From Aeromicrobium erythreum (GTDB taxonomy: Bacteria; Actinomycetota; Actinomycetes; Propionibacteriales; Nocardioidaceae): a DNA stretch of 64,000 bases. This document shows positions 1 through 64,000 of the stretch, in pieces. Every line of letters begins with the position of its first letter. Positions within the stretch are counted from its first letter, which is position 1. Below the pieces are notes generated by a model. The model did no database searches. It had not been told where the DNA came from and saw nothing but the letters and a program-made list of their open reading frames with translations. The stretch is taken from positions 2,046,001 to 2,110,000 of the forward strand of contig NZ_CP011502.1 of the NCBI RefSeq assembly GCF_001509405.1, written 5' to 3'. A program made the position numbers and the translations under genes.

Positions 1-1364
1 ATCTCGTCGGGCGTGGCGCCGGCGCGGATCGCGTCCATGACCTTCTTCAGGCGGCCGTCGTGCGGGCGCCTGATCTCCTCGAGCAGGCTCGCCTTGTCGA
101 GCTCGACCCACTCCTTGCTCCAGTCGAACTCCGCACCCGGGCGCTCCAGCGAGCGCAGCGCCTTCTGCAGCGCCTCGGTGAAGCTGCGGCCGATGGCCAT
201 CGCCTCGCCCACGGACTTCATGTGCGTCGTGAGGGTCGAGTCGGCCGCGGGGAACTTCTCGAACGCGAACCGCGGCACCTTGACCACGACGTAGTCGAGC
301 GTCGGCTCGAACGACGCGGGCGTCTCGCGCGTGATGTCGTTCGGGATCTCGTCGAGCGTGTAGCCGATGGCCACCTTCGCGGCGATCTTCGCGATCGGGA
401 AGCCCGTGGCCTTGGAGGCCAGCGCCGAGGACCGCGACACGCGCGGGTTCATCTCGATGACGACGATGCGCCCGTTCTCGGGGTTGACCGCGAACTGGAT
501 GTTGCAGCCGCCGGTGTCGACGCCGACCTCGCGGATGACGCCCAGGGAGATGTCGCGCAGCCGCTGGTACTCGACGTCGGTGAGCGTCAGGGCCGGGGCG
601 ACGGTGATCGAGTCGCCCGTGTGCACGCCGACCGGGTCGAAGTTCTCGATCGAGCAGACGATCACCACGTTGTCGGCGGTGTCGCGCATGACCTCGAGCT
701 CGTACTCCTTCCAGCCGAGGATCGACTCCTCCAGGAGCACCTCGGTGGTGGGGCTCAGCGCGAGACCGGACCCGGCGATGCGGTGCAGGTCCTCCTCGTC
801 GTAGGCCAGGCCCGAGCCGGACCCACCCATCGTGAACGACGGGCGCACGACGACGGGGTAGCCGCCCAGCTGCTCGACGCCGGCGAGGCACTCGTCCATC
901 GTGTGGCAGATGACCGAGCGGGCCACCTCCGCGCCCCACTCCTTCGGCAGGCCCTCGACGATCCGCTTGAAGATCTCGCGGTTCTCGCCCTTCTCGATCG
1001 CCTCGACCGACGCGCCGATCAGCTCGACGCCGTACTTCTCGAGCGTCCCGGCCTTGTCGAGCGCGATGGCCGCGTTCAGCGCGGTCTGGCCGCCGAGGGT
1101 GGCGAGCAGGGCGTCGGGGCGCTCCTTCGCGATCACCTTCTCGACGAACTCGGGCGTGATCGGCTCGACGTACGTGGCGTCGGCGAACTCGGGGTCGGTC
1201 ATGATCGTCGCCGGGTTGGAGTTCACGAGGATCACGCGGATGCCCTCCTCGCGGAGGACGCGGCACGCCTGGGTGCCGGAGTAGTCGAACTCGCAGGCCT
1301 GCCCGATGACGATCGGGCCGGAGCCGATGACGAGGATCGAGGAGATGTCGGTGCGCTTGGGCAT
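1..1364 (-). CDS. carB: carbamoyl-phosphate synthase large subunit, N-terminal part (cut by window edge)
   Basis: About 454 N-terminal residues are visible and the rest lies beyond base 1, so the gene is partial because of the window and not broken. The family is usually about 1,100 residues. CarB makes carbamoyl phosphate from bicarbonate, ATP and ammonia delivered by CarA, feeding pyrimidine and arginine synthesis. The start [20 protein letters not shown] is characteristic, followed by the first ATP-grasp domain ([15 protein letters not shown], then [20 protein letters not shown]). The ATG overlaps the carA stop as ATGA, so translation is probably coupled. It is the last visible gene of pyrR-pyrB-pyrC-carA-carB. 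Confidence 0.97.
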
Positions 1365-2551
1365 CAGTCGGTCACCTTCGCGTGGTCGGGGGCGTGGTCG
1401 GCCATGAGCTGGACGAACCGGTCGAACAGGTACGCCGCGTCGTGCGGTCCGGCGGCGGCCTCCGGGTGGTACTGGACGCTGAACGCGGGTCCGTCGACGA
1501 GCGCGACGCCCTCGACGACCTGGTCGTTGAGCCCGACGTGGGTCACGTGCGCGTCGCCGTAGGGCGTCTCGAACGTCCCGTCGAGCGGTGCGTCGACCGC
1601 GAAGCCGTGGTTCTGGCTGGTGATCTCGACCTTGCCCGTCGTGCGGTCCTGCACCGGCTGGTTGATGCCGCGGTGCCCGTACTTCAGCTTGTACGTGCCG
1701 CGACCGAGGGCGCGGCCGAGCATCTGGTTGCCCAGGCAGATCCCGAAGTAGGGGATGCGCCGCTCGAGCACCTCGCGCAGCACGCCGACGACGTGGTCGG
1801 CGGTGGCCGGGTCGCCAGGCCCGTTGGACATGAAGACACCGTCGGGCTGCACACCCAGCACGTCGTCGATGGTCGACGACGCGGGCAGCACGTGCACCTC
1901 GATGCCCCGCTCGGCCAGGCGGCGCGGAGTCATGCCCTTGATGCCGAGGTCGACGGCGGCCACGGTGAACCGCTTCTCCCCCACCGCGGGCACCACGTAC
2001 GGCTCGGGCGTCGTGACGTCGTCGAGGAAGCTGGAGCCCTCCATCGAGGGCGCCTCGTTCACGAGCGCGACGAGCGCGTCGAGCGAGCCCCCGACGTGCT
2101 GCGGGTCGCTGCTGATCGCGGCGCGCATCGAGCCCCGCTCGCGCAGGTGACGCGTGAGGGCGCGGGTGTCGACCGCGCTGATGCCGACGACGCCCTGCTC
2201 GGTCAGCAGGTCGTCGAGCGACCGGTTCGAGCGCCAGCTGCTGCGCACCCGGGAGGGATCGCGCACGACGTAGCCGTCGACCCACACGCGTCTGGACTCG
2301 AAGTCCTCGTCGTTGACGCCGGTGTTGCCGATGTGCGGCGCCGTCATGACGACGATCTGGCCGCGGTAGGAGGGGTCGGTCAGCGTCTCCTGGTAGCCGG
2401 TCATCCCGGTGGCGAAGACGATCTCGGCGATCGTCGTGCCCTGCGCGCCGAAGGACTTGCCGCGGAACGCGCGACCGTCCTCGAGCACGAGCACGGCGGG
2501 GGCGCCGGGCTCCGCGCGGCGCGAGGAGCCGCTTTCGTCGGTGTGGGTCAT
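1364..2551 (-). CDS. carA: carbamoyl-phosphate synthase small (glutaminase) subunit
   Basis: This 395-residue protein hydrolyses glutamine and channels ammonia to CarB. The N-terminal CarA domain contains [15 protein letters not shown] and [15 protein letters not shown]. The C-terminal class I amidotransferase domain has the nucleophile in YFGICLGNQ (Cys near residue 271) and the His-Glu pair in [12 protein letters not shown] (near 360). Length and motifs are normal. Start and stop overlap pyrC and carB by 4 and 1-4 bases, which fits a single pyr transcript. Confidence 0.97.
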
Positions 2552-3851
2552 GCGTGGACTCCTTCGGTCAGCTCGCCGGACAGGACGGTGGGGACGCCGC
2601 GCAGGAACGTGGCGACGACCCGGCCGGGCAGCTCGTGCCCGGCGTAGGGGGTGTTGCGCGACAGCGACGCGGTGTCACCGGGCGTGACGGTGCGCGTCGC
2701 GGACGGGTCGTAGAGGACGACGTGCGCCGGCTCGCCGACGGCCAGCGGGCGGCCGTGCTCGGCGACCCGGCCGATGCGCGCCGGGCGCGCCGACATCGCC
2801 TCGGCGACCTGCTCCCAGGTGAGGGCGCCGGTGTCGACCATCGTCTGCTGCACGATCGACAGCGCCGTCTCGAGGCCGATCATCCCGAAGGCGGCGGCCG
2901 CGAACTCGCACTCCTTGTCCTCCATCGGGTGCGGTGCGTGGTCGGTCGCGACGATGTCGATCGTGCCGTCGGCCAGGCCCTCGCGGACCGCGGCGACGTC
3001 GTCGGCGGTGCGCAGCGGCGGGTTGACCTTGTAGATCGGGTCGTAGCTGCGGACCAGCTCGTCGGTGAGGAGCAGGTGGTGCGGCGTGACCTCCGCGGTC
3101 ACGTCGATGCCCCGGCTCTTCGCCCAGCGGACGATCTCGACGGAGCCGCGCGTGGAAAGGTGGCAGACGTGCAGGCGGGAGCCGACGTGCTCGGCGAGCA
3201 GGACGTCGCGGGCGATGATCGCCTCCTCGGCGACCGCCGGCCAGCCCACCAGGCCGAGCTCGCCCGACAGCGCGCCCTCATTCATCTGAGCGCCCTCGGT
3301 GAGCCGCGGCTCCTGTGCGTGCTGCGCCACGACGCCGTCGAAGGCCTTGACGTACTCGAGCGCGCGGCGCATCAGCACCGCGTCGGACACGCAGATGCCG
3401 TCGTCGGAGAAGACGCGCACGCCTGCGGCGGAGTCGGCCATGGCGCCCAGCTCGGCGAGGCGCTCGCCCTTCAGCCCGACGGTGACGGCGCCGACGGGCT
3501 GGACGTCGCAGAAGCCGCCCTCGCGGCCGAGGCGCCAGACCTGCTCCACGACGCCCGCGGTGTCGGCGACCGGCGAGGTGTTCGCCATCGCGTGCACGCA
3601 GGTGAACCCTCCGCGCGCGGCGGACTGCGTGCCGGTGAGCACCGTCTCGGCGTCCTCGCGGCCCGGCTCGCGCAGGTGGGTGTGCAGGTCGACGAGACCG
3701 GGCAGCGCGACGAGGCCGTCGGCGTCGACCACCGTGACGTCCTGCGCGTCGACGTCGAGGTCGGCGCCGATCGCGACGATCACGCCGTCGCGCAGCAGCA
3801 GGTCGGTGGGGTCGCCGCCGAGCGGTCGCGCGTCGCGGAGGAGGTAGGCGG

Positions 3852-3855
<4 letters not shown>
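2548..3855 (-). CDS. pyrC: dihydroorotase
   Basis: A 435-residue amidohydrolase that cyclises carbamoyl-aspartate to dihydroorotate. The metal-binding HxH lies in [12 protein letters not shown] (near residue 55), and the late metal/catalytic motif is ATDHAPH (near 305). The open frame extends further upstream, but the ATG at 3855 begins a normal family N-terminus ([14 protein letters not shown]) and overlaps the pyrB stop by four bases. Upstream codons lie inside pyrB and look like out-of-frame coding sequence. Middle gene of the pyrimidine operon. Confidence 0.96.
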
Positions 3856-6507
<2,652 letters not shown>

Positions 6508-6637
6508 GGAGGAAGCGTCGCACGCGCGAGGTCCGACGAGGTCGTGGACAAGTTCAGGACCTTCGGATGGTCTCGAAACCGCTGGAATCAGAGCAAGAAC
6601 AGGACCCGATCGACTGTGCTTTCGAACGTCTTTTCGG

Positions 6638-6643
6638 TATCAT
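6638..6643 (+). promoter_or_regulatory. -10 element, leaderless arrangement
   Basis: TATCAT followed by exactly six bases (GGAGAC) and the ATG at 6650. The six bases include GGAG, so a conventional ribosome-binding site cannot be excluded. The surrounding 6590-6650 is noticeably less GC-rich than neighbouring DNA. Confidence 0.5.
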
Positions 6644-6649
6644 GGAGAC

Positions 6650-7822
6650 ATGTCCAGCACGCAGCTCGCCGACCGGCTCGAGGCCGTCGCCGCCGAGCTG
6701 CGCGCCTACCCGACGCCCACCGATGCGTTGCGGCTGCTGCAGGGACTCTCGAACGCGATCGACGCGGAGAAGGTGGTCCTGGTCGCGGAGGTCGATGAGC
6801 ACCGGGACTTCGAGGCCGAGGGTTGCTCGAGCCTGAAGAACTGGCTGCGTGACCAGCTCCACCTCGACGGCAGACAGGCGGGCCAGCTGGTCCGCTCCGG
6901 CCGGACCCTGCGGGACATGCCCGACCTGGAGTCACTCGCCGTCGAAGGTGCCGTCTCCCTGGACCACGTCGACGCGTTCACCTACGCCGCCAAGCACATC
7001 GACCCGATGGTCGTCGAGCAGTGCATGAACCCACTGCTCGACCTGGCCACCCACGCGGCACCCACGACCGTGCGTCAAGCCGTCAAGAAGTTGCGCGCCA
7101 CCGCCCACCCCGACGAGCTCGACGAGGCCTGGATCAAGGGCATGGACCGCCACGACCTCAAGGTCTCCGTCGTCGGCGACGGCGTCGCCGTCACCGGGTT
7201 CCTGCCCTTCGACACCGGCACCAAGCTCAAGACCGTCCTGCAGTCACTGTCCGCGCCCACCTGCGCCGAGGACGACCGACCCGTCAGCATCCGCCGCGTC
7301 ACCGCCCTCGACGCCCTGCTGTCCTCGGTACTCGACTCCGGCCTGCCCCAGGACAAGGGCGTGCGCCCCCACGTGGACCTGACCGTCGACCTGTCCCGGC
7401 TCGCTCACAACCCCGAGACCGCCACCGCCGAGCTCGCCGGCTTCGGCACCATCGGCCCCACGCAGCTGCAGCAGATGCTCTGCGACGCCGACCTCACCCC
7501 CATCCTGACCGCCGGCAGACACGCCGTCCTCGACGTCGGCAGAACCCACCGCCTCGCCACACCCCACCAACGCAAGGCCGTCGTCAACCGACAAGGTGGC
7601 ACCTGCGCCGGACCCGGCTGCCACGGACCCGTCGTCCACGTCCACCACGTCGAGTACTGGTCCGACGGCGGACCCACCGACCTCGCCAACCTCATCGGGC
7701 TCTGCCCCAGATGCCATTCCGCGGTGCACCAAGGGTTCTTCACCATCGACCCCGACACCCACCAGACCCACCGCACCCTGCGCACCCAACGCACCAGTAC
7801 CCGCCGCGCCCGAGCCGGCTGA
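6650..7822 (+). CDS. DUF222 / HNH endonuclease domain protein (13E12 family)
   Basis: A 390-residue protein with an N-terminal DUF222 region (about 1-300) and a C-terminal HNH nuclease domain. The HNH part shows TCAGPGCHGP, the HVHHVEYWSDGGPT core and LCPRCHSAVHQ, so both zinc-knuckle cysteine pairs and the HH catalytic pair are intact. Such proteins are abundant in actinobacteria (the M. tuberculosis 13E12 repeats), often in many copies; their role is unknown and a mobile or homing origin has been suspected. The start at 6650 is used because the frame further upstream overlaps the divergent gene's promoter region. A strong hairpin follows the stop. Confidence 0.9.
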   Translation: MSSTQLADRLEAVAAELRAYPTPTDALRLLQGLSNAIDAEKVVLVAEVDEHRDFEAEGCSSLKNWLRDQLHLDGRQAGQLVRSGRTLRDMPDLESLAVEGAVSLDHVDAFTYAAKHIDPMVVEQCMNPLLDLATHAAPTTVRQAVKKLRATAHPDELDEAWIKGMDRHDLKVSVVGDGVAVTGFLPFDTGTKLKTVLQSLSAPTCAEDDRPVSIRRVTALDALLSSVLDSGLPQDKGVRPHVDLTVDLSRLAHNPETATAELAGFGTIGPTQLQQMLCDADLTPILTAGRHAVLDVGRTHRLATPHQRKAVVNRQGGTCAGPGCHGPVVHVHHVEYWSDGGPTDLANLIGLCPRCHSAVHQGFFTIDPDTHQTHRTLRTQRTSTRRARAG

Positions 7823-7824
7823 GG

Positions 7825-7862
7825 GCCTGGAGAACGTCGGACCCCCGCCCGACACTCCAGGC
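7825..7862 (+). terminator. hairpin terminator after the DUF222-HNH gene
   Basis: Arms GCCTGGAG (7825-7832) and CTCCAGGC (7855-7862) pair perfectly, with an inner GTCGG/CCGAC stem. It begins three bases after the TGA. No U tract follows, as is common in high-GC actinobacteria. Confidence 0.65.
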
Positions 7863-7931
7863 TCGCCGGCCACCCGCGCGTGCTCATGCGGCTCTACCTT
7901 CGCGGCTGAGGGCGCCGCCGACCAGGTCTCC

Positions 7932-7937
7932 TAGGGT
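7932..7937 (+). promoter_or_regulatory. -10 element, leaderless arrangement
   Basis: TAGGGT, then six bases (GGGCGC), then the GTG start at 7944. No Shine-Dalgarno sequence lies in the gap, so a leaderless transcript is likely. Confidence 0.55.
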
Positions 7938-7943
7938 GGGCGC

Positions 7944-9818
7944 GTGCACGACACCCCGGCCCCTCGCTCGTCAGCGCGACGCTGGGGCCGGCTCCGCGTC
8001 CCCACGCTCGTCCTGACCTTCGGCCCCGCCGTCATGGTCGCGCTGGTCGTCCTGCTCACCTGGACAGAGTCCGCTGGCTACCTGCCCACCCTCGAACAGG
8101 TCGTCTCCTGGGAGGAGACCGCCGGCTCCGTCACGTTCGGACTCTTCGCCGCCGCCGTCGTCCTCGCCTGGTGGGCCCCGCGCGTCGCCGCCGTCCTCAC
8201 CCTCGTCGCCCTCTCACCCCTCGGCGACCCAGGCCCCGGGTTCGTCGTCCGGCACCTGTGGCTCGGTTGGCTCGCCGTCGTCGTCGCCGACGTCATGCTC
8301 CGGCGCGCCCAGGCACGGGTGGGCCGCCCCGCAGGCCACCCGCTGCCGGACGACGTGCTGAGCCTCGGCCGTCGCAGCGACCCCTGGCGTGTGCCACGGC
8401 GCGTGACCGCAGGCCTCCTCGTCGTCGCGAGCCTCACCGCGATGCTCCTCTGGCTCGACCGCCGCGCCACCTTCATCGACCTCGGTGAGCGCGGCCGTCC
8501 TGCCGCCGCCGTCGTCACCGGCGTCGACACGTTCGAGGACAGCCTGGACGTCCGCGTCGGCTCCCGGACGTACGACTTCTGGGTCGACGACGCGAGCACC
8601 TACCGCGAGGGCCAGGACGTCACCGTCATGGTCGACCCGCTCGGCGAGGAACGACCGTGGGGGCTCGGCAACGCCGACCCCGACGACTGGTCGATGCTCC
8701 CGATGCTCACCGGAGTCCTCCTGGGAGTCGCGGTGCTCCTCAGCGCCGCCGGCCCCGTACGCAAGGCGCGACTGCTGCTCCAGTTGGCTCCCGGGCGACC
8801 CGGCTGGGACGTCGAGGTCGAGCCGTACGGCCCCCACCTGCTCGTGAGGCCGCTCGACGACGACCGGCCCGTCGCCCTGCTCCTCACGCCGGAGCCCCTC
8901 GACGAGCGACCGGGAGGGCTGCCGCCCTGGCTGAAGAGCTGGTGGCCCTCCGAGCTCTGGTTCCCGGATGCGTGGATCGGCGACCCGAGCACCCTCGACG
9001 ACGTCTGGGACGAGATCGACGGGGACGACGACGCCCCGCAGGACGCTCCCGCACGTCGTCCGGCGACGGTGCACGGACTCGAGCGTCTCGGCGGCGCCAC
9101 CCTCGTGGTCCTCGAGGACGGCACGGGACTGCTGTCCACCCGCGCGTCGCGCGACCCTGTCACGGTCGGCTCCCTCGCGCACCGGGTCGGCGACGCGCTG
9201 GACGGGCTCGGCCGATCCCGGCAGTCCCTGCGCGTCGAGCCCACGCCTCGCCATCCACGGACGACCTCGACGGCCCGTGACGCCGGGCGCCCCTCGCCGC
9301 TGCGCCACCTGCTGCCGCTGGTCTCCGCGCTGGTCCCCATCGGTGCCGTGGGCGTCTTCCTCACCGTGCTGTGGTTCTGGCGCACCCTCCCTCCTGAGGA
9401 GGGGGTCCCGGGCTGGTTCCTCGTGGTGCTCGCTGCGGCGTTCGTCGGAGAGGGCGCTGCGCGACTGCTCCACCTCGGCGCCCGTCCGGTCACGACGTAC
9501 GAGGGTGTCGTGCAGCTGCACGACGTCTACACGACGCTGCACGTGCCGGGGACCCTCGTCGCCGACGTACGCCGACGGCCCTGGTACCTCGCGATCGACA
9601 TCGCCGGCACCCGGAAGACCGTGAGCGTGCACGACCGGCCCGCGTGGGGTCGGCTCGACGCCATGGCCGACGACGTGCGTCAGTGCGCCGAGACGTCGAC
9701 GGTCGACGGCACGGTCAGGCGACGACCCAACGCCGGTGTCCTCGCCGCCCTACTCGGCGCGAGTGCTGTCGTCGGCGCCACCTGGATCGCCACCGGCGGC
9801 ATGCTGCCGCTCGTGTGA
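7944..9818 (+). CDS. hypothetical multi-pass membrane protein
   Basis: A 624-residue protein of unknown function. The N-terminal third has hydrophobic segments at about 20-42, 58-75, 80-112 and 150-172. An extracytoplasmic stretch (about 175-255, with TYDFWVDDASTYREGQDVTV, beta-rich) and another segment near 255-270 follow. The middle is soluble, and two more helices lie near 455-480 and 487-510, with a C-terminal one at about 598-620. VTVMVDPLGEERPW resembles the DUF3592-like folds of actinobacterial membrane proteins, a weak similarity only. GTG start. Convergent with the osmolyte transporter. Confidence 0.8.
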   Translation: MHDTPAPRSSARRWGRLRVPTLVLTFGPAVMVALVVLLTWTESAGYLPTLEQVVSWEETAGSVTFGLFAAAVVLAWWAPRVAAVLTLVALSPLGDPGPGFVVRHLWLGWLAVVVADVMLRRAQARVGRPAGHPLPDDVLSLGRRSDPWRVPRRVTAGLLVVASLTAMLLWLDRRATFIDLGERGRPAAAVVTGVDTFEDSLDVRVGSRTYDFWVDDASTYREGQDVTVMVDPLGEERPWGLGNADPDDWSMLPMLTGVLLGVAVLLSAAGPVRKARLLLQLAPGRPGWDVEVEPYGPHLLVRPLDDDRPVALLLTPEPLDERPGGLPPWLKSWWPSELWFPDAWIGDPSTLDDVWDEIDGDDDAPQDAPARRPATVHGLERLGGATLVVLEDGTGLLSTRASRDPVTVGSLAHRVGDALDGLGRSRQSLRVEPTPRHPRTTSTARDAGRPSPLRHLLPLVSALVPIGAVGVFLTVLWFWRTLPPEEGVPGWFLVVLAAAFVGEGAARLLHLGARPVTTYEGVVQLHDVYTTLHVPGTLVADVRRRPWYLAIDIAGTRKTVSVHDRPAWGRLDAMADDVRQCAETSTVDGTVRRRPNAGVLAALLGASAVVGATWIATGGMLPLV

Positions 9819-9841
9819 GTCGCCGTCCAACGGACCGCGCG

Positions 9842-10810
9842 CTACTGCACCAGCCCCTCGGACTTCAGCCAGTCCCGCGCGACGATGGCCGGGTCCTGGC
9901 CCTCGACATCGACCTTGGCGTTCAGCTCGAGCATGACGTCGTTGGTCAGCTTCGGGAGCACCTGGGCGAAGATCTCCTCCACCTCGGGGTGCTCCTTCAA
10001 GAACGACGTGCGGGCGACGAAGCTCAGGTTGTACAACGGGAAGAACTCCTTGTCGTCCTCCAGCACCCGCAGCTTCAGCCCCGGGATGCGGCCGTCGGTC
10101 GTGAACACCTCGCCGAAGTTGCAGGTGCCGCGCGCGGTCGCCGTGTAGATGACGCCCGTGTCGAGGGTCGTCACCTTGCCGAGGTCGGCCTCGGTGAGTC
10201 CGTACGTCTTCAGCATCGGGACGAAGCCGTCGTCGCGCTTGGCGAACTCGCTCTCGACGCAGAACGTGCGCTGGTCCTTCGGCAGGTCCTTCAGCTGCGA
10301 GAGCTTGGTGATGCCGAGCTCCTCGCCCTTCTTCTCGGCGATCGCGAACGCGTACGTGTTGTTCATGGGGGCGTAGGGCAGCCAGGTCAGCCCGTTCTTC
10401 AGGTCCGCGTCGTAGACGGCCTTGTACTGCTGCTCCTCGCCCTTCACCGGCTTCTGGTTGCCGAGGTAGTTGATCCAGCCGGTGCCCGTGTACTCCGGGG
10501 AGATGTCGACGCGACCGTCGAGCAGCGCCTGGCGGACGCCGAAGCTGCCGGGCGTGTTGCTGAGGTTCGTGACGTCGGCACCGGCCACGCTCAGCACCGT
10601 CGACATCATGTTGCCGAGCACGAGCTGCTCGGTGAAGTCCTTCGCCGCCACGGTGACCGGGACGCCCTCGAGCGACTTCACCCGCTTGATGGTGCCGGGC
10701 TCGGCGCCGAGCACCGCTCCCGACGCCGACTGCAGGCCGCAGCCGGCCAACCCCAGGCAGGCCAGGGCGACGGCGGACGTGACGAGCTTGCTGCGCAGGT
10801 GACCTCGCAC
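9842..10810 (-). CDS. glycine betaine/choline-type ABC transporter substrate-binding lipoprotein
   Basis: A 322-residue lipoprotein with signal peptide and lipobox LAGC (Cys near residue 24). The body is the OpuAC/OsmF-like fold: VTVAAKDFTEQLVLGNM, VDISPEYTGTGWINYLG and ATARGTCNFGEVFTTDGRI are typical. It should bind quaternary-ammonium osmolytes outside the membrane and hand them to the two permeases. The stop is 23 bases from the convergent membrane-protein gene. The GTG start lies one base after the upstream permease stop. The exact ligand cannot be told from sequence alone. Confidence 0.9.
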   Translation of the reverse strand: MRGHLRSKLVTSAVALACLGLAGCGLQSASGAVLGAEPGTIKRVKSLEGVPVTVAAKDFTEQLVLGNMMSTVLSVAGADVTNLSNTPGSFGVRQALLDGRVDISPEYTGTGWINYLGNQKPVKGEEQQYKAVYDADLKNGLTWLPYAPMNNTYAFAIAEKKGEELGITKLSQLKDLPKDQRTFCVESEFAKRDDGFVPMLKTYGLTEADLGKVTTLDTGVIYTATARGTCNFGEVFTTDGRIPGLKLRVLEDDKEFFPLYNLSFVARTSFLKEHPEVEEIFAQVLPKLTNDVMLELNAKVDVEGQDPAIVARDWLKSEGLVQ

Positions 10811-10811
10811 G

Positions 10812-11615
10812 TCAGCCCACTCCCTTCGGGGCGGCGGCGATCTCGACGAGACGCGCCAGCCAGTCGATGAACAGGGCCAGGGCCGCGACCAGGATCGCGC
10901 CGACCACCAGCACGACGTCCTGCTGCAGCTTGATGCCGGTGGTGATCAGCTCACCGAGACCCCCGGCGCCGGTGAACGACGCCAGGGCCGCGGTGCCGAC
11001 GATCAGCACCAGGGCGGTACGGACGCCGGCGACGATGACGCGCAGCGCGAGCGGCAGCTCGACGCGCACGAGGGTGCCGCCCGCCGAGACGCCCATGCCG
11101 CGCGACGCCTCGACCAGACGCTGGTCGACGCCGTCGAGACCGGTGACCGTGTTGGCCACGATCGGCAGGATGCCGTACACCGCGAGGGCGACGATCGCGC
11201 CCGTGGCGCCCACGTCGAAGATCACGGAGCCGAGGGCGATGAGGCCGATCGCCGGGGCGGCCTGCCCGAAGCCGGCGACGGTGATGATCGGCTTGGAGAA
11301 GCGTCGCATCGGACCCCGCGTCAACGCGATGCCGAGCGGGATCGCGACCAGGCAGGTCAGGAGCGTCGCGACGAGGCTGATGAACAGGTGCTGCCCGGTC
11401 AGGTCGAGCAGGTTGTCGACCGTGAGCGAGCGGCGCTCCACGTCGGTGACGTCCGCGGTGTTCACGTAGACCAGGCAACCGACGACCGCGGCGACGACGA
11501 CGAGCGGCTGGCCGATCCAGCGACCGATGCCCGGACGGTCGACGGTGACGGTCGGGGTCGCCGCCTCGCCCCGCACGGCCGCGTCGTTCGCCGGACCGGC
11601 GGTGGTGGCGCTCAC
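10812..11615 (-). CDS. osmolyte ABC transporter permease (OpuC type)
   Basis: A 267-residue inner-membrane permease with about six helices. The EAA loop is VDQRLVEASRGMGVSAGGTL, typical of ProW/OpuCB permeases (which begin G-[VL]-[DP]-x-x-L-x-EA). The last part, ASFTGAGGLGELITTGI, is also diagnostic. The N-terminal 35 residues are a cytoplasmic Ala/Thr-rich tail. It overlaps the ATPase stop by four bases. Confidence 0.9.
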   Translation of the reverse strand: MSATTAGPANDAAVRGEAATPTVTVDRPGIGRWIGQPLVVVAAVVGCLVYVNTADVTDVERRSLTVDNLLDLTGQHLFISLVATLLTCLVAIPLGIALTRGPMRRFSKPIITVAGFGQAAPAIGLIALGSVIFDVGATGAIVALAVYGILPIVANTVTGLDGVDQRLVEASRGMGVSAGGTLVRVELPLALRVIVAGVRTALVLIVGTAALASFTGAGGLGELITTGIKLQQDVVLVVGAILVAALALFIDWLARLVEIAAAPKGVG

Positions 11616-12805
11616 GGCTGCACCGGGTCGACGTCCGCAGCGCTGCTGCTGAGCTGCTGCATCGCCTGCATGATCGTCTCGACGCGGATGACGCCTTGGT
11701 AGACGTTGCGCCGACCCGTGACCACGACGACGCCGTGCGACGACGTGAGCATCTCATCGAGCGCGTCGTTGAGGGTCGAGGCGGAGCTGACGGTCTCGAG
11801 CTCCAGGTCGCGTGACACGCGGTCGAGCGCGCCGCCCCGCTCGAGCTCGCGGACGGAGACCCACCGCTGCGGGCGCTCCTGCGCGTCGAGGACGATCACC
11901 CAGTCGCGACCCTTGGCGCGGGCGTCCTGCGCAGCCGCGGCTGCGTCGCCGCCGACGTGCGCGACGGCGGCCTCGTGCAGCTCGACGTCACGCACGCGGG
12001 TGAGCGTCAGCTGCTTCAGGGCGGCACCGTGGCCGACGAAGCCCTCGACGAACTCGTTCGCCGGCGACGTCAGGATGGCCTCGGGCGTGTCGTACTGGAC
12101 GATCCGCGAGCCGACGTCGAGGATCGCGATGCGGTCGCCGAGCTTCACGGCCTCGTCGAAGTCGTGCGTGACGAACACGATCGTCTTGCGCAGCTCCTCC
12201 TGCAGGCGCAGGAGCTCGTCCTGCAGCCGCTGGCGGGTGATGGGGTCGACGGCGCCGAACGGCTCGTCCATCAGCAGCACCGGCGGGTCGGCCGCCAAGG
12301 CCCGGGCCACGCCGACGCGCTGCTGCTGGCCGCCGGACAGCTCCCGGGGGTACCGGTCGCGGTACTGCTCGGGGTCGAGGTTCACCAGGTCGAGCAGCTC
12401 GTCGACGCGCGCGGCGACGCGGTCCTTCTTCCAGCCGAGCAGCCGCGGCACGATCGCGATGTTCTCGGCGACCGTGTAGTGCGGGAACAGCCCGGCGCCC
12501 TGGATGACGTAGCCGATGCGTCGGCGCAGGTCGTCGGCGTCCTGGTCGGTGACGTCCTCGTCGCCGATGTAGATGCGACCGCTGGTCGGCTCGATGAGCC
12601 GGTTGATCATCTTCATCGTCGTGGTCTTGCCGCAGCCCGACGGGCCGACGAGCATGACGATCTCGCCGGCGGGGATCTCGAGCGTCACGTCGTCGACGGC
12701 CGCGCCGGACTGGCCCGAGTACTTCTTGGTGACGTTCTCGAGCAGGATGCGCTGCCCGTGCGACTGCTGCCCGGACGTGGTGGTGGTCGTGGTGGTCTCA
12801 GACAC
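11612..12805 (-). CDS. osmolyte ABC transporter ATPase with CBS domains
   Basis: A 397-residue ATPase of the ProV/OpuCA class. Walker A GPSGCGKTTT (near 55), signature LSGGQQQR, Walker B VLLMDEPFGAVD and the H-loop FVTHDFDEA are intact. The C-terminal 120 residues form a CBS pair (TVSSASTLNDALDEMLTSSH and MTGRRNVYQGVI-like strands), which in OpuA senses ionic strength or cyclic dinucleotides. The N-terminus carries a Thr run (TTTTTTT) before the ATPase core. It overlaps the next permease by 8 bases. Confidence 0.93.
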   Translation of the reverse strand: MSETTTTTTTSGQQSHGQRILLENVTKKYSGQSGAAVDDVTLEIPAGEIVMLVGPSGCGKTTTMKMINRLIEPTSGRIYIGDEDVTDQDADDLRRRIGYVIQGAGLFPHYTVAENIAIVPRLLGWKKDRVAARVDELLDLVNLDPEQYRDRYPRELSGGQQQRVGVARALAADPPVLLMDEPFGAVDPITRQRLQDELLRLQEELRKTIVFVTHDFDEAVKLGDRIAILDVGSRIVQYDTPEAILTSPANEFVEGFVGHGAALKQLTLTRVRDVELHEAAVAHVGGDAAAAAQDARAKGRDWVIVLDAQERPQRWVSVRELERGGALDRVSRDLELETVSSASTLNDALDEMLTSSHGVVVVTGRRNVYQGVIRVETIMQAMQQLSSSAADVDPVQP

Positions 12806-13445
12806 GGATGCCCCTGGAGGTCGTGGCTCGGGTGAGCAGGTTGAGGACGAGGTCGAGCACGACGGCGAGGAGGATGATCCCGACCGTGCCCGCGACGATG
12901 GAGTACGTGGCGTTGGCCCCGCCGGTGCGGGAGATGCCCGAGAAGATGTAGCCGCCGAGGCCGGGCCCCAGCACGTAGGCCGCGATCGCGGCGATGCCCA
13001 TGAGCATCTGGCCCGAGACGCGGACGCCGGTCATGATGACCGGCCATGCGAGCGGCAGCTCGAGCCGCACGAGCGTGGCCACCCGCCCCATGCCCATGCC
13101 GCGCGCCGACTCCACGAGCGCCTGGTCGACACCGGTGAGGCCGACGATCACGTTGCGCAGGATCGGCAGGAACCCGAAGAAGACCAGGGCGATGACCGAG
13201 GGCAGCACCCCGATGCCGACGACACCGACCAGCAGGCCGAGCAGCGCGTACGAGGGGAGCGTCAGCCCGACGGACGACAGCGCCTGCGCCGCGGCGGTGC
13301 CCCAGCGGGACCGGTAGGCCAGCACGCCGAGCACGATCGCCAGCAGCGTGGCCGCGGCCAACGTCTGCACCACCAGGCTCAGGTGCTGGTACGCCAGGAA
13401 CGACAGCACCGACCATCGATCGTGGACGAAGTCGAGGAAGCCCAC
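12798..13445 (-). CDS. osmolyte ABC transporter permease (OpuC type), first gene
   Basis: A 215-residue permease with about five or six helices and the EAA motif GVDQALVESARGMGMGRVAT. It pairs with the 10812-11615 permease, giving the two-permease OpuC arrangement permease-ATPase-permease-binding protein. The GTG start at 13445 is preceded by AGAGG six bases upstream. A good promoter lies about 65 bases upstream. Confidence 0.9.
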   Translation of the reverse strand: MGFLDFVHDRWSVLSFLAYQHLSLVVQTLAAATLLAIVLGVLAYRSRWGTAAAQALSSVGLTLPSYALLGLLVGVVGIGVLPSVIALVFFGFLPILRNVIVGLTGVDQALVESARGMGMGRVATLVRLELPLAWPVIMTGVRVSGQMLMGIAAIAAYVLGPGLGGYIFSGISRTGGANATYSIVAGTVGIILLAVVLDLVLNLLTRATTSRGIRV

Positions 13446-13509
13446 ACGTCACCTCTCGTCAGGACGGTGACGCAGGCAGGAGCCGTCGTCCGCCGTCGCG
13501 GGTGCCTCG

Positions 13510-13537
13510 ACGGTAGCGAACCTGGCCGAAGGTGCAA
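13510..13537 (-). promoter_or_regulatory. promoter of the osmolyte transporter operon
   Basis: On the minus strand TTGCAC (13532-13537) and TACCGT (13510-13515) are separated by 16 bases, close to the primary-sigma consensus. This gives a leader of about 57 bases before the GTG at 13445. Confidence 0.55.
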
Positions 13538-13575
13538 CTGCGCGTGACGGCGCGTCGCCCCGCCGCGTCGACGGG

Positions 13576-13980
13576 TCAGGCGGGGGTGGCGACCTCGAGG
13601 ATGCGGCTCAGGAGGCCGCCGACGAACTTGGGGCTGTCGTCGGTGGAGAGCTCCGCCGCGAGCTCGACGGCTTCGCTCACGGCGACCGGCCCGGGCACGT
13701 CGTCGACGTAGACGATCTCGAGGACGGCGACGCGCAGGAGGTTGCGGTCGACCCCGGGCATGCGGTCCAGCGTCCAGCCGCGGGAGTGCTCGGCGATGAG
13801 GCCGTCGATGTGCTGCTGGTGCTGCACGACACCCTCGACCAGCCGGACCGTGTAGGGGTTGACCGGCGGGTCGTTGGTCTCGCGCCGCGCCGCGAGCGTC
13901 CCGCCCAGGGGCAGGCCCTGGAGCTCGGACTCGAAGAGGATGTCGAGGGCGCGCTTGCGGTACTTGGTGCGCGCGCCCAT
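13576..13980 (-). CDS. nusB: transcription antitermination factor NusB
   Basis: A 134-residue all-helical protein that joins NusE(S10) on boxA RNA for rRNA antitermination. It starts ARTKYRKRALDILFESELQ and contains DRNLLRVAVLEIVYVDDVP and ELSTDDSPKFVGGLLSRI, all typical. Its start overlaps the efp stop as ATGA. Last gene of aroC-aroK-aroB-pepP-efp-nusB. Confidence 0.96.
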   Translation of the reverse strand: MGARTKYRKRALDILFESELQGLPLGGTLAARRETNDPPVNPYTVRLVEGVVQHQQHIDGLIAEHSRGWTLDRMPGVDRNLLRVAVLEIVYVDDVPGPVAVSEAVELAAELSTDDSPKFVGGLLSRILEVATPA

Positions 13981-14543
13981 CAGGCCTTCACGCGGCCGAG
14001 GTAGTTGCCGTCGCGGGTGTCGACCTTGACCTTCTCGCCGGTGGTGACGAACAGCGGCACCTGGATCTCGCGACCCGTCTCCAGGCGCGCGGGCTTCGTG
14101 CCGCCGCTGGAGCGGTCACCCTGCAGGCCCGGGTCGGTGTGCTCGATGAGCAGCTCGACCGAGAGCGGCAGCTCGACGTAGAGCACGCGGCCCTCGTTCG
14201 TGGCCACGGTGGCCTCCTGGTTCTCCAGGAGGAAGTCGGGCGCGCTGCCCATGGCCTCGGGCGCGATCTCGAGCTGGTCGTACGTCTGCACGTCCATGAA
14301 CACGTAGTTCGTGCCGTCGTTGTAGAGGTACTGCATGTCGCGCTTGTCGACGGTGGCGGTCTCGACCTTGGTGCCGGCGTTGAAGGTCTTGTCGACGACC
14401 TTGCCCGACTCGACGTTCTTCATCTTGGTGCGCACGAAGGCGGGACCCTTGCCCGGCTTGACGTGCTGGAACTCGATGACGGTCCAGAGCTGGCCGTCGA
14501 TGTTCAGCACCATGCCGTTCTTCAGGTCGTTCGTGGTGGCCAT
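13980..14543 (-). CDS. efp: translation elongation factor P
   Basis: A 187-residue protein that rescues ribosomes stalled at polyproline. Three beta-barrel domains are recognisable: [20 protein letters not shown] at the start, the tip loop VKPGKGPAF with Lys32, and a C-terminal domain with [17 protein letters not shown]. The PGKGPA loop suggests a Lys-type tip; no modification enzyme (EpmA, YmfI, EarP) was seen nearby. ATG 14543 overlaps the upstream peptidase stop. Confidence 0.97.
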
Positions 14544-15652
14544 CAGGCGATCTCCAGGAGCTCGGTGGTCAGGTCGGTCAGCACCTCGGGGGTGCCCGTG
14601 GCGGCCGGCGTGACGAGGACGGTGTCTTCGATGCGCACTCCCCCGCGGCCCGGGACGTAGATGCCCGGTTCCATGGTGAGGACGGTGCGACGCTCCAGTG
14701 TACCGACGTGCGCCGCGGCGATGAACGGGTCCTCGTGGATCTGCAGACCCACGCCGTGGCCCAGGCCGGTGGTGAAGTGCTCGAGCCACCCGGCCTCCTC
14801 GAGGACGCCCCGCGCGACGGCGTCCACCTCGGCCACGGGACGACCCTCGCGCAACGCGTCGACACCGGCGGCCTGCGACGCACGCACCGCGGCGTGGACC
14901 TCGCGCTGCCAGGCGTCGGCGGTGCCGAGCACGACGGTGCGCGTGCAGTCGGCGTGGTAGCCGGCGACCCGCGCGCCGAAGTCGGTCTTGAGGAGGTCAC
15001 CGGGCTGCAGCACCCGGTCGGTCGGGTGGTGGTGCGGCACGGCGGTGTTCGGGCCCGACGCGAGGATGGTCTCGAAGGCGACGGCCTCGGCGCCGAGCTC
15101 GAGCATGCGCCACTCGAGGTCGCGGGCGACGTCGCGCTCGGTCCGCCCCACCAGCGGACCCGCCCAGAGCGACTCCAGCGCGGCCGCGGAGACCCGGCAG
15201 GCCTCGCGCAGCGCCGCCACCTCCACGTCGTCCTTCGTCTCGCGCGCCCGCTCGACCACCCGGTCGGCGGCGACGAGGTCGACCCCGGGCGCCGCGTCAC
15301 CCAGCGTCGCGTGGGCGTCGACGCTCAGCGTGTGCGTCTCGACGGCCCACGCTCCCCCGACGTCGGCGAGCCGCGGGCCCGCGACGCCGAGCAGGTCGCG
15401 CGTGATGGTGTGCTCGAGACCGGGCACCTCGGCCGCGGCCTGGTCGCGGTAGCGGCCGTCGGTGAGAAACAGTCCACTGCCGTCGGCGCGCAGCACGAGG
15501 GCGCCGTTCGAGCCCGTGAACCCGGTGAGGTACCGGACGTTGACCAGCGTCGTGACCACGAGGCCGGCCCGACCGGCGTCGGCGAGCGACGCACCCACGC
15601 GCTCGCGGCGACGCTGCAGCGTCTGCGCGTCCGGCGCCAGGGTCGTGCTCAT
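14543..15652 (-). CDS. Xaa-Pro aminopeptidase/dipeptidase, M24 family
   Basis: A 369-residue cytoplasmic metallopeptidase. It has an N-terminal creatinase-like domain ([19 protein letters not shown]) and a C-terminal pita-bread domain with all five metal ligands: Asp in [18 protein letters not shown] (two), His in [14 protein letters not shown], and Glu in [19 protein letters not shown] (two). The gene next to efp in actinobacteria is usually this peptidase; both act on proline-containing chains. ATG at 15652 overlaps the aroB stop. Confidence 0.93.
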
Positions 15653-16860
15653 CGGGCAGCGCCCGGTGACGACGAGGGAGCGGCGAGGGCCGCGAACGAG
15701 TCGCGCAGCGTCTGCTCGTCGGGGCCGGCGAGGATCGTCGTGCGTCCGAGGTCCTCGAGCACCACGAACCGCAGCTGGTCGCCGCGCGTCTTCTTGTCCA
15801 GACGCATCGCCGCGAGCAGCGGCGAGAAGGCGCCCGCCCACGTGGTCGGCAGCGACAGCGACGACAGCACGTCGCGGTGACGCTGCACGAGGTCGGCGTC
15901 GATAAGGCCGTGCCGGTGCGCCAGCTCCGCCACGTAGACCATGCCGACGCTGATCGCCTCGCCGTGGCGCACCGTGTACCGCTCCTCGCGCTCGATCGCG
16001 TGCCCCAGGGTGTGTCCGTAGTTCAGCGCCTCCCGGCCGATGCCGCTGTCGTCCTCGGCACCCCCGCCGGTGCTCTTCGCCGCCCACGGCCCGGCACCCC
16101 CGCCGGCGCCCCTCGCCGCCCACGGCCCGGCACCCCCGCCGGTCTCCCGCAGGTCGCCGGCGACGGTCTGCGCCTTCACCCGGATCCCCTTGGCGACCAA
16201 CTCGGCGAGGATCGCCGACGTCGGGTCGAGCACGGCTCCCGTGCCGACGCCCTCGATCAGCTCCAGGATCGACGGGTCGGCGATGAACCCGCACTTCACC
16301 ACCTCGGCGAGCCCGCTGCGCAGCTCCGCGGACGGCAGGTCGACCAGCAGGTCGAGGTCGCACAGGACGCCGACGGGCTCGTGGAACGCGCCGACGAGGT
16401 TCTTGCCGGCCGCGGTGTTGATGCCGGTCTTGCCGCCGACCGCCGCGTCGACCATGCCCAGCACCGTGGTGGAGACGTTGACGAACCGGACCCCACGCAA
16501 CCAGCTCGCGGCCACGAAGCCGGCCAGGTCGGTCGTCGCCCCGCCGCCGAACCCGACCACGACGTCGGAGCGGGTGAAGCCGGTGCGCCCGAGGACGTCC
16601 CAGCAGTACTGCAGGACCTCGGCGTTCTTCGCGGCCTCGCCGTCGGGCACCTCGAGCAGGTGCACGTCGAGCGCCCGCGTCGCCTGCTCGCGCAGCAGGG
16701 TCGACCGGAGCCGTGCGGCGCGCTCGCGCAGCACCGTCGGGTGCACGATCGCGACCCGACGCACGTCGTCCCCGACGAGCGACGCGAGCTGGTCGCTCAC
16801 GCCGGAGCCGACGAGGACGTCGTACGGGGCGGACGTCTCGACCCGGATGCGGACGGTCAT
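15649..16860 (-). CDS. aroB: 3-dehydroquinate synthase with an internal Gly-rich repeat insertion
   Basis: A 403-residue enzyme converting DAHP to 3-dehydroquinate, the second shikimate step. The NAD and metal motifs VVVGFGGGATTDLAGFVA, VDAAVGGKTGINT and NYGHTLGHAIE are intact. It is longer than usual (about 360) because a low-complexity block with two TGGGAGPWAA-like repeats sits between the AGDLRE motif and GREALNYGH. The block is encoded by a 36-base tandem repeat (16057-16142) and keeps frame, so the enzyme is probably active. Embedded in the aro operon with 4-base overlaps on both sides. Confidence 0.96.
   Translation of the reverse strand: MTVRIRVETSAPYDVLVGSGVSDQLASLVGDDVRRVAIVHPTVLRERAARLRSTLLREQATRALDVHLLEVPDGEAAKNAEVLQYCWDVLGRTGFTRSDVVVGFGGGATTDLAGFVAASWLRGVRFVNVSTTVLGMVDAAVGGKTGINTAAGKNLVGAFHEPVGVLCDLDLLVDLPSAELRSGLAEVVKCGFIADPSILELIEGVGTGAVLDPTSAILAELVAKGIRVKAQTVAGDLRETGGGAGPWAARGAGGGAGPWAAKSTGGGAEDDSGIGREALNYGHTLGHAIEREERYTVRHGEAISVGMVYVAELAHRHGLIDADLVQRHRDVLSSLSLPTTWAGAFSPLLAAMRLDKKTRGDQLRFVVLEDLGRTTILAGPDEQTLRDSFAALAAPSSSPGAAR
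16057..16142 (-). repeat. 36-base tandem repeat inside aroB
   Basis: Units begin at 16057, 16093 and 16129 (2.4 copies, 36-base period, 12 codons). Each opens with GGCACCCCCGCCGG on the plus strand. The unit encodes a GGGAGPWAA-type segment. Whole-codon length keeps the frame, so copy number could vary between strains without breaking the enzyme. Confidence 0.9.
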
Positions 16861-17372
16861 GGGGTGGCGTTCTCCTGGATCAGCTGGTGGATGCGGGCGG
16901 CGACGTCGTCGGCGGTGAGGTCGTCGGTGACCACGGTGTGCGTGGCGAGGTCCTCGTAGACCGGGCGGCGCGCGTCCAGCAGCGCCTTCATGGTCGCGCG
17001 GACGTTGCCGAGGAGCAGCGGCCGGTTCGTGCCGAGGCCGACGCGCTGGGCGGCGGCGGACAGGCTGACGTCGAGGAAGACGACCTGCTGCTCGCGCAGC
17101 AGCCGCTGGGTGCCCGGGTGGAGGACGGCGCCGCCGCCCAGCGCCAGCACGCCGTCGTGCTCCCGCAGCGCGGTCGCGACCGCGGCGGCCTCGAGGTCAC
17201 GGAAGTGCGCCTCGCCGTGCTCGACGAAGAGGTCCTGCACGCTCGAGCCCGTCGAGCGCTCGACGTCGACGTCGGTATCGCGCACGGAGGTGCCCAGGCG
17301 GTCGGCGAGGCGGTGCGCCACCGTCGTCTTGCCGGCGCCCGGTGCGCCGACGAGCACGACGACCGGCGTCAC
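16857..17372 (-). CDS. aroK: shikimate kinase
   Basis: A 171-residue P-loop kinase. Walker [10 protein letters not shown] (residues 8-16), shikimate-binding DTDVDVE and ALGGGAVLH, and the lid arginine in LGTNRPLL are present. The open frame extends upstream, but GTG 17372 gives the normal N-terminus ([11 protein letters not shown]) and forms a GTGA overlap with the aroC stop. Confidence 0.95.
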
Positions 17373-18547
17373 CGGTACCTCAGGTGCTCGCGGTACGCCT
17401 CGACGTTGCGCCGGACCTCCTCGACGGAGTCGCCGCCGAACTTCTCGGTGATCGCATCGGCGACGACCAGCGCGACCATGGCCTCGGCGACGATGCCCGC
17501 CGCGGGCACGGCGCACACGTCGGAGCGCTGGTGGTGGGCGCGGGTCTCCTCGCCGGTGCTGACGTCGACGGTGCGCAGCGCGCGCGGGACGGTCGCGATG
17601 GGCTTCATCGCGGCGCGCACGCGCAGCAGCTCGCCGGTCGTCATGCCGCCCTCGGTCCCGCCGGAGCGGCCGGAGACGCGGCGGATGCCCTCGTCGGTCG
17701 GGACGATCTCGTCGTGCGCGAGCGAGCCGCGCGTGCGGGCGAGCTCGAAGCCGTCGCCGACCTCGACGCCCTTGATGGCCTGGATGCCCATGAGCGCCGC
17801 CGCGAGCCGCGCGTCGAGGCGCCGGTCCCAGTGGGTGTACGAGCCGAGTCCGGGCGGCAGGCCCTCGACGACGACCTCGACGACGCCGCCGAGCGTGTCG
17901 CCGTCCTTGTGGGCGGCGTCGACCTCGGCCACCATGGCCGTGCTGGTGGCGGCGTCGAAGCAGCGCACCGGGTCGGCGTCAAGCGCCTCGACGTCGGAGT
18001 ACCGGGGCACCACGCCGGCAGGGGCGGACACGGTCCCGAGCTCCACGACGTGCGACAGGACCGTCGCGCCCGTCGTCTGCTCGACGAACTTGGCCGCCAC
18101 CTCGCCGAGCGCGACGCGGGCGGCGGTCTCGCGGGCGCTGGCCCGCTCAAGGACGGGTCGGGCCTCGTCGAAGCCGTACTTCTGCATGCCGGCGAGGTCG
18201 GCGTGCCCCGGACGCGGACGCGTGAGCGGGGCACCGCGCTTCAGGCCGTCGAGCACCTCGGGGTCGACGGGGTCGGCCGCCATGACCTGCTCCCACTTGG
18301 GCCACTCGCTGTTGCCGATCCGCAGGGCGACGGGGCTGCCCATCGACACGCCGTGCCGCAGGCCGCCGATCACCTCGAGCTCGTCGGCCTCGAAGCTCAT
18401 GCGGGCACCGCGGCCGTAGCCGAGGCGGCGACGCGCCAGCGCGTCCTGGACGTCCTTGCTGGTCACGTGCACGCCGGCAGGGAGTCCCTCGAGGATCGCG
18501 ACGAGCGCAGGTCCGTGGGACTCACCGGCAGTCAGCCATCGAAGCAT
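17369..18547 (-). CDS. aroC: chorismate synthase
   Basis: A 392-residue FMN-dependent enzyme making chorismate from EPSP. Signatures are [15 protein letters not shown] at the N-terminus, [40 protein letters not shown] and a C-terminal EKFGGDS. ATG 18547 matches the usual start; an in-frame ATG nine bases earlier (18556) is the alternative. It is the promoter-proximal gene of aroC-aroK-aroB-pepP-efp-nusB and is divergent from the guanidine riboswitch/exporter unit. CACAAT seven bases before ATG 18547 could serve as a leaderless -10. Confidence 0.96.
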
Positions 18548-18660
18548 GGGGGTCATTGTGTCAGGAACCGTCCTGCCGGGACCGAGCCGCCCGCCCCCGC
18601 ACGCCCGGACGGGACACGCGCCCACGCCGTGCCATCATGGAGGCGTCCCCTCCCTGGGGG

Positions 18661-18703
18661 CTCGGACGAGGCTGCCGTACCCGACCAGCGCAAAGACGGC
18701 AGG
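18661..18703 (+). promoter_or_regulatory. guanidine-III (ykkC-III) riboswitch
   Basis: From 18662 the sequence shows CGGACGAGG, UGCCGUACCCG, then a CAA and GACGGCAG, in the order of the ykkC-III pseudoknot known from Thermobifida fusca. P1 pairs UCGG (18662-18665) with CCGA (18681-18684), where T. fusca has CCGG/CCGG. P2 pairs CUGCCGU (18672-18678) with ACGGCAG (18696-18702), where T. fusca has GCGCCGU/ACGGCGC. Both stems keep pairing with changed bases. It ends three bases before AGGAG (18706-18710), the ribosome-binding site of the exporter, so ligand binding probably controls translation start. Confidence 0.9.
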
Positions 18704-18716
18704 TCAGGAGCCCGTC

Positions 18717-19031
18717 ATGTCGTGGATCGTGCTCGTGGGGTCCGGCGTCCTCGAGGCGGTGTGGGCCACGGCCCTCGGCCGCTCCGACGGTCTCAGCCGG
18801 CTCGCCCCCACGGTCGTGTTCGCCGTCGCCCTCGTGACCAGCATGGTCGGTCTCGCGTGGGCCATGCGCGAGCTGCCGACCGGCACCGCCTACGCGGTGT
18901 GGGTCGGCATCGGCGCGACCCTCACCGCTGCGTGGGCGATGGCGCAGGGCGAGGAGCCGTTGTCGGTCGCCCGGGTGCTGTGCCTGCTGGCCGTCGTCGG
19001 CGGGATCGTCGGGCTCAAGCTGACGCACTGA
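18717..19031 (+). CDS. SMR-family guanidinium exporter (SugE/Gdx type)
   Basis: A 104-residue, four-helix small multidrug resistance protein. The essential Glu is in GSGVLEAVWATALG (Glu13), and LPTGTAYAVWVGIGA plus a C-terminal GIVGLKL match the SugE/Gdx branch. Members of this branch export guanidinium in exchange for protons as dual-topology dimers. The guanidine-III riboswitch immediately upstream supports this substrate over the older label of quaternary-ammonium resistance. Start ATG 18717 follows AGGAG. It is the only plus-strand gene within a long minus-strand block. Confidence 0.93.
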   Translation: MSWIVLVGSGVLEAVWATALGRSDGLSRLAPTVVFAVALVTSMVGLAWAMRELPTGTAYAVWVGIGATLTAAWAMAQGEEPLSVARVLCLLAVVGGIVGLKLTH

Positions 19032-19064
19032 ACCACGACCTCCGACGGTCCCCGGCGCGAGCGG

Positions 19065-19772
19065 TCAGCCGTGCAGCAGCACCGCGAGCGGGGGCCCGAG
19101 GAACGCGCCGAGCACGAGGTAGGGGCCGAAGGCGAACGGGTCGCGGCGACCGATGCGGCCCGTCCGGTACAGGACGACGCCCGCGACGGCGCCGACGACG
19201 AACCCCGCGTACGTGCCGTACAGCGTCGCGCTCGGACCCACCGCCCCGAGGAGAAGGCCGACGAGGGCGGCGAGCCGGACGTCGCCGAAGCCGAAGGGCT
19301 GACGGACCCAGCGTCCCAGGGCGTAGACGGCGCGGAACACCGCGAAGACGACGACGTTGCCGAGGAGTCCCTTCAGCAGGATGCCGAGGTCGCCGGCCAG
19401 CAGGGCCGCGAGCGCGACGAGCACGAGGCACACCGCGTGCAGCGGCAGCGTGAGGAGGTACGGCAGCAGACGCGTGCGCAGGTCGACCCACGCCAGCCAG
19501 CTCCCTGCGCCGGCGAATATGGCCCATGCCGGCAGCAGCCACGGCTCGTCCAACCCGGTGGCGACCACGAGCAGCAGCAGCACCGACGTCAGCGCCAGCC
19601 CCGCTGCGAGGTGCGGACGACGGGCGAGCTCGACGTACGGCTCCTTGGGCGGCTCGTCCGGGTCGTCCTCGGGGTGCGGGGACGGCTCGGGCAGGCGCGC
19701 GATCGCGACGGGGCCGAGAGCCCCCAGGATCCCGGCCGCCAGCGCGGCGGCCACGACGTACGCGATGTCCAC
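19065..19772 (-). CDS. prepilin peptidase, A24 family
   Basis: A 235-residue membrane aspartyl protease. The two catalytic aspartates are in WVDLRTRLLP and GFGDVRLAALVG. About seven hydrophobic helices follow a short Pro/Glu-rich cytoplasmic stretch (about 28-45). The N-terminal zinc-binding methyltransferase domain of full-length PilD is missing, as in TadV/CppA-like short forms. No pilin or secretion ATPase lies in the window, so its substrates are elsewhere. It follows aroE by nine bases and is probably cotranscribed with it. Confidence 0.88.
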   Translation of the reverse strand: MDIAYVVAAALAAGILGALGPVAIARLPEPSPHPEDDPDEPPKEPYVELARRPHLAAGLALTSVLLLLVVATGLDEPWLLPAWAIFAGAGSWLAWVDLRTRLLPYLLTLPLHAVCLVLVALAALLAGDLGILLKGLLGNVVVFAVFRAVYALGRWVRQPFGFGDVRLAALVGLLLGAVGPSATLYGTYAGFVVGAVAGVVLYRTGRIGRRDPFAFGPYLVLGAFLGPPLAVLLHG

Positions 19773-19781
19773 GCCCGCAGA

Positions 19782-20618
19782 CTATGCGCTCGCGAGGACC
19801 TCCAGCGCGGCCCCGCGCACGACGTCGACGTCGACCGACGCACCCGTCATGAGGCGCAGCTGGAGGACGGCCTGGTGCGCGAGGAGGTCCAGACCGGTGA
19901 CGACCGGGCGGCCGGCCGCCCTGGCCGCGACGCTCAGCCGCGTCGGCCAGGGGTCGTAGACGACGTCGAAGACCGCCGCCGCGTCGGCCGCCCAGGCGTC
20001 GGCCCGCTCCCCCGCCACGGACTCCGGGACGGTGGAGACCAGCAGGTCGACCGGACCGGTCGGCGACGTCGAGGCGTCGAGCACGCGGGCCTCCAGGCCG
20101 GCGGCGTGGACCGCGGCCACCGTCTCCTCGGCGCGGCCGACGTCGCGCACGACGAGCTCGACCAGACCAGCTCCCAGGCCGGCCACGGCGTGCGCGACCG
20201 ACGCGGCCGTCGCGCCCGCGCCCAGGACGCGGACGACCGGCACGTCGACCACGCCGGCCTCCGACAGCGCGGCGCGCGCGCCGGGGACGTCGGTGTTGTC
20301 GGCGCGCACGTGGCGACCGCGCGGTCCCTGCTCCAGGAGCAGCGTGTTGGCGCCGCCGGCGGCACGCGCGACGTCGGTGACGCTGTCGGCGAGGTCGAGC
20401 GCGTCGCGCTTGTGCGGTGCGGTGACGGCGAGAGCCCGCCACGACGCGTCGAGGGCGTCGACGTGCGCCGGCAGCTCGCCAGGCGCGACGTCGACGGCCT
20501 CGAAGGTCCAGTCGAGGCCCAGCACCGCGTACGCGGCCCGGTGCATCGTCGGCGACAGCGAGTGCGCCACAGGGTGCCCGACGACGGCGCAGCGGCGGCC
20601 CGAGCCGTGGTCAGCCAC
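19782..20618 (-). CDS. aroE: shikimate dehydrogenase
   Basis: A 278-residue NADPH-dependent reductase of 3-dehydroshikimate. The shikimate site is HSLSPTMHRAAYAVLG, the catalytic Lys is in VTAPHKRDALD, and DNTDVPGAR and VLGAGATAASVAHA (NADP loop) follow. Start GTG 20618 gives an 8-base overlap with mltG; a longer Ser/Thr/Arg-rich frame upstream lies inside mltG and is unlikely. It brings the shikimate genes in this window to four, aroE, aroC, aroK and aroB. Confidence 0.94.
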   Translation of the reverse strand: MADHGSGRRCAVVGHPVAHSLSPTMHRAAYAVLGLDWTFEAVDVAPGELPAHVDALDASWRALAVTAPHKRDALDLADSVTDVARAAGGANTLLLEQGPRGRHVRADNTDVPGARAALSEAGVVDVPVVRVLGAGATAASVAHAVAGLGAGLVELVVRDVGRAEETVAAVHAAGLEARVLDASTSPTGPVDLLVSTVPESVAGERADAWAADAAAVFDVVYDPWPTRLSVAARAAGRPVVTGLDLLAHQAVLQLRLMTGASVDVDVVRGAALEVLASA

Positions 20619-21738
20619 CGCAGGAGCCGGCGCCGTAGACCTTCTGGCAGTCGGCCGTGTGCTTGGCAAAGCTCGTGTTGAAGATGGTGACGCCCTGCTT
20701 GTCGGCGAAGAAGTACAGCCAGTCGCCCTGCGCGGGGTTCAGTGCGGCCTCGATGGTCTTCTCCCCGGGCGAGCCGATCGGTCCGGGCGGCAGGCCGGTG
20801 TTCTGGTACGTGTTGTACTCCGACGGGTTGGCGCGCTCCTCGGGCGTCGTCCAGACGTCGCCCTCGCGCTTGCTCACGTACGACACGGTCGAGTCGAGCT
20901 GCAGCGGCATGCCGTCGGCGATGCGGTTGTAGAGCACCCGCGCGACCTTGGGGTAGTCCTCGTCGCGGGCGGCCTCGTACTCGAGGATGCTCGCGACCGT
21001 CAGCACGTCCTCCTTGGAGAGCCCGAGCGCCCGCGCCCGGGTGTCGATGTCGAGGTCGTTCTCGACGTCGAGAGTCTTCTTGACCATCTGCTGCAGCAGC
21101 TCGAGCGCCGTGGTCCCGGGCTCGACCGTGTAGGTCGCCGGGTACAGGTAGCCCTCGGGGTTGCCGTTCGCCTCCGGGGGCAGGCCGAGCTCCCTCGGGT
21201 CGTCGAGGACCTTCGTCACGTCGGCCTCGGGGATCTCCGAGCCCGCGGCGATCGCCTTGACGATCTGCCCGACGCGCGAGCCCTCGGGGATGACGACGCG
21301 TCCCTCGACACGGTTCGACGTGTCGGTCAGGCCGTCGAGGGCCGCCGCGGCCGACATCTTGCGGCGCAGCTGGTAGAAGCCGGGCTGGATCGTCGAGAAC
21401 CGGTCGTCGTTGAGCGAGAGCTGGTAGAAGGCCTCGGCGGTCTTGACGACGTCCTGCTTGGCCAGGATGCGGGCCATGGCCTGCCCGTCCGCGCCCGACG
21501 GGATCTCCACGACGACCTCGCCGCTGCCCCGACCCGTGTAGTCCTGCGGACCGTTCAGGTAGGTGCCGGCCTTGTCCCAGACGACCTTGCCGCCGAAGAC
21601 GATGCCACCGACGAGCGCGAGCACGAGGATGATGCGCCCCCACCGCGGACCTCGCCGCGGGGCACGTCGGCCTCCGGGGCGGGTCGCGCGACGGTCGCCC
21701 GGCTCGCTGCCGAGGATGTCGAGTCCGCTGTCGCTCAC
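20611..21738 (-). CDS. mltG: endolytic murein transglycosylase MltG (YceG)
   Basis: A 375-residue single-pass membrane enzyme that cleaves nascent glycan strands and releases anhydro-muropeptide ends. A basic cytoplasmic N-terminus is followed by one helix (about 35-55). A LysM-like part (VEIPSGADGQAMARILAKQD) precedes the catalytic domain with the conserved Glu in LTVASILEYEAARDED. YVSKREGDVWTTPEE, NTGLPPGPIGSPG and DWLYFFADKQG are typical. GTG start, seven bases after ruvX. Confidence 0.94.
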   Translation of the reverse strand: MSDSGLDILGSEPGDRRATRPGGRRAPRRGPRWGRIILVLALVGGIVFGGKVVWDKAGTYLNGPQDYTGRGSGEVVVEIPSGADGQAMARILAKQDVVKTAEAFYQLSLNDDRFSTIQPGFYQLRRKMSAAAALDGLTDTSNRVEGRVVIPEGSRVGQIVKAIAAGSEIPEADVTKVLDDPRELGLPPEANGNPEGYLYPATYTVEPGTTALELLQQMVKKTLDVENDLDIDTRARALGLSKEDVLTVASILEYEAARDEDYPKVARVLYNRIADGMPLQLDSTVSYVSKREGDVWTTPEERANPSEYNTYQNTGLPPGPIGSPGEKTIEAALNPAQGDWLYFFADKQGVTIFNTSFAKHTADCQKVYGAGSCGG

Positions 21739-21745
21739 GTAGACC

Positions 21746-22192
21746 TCAGATCGTCTCGCCCGGGGCGCTGCCTCGGGTCCGTTCGGTGTCCAGGGCGGTC
21801 TGCAGGATCACCGCGGCCGCGGTCTGGTCGATCACCTGACGTCGTTTCCGTCCCGGACGCCCGCCCTCGCGGAGCAGGCTGTCGGCAGTCATCGTAGACA
21901 TGCGCTCGTCGAACAGCCGGACAACCCGCGGATCGACGGCCTCGCGCAGACCCTGCGCGAACCCGCGCACCTTCGCCGCGGCGGGCCCCTCGCGACCGTT
22001 GAGCGAGACGGGAAGACCGACGACCAGCTCGAGCGCGTCGACCTCCTCGGCCAGGGCCACGAGGCGGGCGACGGCGTCGCGTCCGGCCGCCACCGTCTCG
22101 AGCGGCGTCGCGACCAGACCCTCGGGATCGCAGACGGCGACGCCGATGCGCACGTCGCCGACGTCGACCCCGAGCCTGCGGCCCCGCCTCAT
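21746..22192 (-). CDS. ruvX: RuvX/YqgF, RNase H-fold putative Holliday junction resolvase
   Basis: A 148-residue YqgF-family protein. The RNase H fold begins RLGVDVGDVRIGVAVCDPEG, with VVGLPVSLNGREG, DERMSTMTADSLL and a C-terminal IDQTAAAVILQTALD. Family members act in 16S rRNA 5' processing or recombination. It lies in alaS-ruvX-mltG-aroE, a standard actinobacterial order. Confidence 0.93.
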   Translation of the reverse strand: MRRGRRLGVDVGDVRIGVAVCDPEGLVATPLETVAAGRDAVARLVALAEEVDALELVVGLPVSLNGREGPAAAKVRGFAQGLREAVDPRVVRLFDERMSTMTADSLLREGGRPGRKRRQVIDQTAAAVILQTALDTERTRGSAPGETI

Positions 22193-22230
22193 CGGTTCCG
22201 CCTCATCGGCCCGTCCTCATGCAGCCGCCG

Positions 22231-24908
<2,678 letters not shown>

Positions 24909-24909
<1 letters not shown>

Positions 24910-25226
24910 CAGGGGTGGTCTCTCTCGTCGGGGAGGTCGGGGGCGGCGTCGTCGAGCGGTGCGGCGTCGAGCGGCGCGAGGGTCGTGGCGGGGCCGAGGG
25001 GCTCGGGATGGGGGTCGTCGGCGGCGAGCTCGCGGGCGAACCGGTGCTCGGCGGTCGTCATGCCGTCGCGGACCTCGTCGGCGAAGGCCCGCACGCCCGT
25101 GCCGAGCGCGGCGGCCTGGTCGATGAGTCCGGGCATCGACATGCGGTAGGCGGCGCGGCGTGCCTTGACGCTCGCGTAGACACCGGCGGCGGAGCCGGCG
25201 ACGAACCAGATCAGCCGCGGGTTCAT
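24909..25226 (-). CDS. small membrane-anchored protein (DUF6167-like)
   Basis: A 105-residue protein with one N-terminal hydrophobic segment (RLIWFVAGSAAGVYASVKA) followed by a region rich in charged residues and Asp/Pro. The pattern and its position directly before alaS match the DUF6167 proteins of actinobacteria; function unknown. ATG 25226 is preferred over an upstream alternative because it overlaps the preceding gene as ATGA. Likely cotranscribed with alaS. Confidence 0.8.
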
Positions 25227-25753
25227 CGCTCCCCCAGCCACTGGTCGGCGGGCGCGGTCGGCAGCGCCGACGCGTGCGCGGCGCGGGCGGCGCGACGTCC
25301 GGCGCGCAGCCGCTCGCGGCGACGTCCGCGGTACTCGCGTCGCACCAGGGCGCTGATCCGGTCGCGGCTCTCGGGTCGCAGCGCGTGCGCGAGGCCTTCG
25401 GCGACGACCGCGAGCCGCACCTGGGGTCGGCTCAGCGTGGCCGCCACGACCTGGTCCTGCGTGGGCGGGACGACGACGCGACCCTCCACCACCCGGGGTG
25501 CGAGCGCACCGGACCGCTCCGAGACAGGCAGGTCCGTCCGCGGCGCGCGGGTGCGCTCCACGCGCACGAGCTCGCCGGGGACGACGGACGCGGCGACGTC
25601 CTCGTGCACGGGCTCGAGCGGCGGGGCCTCCGGCACAGCGGGCACGGGACCGCGGGCGACCCGACGGGCGGCGAGGACCGCCACGACGGCAGCGACCACG
25701 GTCACGACCGCGAGCACCGCGGTGGCGACCAGGACGACGACGTCGGAGGGCAT
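25223..25753 (-). CDS. hypothetical single-pass membrane protein
   Basis: A 176-residue protein with one N-terminal helix rich in Val and Ala (about residues 4-30) and a long cytoplasmic tail that becomes strongly basic (RREYRGRRRERLRAGRRAAR). In related genomes DUF948-like proteins occupy this position upstream of alaS, but I see no firm similarity beyond topology. ATG 25753 opens the alaS operon; TAGTAA about ten bases upstream is a weak -10 candidate. The gene borders repeat element A. Confidence 0.75.
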   Translation of the reverse strand: MPSDVVVLVATAVLAVVTVVAAVVAVLAARRVARGPVPAVPEAPPLEPVHEDVAASVVPGELVRVERTRAPRTDLPVSERSGALAPRVVEGRVVVPPTQDQVVAATLSRPQVRLAVVAEGLAHALRPESRDRISALVRREYRGRRRERLRAGRRAARAAHASALPTAPADQWLGER

Positions 25754-25763
25754 GGTGTCGAGG

Positions 25764-26341
25764 TTACTAGGAACGGCGGCCCTGCTCCCGCGTGGGAGAT
25801 GGGGTGCTGTGCTCGTGCGCGTCGAGTCCGGTGGTCGACACGGGGTCGCCCGGTCCCTGCGGACCGGACGCGAGGGGTGCCGGTGGTCCGGGCGGGCTGG
25901 GGCGTGGTGCCTGGAGCGTCTGGTCCCGCGGCTGCGCAGCGCGACGGGGGTCTCGACCCGCTGGTGCGCTGCCCCGGCCCACGCCGGGGATGGTCTCCGC
26001 AAGGGCCTCGACCGGGCGGCTGGGCGCGCCCTCGGCCTGGGCCCTCGGGCTGTGGCGAGGCTACGGGACGCACGAATCTGCGTTCGCGTGCGGTGGCGCC
26101 AAGGGTTCGGCCTTCGTGACGGGATCCGGACGCGAACGCAGCACCGTCGCGTCGGTGGCACTCAAACGCAGCATCGTGGCATCTCCCCACCCCGTCGCTG
26201 CGCCTGAGGGGCGAGGAGGGGCAGAGGTTCTCCCTTCTCGTGGACCGTGCCACGAGAAGGGAGCATCCTTGCCCGCCGGTCGAGGCCCTTGCGGAGACCC
26301 CTCCGGCGCGGGCTGCGGCAGTGCAGCAGCACGTCGTGGGA
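25764..26341. repeat. intergenic inverted-repeat element, copy A
   Basis: The 588-base gap holds no gene. Outer arms of 24 bases pair perfectly: 25992-26015 with 26276-26299 (they include GGGCCTCGACCGG). Inside is a hairpin whose arms CTCCCTTCTCGTGG (26230-26243) and its complement (26250-26263) enclose ACCGTG, the reverse complement of the CACGGT loop of copies B and D. One unit of the GGTGCGCTGC motif occurs near 25969. The copy is shorter than B-D and its GGGATCCG core is broken. The first 130 bases (25764-25900) show only weak similarity to the family. Confidence 0.8.
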
Positions 26342-27712
26342 TCAGCGGTCGCGCAGGATGGCGCGGATCCGCGCGACCCGGTCGGCGACGGCGGCCTCGT
26401 GACCGTGGCGGCCGGGCTCGTAGTAGTCGCGTCCGTCGACGTCGTCGGGCGCGTACTGCTGGGTGACCACGCCGCGCGGGTCGTTGTGGGCGTAGCGGTA
26501 GTCGTGCCCGTGGCCGAGCTTCTTGGCGCCGGAGTAGTGCGCGTCGCGCAGCGCCGGGGGCACGGCACCCACCCGGCCGGCGCGGACGTCGGCCTGGGCG
26601 GCGTCGATCGCCCGCACGACGGCGTTCGACTTGGGCGCGGTGGCGAGGTGGATGACCGCCTGGGCGAGCGGGATGCGCGCCTCGGGGAACCCGATCAGCG
26701 CGACGGCCTGCGCGGTGGCGGTGGCGACGGGCAGCGCCGTCGGGTCGGCCATGCCGATGTCCTCGCTGGCGTGGATCATCAGACGTCGTGCGATGAACCG
26801 GGGGTCCTCGCCCGCCTCGACCATGCGCGCGAGGTAGTGCAGGGCGGCATCGACGTCGGAGCCGCGGATGCTCTTGATGAAGGCGCTCGTGACGTCGTAG
26901 TGCTGGTCGCCCTGGCGGTCGTAGCGCACGGCGGCCTTGTCGACGGCGAGCGCGGCGTCGTCGACGGTGACCTCGGTGCGACCCTGGCTGAGCGTCGCCC
27001 CCGCGGCGGCCTCGAGGTAGGTGAGGACACGACGACCGTCGCCACCGGCCAGCCGCACGAGGTGGTCGCGGGCGTCGTCGGTGAGGCTGACCCGTCCCCC
27101 GAGGCCCCGGTCGTCCTGGACCGCCCGGTCGATCATGACGGCGACGTCGCCGTCGTCGAGCGACTGCAGGGTGAGCAGCAGCGACCGGCTGAGCAGCGGC
27201 GAGATGACGCTGAAGTGCGGGTTCTCGGTGGTGGCGGCGATGAGCGAGACCCAGCGGTTCTCCACGCCCGGCAGCAGTGCGTCCTGCTGGGCCTTGGAGA
27301 AGCGGTGCACCTCGTCGACGAACAGCACCGTCTCGACGCCGTTCTGCAGGGCGCGCCGGGCGCCGGCGATGACGTCGCGGACCTCCTTGACGCCCGCGGA
27401 GACCGCCGAGACCTCGACGAAGCGTCGGTGCGTGTGGTTGCTGATCAAGGAGGCGATCGTGGTCTTCCCCGTGCCCGGAGGTCCCCAGAGCAGGATCGTG
27501 AGCGGCTGGTCGCCGTCGATCACCTGCCGCAGCGGCGACCCCGGCACGAGCAGGTGCTCCTGGCCGACGAGCTCGTCGAGCGTGCGCGGGCGCATGCGCA
27601 CCGCGAGCGGCGCCGAGGAGTGGGCGTTGCCGGCGAGCGAGCCCGAGGAGTCCGGACGCGCCACGGGGCGCACGTCGTCCCCGGGCAGGTCGAACAGTCC
27701 GTCGTCGCTCAC
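26342..27712 (-). CDS. rarA: replication-associated recombination protein A (RarA/MgsA AAA ATPase)
   Basis: A 456-residue clamp-loader-like ATPase acting at stalled forks. Walker [17 protein letters not shown], Walker [17 protein letters not shown], sensor 1 [12 protein letters not shown] and the C-terminal MgsA region ([33 protein letters not shown]) are present. The GTG start follows a TAGGCT -10 by six bases. It ends beside repeat element A. Confidence 0.96.
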
Positions 27713-27718
27713 CCCACG

Positions 27719-27724
27719 AGCCTA
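27719..27724 (-). promoter_or_regulatory. -10 element of rarA, leaderless arrangement
   Basis: Minus-strand TAGGCT, six bases (CGTGGG), then GTG at 27712. No ribosome-binding site fits in between. Confidence 0.6.
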
Positions 27725-27768
27725 GTCACAGGCGCCGACACGTCCGGATGCTGTGCCAGGGTGAGGCC

Positions 27769-28794
27769 ATGGGTCCGTTCTCACGCTCCGCCCCCGCCGA
27801 CGAGCCCGCCCGGCCGGGCCCCACACCCGTCGGCGCGTTCTGGGACTGGTGGACCGAGGAGGGGCGGCACCTCGACCCGTCGCAGGCAGGACCGGCCCAC
27901 GCCGCGCTCGACGGGCTGCTGGCGGCGATCGACCCCGACCTGACCTGGCACCTGGGTCCCGGCCGCACCGCGCAGCACCGGCTCACCGTGTCGGCCGGCG
28001 GCCTCGCCGACGCCCGTCCCGCCGCCGAGCGGTGGTTCCGTGCCGCTCCCCCGACGGACGCCACGTGGGAGTACGCGCCGGCGGTCGAGGCCGACCCCAC
28101 CGCGTTCGACGCCGTGCTCGAGGTCGACGGTGCCGCCGTCGACCTCGCGAAGGTCGTGCTCGCCGTCGAGACCGACCTCGAGGCGCTACGCGTGCACGTC
28201 GGCGTGCACCATCCAGCGTTCGCCGAGCTGCCCGAGCGGGTGCACGGCCCGTTGACCTTCATGGTGCTCGACTGGGCGCTGGGCGAGGACGACGTCGCGC
28301 GCTGGGTGGGCGGGGTCGAGCCGCTGGTCGACGCCCCGTCACCGGCACGCACCGTGGCGGACCTGCAGGCTGCGGTGGCCGTGTGCGCCGAGGAGCGCGA
28401 CACCGACGTGTGGTCGGCGCTCTCTGGACAGACCGCCGAGGGTCGTCCGGTGTTCGCGCTCGCCCGCACCGGCGCGCGATGGGTCGACGCACCGACCCTC
28501 GACCTGCACCACGCGCTCGTCGCCACGTTCCAGCCGGACGAACGCGGTCTGCCCTCCCCCGAGGAGCTCGGCAGGCTGCAGGCCCTCGACGACTCCCTCA
28601 CCGCGACCATCGAGCCGCGCGGGCTGGTCGTCGCCCAGGTGACGACCGACGGCACCCGGACCCTGCACGTCTACACCGACGGCGAGGACCAGAACGCCGG
28701 CGCCGACGTCGCCCGATGGGCCTCGACCCACGGGCTGACCGTCACCGACGAGCGCGACCCGGGCTGGACCCGCGTCCGCCACCTGCTCGGCTGA
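27769..28794 (+). CDS. hypothetical protein (DUF695-like C-terminus)
   Basis: A 341-residue soluble acidic protein without signal peptide. The N-terminal part (FWDWWTEEGRHLDPS, TWHLGPGRTAQHRLTVSAGG) and the middle (HGPLTFMVLDWALGEDDVA) belong to a pattern seen in uncharacterised actinobacterial proteins. The last 90 residues (GTRTLHVYTDGEDQNAG, ERDPGWTRVRHLLG) resemble DUF695. ATG 27769 is chosen for GTGAGG just upstream; an earlier in-frame start at 27748 is weaker. Divergent from rarA. No function can be assigned. Confidence 0.8.
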   Translation: MGPFSRSAPADEPARPGPTPVGAFWDWWTEEGRHLDPSQAGPAHAALDGLLAAIDPDLTWHLGPGRTAQHRLTVSAGGLADARPAAERWFRAAPPTDATWEYAPAVEADPTAFDAVLEVDGAAVDLAKVVLAVETDLEALRVHVGVHHPAFAELPERVHGPLTFMVLDWALGEDDVARWVGGVEPLVDAPSPARTVADLQAAVAVCAEERDTDVWSALSGQTAEGRPVFALARTGARWVDAPTLDLHHALVATFQPDERGLPSPEELGRLQALDDSLTATIEPRGLVVAQVTTDGTRTLHVYTDGEDQNAGADVARWASTHGLTVTDERDPGWTRVRHLLG

Positions 28795-28802
28795 GGGCCA
28801 CC

Positions 28803-29300
28803 GTGCAGCTGCGTCCTGCTCGTGACGACTGTGGCTCCTGGCACGTCCGGCGACCGGGACCGTTCGCCGTCACGTACTGGCTGCTGAGCAACACCGTCAC
28901 GAACCTGTTCGACGCGTTTCTGGGGGGCACCCTCCACGTCTGGAGCCTGTTCCCGGGCGCGCGCCACGACGGCTACGTCGGGATGCTCGACGTCACCGAG
29001 GGCGAGCGGGTCGTGGCCCCGGGGCTGCGAGGATTCAGGTGGGTCCTGGAGGTCACGGTCGACGGCCTGGTCCTCGCGACGGTCACGACCGGTTCTCGCA
29101 CGCCAATCGTGCTGCCACACCCCGTCGCGGTCGTGGTGCGCCCGCGATACGGGGTCCGCCGTTCCCGGCTGGCGCACACGCCCTGGCGAGCCCGGCTGAC
29201 GCTCCCCTCGGACAAGGTCGTGGAGCTGGTCGGCCCCTGGTTCGTGCTCTGCCACGCTGCCCGAACGCTCGCGTGGCCCTCGCCGACGACCGCGCGCTGA
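28803..29300 (+). CDS. hypothetical protein
   Basis: A 165-residue candidate gene starting at GTG 28803, eight bases after the preceding stop and in a different frame. It contains hydrophobic and aromatic stretches (FAVTYWLLSNTVTNLFDAFL, LPHPVAVVVRPRYGV) and is Arg-rich, without a recognised domain. The third codon positions are GC-rich in this frame and no better frame covers the interval, so it is probably real. No Shine-Dalgarno sequence is seen; coupling to the upstream gene is possible. Convergent with aspS. Confidence 0.55.
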   Translation: MQLRPARDDCGSWHVRRPGPFAVTYWLLSNTVTNLFDAFLGGTLHVWSLFPGARHDGYVGMLDVTEGERVVAPGLRGFRWVLEVTVDGLVLATVTTGSRTPIVLPHPVAVVVRPRYGVRRSRLAHTPWRARLTLPSDKVVELVGPWFVLCHAARTLAWPSPTTAR

Positions 29301-29325
29301 GCAGGGTCGACCGGCCGGCGCGAGT

Positions 29326-31113
29326 TCACGACGCGGGGGCAGCGTCCTCCTCGTCGTCCTCGGGCTCGGCGTCGACCCCGGCCTCGGCGCGCTGCTCGGG
29401 CGTGATCGGCGCGGGCGCCGCGGTCAGCGGGTCGTACCCGCCGCCGGACTTCGGGAACGCGATGACGTCGCGGATGGAGTCGGTGCCGGCCAGCAGACCG
29501 ACCGTGCGGTCCCAGCCGAACGCGATGCCGCCGTGCGGCGGGGCTCCGTAGGCGAACGCGTCGAGCAGGAAGCCGAACTTGTCCTGCGCCTCCTCCTCGC
29601 CGATGCCCATGATCTCGAAGACGCGCTTCTGGACGTCGGGGCGGTGGATACGGATCGAGCCGCCACCGACCTCGTTGCCGTTGCAGACGATGTCGTAGGC
29701 CTGGGCGATCGAGCTGCCCGGGTCGTCGAGCGAGGCGGGGTCCTGCGGCGCGGTGAACGCGTGGTGCACGGCGGTCCACTCGCCGCCGCCCACCGCGACG
29801 TCGCCGGAGTCGAGCTCGCTCACGGCCTCGAACATCGGCCAGTCGACGACGAAGCAGAACGCCCACGCCGACTCGTCGATGAGGTTCTCGCGCCGGGCGA
29901 TCTCGATGCGCGCGGCACCGAGGAGCTGGCGCATCGTCTTCGTGGGGCCGGCGGCGAAGTAGATCGCGTCGCCCGGCTTCGCGCCGGCAGCCTCCGCGAG
30001 TCCCTCGCGCTCGGCCTCGGACAGGTTCTTCGCGACCGGACCGCCCAGGGTGCCGTCCTCGCCCACGAGCACGTAGGCGAGGCCACGAGCGCCGCGCTGC
30101 TTGGCCCACTCCTGCCAGCCGTCGAGCGTGCGACGGGCCTGCGAGCCACCGCCCGGATGCACCACCGCGCCGACGTAAGGCGCCTGGAACACGCGGAAGG
30201 GGGTGTCCTTGAAGTAGTCGGTCAGCTCGACGAGCTCGAGGTCGAAGCGCAGGTCGGGCTTGTCCGAGCCGTAGCGACGCATCGCGTCGGCGTACGTGAT
30301 CCGCGGGAACGGCCGGGGCAGCTCGACGTCGATGAGCCGCCACAGCTCGGCGTAGATCTCCTCGGCGAGCGCGATGACGTCGTCCTGGTCGACGAAGCTC
30401 ATCTCGACGTCGAGCTGGGTGAACTCGGGCTGCCGGTCGGCGCGGAAGTCCTCGTCGCGGTAGCAGCGTGCGATCTGGTAGTACCGCTCCAGGCCGCCGA
30501 CCATGAGCAGCTGCTTGAACAGCTGGGGGCTCTGCGGCAGCGCGTACCAGCTGCCGGGACGCAGGCGCGCAGGAACCAGGAAGTCGCGGGCGCCCTCGGG
30601 GGTCGAGCGGGTGAGCGTGGGCGTCTCGACCTCGACGAACTCGTGACGGCCGAGCACCTCGCGTGCGACGGCGTTGACCTTGCTGCGCAGGCGGAGGTTG
30701 TGGGCCGGGCCCGAGCGGCGCAGGTCGAGGTAGCGGTGGCGCAGCCGCACCTCCTCACCGACCGTGCCCGCGCTCGACGACGCGGCGTCGTCGATGGGGA
30801 AGGGCAGCGGCGCCGAGGCGCTGAGGATCTCGACGTCGCTCGCGATGACCTCGATCTCGCCGGTCGGGATGGCCGGGTTCTCGTTGCCCTCGGGACGCTT
30901 CTCGACCGTGCCGACGATCTTCAGGCAGTACTCGGCTCGCAGCTGGTGCGCGACCTCCTCGCGGACGACGACCTGCACGACGCCGCTGGCCTCGCGTAGG
31001 TCGATGAACGCGACCCCGCCGTGGTCGCGCCGGCGCGCCACCCATCCGGCGAGGGTGACCTGCTCGCCCACCTGGGCGGCGGTCAGGCTTCCGGCGGCGT
31101 GGGTGCGGATCAC
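29326..31113 (-). CDS. aspS: aspartyl-tRNA synthetase
   Basis: A 595-residue bacterial-type class IIb synthetase. It has the OB-fold anticodon domain ([20 protein letters not shown]), motif 2 with [20 protein letters not shown], the GAD insertion domain and motif 3 near GGIAFGWDR. The C-terminus ends in an acidic tail ([15 protein letters not shown]), slightly unusual. Whether it also charges tRNA-Asn cannot be judged here because no gatCAB is visible. It overlaps hisS by four bases. Confidence 0.97.
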
Positions 31114-32480
31114 GGCGTGGTCTCCTTCGAGTGGTGGCCGAGCCCGACGACGGTGGGCGTCAGGTCGGCGGCGGGGGGCGTCCAGGTGTCGGGGTCGACG
31201 TCGACCTGGTCGCCGGTACGGATGTCCTTGACACTAGGCGGTTCGCCCGGGAAGAGGACGTACGGGATGCCGCGCCGCTCGGCGGTGCGGATCTGCTTGC
31301 CGAACTTCTGCGCCGCCGACGACACCTCGGTGGGGATGCCACGGCGCCGCAGCCGCTGCGCGAGGGCGTCGCTCGCCGCCCGCGACTCCTCGTCGGTCAC
31401 GGCGACGAGCACGGCCGACGGCACGGGTCGGCTGCTGGTCAGACCGTTCGCGACGAGCGGCACGAGCAGCCGCGACAGGCCGAGCGAGATGCCTACGCCG
31501 GGGTACGTGCGCCGTCCGTCGGACGCGAGCTCGTCGTAGCGCCCGCCGGAGCAGACGGAGCCGAGCTGCTCCTGCCCCGTCATGCGCGTCTCGAAGACGG
31601 TCCCGGTGTAGTAGTCGAGCCCGCGCGCGATGCGCAGGTCGGCGGTCACCCGCACGCCCTCGACGTCGGCGCACGCGGCGACCACCGTCGCGAGCTCGTC
31701 GAGCCCCTCGTCGAGCAGCGGATGCTGCACGTCGAGCGCGCGGACCCGCTCGACGAACGAGGTGTCCTCGGTGCTGATCTCCGCCAGCGCGAGGCAGGCG
31801 CGGGCGGAGTCGTCGTCGAGGCCGGTCTCCGCGAGCAGCTCGAGGATGCGCTCGCCCGGCAGCTTGTCGAGCTTGTCGACGACCTGCATGACGGCGGTGG
31901 GCTCCGCGACGCCGAGGCCACGGTAGAAGCCCTCGAGCACCTTGCGGTTGCTGACCTGCAACGTGAACCACGACGGGTCGTCCGGTCCGGCGCCGAGGAC
32001 CCTCGAGACGGCGGCGAGCGCCTCGGCCATCACCCGCGCGACCTCGACGTCGGCGTGGAAGGGCAGGGTGCCGTCGCCCACGATGTCGATGTCGGCCTGC
32101 GTGAACTCGCGGAAGCGGCCCTGCTGCGGACGCTCGCCGCGCCACACCTTCTGGACCTGGTAGCGACGGAACGGGAAGGCCAGCTTGCCGGCGTTCTCCA
32201 CGACGTAGCGCGCGAACGGCACGGTGAGGTCGAAGTGCAGGGCGAGCGCGTCGGAGCGGGAGCCCACCTCGACGGAGGCGTCGTCGTGGATGCGACGCAC
32301 GACGTACACCTCCTTGTCGATCTCGCCCTTGCGCAGCAGCGTCTCGACGGGCTCGACGGCCCGCGTCTCGACGTTGGCGAACCCGTGCAGCTCGAACACG
32401 TGGCGCAGGGCGTCGACGACCGCCAGCTCCACCGCACGGTCGGCGGGCAGCAGCTCGGGGAATCCACTCAGCTTCGCCAT
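31110..32480 (-). CDS. hisS: histidyl-tRNA synthetase
   Basis: A 456-residue class IIa synthetase. Motif 2 region is [21 protein letters not shown], the histidine motifs are [13 protein letters not shown] and [10 protein letters not shown], and a C-terminal anticodon domain ends the protein. One base separates it from the upstream hydrolase gene. Part of hydrolase-hisS-aspS. Confidence 0.97.
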
Positions 32481-32481
32481 G

Positions 32482-33192
32482 TCAGCCCTCCTGCAGCTCG
32501 GCGAGGAACGGGTTGGTGGCGCGCTCGCGCCCGATCGACGTCTGCGGGCCGTGACCGGGGAGGACGACGACGTCGTCGCGCAGCGGCAGGACCTTCTCGC
32601 GCAGGCTCTGCAGCATCTGGTCGTGGTCGCCGCCGGTCAGGTCGGTGCGACCGATCGAGCCGGCGAACAGGAAGTCGCCGGAGAACATCACCTGCGACAC
32701 CGTCCCCTCGGAGACGCCGCTGCCGTCCCAGTCGACCCGGTAGTAGACGGTGCCGGGCGTGTGGCCGGGGACGTGGTCGACGCTGAGGCTCAGGCCGTCG
32801 ACCTCGATCACGGCACCGTCGACGGCGTCGCGCACGTCGGCGGGCTCGACGAACTCCGGCGGGTCGTGCAGGCCGAACTGCGCGCGCAGCATCGCGGCGG
32901 ACGGTCCGGAGATCGCCGCCATCGGGTCGCTCAGCAGGTGCCGGTCGGCGGGGTGGATCCACACCGGCGCGTCGAACTCGCGTGCGACGTCCTGTGCGTT
33001 CCAGAGGTGGTCGAAGTGACCGTGGGTGACGAGGACGGCCTCGACGCGCAGGTCGTGCTCGGTGACGACCTGGCGGACCCCGTCGAGGGCGTCCATGCCC
33101 GGGTCGACGACGACGCACCCGGCACCCGCCTCGCGGGCGAGCACGTAGCAGTTGGCCTGCAGGGGGCCGGCGGGGAAGGACGTGAGCAGCAC
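32482..33192 (-). CDS. metallo-beta-lactamase fold hydrolase (glyoxalase II-like)
   Basis: A 236-residue MBL-fold protein. The metal signature THGHFDHLWN, later His in DHVPGHTPGTVYY, Asp in MFSGDFLFAGSIGRTDL and VLPGHGPQT form the full binuclear site. The layout matches glyoxalase II-like or persulfide-dioxygenase-like proteins; a precise substrate cannot be told. It conventionally precedes hisS in actinobacteria. GTG start with TACCCT seven bases upstream. Confidence 0.9.
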   Translation of the reverse strand: MLLTSFPAGPLQANCYVLAREAGAGCVVVDPGMDALDGVRQVVTEHDLRVEAVLVTHGHFDHLWNAQDVAREFDAPVWIHPADRHLLSDPMAAISGPSAAMLRAQFGLHDPPEFVEPADVRDAVDGAVIEVDGLSLSVDHVPGHTPGTVYYRVDWDGSGVSEGTVSQVMFSGDFLFAGSIGRTDLTGGDHDQMLQSLREKVLPLRDDVVVLPGHGPQTSIGRERATNPFLAELQEG

Positions 33193-33199
33193 GCCCCAC

Positions 33200-33302
33200 A
33201 GGGTACGCGGGGCGTGGCGGCCCCCGGACCACGGCGGGCGCCCCGCCGAGGCGTCCCGACGGGCGGCGGGGTGGCGGAGTCGGGGTGGCGTCCTCCTAGA
33301 CT
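33200..33302. promoter_or_regulatory. divergent promoter region between MBL hydrolase and DUF349 gene
   Basis: Minus strand: TACCCT (33200-33205), seven bases before GTG 33192. Plus strand: TAGACT (33297-33302), six bases (GTCGCC) before ATG 33309. Both directions thus look leaderless. The interval between is very GC-rich and shows no clear -35. Confidence 0.55.
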
Positions 33303-33308
33303 GTCGCC

Positions 33309-34541
33309 ATGACCACCGCCGAGCACCCGTGGGGCCGCGTCGACGCCGAGGGGACGGTCTTCGTCAAGACCGGTGACTCCGAACGAGAGATCGGCGAGTG
33401 GAAGGTCGGGGACCCCGCCGAGGGGCTCGCCTTCTACGTCCGACGCTTCGAGGGCCTCGAGACCGAGGTCGACCTCCTCGAGAAGCGTCTCGCCTCGGGT
33501 GCGCTGTCGCCCGACGAGGCCGCCAAGGCCGTCGCGAAGGTGCGCGGGGAGGTGACCGACGCCGCCGCGATCGGCGACCTCGCCTCCCTCGAGGCGCGGC
33601 TGGACGCGCTGGCCCCCGCCATCGAGAAGCAGCGCGAGGAGCGTCGGGCGGAGCGTGAGGCCAAGGTCGCCGAGGCGACCGTCGCGAAGACGCGCATCGT
33701 CGAGGAGGCCGAGAAGATCGCGGCCGGCCAGGACTGGCGTGCAGGCGCCGACCGGCTGCGCGAGCTGCTCGAGGAGTGGAAGGCGCTCCCCCGGCTCAGC
33801 AAGTCGGCCGACGACCAGCTCTGGCACCGCTTCAGCGCCGCGCGCACCGCGTACACGCGCAAGCGCAAGGCCCACTTCGCCGAGCAGAACACCCAGCGCG
33901 AGGCCGCGCAGAAGGTCAAGGAGAAGCTGATCGCCGAGGCCGAGGCGCTCTCCTCCTCCACCGAGTGGGGCCCGACGTCGGGCGCCTACCGCGACCTCAT
34001 GACCCGCTGGAAGGCCGCCGGCTCCGCGCCGCGCAACGTCGAGGACAAGCTCTGGAAGCGCTTCCGCGCCGCGCAGGACGTCTTCTTCCAGGCCCGTGAC
34101 GCCGCGAACGCCGCGCTCGACGAGGAGTTCGCGGCCAACGCGGTCGTGAAGGAGCAGCTCCTGGTCGAGGCCGAGGCGCTGCTGCCCGTCACCGACCTCG
34201 ACAAAGCACGTCGCGCGCTCAACGACATCGCCGACCGCTGGGAGGCCGCGGGCAAGGTGCCGCGCGGCCGGGTCAAGGAGCTCGAGGGACGTCTGCGCAC
34301 GGTCGAGCAGGCCGTCCGGGCCGCCGGTGAGCAGGAGTGGAAGCGTTCGGACCCCGAGAAGTCCGCCCGCGCCGACGACATGATCGGCAAGCTGCAGCGC
34401 GCGATCGACGAGACCCGTGAGGCCCTCGCCAAGGCCGAGGCGGCCGGCGACGCACGCAAGGTCAAGGACCTCAGCGCGAAGCTGGAGTCGAACGAGTCGT
34501 TCCTGGCGATGGCGCAGAAGGCCGCCGCCGACTTCGGCTGA
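33309..34541 (+). CDS. DUF349 domain protein
   Basis: A 410-residue highly charged, mostly helical protein with repeated DUF349 modules (WRAGADRLRELLEEWKALPR, WGPTSGAYRDLMTRWKAAGS, RRALNDIADRWEAAGKVPRG). Each module shows a Trp-centred helix and a following LWxRFxAA stretch (QLWHRFSAARTAY, KLWKRFRAAQDVF). Long coiled coil is likely. Function unknown; DUF349 proteins are conserved next to hisS in actinobacteria. No signal peptide, so cytoplasmic. Confidence 0.92.
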   Translation: MTTAEHPWGRVDAEGTVFVKTGDSEREIGEWKVGDPAEGLAFYVRRFEGLETEVDLLEKRLASGALSPDEAAKAVAKVRGEVTDAAAIGDLASLEARLDALAPAIEKQREERRAEREAKVAEATVAKTRIVEEAEKIAAGQDWRAGADRLRELLEEWKALPRLSKSADDQLWHRFSAARTAYTRKRKAHFAEQNTQREAAQKVKEKLIAEAEALSSSTEWGPTSGAYRDLMTRWKAAGSAPRNVEDKLWKRFRAAQDVFFQARDAANAALDEEFAANAVVKEQLLVEAEALLPVTDLDKARRALNDIADRWEAAGKVPRGRVKELEGRLRTVEQAVRAAGEQEWKRSDPEKSARADDMIGKLQRAIDETREALAKAEAAGDARKVKDLSAKLESNESFLAMAQKAAADFG

Positions 34542-34604
34542 GTCCCGACACCGACCGTTCGGCTGGTGTTCACCGCATCAGCCTCCCCAGCGTCGTCGCG
34601 CTCC

Positions 34605-34610
34605 TAGGCT
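34605..34610 (+). promoter_or_regulatory. -10 element, leaderless arrangement
   Basis: TAGGCT, six bases (GGCGCG), then GTG 34617. No ribosome-binding site in the gap. Confidence 0.6.
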
Positions 34611-34616
34611 GGCGCG

Positions 34617-36221
34617 GTGCCGCACCCCTCTCGAGGCCGTCGTGCCCCGGTCACGGTCCTGTCCGCCGTCCTCGTGACGGGCGTCCTGGCCGTCACGGCC
34701 TCGAGCGCCCAGGCGGCGCCCCCGACGCCCGCGCCGGTGCTGGCCGTCGTGGTCGCCGACGCCGACGACCCGACCACCTACCCGAACGGCACGTCAGCGG
34801 CGCTGGACGACGTGGACCGCGTCCTCGCGCGGTGGCGTGCGGAGACCGGCTGGGTCTTCGGGCGCGGTCGTACGGTGACGACCTCGCAGGCCCCCACCTC
34901 CTGCGCCGAGGAGGACGTCCGACGGTGGGCAGCCGCGCAGCTCGACGGCACCGACCTCGCGGACACCGACGTGAGCGTCCTGGCGCTGACGCCCTGTGAC
35001 GACCCGTCATGGACGATCGAGCGCCGCGGAGACGACCCGGCCACCATCGGCCTATCTCTCGGACGCGACGCGGTGCGACCGACGCTGCACCCCCTGGTCG
35101 GCAGGGTGGCTCGCGTCCCGACCGTGCACGCCCGCATCCTCGACGACGACGGTCGGGTCGTGCAGGTCGCGGCGAACCCCTATGGCGGCACCGGCACCGG
35201 CGCCGCGTCGCTCGGGAGCGAGCCCGGCGCGCTCGACTCCGTCGTCCGCTCGGCGCTGGGCGTGCTCCAGGCCGGCGAGGTGGCCGTCTTCGACGGTGAC
35301 GACGACCTCGACGAGACCCGTACCTTCGAGCTCGCCTCGCGTGGCGCCGCCAGCGGCCTGCGCGGGCTCGCGGTCCGCGACGCGAGCACCGGCCACCGGC
35401 TGTGGTTCGACTACCGCGACCGGACCGGTCTGGACGCCGACGCACCCTACGGCGGCGAGCGACGCAGCCACCGCGTCCGCTGGACGACCGGCGTCACCGT
35501 CACGTCCACCGAGCAGGGACTGCTCAACCTCGTGCCGCGCGCCGCACCCGCCGACGACGGGTCGCCGTCGTGGGACGGGGCCTTCGGGCCCGGGACGACG
35601 CTGCGCAGCGGCCGGCTCACCGTCGTCTTCGGCGAGCAGGCGGAGCGCGCGACCGTGACCGTCACCCGCGAGGGTCGCTACGACGCCGCGTTCGAGGGCG
35701 GCGTGCCGCGGGTCGTCGGATCCGTGCGGGTCGGCGGGACCGCGCGGGTCGCCTACGACGCGATCTCGCCGGAGCCGACCACGCATGGCGTGCAGTGGTA
35801 CCTCGACGGGGAGCCGGTGCGGGGCGCGACGGGGCAGACCTTCCGCCTCGGTCGGGACGACCTGCACGCGCGCCTGTCAGTCCGACTGCGGGCCGACCGA
35901 GACCGCTACGTCCCGATCGACCGGACCGCGGCGGGCGTCCGCGTCGGCGCCGGCGTGTTCTCGGCGCCTCGCCCCGTCGTGCGGGGTTCCCTGCGCGTCG
36001 GCACGCGCGCGTCGGTGTCGCTCGGCACCTGGACGCCGCGCAGCACCTACACGGCCGTCCAGTGGTACGCGGACGGGAAGGCCCTGCGTCGCGCGGACGA
36101 CCGCACCCTGCTCGTCACGAGGGCCCTGCGCGGCAAGCAGCTCTCCGTGCGGGTACGGGGCACGCGGGTCGCCTACCAGGACCTGACCCTCACCTCGCTC
36201 GCTCGTCGCGTCCCGCGCTGA
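34617..36221 (+). CDS. secreted protein with gametolysin-like N-terminal part and C-terminal Ig-like repeats
   Basis: A 534-residue exported protein. The signal peptide covers about residues 1-39 (h-region VTVLSAVLVTGVLAVTA, cleavage near AQA-AP). The next 350 residues have the outline of actinobacterial M11/gametolysin-like proteins, for example TFELASRGAASGLRGLAV then STGHRLWFDYRDRTGLDA, but I find no HExxH zinc motif. The last 170 residues hold two Ig-like repeats with the core VQWYLDGEPV / VQWYADGKAL. A surface binding or inactive-protease role is a guess. Convergent with phoD. Confidence 0.82.
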   Translation: MPHPSRGRRAPVTVLSAVLVTGVLAVTASSAQAAPPTPAPVLAVVVADADDPTTYPNGTSAALDDVDRVLARWRAETGWVFGRGRTVTTSQAPTSCAEEDVRRWAAAQLDGTDLADTDVSVLALTPCDDPSWTIERRGDDPATIGLSLGRDAVRPTLHPLVGRVARVPTVHARILDDDGRVVQVAANPYGGTGTGAASLGSEPGALDSVVRSALGVLQAGEVAVFDGDDDLDETRTFELASRGAASGLRGLAVRDASTGHRLWFDYRDRTGLDADAPYGGERRSHRVRWTTGVTVTSTEQGLLNLVPRAAPADDGSPSWDGAFGPGTTLRSGRLTVVFGEQAERATVTVTREGRYDAAFEGGVPRVVGSVRVGGTARVAYDAISPEPTTHGVQWYLDGEPVRGATGQTFRLGRDDLHARLSVRLRADRDRYVPIDRTAAGVRVGAGVFSAPRPVVRGSLRVGTRASVSLGTWTPRSTYTAVQWYADGKALRRADDRTLLVTRALRGKQLSVRVRGTRVAYQDLTLTSLARRVPR

Positions 36222-36236
36222 GGCCCGGAGCGGGCC
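36222..36236. terminator. short hairpin between convergent genes
   Basis: GGCCCG-GAG-CGGGCC directly after the stop of the secreted-protein gene and 25 bases before the phoD stop. The six-pair stem is modest; it could serve either direction. Confidence 0.4.
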
Positions 36237-36261
36237 CAAGCCGCGCGGCGCGCCGACCGGG

Positions 36262-37836
36262 TCAGCGGCGCTGCGGTGCGAGCGTGCGGGTGTAGAGCGC
36301 CCGTCCCTCGACGTCGCGCAGCGTGACGGTCAGCGCCTGCGTGACGGCGTCGATCTCGACCTCGCCGAAGAACTGGAACCCGTCCGCTGGTCCGGTGTTG
36401 GGCGTCGGCGGGGCGGCGACGAACTCCGCGCGCGGACCGAACGTCGCGTCGAGCCGGTTCGGTCCGAAGGCACCGGCGTTCAACGGGCCGGACACGAACT
36501 CCCAGAACGGGTCGAAACGCTGGTAGGCGGCCCGGTCGGGCGAGTAGTGGTGCGCCGCCGTGTAGTGCACGTCGGCCGTGAGCCACACGTGGTTGCGGAT
36601 GCCGGCGTCCTGCAGCGCCGTGAGGACCTGCGCGATGTCGATCTCGCGACCGCGCGGCGCCCCGGCGTCGCCCTGGGCCAGACCCTCCTGCGCGCTGCTG
36701 CCGTCGGGCACGACCAGCCCGATCGGCAGGTCCGCCGCGATGACCTTCCACGTGGCGCGGGAGGCGCGCAGCTCACGCAGCAGCCAGCGGGTCTGCTCGG
36801 CGCCGAGCACCCCTCCGTCGCCCGAGGTCTCGTCATTGGCCGTGTTCGGGTCCTTGTGGGTGCGCATGTCGAGGACGAAGACGTCGAGCAGCGGTCCTTG
36901 GTGCAGGACGCGGTAGACCCGGCCGACCCGGTCGGGCGAGATCTCGGCGACGGGCACGTAGTCGTGGAACGCGCGCCGCGCCCGCGCCGCCAGCACGTCG
37001 ACGCGACGCTCGGTGTACCGCGCGTCGTCGAGGACCTCGCCGGGGTACCAGTTGTTGGTGACCTCGTGGTCGTCCCACTGCGTCACCTGCGCGGTGCTCG
37101 CCAGGAATGCGCGCCAGTTCTCCGCCTCCAGGTTGTAGCGGTACTGGCCTCGGTACTCGGCGAGGGTCTCGGCGACCTTCGACTTCTCCTCCGTGACGAG
37201 GTTCGTCCACGTCCGGCCGTCCGACAACGGCACGGACGCCTGCACGGGACCGTCGGCGTACACGGTGTCGCCGCTGCAGAGGAAGAAGTCGGCGTCGCGG
37301 CGGGCCATCGCGTCGGCGATGCGGAAGCCGCCCACGTCGGGGTTGACGCCCCAGCCCTGTCCGGCGACGTCGCCGGACCACAGGAAGCGGACGTCGCGCC
37401 GCCGTCCGCCGAGCGTCCGGAGCCGGCCGGAGACGGGACGTCCCGAGCGGCGCGGGTCGTGCAGGTCGACGGCCCGCAGCCGGTAGTGCACGTCGGTCCC
37501 GGGCGGGAGCCCTCGCACCGTCCACTGCCCGGTGAGGTCGGTGTCGGGCGTGACGCGCGGACCAGGGACGGTCACGGCGCGCCGGAAGGAGGGGTCGCGC
37601 GAGATCTCCGCGACGAGTCGCGCCGGCCGGTCGGCCCGCCCCCACAGCGTGGCCTGCCCCGCGTGCACGTCACCGGCCTGCACCCCGTGCGTCAGCTCGG
37701 GCCTGCCCCGCCGCACGAGAGCCGGCACACCCCGCGCTGACGCCGGCCCACCCCCCAGCAGCACCCCACCGGAAGTGGCAGCGGCGAGCGCAGCAGCGCG
37801 GACGACGGTACGGCGATCGATCTCCCCCGAGCTCAT
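36262..37836 (-). CDS. phoD: alkaline phosphatase D (PhoD family), Tat-exported
   Basis: A 524-residue secreted phosphodiesterase/phosphatase. A twin-arginine-like signal (IDRRTVVRAAALAAA, residues 5-20) leads to ASA-RG cleavage. An N-terminal fibronectin-like domain (VQAGDVHAGQATLWGRAD) precedes the metallophosphatase core: FLWSGDVAGQGWG, FLCSGDTVYADGP, TQWDDHEVTNNW, WLTADVHYTAAHHYSP. These supply the Fe/Ca ligands. ATG 37836 is used because GGGAGG lies eight bases upstream; an earlier in-frame start at 37866 has none. It would scavenge phosphate from extracellular phosphodiesters. It borders repeat element B. Confidence 0.93.
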   Translation of the reverse strand: MSSGEIDRRTVVRAAALAAATSGGVLLGGGPASARGVPALVRRGRPELTHGVQAGDVHAGQATLWGRADRPARLVAEISRDPSFRRAVTVPGPRVTPDTDLTGQWTVRGLPPGTDVHYRLRAVDLHDPRRSGRPVSGRLRTLGGRRRDVRFLWSGDVAGQGWGVNPDVGGFRIADAMARRDADFFLCSGDTVYADGPVQASVPLSDGRTWTNLVTEEKSKVAETLAEYRGQYRYNLEAENWRAFLASTAQVTQWDDHEVTNNWYPGEVLDDARYTERRVDVLAARARRAFHDYVPVAEISPDRVGRVYRVLHQGPLLDVFVLDMRTHKDPNTANDETSGDGGVLGAEQTRWLLRELRASRATWKVIAADLPIGLVVPDGSSAQEGLAQGDAGAPRGREIDIAQVLTALQDAGIRNHVWLTADVHYTAAHHYSPDRAAYQRFDPFWEFVSGPLNAGAFGPNRLDATFGPRAEFVAAPPTPNTGPADGFQFFGEVEIDAVTQALTVTLRDVEGRALYTRTLAPQRR

Positions 37837-37866
37837 GCCACGACCCTCCCTCACCCGTCTGACCAC

Positions 37867-38679
37867 CGGGTGTCGCGCCGGTGACCTGCACGTGGCGCAG
37901 GAGGGGGTCTTGGCGTGGCTTGGTGGTGCGCGGCCGCAGGAGGTCTCCTCCTGCTGGTGCGCTGCCGCAGCGGGGTCTGGGCTTGCCGGTGCGCTGCCGC
38001 AGGGGGTCTCGTCGTGATGCTGCGCTGCCTCGGCTGGTGCTGGGGGTGGTCTCCGAAAGGGCCTCGACCGGGCGGGTGGCAGCGGCGCTGGTCTGGGGTC
38101 TCGGGCTGCGGGTTGCGCTCGGGGTGGACGCCGGATTCTGCGTCCGTGTGCGAAAGGCCGAGGATGCTGCGTTTGCTACGGGATCCCGTCACCGACGCAG
38201 AAGCGTTCGACCTTGAGCGCGTGGATGAAGAATTGTGGGTGCACTGTGGGGTCGGGTGGCCAGCGCTTCTCCCTTCTCGTGGCACGGTCCACGAGAAGGG
38301 AGAAGCACTTCCGCCTCTGACCCGCTCAGCGGTGGATCCACCACCTGTACAGCGCTCAGAAGGTGGCAGATCCACCGCCGACTGCGATTCGGTGGCAGAC
38401 CCACCGCCCAGGGGGCAAGAACGCAGAATCGTGCGCCCGCCCCAGCACCGAGCCGCAGCCCGAGACCCCAGACCAGCGCCGCTGCCAGCCGCCCGGTCGA
38501 GGCCCTTGCGGAGCGCAGGACGAGTCGAAGCCGCACCGACGCAGGCCCGTCCGAGCGAGGAGCTGCACCGACGCAGCCGCAGGACGATCACAACGAACAG
38601 GACGGACGAGAAGCCGGCCCCCACCTTCCACCCCACCGCCATGCGGCTGATTCGGTGGCAGGGTCGGCCAACCTCCGGT
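37867..38679. repeat. intergenic inverted-repeat element, copy B
   Basis: An 855-base gap between divergent phoD and the GAF-SpoIIE gene with no credible gene. Arms of 52 bases (38057-38108 and 38456-38507) are inverted copies with one mismatch. Three or four roughly 31-base GGTGCGCTGC-type units precede the left arm (37925-38035). Inside lie the palindrome ACGGGATCCCGT (38178-38189), a 17-18 pair hairpin 38265-38306 with loop CACGGT, and a second hairpin (38330-38380) built from GGTGGATC/GATCCACC. Bases 38600-38679 show no family similarity. Confidence 0.85.
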
Positions 38680-38685
38680 TAGATA
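38680..38685 (+). promoter_or_regulatory. candidate -10 of the GAF-SpoIIE/polysaccharide operon
   Basis: TAGATA, six bases (AATCGT), then ATG 38692, in a short AT-rich stretch at the edge of repeat element B. It has the leaderless layout seen elsewhere in the window; the hexamer's last base departs from T. Confidence 0.45.
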
Positions 38686-38691
38686 AATCGT

Positions 38692-39939
38692 ATGGACGAT
38701 GCTCTCGGGGAGGGCGGGACGCGGACGTTGACCGCGGACCGCGCGACGCCCACCACGACAACCGATCCCGACCGCGCGGTCGAGGCGACCGGGCTCCTCG
38801 ACACTCCCCGCGAGGAGCGGTTCGACCGGTTCACGCAGCTGGCTCGCACCATCTGGGGCGTGCCGATGTCGAGCATCAACCTCTTCGACCACGAGCGGTC
38901 CTTCCTGAAGTCGACCGCCGGCATCGACGGGGTCACCGAGGTCAGGACGAGCGACACGTTCTGCGAGACCACCCGCGAGCACGACGCGCCCCTCGTCGTC
39001 ACCGACGCCGTGGAGGACCCGACGTTCGCCTCACTGCCCACCGTCACCGCCTTCGGGGTCCGCTTCTACGCCGGTCACCCGATCCGCGACCAGCACGGCA
39101 CGACGATCGGGACGCTCTGCCTGTACGACACGAGCCCCCGCGAGTTCGGCGACCACGACCTCACGATGCTCGAGCAGCTCGCGACCTGCGTGCAGGACGA
39201 GGTGCACCTCAGCTCCGACCGCGAGCACGCCACGTCGGTGCAGCAGGCCCTGCTCCCCCGCGGCGTCCCTCCCGTGCCGGGCTACACGTTCGCCGCCACC
39301 TGCGTCGCCACCGGGCTCGTCGCGGGCGACGCCTTCGACCACCGCGAGCTCGAGGGCGGGCACTACGTGCTCGTCGCCGACGTCATGGGCAAGGGCACCG
39401 CCGCCGCCATCCTCATGTCGGCGGTTCGGACCGTCATCCGGGCGGAGATGCGCCGCTTCGCCGAGACCGACCCGGCCACGCGCGGCCACCTGGGCGGTGT
39501 GCTCGAGCGCGCTCGCGACGTCGTCCAGGACGACCTGGAGGCCGCCGAGGCGTTCGTCACCGTCTTCCTCGGCTGGGCCGACCCGCACACCGGCGTCCTG
39601 TCGTTCGTCGACGCCGGCCACGGGCTCTCCGTGGTCGTCCACCACGACGGGAGCACCACGACCCTCGGGTCCGACGACCTGCCGCTCGGTGTCGACGCGA
39701 CGTCCGACTGGCACGAGCAGCGCGTCGAGCTCGCCGCGGGCGACACGTTCGTGTGCTTCAGCGACGGTCTGCTCGACGTCGTCCCCGACATCGAGGTGCC
39801 CTCGGCCGCCGTGAGCCGCCTGGTGGCCGCCACGGGTTCGCCCCACCGGCTCGTGCGCGAGGTCGAGCGGCTCGCCCTCGCCGTGCCCGTGCGCGACGAC
39901 GTGACGGTGCTGGCGGTGCGCAAGGACGCGGCGGAGTGA
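38692..39939 (+). CDS. GAF domain - SpoIIE-type PP2C serine phosphatase
   Basis: A 415-residue cytoplasmic protein. A GAF sensor domain spans about 25-165 (VPMSSINLFDHERSFLKS, GTLCLYDTSPREFGDHDL). The SpoIIE/RsbU-like phosphatase covers about 175-410 with all metal-binding motifs: VAGDAFD, VADVMGKGTAAAILMS, FVDAGHGLSVVV, CFSDGLLDVV and VRDDVTVLAV. Such enzymes dephosphorylate STAS proteins in partner-switching cascades. Two genes downstream is a STAS protein and next to that an RsbW-like kinase, so the substrate is probably encoded in the same operon. Stop overlaps the synthase start as GTGA. Confidence 0.93.
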   Translation: MDDALGEGGTRTLTADRATPTTTTDPDRAVEATGLLDTPREERFDRFTQLARTIWGVPMSSINLFDHERSFLKSTAGIDGVTEVRTSDTFCETTREHDAPLVVTDAVEDPTFASLPTVTAFGVRFYAGHPIRDQHGTTIGTLCLYDTSPREFGDHDLTMLEQLATCVQDEVHLSSDREHATSVQQALLPRGVPPVPGYTFAATCVATGLVAGDAFDHRELEGGHYVLVADVMGKGTAAAILMSAVRTVIRAEMRRFAETDPATRGHLGGVLERARDVVQDDLEAAEAFVTVFLGWADPHTGVLSFVDAGHGLSVVVHHDGSTTTLGSDDLPLGVDATSDWHEQRVELAAGDTFVCFSDGLLDVVPDIEVPSAAVSRLVAATGSPHRLVREVERLALAVPVRDDVTVLAVRKDAAE

Positions 39940-41891
39940 GCTCACCGCTCTGGCAGGTCCGGCTCCTGGTCGTCCTCACGGCCGTCCTCGGGGTCAACTA
40001 CGTCCTCTGGCGCTGGTTCTTCTCCGTCAACTGGCCGGCCTGGTGGATCGCCGTGCCGTTGGTGATCGCCGAGACGTACAGCGTCATCGACTCGCTGCTG
40101 TTCGGCATGACCATGTGGCGCTCGAAGCGACGTCCCGCCCCGCCGGACGCACCGCCCGACGCCACCGTCGACGTCTTCATCACCACCTACAACGAGCCGC
40201 TCGACCTCGTGCAGCGCACCGCCCTGGCGGCCGCCGAGATCCGTCACCCGCACCAGACGTGGATCCTGGACGACGGCAACCGCCCGGAGCTCGCCGCCTG
40301 GGCGGAGCAGCACGGCATCGGCTGCCTGCACCGCACGGCCGACTGGGTCGACCGTCCCCGGCACGCCAAGGCCGGCAACATCAACAACGCGCTCATGGCC
40401 ACGGAGGGTGAGTTCATCCTCATCCTCGACGCCGACCAGGTACCGACCCCCGACATCCTCGACCGTGTCCTCGGCTACTTCGACGACCCGCGCATGGCGC
40501 TCGTCCAGACGCCGCAGTACTTCGTCAACGTCGACGACGCCGACGTGCTCGGCAGCCAGGCGCCGCTCTTCTACGGGCCCATCCAGCAGGGCAAGGACGG
40601 CTGGAACGCCGCGTTCTTCTGCGGCTCGAACGCGGTCATCCGCCGCGAGGCGCTCATGCAGCTCGGCGTCTCGCGCTACGCCGACGAGCTCGAGCGCAGC
40701 GTCCGCACCGCCCTGCGCACGGCCCGAAAGATCGTCGGCCGCGCGCGGTCGGGCATCGAGGAGTCCGACGCCTCCCTGCGCACCCTGCTCGACAGCATCG
40801 ACTACGACGCCCGACGCGCGCTGGGCGCGCTCGACCGCGGCGAGGCCGTCGCCGACGTGACGTTCCGGTTCGGCCTGCGTCTGCGCGACGCCGAGCGCGA
40901 GGTGGCCCGCTCCGACGCGCGGCTGCTCGCCGACGACGTCGCCGCCATCGCCGCCCTCGAGGACGGGCTGTCGACGGACGGCCTGGACGCGGTCGACGTC
41001 GAGGTGCTCGCCGCGACGCTGGAGCGTGACTGGTCGGCGGCCGGGGCGCTCAGCAGCGTGCGACGACTCGTCGACGCGGTCGACGTGTCGCGACTCGACG
41101 AGGCGCAGCCCGTCATGCCGCTGGCGACCATCTCGGTCACCGAGGACATGGCCACCGCGATGCGCCTGCACGGCATGGGGTGGCGCACGGCCTACCACCA
41201 CGAGGTCCTCGCCCACGGTCTCGCGCCCGAGGACATGGCCTCGATGCTCACGCAGCGACTGCGCTGGGCCCAGGGCACGGTCCAGGTGATGTTCCGCGAG
41301 AACCCGCTCGTGCAGCGGGGGCTGTCGTGGCCGCAGCGCCTCATGTACTTCGCGACGATGTGGAGCTACCTGTCCGGCTTCGCCGCCATCGTCTACATCG
41401 GCGCACCGGTGGTCTACCTGATCCTCGGCGTGCTGCCCGTGCAGGCCCTGAGCAGCGACTTCTTCATCCGCCTCGTGCCGTTCCTGGTCGTGAACCAGCT
41501 CTTGTTCTTCGTGGTGGGGCGCGGGGTGAAGACCTGGCGCGGCCAGCAGTACTCGCTCGCGCTGTTCCCGGTCTGGATCAAGGCGTTCACGTCGGCCTTC
41601 GGCAACGTGTTCCGCGGCCGCGCGCTCGACTTCGCCGTGACGCCGAAGGTCGTCACGCCCACCGAGGGACGTCCCCGCTGGGACCTCATCAGGCCGCAGC
41701 TGATCGCCATGGGCCTGCTCGTCGCGGCTCTCGTCATCGGCGGCATCCGCCTCGCCGTGGGTCAGGCCCAGCCGCTGGGTACGGCACTGAACGTGGTGTG
41801 GGTCGTGTTCGACCTCGTCATCCTGAGCATCATCATCCGGGCCGCGCGGTACCGCGGCAGCGCATCGGTCGAGGAGAGGACCCCCGCATGA
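39936..41891 (+). CDS. cellulose-synthase-like family 2 glycosyltransferase with large helical insertion
   Basis: A 651-residue membrane beta-glycan synthase. Two helices at the N-terminus (about 4-55), the GT-A domain, then about four C-terminal helices. Catalytic motifs are DDGN (near 112), DAD in LILDADQVPT (near 164), TED in ISVTEDMATAM (near 400) and QRLRW (near 440). Between FFCGSNAVIRREAL (near 228) and the TED motif are about 170 residues, roughly 140 more than in BcsA, predicted charged helix (RYADELERSVRTALRTARK and on). There is no C-terminal PilZ domain, so cyclic-di-GMP control of the usual kind is missing. GTG start is coupled to the phosphatase gene. The polymer made cannot be named. 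Confidence 0.9.
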   Translation: MSSPLWQVRLLVVLTAVLGVNYVLWRWFFSVNWPAWWIAVPLVIAETYSVIDSLLFGMTMWRSKRRPAPPDAPPDATVDVFITTYNEPLDLVQRTALAAAEIRHPHQTWILDDGNRPELAAWAEQHGIGCLHRTADWVDRPRHAKAGNINNALMATEGEFILILDADQVPTPDILDRVLGYFDDPRMALVQTPQYFVNVDDADVLGSQAPLFYGPIQQGKDGWNAAFFCGSNAVIRREALMQLGVSRYADELERSVRTALRTARKIVGRARSGIEESDASLRTLLDSIDYDARRALGALDRGEAVADVTFRFGLRLRDAEREVARSDARLLADDVAAIAALEDGLSTDGLDAVDVEVLAATLERDWSAAGALSSVRRLVDAVDVSRLDEAQPVMPLATISVTEDMATAMRLHGMGWRTAYHHEVLAHGLAPEDMASMLTQRLRWAQGTVQVMFRENPLVQRGLSWPQRLMYFATMWSYLSGFAAIVYIGAPVVYLILGVLPVQALSSDFFIRLVPFLVVNQLLFFVVGRGVKTWRGQQYSLALFPVWIKAFTSAFGNVFRGRALDFAVTPKVVTPTEGRPRWDLIRPQLIAMGLLVAALVIGGIRLAVGQAQPLGTALNVVWVVFDLVILSIIIRAARYRGSASVEERTPA

Positions 41892-42217
41892 CCGACATCC
41901 ACGTCGCCCACACCGAGCGCGGGATCGGGGTCGTCACCCCGGTCGGCCGGCTCACGATGGTCGTCACCCGCCAGCTGACCGAGGCCATCACCGGCCTCGT
42001 CGACGGGGGGACGTCCAAGGTCGTCGTCGACCTGGGCGAGACGACGTTCCTCGACTCCTCCGGCCTGGGTGCGCTCATCGCCGGTCTCAAGCGGTGCCGC
42101 CAGGCCGGCGGCGACCTGCGGCTCGCCCGACCGACCGAGCAGGTGACGACCGTCCTGTCGCTCACCAACCTCGACCGCGTGCTCCGACCGCGTGCCTCGG
42201 TCGCGGAGGCGTTCTGA
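41888..42217 (+). CDS. STAS domain protein (anti-sigma-factor-antagonist type)
   Basis: A 109-residue SpoIIAA/RsbV-like protein. The phosphorylatable serine is in FLDSSGLGALIAGLKRC (near 58). It would be phosphorylated by the kinase-like neighbour and dephosphorylated by the SpoIIE protein at the operon start. ATG overlaps the synthase stop by four bases. With no sigma-factor gene adjacent, its output could be the synthase itself or a distant sigma factor. Confidence 0.93.
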   Translation: MTDIHVAHTERGIGVVTPVGRLTMVVTRQLTEAITGLVDGGTSKVVVDLGETTFLDSSGLGALIAGLKRCRQAGGDLRLARPTEQVTTVLSLTNLDRVLRPRASVAEAF

Positions 42218-42642
42218 TGGCCGACATGCACAGCGTCGACCTGGTGCTGGAGGCCGTCCCCGAGCAGGTCGACACGCTGCAGGACGAGATCGCCCAGCTC
42301 TGGGAGAGCGTCCCGTCGGTGTCGACGACCGACCGGGTGCGGTTCGAGATGGCGCTCGTCGAGATCTTCGCCAACATCGTGGAGCACAGCGTCCGCCACC
42401 ACCCCGGCCCTCCCCTGCGCCAGGTGACCATCCGGCTCGACGTGTCCCCCGGGCTGGTCGAGGCGCGGTTCGCCGACGACGGCCGTCCGGTGGGGCTCGA
42501 CCTGAGCGACGTGACGATGCCCCCGCCGGACGCCGAGGACGGTCGCGGGCTCGCCCTGACGATCGCCGCCGTCGACGCCCTGGCCTACGAGCGCGAGGGC
42601 GACATCAACCGGTGGACGGTGACCTGCCGGAGGAGCGGGTGA
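42217..42642 (+). CDS. RsbW-like ATP-binding serine kinase / anti-sigma factor
   Basis: A 141-residue GHKL ATPase-fold protein. N box EMALVEIFANIVEHS, G1 box FADDGRPVGLDL and G2 box EDGRGLALTIAAVDAL are present, so ATP binding looks intact. It should phosphorylate the STAS partner and bind either it or a target. ATG overlaps the STAS stop (TGATG). Confidence 0.92.
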   Translation: MADMHSVDLVLEAVPEQVDTLQDEIAQLWESVPSVSTTDRVRFEMALVEIFANIVEHSVRHHPGPPLRQVTIRLDVSPGLVEARFADDGRPVGLDLSDVTMPPPDAEDGRGLALTIAAVDALAYEREGDINRWTVTCRRSG

Positions 42643-45080
42643 TCCTGCGGCGTCTGCTCCTCACGGCGCTCGTCGGGCTCCTCCCCCTCCTGGGCGGAGC
42701 ACCCGCCCAGGCCGCCGACGTGGTGCCGACGCCGACGGACGGTCCCTACGTGGGGCCCATGCTCGACTGGACCCGTGACTCTGCCGACGACTACGCCGAC
42801 CGGCTCGGCGTCTCGCCGTCGGTCTACGCCCAGAAGGTGCGTTATCCGCTCGACCGTGACGACCGCCTGTTCCTGCGCCAGTTCGTGCAGCAGACCGCCG
42901 CGCACGGGGCGATCGCGCAGCTCACCCTCGAGCCGCGGGTCCCGCTGGACCAGCTGACCGCGGCTGACGCTCGCGCGGTCGGCGAGCAGCTGCAGACCCT
43001 CCACGAGCAGCTCGACACCGACTTCGTCGTCCGGTTCGCGCCGGAGATGAACGGCACGTGGACCGCGTGGGGGCAGCAGCCCGAGGCGTACAAGGCAGCG
43101 TTCCGCGAGGCTGCCCGAGGGATCGCGTCGCGGACCGACGCCGTCGAGATGGCCTGGGTCCCGGTGTACGGCGCCGGCTACCCCTTCGGTCGGGCCTATG
43201 GCTCCATCCCCGGCTCCGCGCCGCGGCCCGTGGGGCAGCTCGACACCGACGACGACGGTCGGGTCACCGAGGCCGACGACCCGTACGGTCCGTACTGGCC
43301 CGGCGCCGACGTCGTCGACCGGGTCGGGCTGGTCATGTTCCGGTTCGGCCGGGCCCAGCCGTTCGGCACCGACTCCGTCCCCGCCCCCGACGAGCTCGTC
43401 GCCCGTCTGCAGGAGCGCTACGGCTACGACGACGACACCCGACGTCGTCCGTTCTACGACCGCTTCGCCCGCGACGGACGCTCGATGTCGCTGGAGACCG
43501 CAGCGGCCTGGTACGACCGCGGCGACGTCGACGAGCTCGCCGTGAAGTCGGCCTGGTGGGACCAGGTCTTCTCCCCCGCCGTCCGGTCCGCCTACCCCCG
43601 CCTCGACCTCGTCACCTGGCTCGAGCAACGTCGGCGCGAGGACGAGGCCGACGGTCGCGAGACCGACTGGCGGGTGACGTCGCGACCCGAGCTCGCCCGA
43701 CCGTTCGAGGCGGTACTGCGCACCGGGGCGACGACCGGCGCCGTCACCCGGGTGGTCGACCAGGACGTCGCGAACGAGTCGACGGCCGAGTACCGGCAGG
43801 CCGACCCGGCCGACGGCGACCCCATGGCCTGGATCGTCGGCTGCGTCGTGCTCGCCGCCCTGCTCTTCGTCGGCTCGGGCCTGGTGCGTCGTGTCGCACC
43901 GTCGTGGCGCTACCCCGACGACGGCGGGCTGCGCGACGGCCGGGTCGACTTCCTGCGCGGCTGGGTGATGGTGACGGTGGTCGTCGTCCACACCGAGCTG
44001 GCCGGCCCGTACTCGTTCCTCAGCCGCAACGCGATCGGGGCCATCACCGGGGCCGAGATGTTCGTGCTGCTGTCCGGACTCGTGCTCGGGATGGTCTACC
44101 CGCGGGCCGTCGAGCGCGTCGGCGAGCGGGCCGCGTCGGCGGCAGCCTGGGCCCGTGTGCGCAAGCAGTACCTGACGGCCCTGGGCGTCGTCGTGCTCGT
44201 CTACCTCATCGGACTGGTGCCGGGCATCAGCGCCACGGTCGTCACCACGTTCACCGACCGCGGCACGGGCACGGGCGGCGGGGCCGCGGCGGGCCAGGTG
44301 TACGACCTCTACGCGAACTTCCCGCAGCTGCTCGCCTACCCGCCTCCCTGGTACGCCGTGCGAGGGCTGCTGCTCCTGGAGATGGGCCCCTGGGTCTTCA
44401 ACATCATGGGGCTGTTCGTCGTGCTCTCGGCCCTGGTGCCGGCCCTCATGTGGCTGCTGCGTCGACGACTGTGGTGGCTCGTCCTGGTCATCTCCTGGAC
44501 CCTCTACGGGATCGAGGCCGTCACCAAGGCGTCCGTCCTGCCCTCGCAGTTCGACGCCGTGTTCCCGCTGCTCAGCTGGCAGCTGCCCTTCCTGCACGGA
44601 CTCGTGATCGGCTACTACCGCCGCCCGATCACCCGGGCGCTGACGAGCCGGCGCGGCGTCGCGGTCGTCACGACTCTCGTCGTGGGGTACGCGGTGGTGC
44701 TCACGACGTTGTGGGCGACGCAGGGCGCGCCGTTCCTCGGGATCGTGCGCTACGACTGGCTGTACGAGAACCTCTACCAGCGCATCTACCTGCAGCCGGG
44801 GCGGCTCATCGACCTGCTGCTCGTGCTGGTCGTCGCCTACGCGCTGCTCACGGCCGCGTGGAAGCCGCTGAACCGCGTGTTCGGCTGGTTCTACATGCCG
44901 ATCGGCGCGGCCAGCCTCTACGTGTTCATCGTGCACGTCTTCTTCGTCGTGGCCGTCGCCAACATCCCCGGCCTCGACCGCACCAGCCCGTGGCAGGGCG
45001 CCGTCGTGCACACCGTCGAGCTCGGGCTGATCTGGCTGATGGTGCGCCGGCGCTTCCTGTTCAAGGTGATCCCGACCTGA
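42639..45080 (+). CDS. secreted GH26-like glycoside hydrolase fused to OpgC-type membrane acyltransferase
   Basis: An 813-residue fusion. A signal peptide (about 1-25, ending APAQA-AD) exports a (beta/alpha)8 GH26-like domain (about 27-370). The acid/base motif is VVRFAPEMNGTWTAWG (Glu near 136), and a likely nucleophile Glu lies in RSMSLETAAAWYD (near 284). From about 397 on there are ten or so helices of the OpgC/acyltransferase-3 kind (DFLRGWVMVTVVVVHTE, ITGAEMFVLLSGLVLGM). The product would trim a beta-mannan-like or mixed glycan outside and add acyl groups. GTG start is coupled to the kinase gene, making it the fifth gene of the operon. Confidence 0.88.
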   Translation: MILRRLLLTALVGLLPLLGGAPAQAADVVPTPTDGPYVGPMLDWTRDSADDYADRLGVSPSVYAQKVRYPLDRDDRLFLRQFVQQTAAHGAIAQLTLEPRVPLDQLTAADARAVGEQLQTLHEQLDTDFVVRFAPEMNGTWTAWGQQPEAYKAAFREAARGIASRTDAVEMAWVPVYGAGYPFGRAYGSIPGSAPRPVGQLDTDDDGRVTEADDPYGPYWPGADVVDRVGLVMFRFGRAQPFGTDSVPAPDELVARLQERYGYDDDTRRRPFYDRFARDGRSMSLETAAAWYDRGDVDELAVKSAWWDQVFSPAVRSAYPRLDLVTWLEQRRREDEADGRETDWRVTSRPELARPFEAVLRTGATTGAVTRVVDQDVANESTAEYRQADPADGDPMAWIVGCVVLAALLFVGSGLVRRVAPSWRYPDDGGLRDGRVDFLRGWVMVTVVVVHTELAGPYSFLSRNAIGAITGAEMFVLLSGLVLGMVYPRAVERVGERAASAAAWARVRKQYLTALGVVVLVYLIGLVPGISATVVTTFTDRGTGTGGGAAAGQVYDLYANFPQLLAYPPPWYAVRGLLLLEMGPWVFNIMGLFVVLSALVPALMWLLRRRLWWLVLVISWTLYGIEAVTKASVLPSQFDAVFPLLSWQLPFLHGLVIGYYRRPITRALTSRRGVAVVTTLVVGYAVVLTTLWATQGAPFLGIVRYDWLYENLYQRIYLQPGRLIDLLLVLVVAYALLTAAWKPLNRVFGWFYMPIGAASLYVFIVHVFFVVAVANIPGLDRTSPWQGAVVHTVELGLIWLMVRRRFLFKVIPT

Positions 45081-45095
45081 CGAGACGACGGGTGT

Positions 45096-45141
45096 CCTGA
45101 CGGTGGGGTCCTGGGCTGGCGGCCAGGACCCCGTCGTCAGG
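45096..45141. terminator. bidirectional terminator between the polysaccharide operon and relA
   Basis: A 19-pair stem (two G-T wobbles) with arms 45096-45114 and 45123-45141; the core GGGGTCCTGG/CCAGGACCCC is perfect. The loop is GCTGGCGG. It lies 16 bases after the fusion-gene stop and 7 bases from the relA stop. Confidence 0.75.
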
Positions 45142-45147
45142 GCAGCG

Positions 45148-47481
45148 TCACTGGGTGACGCGGTAGACGTCGAAGACGCCCTCGATGTGCCGCACGGCCG
45201 CGAGCACGTGGTCGAGGTGCTTCGGGTCGCCCATCTCGAAGCTGAACTTGCTCTTCGCGACTCGGTCGCGCCCGGTGGTCAGCGCCGCCGACAGGATGTT
45301 GACGTGCTGGTCGGAGATGATCCGGGTGATGTCGCTGAGCAGGCGCGGCCGGTCGAGCGCCTCGACCTGGATGGCGACGAGGAAGGTGCTGTGCGCCGTG
45401 GGGGCCCACTGCACGGGGACCAGACGCTCGGGCTGCGAGCGCAGCGACTGCAGGTTCACGCAGTCCTTGCGGTGCACCGAGACGCCCGAGCCTCGGGTGA
45501 CGAACCCCTCGATGTCGTCGCCCGGCACCGGCGTGCAGCAGCGGGCGAGCTTGACCATGAGGTCGCCGGAGACGCCCACGACGAGCACACCCGCCTGGCC
45601 GTCGCCGCGCGGACGGCGCGAGCCGCTGCCCGGGATGACGGTCGCCTCGGCGAGGTCCTCCTCCGCACCGTCGCGGCCGCCGGACAGGGCGATGACCCGC
45701 TCGACGACGTTCTGCGCACCGACGTTGTTCTCCCCCACGGCGGCGTACAGCGCCGAGACGTCGGGAAGGTTGAGGTCCTTGGCGATCGCGTCGAGCGTGT
45801 CGTGCTTGAAGATGCGGTGCAGCGGCAGGTTCTCCTTGCGCATCTGCTTCGCGATGAGGTCGCGGCCGTGCTCGATCGCCTCCTCGCGCCGCTCCTTGGT
45901 GAACCACTGACGGATCTTGTTGCGCGCGCGCGGGCTCTTGACGAACTCCAGCCAGTCGCGGCTGGGCCCGGCGTCAGGCGACTTGGACGTGAAGACCTCG
46001 ACGACGTCGCCCGTCTTCAGCTCCGACTCCAGCGAGACGAGCCGTCCGTTCACGCGGGCGCCGATGCACGCGTGGCCCACCTCGGTGTGCACCGCGTAGG
46101 CGAAGTCGACCGGGGTGGCCTGGGCGGGCAGCTGGATGACGTCGCCGCGCGGCGTGTAGGCGTACACGCCCGCGCTGTTCATCTCGAAGCGCAGGTTGTC
46201 GAGGAAGTCGACGGAGTCCTCGGTCTCGGACTGCCACTGGACCAGCTCGCGCAGCCAGGCCATGTCGTCACTGCCCGGCGAGGCGTTCTTGCCGGTGGCC
46301 GGACGCGCGCTGCCGTTCTCCTTGTACTTCCAGTGCGCCGCGACACCGTACTCGGCGCGACGGTGCATGGCGTGCGTACGGATCTGCAGCTCGACCGGCT
46401 TGCCCTGCGGACCGATCACGGTCGTGTGCAGCGACTGGTACATGTTGAACTTCGGGACCGAGATGTAGTCCTTGAACCGACCGGGGATCGGGTTCCACCG
46501 CGCGTGGAGCACACCCAGCACGCCATAGCAGTCGGCCACGGAGTCGACCAGGATCCGCACGCCGACGAGGTCGAAGATGTCGGTGAACTCGCGCTCGCGG
46601 ACCAGCATCTTCTGGTAGATCGAGTAGTAGTGCTTGGGCCGGCCACTGACCGTCGCCTTGATCTTCGCGTGCCGCAGGTCGGACTCGACCTCGCCGATGA
46701 CCCGCTCCAGGAACTGCCCGCGCGACGGCGCACGGTCGGCCACGAGGCGGACGATCTCGTCGTAGACCTTCGGGTGCAGCGTGGAGAACGCGAGGTCCTC
46801 GAGCTCCCACTTGATCGTGTTCATGCCGAGCCGGTGCGCGAGCGGCGCGAAGATCTCGACCGTCTCGCGGGCGATGCGCTCCTGCTTGTCCTGGCGCAGG
46901 TAGCGCAGCGTGCGCATGTTGTGCAGCCGGTCGGCGAGCTTGATGACGAGCACGCGGATGTCGCGGCTCATCGCGACGACCATCTTGCGGATGGTCTCCG
47001 ACTGCGCGGAGTCGCCGTACTTGACCTTGTCGAGCTTGGTGACGCCGTCGACGAGCAGCGCCACCTCCTCGCCGAAGTCGGTGCTGACCGCGTCGAGCGT
47101 GTAGGGGGTGTCCTCGACGGTGTCGTGCAGGAGCGCGGCGCACAGCGTCGGACCGGTCATGCCCAGCTCGGCGAGGATCGTCGCGACGGCGAGAGGGTGG
47201 GTGATGTAGGGGTCGCCGCTCTTGCGCTTCTGACCCTCGTGCATGCGCTCGGCGATCTCGTACGCCTTGCGGATGACGTCGACGTCGGCCTTCGGGTGGT
47301 TCTCGCGGTACACGGCGAGCAGCGGGTCGAGCACCGGGTTCTGCGGCGTCGAGCGGCCGCCGATGCGCGCCAGCCGGCTGCGCACCCGGGCGCCCGCCGG
47401 GGCGGGGTCGACGCGGGCAGGCTCGGTCGCCGGCGCCACCTCGGGGGCTCCGGCCTGCGGTGTCTCGATGCGATCAGCCAC
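45148..47481 (-). CDS. relA: bifunctional (p)ppGpp synthetase/hydrolase (Rel/RSH)
   Basis: A 777-residue long RSH. The hydrolase HD domain has [17 protein letters not shown]; the synthetase domain contains [14 protein letters not shown]; then TGS ([20 protein letters not shown]), zinc-finger region ([20 protein letters not shown]) and C-terminal ACT domain. It makes and degrades the stringent alarmone. GTG 47481 is preceded by AGGAG at a suitable distance. The family order apt-relA is kept, with a tiny gene between. Confidence 0.96.
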
Positions 47482-47541
47482 TCACTGCTCCTGTCGTGCC
47501 TTCCATCGTAGGCCAGGGGCGGCCACCACCGAAGCGGCGTG

Positions 47542-47634
47542 TCAGAGGAGCACGTCCAGCAGGGTGGCGGCCGCCGTCAGCACCAGGATGGCGACGAGCA
47601 CGAGGGCGATGGTGCGGGTGTGTCGAGGGTTCAC
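47542..47634 (-). CDS. candidate 30-residue single-helix membrane peptide
   Basis: GTG 47634 to TGA 47542 encodes MNPRHTRT followed by a hydrophobic run of about 20 residues (IALVLVAILVLTAAATLL) and DVLL. A GGAG sits five bases before the start. It begins 13 bases after the apt stop and ends about 60 bases before relA starts. Positive-inside charges then one helix fit a small membrane protein. Too short for certainty. Confidence 0.5.
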   Translation of the reverse strand: MNPRHTRTIALVLVAILVLTAAATLLDVLL

Positions 47635-47646
47635 GGTCTCCGGTCC

Positions 47647-48204
47647 TCAGTAGCGGCGCAGGCTCACGAGCGGGACGTCCGCGAGCCGCTCGCGGCCTGC
47701 GAGCGCCCCGATCTCCAGGACCACGGCGTTGCCCACGACCTGGGCCCCGCAGGTCTGCACCAGCTCGGCGGCCGCGCGCAGCGTGCCGCCGGTGGCCAGG
47801 ACGTCGTCGACCACGACGACGCGGGCGCCGGGCGCCAGCGCGTCGGTGTGGATCTCCACGGTCGCCTCGCCGTACTCGAGCGCGTAGGTGGCGCGGTGCG
47901 TGTCGGCGGGCAGCTTGCCCTCCTTGCGCACCGGCACGAAGCCGACGCCGAGCTCGAGCGCCAGGGGCGCGCCGAAGATGAAGCCACGCGCCTCGACACC
48001 GACCACGGCGTCGGGGCGCAGCTCACGGACGGCGTCGGCGAGCGCGGCCGTCACCGCCCCGAACGCGTCCGGGGCGGCGAGCAGCGGCGTGACGTCGCGG
48101 AAGGTGACGCCCTGCACCGGCCAGTCCTCGACCGGCCGGACGCAGGCGTCGATCGCCGTAGCGGCGTCCACGGAGGTCAGGACGTCTTCAGGTCGACGTC
48201 GCAC
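47647..48204 (-). CDS. apt: adenine phosphoribosyltransferase
   Basis: A 185-residue purine salvage enzyme. It contains PVEDWPVQGVTFRDVTPLL, VGVEARGFIFGAPLAL, VRKEGKLPADT and the PRPP loop VVVVDDVLATGGTLRAA. The start is uncertain: GTG 48204 (used here, with AAGGA just upstream) overlaps the lipoprotein gene by 28 bases; GTG 48171 is the in-frame alternative but lacks a ribosome-binding site. Confidence 0.94.
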   Translation of the reverse strand: MRRRPEDVLTSVDAATAIDACVRPVEDWPVQGVTFRDVTPLLAAPDAFGAVTAALADAVRELRPDAVVGVEARGFIFGAPLALELGVGFVPVRKEGKLPADTHRATYALEYGEATVEIHTDALAPGARVVVVDDVLATGGTLRAAAELVQTCGAQVVGNAVVLEIGALAGRERLADVPLVSLRRY

Positions 48205-48626
48205 TCGTCCTTGGCGTGCTTCTCGATCGCGTCGGACGCCTTGGTGAACTTCTCGTCGCCCAGCTTCTGGAACTCCGAGGCCAGACCCTGCAGCTTCGTC
48301 ATGTCGACGCCCTCGGGCAGGTTGCCCGACTGGACCTTCGCGAGGTCGGACATCTTGAGGCCGGCGTCGTCGAGCGCCTTCTCGACGGAGGTGATGCCGT
48401 CGTCGAGCACCTTCCAGTCGCTCTCGATGTCGGAGGGGGCCTCGTCGGCGAGCTTGTGGAACGTCTTGAACGCCTCGTCGATCTTGCCGAGGTCGTTGCT
48501 CTCGAGCGAGTCGAACTGCTTCGTGGCGGACTTCAGGTCGGAGCAGTAGGCGCTGCTGCCGGATCCGCAGGCGGTCAGGGTGGTGGTGGCGGCGAGCAGG
48601 GCGCCGGCGAGGGCAAGCTTCTTCAT
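48177..48626 (-). CDS. small predicted lipoprotein
   Basis: A 149-residue exported protein. Signal MKKLALAGALLAATTTLTAC ends in a lipobox Cys at residue 20. The mature part is helical and charged, with one more Cys pair candidate (AYCSDLKS, KDECDVDL). No known domain. It sits between secF and apt. An ATG four codons earlier is also possible. Confidence 0.82.
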   Translation of the reverse strand: MKKLALAGALLAATTTLTACGSGSSAYCSDLKSATKQFDSLESNDLGKIDEAFKTFHKLADEAPSDIESDWKVLDDGITSVEKALDDAGLKMSDLAKVQSGNLPEGVDMTKLQGLASEFQKLGDEKFTKASDAIEKHAKDECDVDLKTS

Positions 48627-48676
48627 GCCCGCAAGCATGTCATGCCGATCCTCGGCCGGCCCACGGCCCCACACCG

Positions 48677-49810
48677 TCACCGTCCGCTGGACCCGGTGCC
48701 GCCCTTGCGCGCCGAACGCGGCGGACGGGACGGCTGGCGACGCTCGCCGGGGCCGCGGACAGCGGCGCCCTGCTCCCCCGCCGCCACCGGATCGGCGTCG
48801 TCGGCAGCCGCCTGCTCGGCCGCGACCTGGGCGTCCTTGGCCCGTCGCGCGAGCACCCGCTTCGTGTGCGCCTTGACGGCGGGGTCGCGCTCGCGGAGCT
48901 GGACCGCGAGCGGCGTCGCGATGCAGATCGAGGAGTAGGTGCCGGCCGCCATGCCGATGAAGAGGGCCAGGGCGAGGTCCTTGAGCGGGCCCGACCCGAG
49001 CACGCCCACGCCGACCACGAGCAGCGCGAGCACCGGCAGCAGGGCCGTGACCGAGGTGTTGATGGACCGCACGAGGGTCTGGTTGACCGCCAGGTTGGCC
49101 TGCTCGGCGTACGTGCGGCGGTTCGAGGCCAGCACCCCGTGCGTGTTCTCGCGCACCTTGTCGTAGACGACGACGGTGTCGTAGAGCGAGTAGCCGAGGA
49201 TGGTCAGGAAGCCCGTGACGGTCGCGGGCGTCACCTCGAAGCCCGACCACGCGTACACACCGGCGGTGATGAGCACGTCGTGCGCGAGCGCGACGACGGC
49301 CGCGAGCGACATCCGCCAGTCGCGGAAGTAGGCGGCGATGAACACGACGACGACCACGAGGAACACGAGCAGGCCGGTGAGGGCCTTGCTGGCCACCTGC
49401 TTGCCCCACGACGGGCCGATGAGGTTCTGGCTCACCTCGGTCGCGCCGGCGTCGGTGAGCGCCTTCTCGAGCGTGGCGGTCTGGTCCTGCGTCAGGGCAC
49501 GCACGTCGATGCGGATCGTGTCCTGTCCCGACGTGGTGACGATCGGGTCACCCGCCTCCGGGACACCGGCCTCGTCGATGGCGCGCGTGAGCCGGTCGGC
49601 GGTCGCGGTGTCGGCCTGCTGCACCTTGGCGGTGAGCTCGACACCGCCCTTGAACTCGATGCCCAGGTTGAAGCCCTGCACGACGAAGCCGAGCGTGGAG
49701 GCCAGGAGGATCACGACGGAGATCGCGTACCAGAGCCGGCGGCGGCCGACGAAGTCGACCGAGACGCGGCCGGTGTAGAGGTGCTGGCCGAAGCTGCTGA
49801 GACGTCCCAT
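48677..49810 (-). CDS. secF: protein translocase subunit SecF
   Basis: A 377-residue six-helix RND-fold subunit that uses proton flow to pull exported proteins. Typical pieces: FKGGVELTAKV, RDWRMSLAAVVALAHDVLIT, VTGFLTILGYSLYDTVVVYD and LPVLALLVVGVGVLGSG. The last 50 residues form an Ala/Arg-rich cytoplasmic tail longer than in E. coli. ATG overlaps the secD stop by one to four bases. Confidence 0.96.
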   Translation of the reverse strand: MGRLSSFGQHLYTGRVSVDFVGRRRLWYAISVVILLASTLGFVVQGFNLGIEFKGGVELTAKVQQADTATADRLTRAIDEAGVPEAGDPIVTTSGQDTIRIDVRALTQDQTATLEKALTDAGATEVSQNLIGPSWGKQVASKALTGLLVFLVVVVVFIAAYFRDWRMSLAAVVALAHDVLITAGVYAWSGFEVTPATVTGFLTILGYSLYDTVVVYDKVRENTHGVLASNRRTYAEQANLAVNQTLVRSINTSVTALLPVLALLVVGVGVLGSGPLKDLALALFIGMAAGTYSSICIATPLAVQLRERDPAVKAHTKRVLARRAKDAQVAAEQAAADDADPVAAGEQGAAVRGPGERRQPSRPPRSARKGGTGSSGR

Positions 49811-51441
49811 CAGGCGCGTCCTCCCGTGCGGGCCCGGGCGGGGCCGGACTGGTCGACGGCACGCTCACCGATGCCGAGGTGGGCGGCGTCGAAGCCGGAG
49901 AGCTTGTGCCCCTTGCCGAAGAACGTCGTGCTGGCGAGCAGCGACATCAGCGGCTTGGTGAACAGGAACACGACGATGACGTCGATGATCGTCGTCAGGC
50001 CGAGCGCGAACGCGAACCCGCGCACCACGCCGATCGCGAAGATGAACAGGATCACCGCGGCGAGCAGCGAGACGCCGTCGGCCGCCAGGATGGTGCGCCG
50101 GGCGCGGTCCCACCCCGACTCGACCGCCAGGCGCAACGACTTGCCGTCGCGCACCTCGTCACGGATGCGTTCGAAGAGGACGATGAAGGAGTCGGCGGTG
50201 ATGCCGATCGCGACGATCAGGCCGGCGATGCCGGGCAGCGTCAGCGTGAAGCCGAGCGACTGCCCGAGCAGCAGGACCATGGCGTAGCTGACGGCGGCGG
50301 CCATGAGCAGCGAGCCGATTGCCACGAGGCCGAGCCCCCGGTAGTAGAGCAGCAGGTAGCCCATGACGAGCACGAGGCCGACGCCGCCGGCGAGCAGCCC
50401 GGCCTGCAGCTGGCTGCCCGCGAGCGACGGACCCTCCACGGAGACGCCGTTGACCTTGAAGGTCAGGGGCAGCGCGCCGTAGGTGAGCTGGTTGGCGAGC
50501 GCCTTGGACGACGTCGAGGTGAAGCTGCCTTGGATCTGGGACTGCCCGTTGCGGATGACCGCCTGCGACGTGGGCGCGCTGAGCACCTCGCCGTCGAGGA
50601 CGATCGCGAAGCTCTTCTGCTGCGGGGTGAGCGCGGTGGTGACGGCGTCGAAGACCTTGGAGCCGGCGTCGCGCATGGCGATGGAGACGACCCACTGAGA
50701 CCGCTGGCTGTCGTAGACCTGCTCGGCCTTCTTGACCTGCGAGCCCTCGATCACCGAGGGACTGAGGACGAAGACCTGCCCGTTGGTTGGGTCGCAGGTG
50801 ACGAGCGGCCGGCTCGGCACGTCCTCGACCTGGTTGCCGTCCGGCGAGCACTGGAACCCGGCGGCCAGCTGCTGCAGCGCGGCGACGCCGTCGGAGTACT
50901 GCTTCGGCAGCGTGGCCGGCGAGTCGGTCTCGGCGGCGATCATCTGGTCGAGCGAGAGCTTCGTCCAGTCGACGTCGGCCACGGCCTTCTCGGCCTTCGC
51001 GCGCGCGGCGTCGTCGAGCGGCTGGCCGGTGGCGCCCTGGGCCGCGGCCCACACGAGCCGGAAGCGCAGCTGGGCGGTCTTGCCGACCTGGTCGACGATG
51101 TTGCCGCGGCGCTCACCAGGGATCTCGATGATGACCTGGTTGCCGCCCTGGGTGGTGACCTCCGCCTCCGACACGCCCGTGGCGTTGACGCGCTGGTCGA
51201 TGATGTCGCGCGCCTCGCGCAGCTTCTCCGGCGTCACGTCGCCCGAGGAGGCCTCGGCCTGCAGGGTGATGCGGGTGCCGCCCTGCAGGTCGAGGCCGAG
51301 ACGCGGCTTCCAGACGGCGCCGTCGTCGTGCTTCAGGTCGACGCCGACGAGCAGGCCGTAGAGCGCCACGACCAGCGCGAGGAACAGCAGGAGGGTGCGA
51401 CGAGGACGCGGGGTCCCGGGTCGGGGCGCAGGTCTGGCCAT
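49810..51441 (-). CDS. secD: protein translocase subunit SecD
   Basis: A 543-residue partner of SecF. First helix about 15-35, large P1 head with LGLDLQGGTRITLQAEAS and VIIEIPGERRGNIV, then five helices with GVGLVLVMGYLLLYYRGLG, TLPGIAGLIVAIGITADSFI and FERIRDEVRDGKSL. Overlaps yajC by one base. Confidence 0.96.
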   Translation of the reverse strand: MARPAPRPGTPRPRRTLLLFLALVVALYGLLVGVDLKHDDGAVWKPRLGLDLQGGTRITLQAEASSGDVTPEKLREARDIIDQRVNATGVSEAEVTTQGGNQVIIEIPGERRGNIVDQVGKTAQLRFRLVWAAAQGATGQPLDDAARAKAEKAVADVDWTKLSLDQMIAAETDSPATLPKQYSDGVAALQQLAAGFQCSPDGNQVEDVPSRPLVTCDPTNGQVFVLSPSVIEGSQVKKAEQVYDSQRSQWVVSIAMRDAGSKVFDAVTTALTPQQKSFAIVLDGEVLSAPTSQAVIRNGQSQIQGSFTSTSSKALANQLTYGALPLTFKVNGVSVEGPSLAGSQLQAGLLAGGVGLVLVMGYLLLYYRGLGLVAIGSLLMAAAVSYAMVLLLGQSLGFTLTLPGIAGLIVAIGITADSFIVLFERIRDEVRDGKSLRLAVESGWDRARRTILAADGVSLLAAVILFIFAIGVVRGFAFALGLTTIIDVIVVFLFTKPLMSLLASTTFFGKGHKLSGFDAAHLGIGERAVDQSGPARARTGGRA

Positions 51442-51734
51442 CAGTCGTTCGGGCTCTCGGGTTCGGGGGTCGGGCTCGGGTCGGCGACCTTCGCGACGGC
51501 CTGGCGGTTGACGGTGATCACGGTGTCCGGGGCGATGCGCAGCTCTGCCTCGACGTCGCCGAGGGAGACGAGCTCGCCGTAGATGCCGCTGGCGAGCATG
51601 ACACGACGGCCGGGCTCGAGGGCGGCCTGGGTGTTCTGGTAGTCCTTCTGCCGCGCCCGCGCCGGTCGCATGACCAGCAGGTAGAAGATCACGAGCAGCA
51701 GGACGATCGGCAGGAGGCTGTAGAGGTCGGTCAC
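51441..51734 (-). CDS. yajC: preprotein translocase subunit YajC
   Basis: A 97-residue single-helix auxiliary of SecDF. It has helix LLPIVLLLVIFYLLVMRPAR, then QKDYQNTQAALEPGRRVMLA and a Pro/Glu-rich tail. GTG start with GGAG about eight bases upstream. First gene of yajC-secD-secF. The 156-base gap before ruvB contains TAAACT as a -10 candidate and a small GTCCGC/GCGGAC hairpin in the leader. Confidence 0.93.
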   Translation of the reverse strand: MTDLYSLLPIVLLLVIFYLLVMRPARARQKDYQNTQAALEPGRRVMLASGIYGELVSLGDVEAELRIAPDTVITVNRQAVAKVADPSPTPEPESPND

Positions 51735-51890
51735 GGGAGATGCTCCGTCAGGGTGGGATGTCGTCCGCAGGGCGGACCTGGCTCAGGGCCAGGAGGAAGT
51801 TTAGACACGCAACCAAGCACCGTGGCCCTTCCCATGCTTCCACGAGGGCGTGTCGGGACGGACGTCTGCCCCGCCGTGGGCGCGCGGCAG

Positions 51891-52955
51891 CTAGGCGTCG
51901 TCGAGCGGGAGCTGCGCCGGGTCGGCCGGCGCGGCGAGCCCGAGGTGACGCCACGCGGCAGGGGTCGCGATGCGACCGCGCGGCGTGCGCGCCAGGAAGC
52001 CGAGCCGGACGAGGAACGGCTCGGCGAGCTCCTCGACGGTCTCGCGCTCCTCGCCGACGGCGACGGCGAGGGTGCTGATGCCGACCGGTCCCCCGCCGAA
52101 GCTGCCGCAGAGCGCCTGCAGCACAGCGCGGTCGAGCCGGTCGAGTCCGAGGTCGTCGACCTCGTACAGGGCGAGGGCCTTGCGGGCCTCGGGGTGTCCG
52201 ACGGTGCCGTCGCCGCGGACCTGGGCGTAGTCGCGGACGCGCCGCAGCAGCCGGTTGGCGATGCGCGGGGTGCCCCGAGAACGGGAGGCGATCTCGCGGG
52301 CGCCGTCGTCGGAGATGGTGAGGTCGAGCAGCCGGGCCGACCGTTCGACGATCCGTTGCAGCTCGGCGGCCTCGTAGTAGTCGAGCTGCGCGGTGAAGCC
52401 GAACCGGTCGCGCAGCGGTCCGGGCAGGAGCCCGGCGCGTGTGGTGGCGCCGACGACGGTGAACGGCGGGATCTCGAGCGGGATCGCCGTCGCCCCCGGG
52501 CCCTTGCCGACGACGACGTCGACCCGGAAGTCCTCCATCGCCATGTACAGCAGCTCCTCGGCGGGCCGTGACATGCGGTGGATCTCGTCGATGAAGAGGA
52601 CGTCGCCCTCGTCGACACCGGACAAGATGGCGGCGAGGTCGCCGGCGTGCTGGATGGCGGGACCGCTGGTGAGCCGCAGGTGCGCGCCGAGCTGGTGGGC
52701 GATGATCATCGCGATCGTGGTCTTGCCCAGGCCGGGAGGACCGGAGAGCAGGACGTGGTCGGGCGTGCGGCCTCGCTGCTGCGCTGCCTCGAGCACGAGG
52801 GAGAGCTGCTCGCGGACCCGCTCCTGCCCGACCAGCTCCTCGAGGGTGCGTGGGCGCAGGGCGGCGTCGAAGGCGCGGTCGTCGGGGGTGGCCTCGGCGA
52901 GGACGGCGTCGAGGTCGGTGAAGGAGTCGCGGTACTCGTCGTGCACGCCGCTCAC
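51891..52955 (-). CDS. ruvB: Holliday junction branch migration ATPase RuvB
   Basis: A 354-residue AAA+ motor. Starts near [20 protein letters not shown]; Walker [19 protein letters not shown], Walker [13 protein letters not shown], sensor [19 protein letters not shown], and C-terminal winged helix ([18 protein letters not shown]). GTG 52955 is chosen because it overlaps the ruvA stop as GTGA; GTG 52946 is an alternative. Confidence 0.96.
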
Positions 52956-53548
52956 GCCTTGGACAGGGATCGGAGGGCGAGGCGCAGCAGCTGCCCGACG
53001 TCGGGCTCGTCGCCGGCGGAGTCGGCCACGGCGTCGATGGCGCGCTCGGCGTCGCGCGCGGACCAGCCGAGGCTCTGCAGCGCCTCGAGCACCTGGGCCC
53101 GCCACGGCTCGCCGTCGCCACCGGTGCCGCCGGACGTCGCGACGGGTGCGGGGCCGACGCGGTCCTTGAGTTCGACGACGATCCGCTCGGCGCCCTTGCG
53201 GCCGATGCCGGGCACCGACGTGAGCACCGCGTGGTCGGACTCGGCGATGGCGCGACGCAGCCGGTCGGGCGCGAGGACGGCGAGCATCGCGAGGGCGACC
53301 TTGGGCCCGATGCCGCTGGCGGTCTGCACCAGCAGGAACATGTCGCGCTCGTCGGCGTCGGCGAACCCGTAGAGGGTCAGGGAGTCCTCGCGGACGACCA
53401 AGGTGGTGGCGAGCTGGGCCTGCTCCCCCAGCCGCAGCCGGGCGATGGTGCCGGGCGTGCAGTGCACGAGGTGGCCGAGGCCGCCCACGTCGATGACGGC
53501 GGAGTCGAGCGAGAGGGCGGCCACCTGGCCGCGGACGTGGGCGATCAC
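52952..53548 (-). CDS. ruvA: Holliday junction DNA-binding protein RuvA
   Basis: A 198-residue protein with the N-terminal OB fold ([20 protein letters not shown]), the HhH pair ([40 protein letters not shown]) and the C-terminal RuvB-contact domain. GTG 53548 overlaps the ruvC stop as GTGA; the longer upstream frame lies in ruvC. Confidence 0.96.
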
Positions 53549-54087
53549 CGGAGGGACTCCTTGCGCTGGGCAGCGGCGTGGGCCTGCTGCAGACGGTTCT
53601 GCGCGCCGCCACGCCAGATCTGGCAGATGGCCAGGGCGAGCGCGTCGGTGGCGTCGACCGGCTTGGGTGCCTCCGCGAGACGCAGCAGCCGCACCACCAT
53701 GGCCGCCACCTGCGCCTTGTCGGCGCGCCCGCTGCCCGTGACGGCCGCCTTGACCTCGCTGGGCGTGTGCAGCTTGACGTCGACACCGTGCCGCGCCGCC
53801 ACGAGCATCGCGACCGCGCTCGCCTGCGCGGTGCCCATGACGGTGCTGACGTTGTTCTGGCTGAACACCCGCTCCACGGCCACCACGTGCGGCCGGTGCA
53901 GCCGCACTGCCTCCTCCAGCCCCTGCTCCAGCCGGTGCAGACGCCGAGCGGTGTCGAGGTCGGCCGGCGTGCGCAGCACGTCGACGTGCACCATCTCCAG
54001 CGGCCGACCGACCGAGCCCTGCACGACACCGAGACCGAGCCGCGTCAGCCCGGGATCGACCGCGAGCACGCGCGTGGGGGAACGCAT
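53545..54087 (-). CDS. ruvC: crossover junction endodeoxyribonuclease RuvC
   Basis: A 180-residue resolvase. The catalytic acids appear in [16 protein letters not shown] (Asp), [18 protein letters not shown] (Glu) and [15 protein letters not shown] (Asp pair). ATG 54087 gives a normal N-terminus; the frame upstream runs into repeat element C. It heads ruvC-ruvA-ruvB. Confidence 0.96.
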
Positions 54088-54093
54088 GTTCGA

Positions 54094-54099
54094 ACGATA
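54094..54099 (-). promoter_or_regulatory. -10 element of ruvCAB, leaderless arrangement
   Basis: Minus-strand TATCGT, six bases (TCGAAC), then ATG 54087. Confidence 0.55.
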
Positions 54100-54109
54100 A
54101 CGCGCTGTC

Positions 54110-54919
54110 GGGACGGCGGGGCGGACGCCACGCCGGGGTTGGGGGTGGGGGTGCTGCCGCAGGGGGTCTCGACCTGCTGGTGCGCTGCCTGCGGGAGTCT
54201 CGACCCGCTGGTGCGCTGTCGCAGGAGGTCTTGACCCGCTGGTGCGCTGCCTCGGCGTTCGCTCGGTGTGGTCCCCGAGAGGGCCTCGACCGGGCGGCTG
54301 GCACCGCACTGGTCTGGGGTCTCGGGCTGTGGCTTCGGCACGGGGTCGACGCAAGCTTCTGCGTTCGTGTGCGGGAGGGCAAGGCTTCTGCGTTGCCTAC
54401 GGGATCCCGTCGTGGACGCAGAGGCCTTCGGCCTCGAAGGCGCGAACGCAGAGTCGTGAGCGCTCTTTGCGTTGGGGAGACGCAAGATTCTGCGTTCGCG
54501 TGGAACGGTCCACGCAAAAGCAGAATCTTTCCGACGCGGCCCCCCTATCGGTGGATTCTCAACCGCAGAAGCGCTCCTGCAGTTGAGAATCCACCGATAG
54601 AACGCGCAAACGCAGAACCGTGGCCCATGGACGCAGCATCGAAGAATCGTGCGTCACCCACAGACCCAAGCCAGACCCCGAGACCCGAAACCAGCCCCAG
54701 GCCCGCTGCCGGTCGAGGCCCTTTCGGAGACCACCCCCAGCGAAGGCCGAGGCAGCGCACCAGCAAGGTCACGACGACCGCAGGCAGCGCAGCACCAGGT
54801 CACGACCCCCGCAGGCAGCGCACCAGCAGGTCGAGACCCCCTGCGGCAGCGCAGCAGCAGGTCACGATCCCCCGCAGGCAGCGCAGCAACGAGCCACGCC
54901 CCCGCACGGGACCCCGACG
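54110..54919. repeat. intergenic inverted-repeat element, copy C
   Basis: An 832-base gap with no gene. Left arm 54269-54293 and right arm 54709-54733 are inverted copies around GGGCCTCGACCGG. Tandem GGTGCGCTGC-type units lie outside the left arm (54150-54265), and inverted GCAGCGCACCAGC-type units lie outside the right arm (54750-54900). Inside are ACGGGATCCCGT (54399-54410), a hairpin 54484-54529 with GATTCTGC/GCAGAATC and CGTGG/CCACG stems, and a perfect 19-pair hairpin with arms 54545-54563 and 54582-54600. Stem sequences differ from copies B and D but pairing is kept. Confidence 0.85.
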
Positions 54920-55675
54920 TCAGTCCTCGTCGAGCTCCGCGAGCACGTCGTCGCTGATGTCGACGTTGGAGAAGACGTTCTGGACGTCGTCGAGGTCCTC
55001 GAGGGCGTCGACGAGCTTGATGACCTTCTTGGCGCCGTCGACGTCGACGGGCACCTCGACCGAGGGGACGAAGGAGGCCTCGGCGGAGTCGTAGTCGAGG
55101 CCGGCGTCCTGGAGGGCGGAGCGGACGGCGACCAGGTCGGAGGCCTCGCTGATCACCTCGAAGCTCTCGCCGTGGTCCTTGACCTCCTCGGCGCCGGCGT
55201 CGAGCACGGCCAGCAGGATGTCGTCCTCGGTGGTGTCCTGCGCGGGCACCTGCACGACACCCTTGCGGTGGAACAGGTAGGCGACGGAGCCGGGGTCGGC
55301 GAGCGTCCCGCCGTTGCGCGACACGGCGGTGCGCACCTCCATCGCGGCCCGGTTCTTGTTGTCGGTGAGGCACTCCACCAGGAGCGCGACGCCGCTCGGC
55401 CCGTACACCTCGTACATGATCGTGGTGTAGTCGACCACGTCGCCGCCGATGCCGCCGCCGCGCTTGACCGCACGGTCGATGTTGTCGTTCGGGACCGACG
55501 ACTTCTTCGCCTTCTGGATGGCGTCGTACAGGGTCGGGTTGCCGTCGGGGTCGGGCCCGCCGGTACGCGCCGCCACCTCGATGGTCTTGATCAGCTTGGC
55601 GAACATCTTGCCGCGCTTGGCGTCGATGGCGGCCTTCTTGTGCTTGGTCGTCGCCCACTTGGAGTGGCCTGACAT
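54920..55675 (-). CDS. yebC: YebC/PmpR family protein
   Basis: A 251-residue three-domain protein starting with the invariant [55 protein letters not shown] and [13 protein letters not shown] are typical. Family members act as DNA-binding regulators or, as shown recently for some, as translation factors for proline-rich stretches. A good AAAGGGG ribosome-binding site precedes the ATG. Confidence 0.95.
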
Positions 55676-55716
55676 CCCGTGCCCCTTTCCGCGCCACCTC
55701 GGCAGGTGGCGGATCC

Positions 55717-56340
55717 CTACATGTCCACGAGGTCCAGGAACAGGCGGTGCAGGCGGAGGTCGTCCCCCACCTCCGGGTGGAACGACGTCGCGAGCAGGGC
55801 ACCCTGCCGGACCGCGACGATCCTATCGGCTCGCTCGTCGTCGTCGTCCGTCGCCGCGTCCAGCACGACCGGGACGCTGGCGAGCACCTCGACGTCGGGC
55901 CCGACCTGCTCCACCCACGGCGCCCGGATGAACACGGCGTGGACGGGGTCCGGGAAGGTCGTGAACGGCACCTGCGCCTCGAAGGAGTCGACTTGGCGAC
56001 CGAACGCGTTGCGGCGGACGGTGACGTCGAGCCCGCCGAACGTGGTCTGGCCGTCGGCGCCGTCGACGATGCGGTCGGCGAGCATGATCATGCCCGCGCA
56101 CGTGCCGAACGTCGGCAGCCCCTCGGAGATCCGGCGGCGGAACGCGTCGGCCACGCCGAACACGTCGGCCAGCTTGATCATCGTGGTCGACTCACCGCCC
56201 GGGATCACGAGGCCGTCGACCCGGTCGAGCTCCTCCTCGCGGCGCACGGCGACGACGTCCGCCCCCAGCGCCTGGAGGGCCTGCACGTGCTCGCGGACGT
56301 CGCCCTGGAGGGCGAAGACGCCGATGGTCGGGGAGGTCAC
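55717..56340 (-). CDS. pdxT: pyridoxal 5'-phosphate synthase glutaminase subunit
   Basis: A 207-residue class I amidotransferase that supplies ammonia to Pdx[47 protein letters not shown] (Cys nucleophile) and [10 protein letters not shown] (His-Glu) are intact. GTG start directly after a TAGGCT -10 and six bases. It is separated from pdxS by 326 bases instead of the usual tight pairing. Confidence 0.95.
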
Positions 56341-56346
56341 CGGGAC

Positions 56347-56352
56347 AGCCTA
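56347..56352 (-). promoter_or_regulatory. -10 element of pdxT, leaderless arrangement
   Basis: Minus-strand TAGGCT, six bases (GTCCCG), then GTG 56340. pdxT therefore seems to have its own promoter apart from pdxS. Confidence 0.6.
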
Positions 56353-56390
56353 GTGACGCCGGTGCGCGTGACGTCGGAGAGGACCCAGCA

Positions 56391-56532
56391 GGCGGGGGCG
56401 GGCGCTGAGCGCCTCACACCCCCGCCGCTCCCTCACGGCATCCCTCCCGATCGGGTCTGGGGTCGGGACCGCACGCACCGGCCTGGTGACGCAGTCCCTG
56501 AAGCCGCTCCGAGCACTCCATCCCGGGGCGAC
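56391..56532 (-). ncRNA. candidate small RNA between pdxS and pdxT
   Basis: Minus strand: a TAGGCT hexamer (56539-56544) would start transcription near 56532. About 100 bases later comes a strong hairpin, GGCGGGGG (56391-56398) pairing with CCCCCGCC (56419-56426), plus an inner GGCGCT/AGCGCC stem. The unit lies between the pdxS terminator palindrome and the pdxT promoter. No ORF or known riboswitch pattern was recognised. It may be only a leader or spacer. The rest of this 326-base gap holds nothing else I can identify. Confidence 0.35.
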
Positions 56533-56616
56533 GACGTCAGCCTAGCGCGCCCTGGGTCATCACCCGTCGGGGCGGGGCGGCACCGGGCCCGGCGCGCCTC
56601 GGGGCCGGGAACGACC

Positions 56617-56644
56617 GAGGACCCGGCGCCGGCGCCGGGTCCTC
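56617..56644 (-). terminator. pdxS terminator palindrome
   Basis: A perfect 28-base palindrome: 14 bases (GAGGACCCGGCGCC) followed by their exact complement, 22 bases after the pdxS stop. Confidence 0.7.
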
Positions 56645-56666
56645 CGTCAGGGTCGTGCGGGAGTCG

Positions 56667-57593
56667 TCACCAGCCGCGCTCGGCGAGGCGGTGCGGCTCG
56701 GGGATGTCGTCGACGTTGATGCCGACCATCGCCTCCCCGAGGCCGCGGGAGACCTTGGCGACCACGTCGGGGTCGTCGTAGAACGTCGTGGCCTTGACGA
56801 TGGCCTCGGCGCGCTGCTGCGGGTTGCCGGACTTGAAGATGCCCGAGCCGACGAACACGCCCTCCGAGCCGAGCTGCATCACGAGCGCGGCGTCGGCGGG
56901 CGTGGCGATGCCGCCGGCGGTGAACAGGGTGACGGGCAGCTTGCCGAGCTCGGCGACCTCCTTGACCAGCTCGAAGGGCGCCTGCAGCTCCTTCGCCGCG
57001 ACGTACAGCTCGTCCTCGCGCAGCGACTGCAGGCGGCGGATCTCGCCGGTGATCTTGCGGATGTGCGTGACGGCGTTCGACACGTCACCGGTGCCGGCCT
57101 CGCCCTTGGAGCGGATGAACGCCGCACCCTCGGTGAGCCGGCGCAGCGCCTCGCCGAGGTTGGTCGCACCGCACACGAACGGGACGTTGAAGGCCCACTT
57201 GTCGATGTGGTTGGCGTAGTCCGACGGGGTGAGGACCTCGGACTCGTCGATGTAGTCGACGCCGAGGCTCTGGAGCACCTGCGCCTCGGCAAAGTGGCCG
57301 ATGCGCGCCTTCGCCATGACCGGGATCGAGACGGCCTCGATGATGCCGTCGATGAGGTCGGGGTCGCTCATGCGCGCGACGCCGCCCTGGGCACGGATGT
57401 CGGCCGGGACGCGCTCGAGCGCCATGACGGCCACGGCGCCGGCGTCCTCGGCGATGCGCGCCTGGTCGGCGTCGACGACGTCCATGATGACGCCGCCCTT
57501 CAGCATCTCGGCCATGCCGCGCTTGACGCGGGCCGTGCCGACGCTGGGGGTGCTGGTGCCGTCGGGGGTCGGGGAGGTCTGCGGGGTGCTCAC
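56667..57593 (-). CDS. pdxS: pyridoxal 5'-phosphate synthase PLP-forming subunit
   Basis: A 308-residue (beta/alpha)8 synthase making PLP from ribose 5-phosphate, glyceraldehyde 3-phosphate and ammonia. [54 protein letters not shown] and the phosphate site [20 protein letters not shown] are intact, including the Lys in [12 protein letters not shown] start six bases after TAGACT. Confidence 0.97.
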
Positions 57594-57599
57594 GGCTCC

Positions 57600-57605
57600 A
57601 GTCTA
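57600..57605 (-). promoter_or_regulatory. -10 element of pdxS, leaderless arrangement
   Basis: Minus-strand TAGACT, six bases (GGAGCC), then GTG 57593. The GGAG within the six bases lies too close to the GTG to act as a normal ribosome-binding site. Confidence 0.55.
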
Positions 57606-59267
57606 TCGAGCGCTCGCGGCGCCGTTCACGACGTCCAGCATCCGTGCCCGGTCGACGACCTTGCGACGCGGACGGCCCTGCTCGCGTCCGGTGGCGCGCT
57701 CGTGCGCGTCGAGGCGTCGCCAGGCGTCCAGGTCGAGCCCCGCGAGGTCCTGCACGCGGCCGGACCGCCCAGGAGGCACGGAAGCCGACTCGGGGTCGAG
57801 CCGGCCCAGCGCGACGTCGGCGAGGAGGTGGTTGACAGTCTCCAACGAGCACGACTTGTTGGTGCCGATGAAGCCGGTCGGGCCGCGCTTGGCCCACCCG
57901 ACGACGTAGGTGCGCGGCAGGAGCGCCCCGTCGGGAGCGTCGAGCACGCGCCCGCCGACGTTCGGGATGCGGTGCGCCACCGGGTCGAACGGCACCCCGG
58001 GCACGGGCGTCGAGCGGTAGCCGACCGAACGCAGGACCGACGCGGTGGCGACGTCGTCGAGCTCGCCGGTGGGCACGGCGCGGACGGTGCCGTCGACGTC
58101 GGTCTCCAGGCGGGTGCGGGTGAGGCGCACCCCCGTGACCGCACCCTCCCCCAGCACCTCGACCGGGGCGGCGAGGAAGCGCAGGAGCACGTGGCGGCGT
58201 CCCGCGACCGGTTCGGCCGTGGTGCCCTCGCGCAGCAGCCGGCTCTTCACGTCGTCGCCGTCGAGCAGGTCGCGCTGCGGCACGACGACGTCGACGTCGG
58301 GGTGGTGCAGCAGCCCGACGAGCTCGGGCACGGTGAACGCCGCCTGGGCGGGTCCGCGTCGGGCGACCAGCTCGACGCAGCGCAGCCGGCTGGTCCGCAG
58401 GGCCTCGAGGGCGTGGTCGGCGATGTCGGTGCGGGCCAGCTCCGCGGGGTCGCTGAGGAGCACGCGGGCGACGTCGAGGGCGACGTTCCCGTTGCCGACG
58501 ACCACGGTGCGTTCGGCGTCGAGGTCGATCGGGATGTCCACGTGGTCGGGGTGGCCGTTGTACCAGGCGACGACGGCCGTCGCGGTGGTGTTGCCCGGCA
58601 GGTCCTCCCCCGGGATCCCGAGGCGACGGTCGGCGGACGCGCCCGTGGCGTAGACGACTGCGTCGTGGCGCTGCAGGAGCTGCTCGTGGGTGACGTCGAC
58701 GCCCACCTCGAGCCCGAGCGCGTAGGAGAAGCCGGGCTGCGCCTCGATGCGCGCGAAGAGGTCGGTGATGGCCTTCGTGTGCTGGTGGTCGGGCGCGACG
58801 CCGGCGCGCACGAGACCGTGTGGCGTGGGGAGCCGGTCGACGACCGTCACCCGCACACCACGCTGCTTCAGCAGCTCGTCGGCGGCGTACAGCGCAGCGG
58901 GCCCCGCGCCGACCACGGCGACGTCGAGCCGGCGTTCCGGCGGCAGCCGGACGACCGGCGGCACGGGCGCCTGCGCCGGACGGGTGCGCGACTCGAGCCC
59001 GTTGCCGACGTCGGACCCGACGTGGAACAACGCGTTCAGCTCGACGAAGACCTGCTCGTCGGGAGTGAGCCGCGACGCTGGCTTGATCGCGCCGACGGGG
59101 CACGCCCGGACGCACGCGCCGCAGTCGACGCAGGCCTGCGGGTCGATGTAGACCATGTCCGACGTGGCGAAGTCGGGCTCGTCGGGCGTCGGGTGGATGC
59201 AGTTGACCGGGCAGGCGAAGGCGCAGGCGGCGTCGCCGCAGCACGCCTGGGTGACGACGTGCGGCAC
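57603..59267 (-). CDS. ferredoxin - ferredoxin:NADP+ reductase fusion (FprB type)
   Basis: A 554-residue redox protein. The N-terminal 2[4Fe-4S]/7Fe ferredoxin domain (about 1-75) carries CCGDAACAFACPVNC and CVDCGACVRACPVG. An adrenodoxin-reductase-like flavoprotein follows, with FAD loop VAVVGAGPAALYAADELL, GLVRAGVAPDHQHTK, NADP loop VVVGNGNVALDVARVL and WAKRGPTGFIGTNKSCS. It would carry electrons from NADPH through its own clusters to an acceptor. It follows the diiron oxygenase gene by one base, which is the obvious partner. Confidence 0.93.
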   Translation of the reverse strand: MPHVVTQACCGDAACAFACPVNCIHPTPDEPDFATSDMVYIDPQACVDCGACVRACPVGAIKPASRLTPDEQVFVELNALFHVGSDVGNGLESRTRPAQAPVPPVVRLPPERRLDVAVVGAGPAALYAADELLKQRGVRVTVVDRLPTPHGLVRAGVAPDHQHTKAITDLFARIEAQPGFSYALGLEVGVDVTHEQLLQRHDAVVYATGASADRRLGIPGEDLPGNTTATAVVAWYNGHPDHVDIPIDLDAERTVVVGNGNVALDVARVLLSDPAELARTDIADHALEALRTSRLRCVELVARRGPAQAAFTVPELVGLLHHPDVDVVVPQRDLLDGDDVKSRLLREGTTAEPVAGRRHVLLRFLAAPVEVLGEGAVTGVRLTRTRLETDVDGTVRAVPTGELDDVATASVLRSVGYRSTPVPGVPFDPVAHRIPNVGGRVLDAPDGALLPRTYVVGWAKRGPTGFIGTNKSCSLETVNHLLADVALGRLDPESASVPPGRSGRVQDLAGLDLDAWRRLDAHERATGREQGRPRRKVVDRARMLDVVNGAASAR

Positions 59268-59268
59268 G

Positions 59269-60303
59269 TCAGGAGGGACCGACCGGGGACGGGTCGGTCA
59301 GCCGCGCCGGCGGCTCGCTGCGGTAGCGCGAGGGGCGGCCGTCGATCTTCAGCCAGCGCCACACGCGGCGCGACGAGCGCGTCATGAGCGTCGACTCCTC
59401 CGCCAGCATGCGCACGTCGCTGAACAGCTCGGCGAGGAACTCGCGGGACTCGGGCGCGTCCCAGTAGAGCTCGTCGATGACCTCCTGCGGCACGCCCATC
59501 TGGGTGCGCAGCTCCTTCGGCGGCACGAGGATGAGGTCGCCGGCGACGCGCATGATGATCGGGAAGAGCATCGACATGATCCAGCGGTCGACCTTCCCGA
59601 GGTGGGGGCCGCTGCGCATGACGTAGGCGTGGGCGAAGGAGATGTGGCGTGCCTCCTCCGCGACGTGGATCTGCATGATGCGTCGCATGACCGGCGGCAG
59701 GTTCGCGCCCTCGCGCAGCATCCGCTTCTGCGTGTGGTCGATCGGCTCCTCGCCGGCCAGGACCGCGATGAAGAAGCCGAGCGGGTAGCGGGACGCGAAC
59801 AGCGGGATGACGCCGTGGAGCGCCCGCATCCAGCGCGGCATGCCCGGGACGTCGGCGCCGATGCGGTTGACGCACTCCTGGAACATCTGCGTGTGGTGGC
59901 ACTCCTCCGTGGCCTCGTGGGTGAGGTAGCGGAACTCGGCCGACCCGTTCGGGCGGGTGAAGACGTACTGCATGATGCCGCGGATCAGCAGGTTCTCGAA
60001 CTGCAGACCCACCTTGAAGATGTTGGCGTAGCGCCACATCCCGATCTCGATCTGACGCTCGATGGGCAGGTTCTGGTACCAGGGGTGGCGACCGAGCGGG
60101 TCGGCCTCGGTGAGCACCCAGTGCCGGTCGTGGGGGTCGATGCGGAAGTCCGGGTCGTCCCACGGGACGTCGACGAACGCGTCGAAGTTCCGGTCGACGG
60201 ACGCCTGCGACAGGGCCCGGAGCGTCGCCTCGTACTCGGGCGTCGCGAGCGACGCGAGGCTCTCCTGGGTGCGGTCGAGATCCTGCTCGTCCATGAGGGT
60301 CAT
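59269..60303 (-). CDS. AurF-like diiron oxygenase
   Basis: A 344-residue all-helical protein. Iron ligands are in FRYLTHEATEECHHTQMFQE and IMQIHVAEEARHISFAHAYV (ExxH motifs), with a further Glu in GLQFENLLIRG. This layout is that of the p-aminobenzoate N-oxygenase AurF family, which oxidises aryl amines, but many relatives have unknown substrates. It is the first gene of an oxygenase-reductase pair under a consensus promoter. No biosynthetic cluster surrounds it. ATG 60303 lies six bases after the -10 element. Confidence 0.88.
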   Translation of the reverse strand: MTLMDEQDLDRTQESLASLATPEYEATLRALSQASVDRNFDAFVDVPWDDPDFRIDPHDRHWVLTEADPLGRHPWYQNLPIERQIEIGMWRYANIFKVGLQFENLLIRGIMQYVFTRPNGSAEFRYLTHEATEECHHTQMFQECVNRIGADVPGMPRWMRALHGVIPLFASRYPLGFFIAVLAGEEPIDHTQKRMLREGANLPPVMRRIMQIHVAEEARHISFAHAYVMRSGPHLGKVDRWIMSMLFPIIMRVAGDLILVPPKELRTQMGVPQEVIDELYWDAPESREFLAELFSDVRMLAEESTLMTRSSRRVWRWLKIDGRPSRYRSEPPARLTDPSPVGPS

Positions 60304-60309
60304 ACCGCG

Positions 60310-60354
60310 AGTATGTGACGGCGGTCGCTATGTGTCAAGGCCAATGTCACATTG
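60310..60354 (-). promoter_or_regulatory. consensus promoter and palindromic operator of the diiron oxygenase operon
   Basis: Minus strand: TTGACA (60333-60338), 17-base spacer, CATACT (60310-60315), then six bases and the ATG. Just upstream of the -35 is the perfect 13-base palindrome CAATGTCACATTG (60342-60354). A broader imperfect dyad, TGTGxCA arms, covers 60331-60351 and overlaps the -35. This is how a TetR- or MarR-like repressor site would lie; no such regulator gene is in the window. Confidence 0.7.
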
Positions 60355-60403
60355 ATGGTGTCATGGTTTCTGGGCGCATCTTCGTGATGGTTCTCGGATG
60401 CCG

Positions 60404-61190
60404 GGGGCTTGGTGGTGCGCTGCCGCAGGGGGTCTCGTCTTGCTGGTGCGCCGCCTGCGGGGGGTCTGGGCTTGCTGGTGCGCTGCCTGCGGGGGGTCTC
60501 GTCGTGCTGGTGCGCTGCCGCGGGGGGTCTCGTCGTGCTGGTGCGCTGCCGCGGGGGGTCTCGTCGTGCTGGTGCGCTGCCCCGGGGGGTCTGGGCTTGC
60601 TGGTGCGCTTCCTCGGCTCGTGCTGGGTGTGGTCTCCGAAAGCGCCTCGACCGGGCGGCTGGGTGGCGCGGCGGCTCTGGTTCTCGGGCTGTGGCCTTCG
60701 TTGGACGCAAGATTCTGCGTTCGTGCGTGGGGGGCCAAGGCTTCTGCGTCTACTACGGGATCCCGTCACCGACGCAGAAGCGTTCGACCTTCAGCGCACG
60801 AAGGAAGAATCGTGGGTGCCCTTGGGGGTGGGGTGGGCAGCGCTTCCCCCTTCCCGTGGCACGGTCCACGAGAAGGGGGAACCTCTGCCACGTCTGGCCC
60901 CGTCGGCGGTGGATCCTCCACCTGTACAGCGCTGAGAAGGTGGCAGATCCACCGCCGACGACGATTCGGTGGCAAACCCACCGCTCGACCCTCAACACCG
61001 ACCCGCAGCCCGAGACCCCGGACCAGCGCCGCTCCCAGCCGCCCGGTCGAGGCCCTTGCGGAGCGCAGGACGAGTCGAAGCCGCGGCAGCGCAGCCCCAC
61101 CCCAGCAGAGAGCCGCGCCGACGCAGCCCCACCCCGAGTCGAAGCCGCATCAGCGCAGCCCCTCCCGAGAGAGAAGCCGCGCCGACGACG
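60404..61190. repeat. intergenic inverted-repeat element, copy D
   Basis: An 887-base gap without a gene. Left arm near 60636-60663 and right arm 61034-61061 are inverted copies (CTCGACCGGGCGGCTGGG and complement). Inside are ACGGGATCCCGT (60755-60766), the CGTGG-CACGGT-CCACG hairpin (60844-60881, one C-A mismatch where copy B is perfect), and a GGTGGATC/GATCCACC hairpin (60908-60957). Outside the left arm is a seven-unit tandem array. Bases 61080-61190 show GCAGCGCAGCCCC-like units pointing the other way. Confidence 0.85.
60414..60640 (+). repeat. 31-32-base tandem array within element D
   Basis: Seven degenerate units start at 60414, 60445, 60477, 60509, 60540, 60571 and 60602. Each opens GGTGCGCTGCC and ends TCTCGTCGTGCT or TCTGGGCTTGCT. 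There are no unique spacers between units. Confidence 0.85.
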
Positions 61191-61829
61191 TCAGACGTCC
61201 AGGCCCGGCTGTTGCACGGCCTGGCGGTGGACGATCGCCATGCGCTGGAAGACGGTGACGAGGCTGGCGAGGGCGAGGGCCCACAGGGTCACCTCGCGCA
61301 GCACCGGGAGGTCGAGCAGGCCGGAGAAGCCGGTCATGACGAGGATGGCGACGAGCCGGTCGGCGCGCTCGGCGATGCCGCCCTTGGCCTGCATGCCGAG
61401 GCTCTCGGCGCGGGCGCGGGCGTACGACGTGAGGCTGCCGAGCACGAGGCAGGCGAGGCTGAGGCCGAGGTACAGGTCGGCCGGGCCGAGCGTCGACTCC
61501 GCGTCGGGGCGCGTGTAGTAGAGCAGCAGACCGCCGAAGACGGCCGCGTCGCCGACCCGGTCCAGCGTGGAGTCCAGGAACGCCCCCCACTTCGACGACT
61601 GCCCGGACTTGCGGGCCATGTAGCCGTCCATGAGGTCGCTGAACACGAACGCCGTGACCACCATGACGCCGATGAAGAACTGCCCGCGCGGGAAGAACCA
61701 CAGGGCGCCGGCGCTGACGCCGAGCGTGCCGACGATGGTCACGTGGTCGGGCTTCACGCCGAGGCGCAGCAGGAGGTCGGCCAGCGGGGACCACACGTTG
61801 GTCCAGAACTGGCGGAAGCGTTCGAGCAT
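61191..61829 (-). CDS. pgsA1: CDP-alcohol phosphatidyltransferase, probable phosphatidylinositol phosphate synthase
   Basis: A 212-residue membrane enzyme with about six helices. The family motif DGxxARx8GxxxDxxxD is read in DLMDGYMARKSGQSSKWGAF continuing LDSTLDRVGD. Position directly after a HIT gene matches mycobacterial PgsA1 (Rv2612c), which joins CDP-diacylglycerol and inositol 3-phosphate. ATG 61829 overlaps the HIT stop by one to four bases; the longer frame upstream lies in that gene. The pimA and acyltransferase genes that usually follow are absent here; element D follows instead. Confidence 0.88.
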   Translation of the reverse strand: MLERFRQFWTNVWSPLADLLLRLGVKPDHVTIVGTLGVSAGALWFFPRGQFFIGVMVVTAFVFSDLMDGYMARKSGQSSKWGAFLDSTLDRVGDAAVFGGLLLYYTRPDAESTLGPADLYLGLSLACLVLGSLTSYARARAESLGMQAKGGIAERADRLVAILVMTGFSGLLDLPVLREVTLWALALASLVTVFQRMAIVHRQAVQQPGLDV

Positions 61830-62368
61830 CAGAGGTCCCCAAGGGTGGTCGAAGTGGTGGTGGGGGCTGCGGGCCAGGCCTCGGCCAGCAGGTCGCGGGT
61901 GTCCTCGAGCAGCTGCGGCAGCGTCTTGGTGCGGCCGAGCACGGTCATGAAGTTGGCGTCGCCCGACCAGCGCGGGACGACGTGCTGGTGCAGGTGCTGC
62001 GACAGCGACCCGCCGGCCACGCCGCCCAGGTTGAGGCCGACGTTGAACCCCTGCGGCGCCGACACGGCGCGGATGGTGCGCAACGCCGTCTGCGTCAGGG
62101 CCGCGACCTCGGCGGTCTCGTCGGCCGTGAGCTCGGTGTAGTCGGCGACGTGCCGGTTCGGCACGACCATGAGGTGCCCGGGGTTGTACGGGTAGAGGTT
62201 GAGCACGACGAAGCAGGTGGCACCGCGGTGCACGACGAGCTCGGACTGCGCTCCCCCGGCCGCGATGCGGCAGAAGGGGCACGTGTCGTCGGGCTCGGGC
62301 TCCTCGCCGCGCACGTAGGACATGCGGTACGGCACCCAGAGACGCTCCAGGCGGTCGTCGAGGCTCAC
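61829..62368 (-). CDS. HIT domain protein (Ap4A phosphorylase/hydrolase-like)
   Basis: A 179-residue nucleotide hydrolase or transferase. The N-terminal Zn site begins with DTCPFCRIA, LNLYPYNPGHLMVVPNRHV follows, and the HIT triad is QHLHQHVVPRW. The mycobacterial counterpart (Rv2613c) is a diadenosine tetraphosphate phosphorylase. First gene of HIT-pgsA. GTG start. Confidence 0.9.
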   Translation of the reverse strand: MSLDDRLERLWVPYRMSYVRGEEPEPDDTCPFCRIAAGGAQSELVVHRGATCFVVLNLYPYNPGHLMVVPNRHVADYTELTADETAEVAALTQTALRTIRAVSAPQGFNVGLNLGGVAGGSLSQHLHQHVVPRWSGDANFMTVLGRTKTLPQLLEDTRDLLAEAWPAAPTTTSTTLGDL

Positions 62369-62427
62369 CCGACCACCCTAGACGAGGGGTTCACCGCGGC
62401 TGCCGGGACCGACGCGGTGGAGCGAGG

Positions 62428-63837
62428 TCAGCGGTTCCGGATGGTCCAACGACCGCGCGCCACCATGATCTGCTCCAGTCCGCCGCCATAGGACGGAGCC
62501 CAGATGGTGAGTCGGTACTGTCGCGTGCGTCGAGTGTCGTTGTCGAGGCGGAGGCGGACCCGACCGTCCTTGCCGATCGTGCGCTCCCGCCCGGCGGGCG
62601 ACCACCCGTCCCGGGTCCTCAGCTCGAGCCACGCCTTCAGTCCCGCTCCGTCCTTCACCGTCACGGTGCGGGTGACGGGATGGTAGGCCCGCGCTCGCGT
62701 GGTGCGTGAGGGAAACGACGGGCGGGGCAGCAGTCGGACGTCCGCACCGACCCGACCCGCCGACTCGGTCGCGGTAACGGCGGAGGCGAGCTCGACGTGG
62801 CCACCTCCGCGAATGACGTGATCCTGTCGCCCGATGCGGAAGTCGGTGCCACGAGTCAGCACGATGTCGGACAGGGTCGTGGCCGCCCGCGCACCCCACG
62901 CCCTGAAGCGCGCGGTGACGATCCTCGAGGCGCCGTCGAGCTCGACCGGACGCCAGTACTGCTGATGCTGCGTCACCACGAGCGTGAAGCGCGTCCCGCG
63001 GGGCATCCACCACACGTCCTGGCGGCGACGACCCAGCGAGTGGGCTCGTGCTTCCGGCACCGTGACGCCCAGTCGCGTGTCGTCGGGAACGAGGGTGACG
63101 TTCGCGGTGTCGGCGACCTGGCGCCGTTGCCCGGCTCGGACCTGCTCGACGGTGAGGGAGAAGGGGCCGGTGGTCGGCGGATAGGTCATGAGGCTCCAGA
63201 CGCGACGATTCACGTCGACCCGGCCGAGCAGCGTGCGCTGACCCGTGATCCCGTGAGTTGCCCAGACCTCCAGCTGCACGTCGCGCGCTGGCGCCTCGGC
63301 GCAGGCTCCGGACTCGTCGGCCACCTCGTAGAGCGGCGAGAGCCCCAGCACGTCGACGCCGTGAGACCACTTCTTGGTCGTTGGTTCGCTGATCTGTACC
63401 GAGGCCTCACGCAGCAGGGCGGCGCGGGAAGGGTGGTAGAAGACGGAGGCGTCGAGGTAGTGCCACGTGTCTTTGACCAGGACGAGGGACCGGACGTGGC
63501 CTCGCCCCGTCTCACCCAGCGAGGCCTCCACGGGCGGCGGGACCGCCAGGCCGTCCTCCCGCACGGCAACGGCGTCCGTGGAGACCCACGGACCGTTCGA
63601 GCTGGTGCGGTACTCCCACCGGATCAGCTGGCCGGTGCGAGGCCCGTCAGCCCCGACGGAGCGCACGACGGGAAGCTGCAACGGGTCGGTTCCCTCCACG
63701 CATCGGGTCCGCGGCCCGACCGGGCCGATGTAGGAATCCCCCGCGTCCGCGGGGGCAGCCGCTGACCCGAGAAGGCCGATGGTGAGCAGGAGGGCGACGC
63801 CAAGAACGATCGAGCGTGACCGCGCCGAGCCGATCAC
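62428..63837 (-). CDS. hypothetical secreted protein
   Basis: A 469-residue protein if started at GTG 63837. That start places a clean signal peptide at the N-terminus (basic SARSRS, h-region IVLGVALLLTIGLLGSAAA, cleavage near ADA-GD). ATG 63933 would add 32 Arg-rich residues in front. The mature part is beta-rich with Ig/fibronectin-like features (LIRWEYRTSSNGPWVSTDAV, RVWSLMTYPPTTGPFSLTV, TRTVTVKDGAGLKAWLELR) and a single visible Cys pair. No enzyme motif was found. It is probably extracellular; function unknown. Confidence 0.78.
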   Translation of the reverse strand: MIGSARSRSIVLGVALLLTIGLLGSAAAPADAGDSYIGPVGPRTRCVEGTDPLQLPVVRSVGADGPRTGQLIRWEYRTSSNGPWVSTDAVAVREDGLAVPPPVEASLGETGRGHVRSLVLVKDTWHYLDASVFYHPSRAALLREASVQISEPTTKKWSHGVDVLGLSPLYEVADESGACAEAPARDVQLEVWATHGITGQRTLLGRVDVNRRVWSLMTYPPTTGPFSLTVEQVRAGQRRQVADTANVTLVPDDTRLGVTVPEARAHSLGRRRQDVWWMPRGTRFTLVVTQHQQYWRPVELDGASRIVTARFRAWGARAATTLSDIVLTRGTDFRIGRQDHVIRGGGHVELASAVTATESAGRVGADVRLLPRPSFPSRTTRARAYHPVTRTVTVKDGAGLKAWLELRTRDGWSPAGRERTIGKDGRVRLRLDNDTRRTRQYRLTIWAPSYGGGLEQIMVARGRWTIRNR

Positions 63838-63941
63838 CGACGACGCACTTTCCGGGAGCCGGAGACGACGAGCGACCCTCGGACGGCCCTCGCTCGGACC
63901 AGCTCTCGTTCGACGACGGCGGCGAAGCTGCATCTGCTCAC
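63834..63941 (-). other. possible 35-residue leader ORF overlapping the secreted-protein start
   Basis: GTG 63941 lies exactly six bases after TAGGGT (63948-63953), the leaderless layout of this window. It opens a 35-codon frame ending in an Arg-rich tail (KVRRR) whose TGA overlaps GTG 63837 as GTGA. If translated, it would couple to the secreted-protein gene. Evidence is positional only. Bases 63954-64000 show nothing recognisable. Confidence 0.35.
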
Positions 63942-64000
63942 GGCGCGACCCTAGGGCAACGACGTCGCCCCCGTCCCCGGATCACGGGGAACGAGGGCGA

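Follow-up and report, generated by a model that had tools for sequence, protein, structure and literature searches.

The operon described here raises the question of what a partner-switching module does when it is encoded together with a polysaccharide synthase, since partner switches are the textbook regulators of sigma factors and no sigma factor gene adjoins this operon, as was first noted. The operon lies in the window, the 64,000-nucleotide stretch of DNA that was analysed, from the complete 3.63-Mb genome of Aeromicrobium erythreum, and consists of five plus-strand genes at 38692-45080 with successive overlaps of 4, 4, 1, and 4 bases (Table 1). The initial annotation had described it as a phosphatase, a synthase, a STAS protein, a kinase, and a GH26-OpgC fusion, in that order, with intact PP2C, STAS, GHKL, and GT2 motifs; the coordinates and Pfam domain searches agree on this layout, and all of the motifs were located in the window proteins.

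Table 1. Positions in the window of the operon genes and of the synthase insertion, with the basis for each assignment
Feature	Position	Strand	Basis
GAF-SpoIIE/PP2C phosphatase (input)	38692..39939	+	Pfam, metal motifs
BcsA-like processive GT2 synthase, 651 aa, GTG start	39936..41891	+	Pfam, motifs
Helical insertion of the synthase, GT2 residues 245-396, ~150 residues	40668..41123	+	BcsA alignment, AlphaFold models
STAS protein, 109 aa	41888..42217	+	Pfam, TIGR00377, motif
Predicted RsbW-like serine kinase, 141 aa	42217..42642	+	HATPase_c_2, GHKL boxes
GH26-OpgC fusion, GTG start	42639..45080	+	Pfam, profile matches

In established partner switches, a serine of the STAS protein is phosphorylated by an RsbW-type kinase and dephosphorylated by a PP2C phosphatase. 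The phosphatase of the operon has a GAF domain (residues 40-165, 6e-17) followed by a SpoIIE/PP2C domain (residues 223-410, 4e-33) in Pfam searches, and its PP2C motifs are complete (DVMGKG, DAG, SDG, and RDD); the metal-binding aspartate motifs (DVMGKG, DAG, SDG, and DD) are kept in about 93-97% of the family (92 sequences). The STAS protein matches the Pfam STAS domain (6e-18) and scores 63.1 bits against TIGR00377, for which the cut-off is 53.45; its presumed phospho-acceptor, S57 within FLDSSGLGAL (codon 42056-42058), is retained in 98% of 95 STAS sequences. The kinase matches HATPase_c_2 in Pfam (2e-13) and has an N box (EIFAN), a G1 box (DDG), and a G2 box (GRG), and the best PDB match to its family profile is RsbW (1.3e-9). 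Within this family, the N-box Asn is conserved in 96% and the G2 box in 99-100% of the sequences, and the G1 box is degenerate in the kinases of an Arthrobacter/Planctomonas subclade. Judged by their sequences, the three proteins have the features of an RsbU/V/W-type partner-switching module and are predicted to form one. The GAF domain, which had been proposed as its input, is the input domain of the window phosphatase, but it is not essential in the family as a whole; among ten phosphatases examined, GAF is present in eight and is replaced by a receiver domain in one Arthrobacter copy and by MASE1 at locus L081. The sensor is interchangeable ahead of the same phosphatase.

The synthase matches the Cellulose_synt and Glycos_transf_2 families in Pfam and contains the catalytic motifs D112-D113 (DDG), D165-A-D167, T402-E-D404, and Q440-x-x-R443-W444 (QRLRW), as well as the gating-loop motif FxVTxK (F566, V568, T569, and K571), all of which are invariant across 42 aligned orthologues. 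Its score against the NCBIfam CelA model, 355.7 bits, is far under the cut-off of 699.1, and its closest relative among the named matches listed is from Aeromicrobium sp. CnD17-E (98% identity). A model of the synthase superposes on Escherichia coli BcsA with a Z score of 35 and 32% identity; residues 9-244 and 397-634 are the parts that can be aligned with BcsA, and the structural alignment ends at the end of the protein, just before the PilZ region, at what we take to be the point where PilZ starts in BcsA. The earlier statement that the synthase has no PilZ domain was borne out by the domain search, and a search of the whole 3.63-Mb genome, which encodes six GGDEF domains, also found no PilZ match. 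The two alignable parts are separated by an inserted segment, which follows the first half of the GT domain and precedes the TED motif; BcsA lacks it, as do the insertion-less homologues from actinobacteria. AlphaFold models show only helices in this segment and, when it is folded alone, the pLDDT of the block formed by its first three helices is mostly 81-98; a Foldseek search against the PDB gave no significant match, just generic helical bundles. This insertion, which the initial annotation mentioned just in passing, may be the key feature. It is found in all synthases that have adjacent switch genes, and no switch-type phosphatase, STAS, or RsbW gene was found within about 7 kb of 21 insertion-less actinobacterial GT2 homologues; it should be noted that the insertion-bearing synthases resemble a single clade, so that the association of insertion and switch is phylogenetically confounded.

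Homologues of the synthase are present in 44 of the 246 genomes of the order, and the closest 80 matches in named genomes include Nocardioides, Clavibacter, Curtobacterium, Arthrobacter, Williamsia, Prescottella, and Geodermatophilus. When synthases that are at least 98% identical were collapsed, 112 non-redundant loci were obtained, and in 75 of these the genes for phosphatase, GT2, STAS, and RsbW are contiguous (72 in the order seen in the window and 3 as GT2-STAS-RsbW-phosphatase); a further 4 have GT2-STAS-RsbW, so that 79 of the 112 keep the latter three genes together. The four-gene unit is distributed over Nocardioidaceae, Clavibacter, Arthrobacter, Williamsia, Prescottella, and Geodermatophilus. 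Thus, the arrangement is not unique to one genome; the initial annotation had named such uniqueness as counting against its proposal. Among 90 four-gene loci, the gene found upstream of the window operon recurs nearby in 3, and the RelA-like and Apt-like genes found downstream of the operon recur in 11; the flanks change around four conserved genes, and therefore the unit itself is kept together. No fusion of the synthase with a switch protein was found among the loci examined, and no plasmid-borne copies of the operon were found.

A cross-family gene order with changing flanks argues against the possibility that the switch controls some other enzyme or a second messenger and is merely co-transcribed with the synthase. 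Such an arrangement would be compatible with the Arthrobacter agilis group, where the phosphatase, STAS, and RsbW genes are apart from the synthase, but the distribution of the genes across the order points the other way; the full-insertion GT2 and the operon-type STAS occur in the same 41 of the 246 genomes, an unlinked case included, and at the threshold used no operon-type STAS was found in the remaining 205, a co-occurrence that mostly reflects operon linkage. A distance of 1.4 Mb separates the synthase (L071) from the phosphatase-STAS-RsbW genes (L220) in genome G192, and in five Arthrobacter-group genomes the same three genes are located away from the synthase (L213, L214, and L217-L219). 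Four Curtobacterium genomes retain one intact RsbW gene at the synthase, and their STAS-RsbW pair is located elsewhere, with no phosphatase gene found near these switch genes. Loss of STAS in Curtobacterium and total loss of the regulators in the A. agilis group were considered and rejected, the genes having been relocated. At loci L086 and L087 of two genomes, which possibly represent one lineage, the synthase has neither a kinase nor a phosphatase gene beside it, the STAS protein encoded between the synthase and GH26 has LPSGL or AASGL in place of DSSGL, and the insertion has 113 residues as compared with about 154 (~41 shorter). The joint change in STAS serine and insertion is the best natural hint of a direct contact, and this parallel degeneration also argues against simple co-transcription, which we regard as very improbable.

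The canonical role of RsbU/V/W is the control of sigma factors, and two SigB-like sigma genes are present at C1:303-305 kb of the window genome, so that the three switch proteins might govern a distant sigma factor that in turn transcribes the synthase operon. However, no RsbW, STAS, or phosphatase gene is located beside these SigB-like genes, and the 64,000-nucleotide window contains no match to GTTT-N13-18-GGGTA. A further argument against transcriptional control comes from five carriers of the four-gene unit (G045, G130, G138, G146, and G169) in which no SigB/F/G-type sigma factor was found; in these genomes the SigB/F/G model matches strongly and at full length only SigA and a SigA-like paralogue, and its other matches are short or weak and ECF-like. 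Because there are carriers of the module that have no SigB/F/G-type sigma factor, a SigB-type sigma factor is not its universal target, and a sigma-B/F control system is not the general rule; in the window genome, where SigB-like genes do occur, a sigma factor target is conceivable. Transcriptional control of the synthase through a sigma factor appears improbable, and the partner switch probably acts at the level of the enzyme.

The reading that we prefer, with slightly better than even confidence, is that the operon encodes a partner switch that is dedicated to a PilZ-less, cellulose-synthase-like β-glycan synthase and acts at the protein level. Perception of a signal by the GAF domain would activate the PP2C phosphatase, which would then dephosphorylate the STAS serine, and when the signal is gone the RsbW-like kinase would phosphorylate STAS; the phosphorylation state of STAS would set whether the synthase runs. 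By analogy with SypA and SiaC, the synthase may be expected to be ON when STAS is dephosphorylated. In the most likely version of this mechanism, unphosphorylated STAS, or a STAS/kinase pair, would dock on the helical insertion, next to the catalytic domain, and allow the gating loop to move, in the role that PilZ has in BcsA. The chances that contact with the synthase is made through the insertion seem evenly balanced, and STAS, as opposed to the kinase, can be put forward as the contacting protein only tentatively. The original suggestion that the switch controls glycan synthesis is strengthened by the conservation across families, the carriers without a SigB-type sigma factor, and the association of the insertion with the switch, whereas its assumption of a GAF sensor does not extend to the whole family. 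The further idea of the initial annotation, that the switch takes the place of cyclic-di-GMP control, is more tentative, as the genome still encodes its six GGDEF domains.

An anti-synthase version, in which the RsbW-like kinase would bind and inhibit the insertion until unphosphorylated STAS removes it, corresponds to the action of RsbW on sigma-B and to that of the Moorella switch kinase MtT, which attenuates the cyclase MtG (PMC7647112). The two sets of rearranged loci differ in what they imply about this arrangement; Curtobacterium, with an intact RsbW rather than STAS next to the synthase, favors a contact with the kinase, whereas L086 and L087, where STAS is kept at the synthase and RsbW is not, favor a contact with STAS. 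The better conservation of STAS (mean identity 0.59) than of RsbW (0.40) also speaks against inhibition by the kinase, which is considered unlikely. In mirror-tree partial correlations in which the synthase core was controlled for, many pairs of operon proteins correlate, but no contact can be read from them because the correlation with the insertion is as strong for the GH26 control as for the switch proteins. Mutual information (Neff about 48) gave the top inter-protein enrichment for STAS-RsbW, as expected for a known interface, and values for insertion-STAS that are not above those for core-STAS.

The last protein of the operon consists of a signal peptide (recognized by eye), a GH26-like region (approximately residues 30-400), and an OpgC acyltransferase domain (residues 432-804) that matches OpgC_C in Pfam (4e-50; 171.3 bits versus a cut-off of 21.4). 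The GH26 assignment is firm for the family, but the GH26 score of the window protein alone, 17.0 bits, is just below the Pfam cut-off of 20.2. PF02156 (GH26) is matched by 20 of 23 relatives (best 1.2e-12), and the top PDB match to the GH26 family profile is endoglucanase H (3e-8), which we take to be the GH26 lichenase CtLic26A. Both of the presumed catalytic glutamates, E136 and E286, are kept in the window copy; the domain is seemingly catalytically altered in some lineages. A β-glucan is a plausible product because the synthase fold is BcsA-like and the GH26 domain is lichenase-like, and the fusion protein would, outside the membrane, trim or bind the polymer and acylate it.

It is conceivable, at a little less than even confidence, that these enzymes constitute an actinobacterial class of cellulose-synthase-like enzymes without PilZ/c-di-GMP control, in which a helical docking domain lets a serine-phosphorylation switch with an exchangeable sensor gate synthesis directly. 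If this is true, the operon, which is conserved in soil and plant-associated actinobacteria, would represent a c-di-GMP-independent gating of a cellulose-synthase-like enzyme and a partner switch that acts on a glycosyltransferase instead of a sigma factor; no prior description of a STAS protein or partner switch that directly targets a cellulose-synthase-like enzyme was found in the openly accessible literature. The targets of SypA and HmpV, STAS proteins of polysaccharide biofilms, are still unknown, and the presence of switch and presumed target in one operon, also in carriers without a SigB-type sigma factor, makes the question directly testable.

Like the RsbU-RsbV-RsbW and SpoIIE-SpoIIAA-SpoIIAB systems, the operon encodes a PP2C phosphatase, a STAS protein with a DSSG serine, and a GHKL kinase with N, G1, and G2 boxes, but it differs from them in having no sigma gene and in having a glycan synthase as a constant companion. 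The synthase resembles BcsA in fold, catalytic motifs, and the FxVTxK gating motif and differs from it in the lack of PilZ, the helical insertion, the score below the CelA cut-off, and an operon without BcsB. The Syp system of Vibrio fischeri, which the initial annotation had cited as precedent, is an apt one, in that phosphorylation of the STAS serine of SypA governs polysaccharide biofilm at a level other than syp transcription, although the target of SypA is itself unknown (PMC4517449, PMC8256260); however, SypE is a single bifunctional kinase/phosphatase and syp is an 18-gene locus, whereas the kinase and phosphatase are separate proteins here. The HmpU/V/W partner switch of Nostoc, which belongs to a hormogonium motility and polysaccharide locus and whose output target is also unknown (PMC8256260), resembles the operon by its published description in combining a partner switch with a polysaccharide locus. 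The Pseudomonas SiaC-SiaD pair is mechanistically closer, since SiaC, according to the summary given in PMC7647112 (citing Chen et al.), binds directly to and activates the diguanylate cyclase SiaD. As far as that summary describes it, the SiaABCD system differs from the present operon in that its target is a diguanylate cyclase and SiaC is phosphorylated on a threonine, T68, but in both cases a PP2C phosphatase, a kinase, and a switch protein are encoded together with the target enzyme, which in our operon would be the synthase.

The intergenic region immediately 5′ of the operon is one copy of a dispersed repeat of 600-800 bp, whose copies are 70-80% identical and of which the 64-kb window holds four. 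This copy has a long inverted-repeat anatomy, with 129-nt arms, and in near relatives the repeat likewise lies upstream of their operon.

Positions of the dispersed repeat, and loci in other actinobacteria with altered motifs
Feature	Location
Repeat copy, 5′ of operon	window 37866-38690
Inverted-repeat arms within it	38020-38148 / 38416-38544
Repeat copy	window 60406-61131
Repeat copy	window 54134-54888
Repeat copy	window 25918-26336
Repeat copy, second STAS locus	L223:1048-1632
GH26 glutamate loss	L141, L163, L173 (Curtobacterium), L060, L063, L067, L129, L137
Degenerate RsbW G1 box	L131, L157, L160; also L136, L137; L213, L214, L217-L219

In several lineages the GH26 domain lacks one or both of its presumed catalytic glutamates (E136Q, E286D/Q/S), and these replacements suggest that the domain there may bind glycan instead of hydrolyzing it. 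The G1 (ATP) box of the RsbW-like proteins is degenerate in the Arthrobacter/Planctomonas group, and the same loci still have an intact STAS serine and intact phosphatase motifs.

The window genome has two divergent genes for SigB-like sigma factors (G000:C1:303-305 kb, L091), and no RsbW or STAS gene adjoins them. Its only other STAS of the operon type, encoded at G000:C1:2923134-2923421 (L223), is more distant (84 bits) and, judged by eye, resembles a BldG-like STAS.
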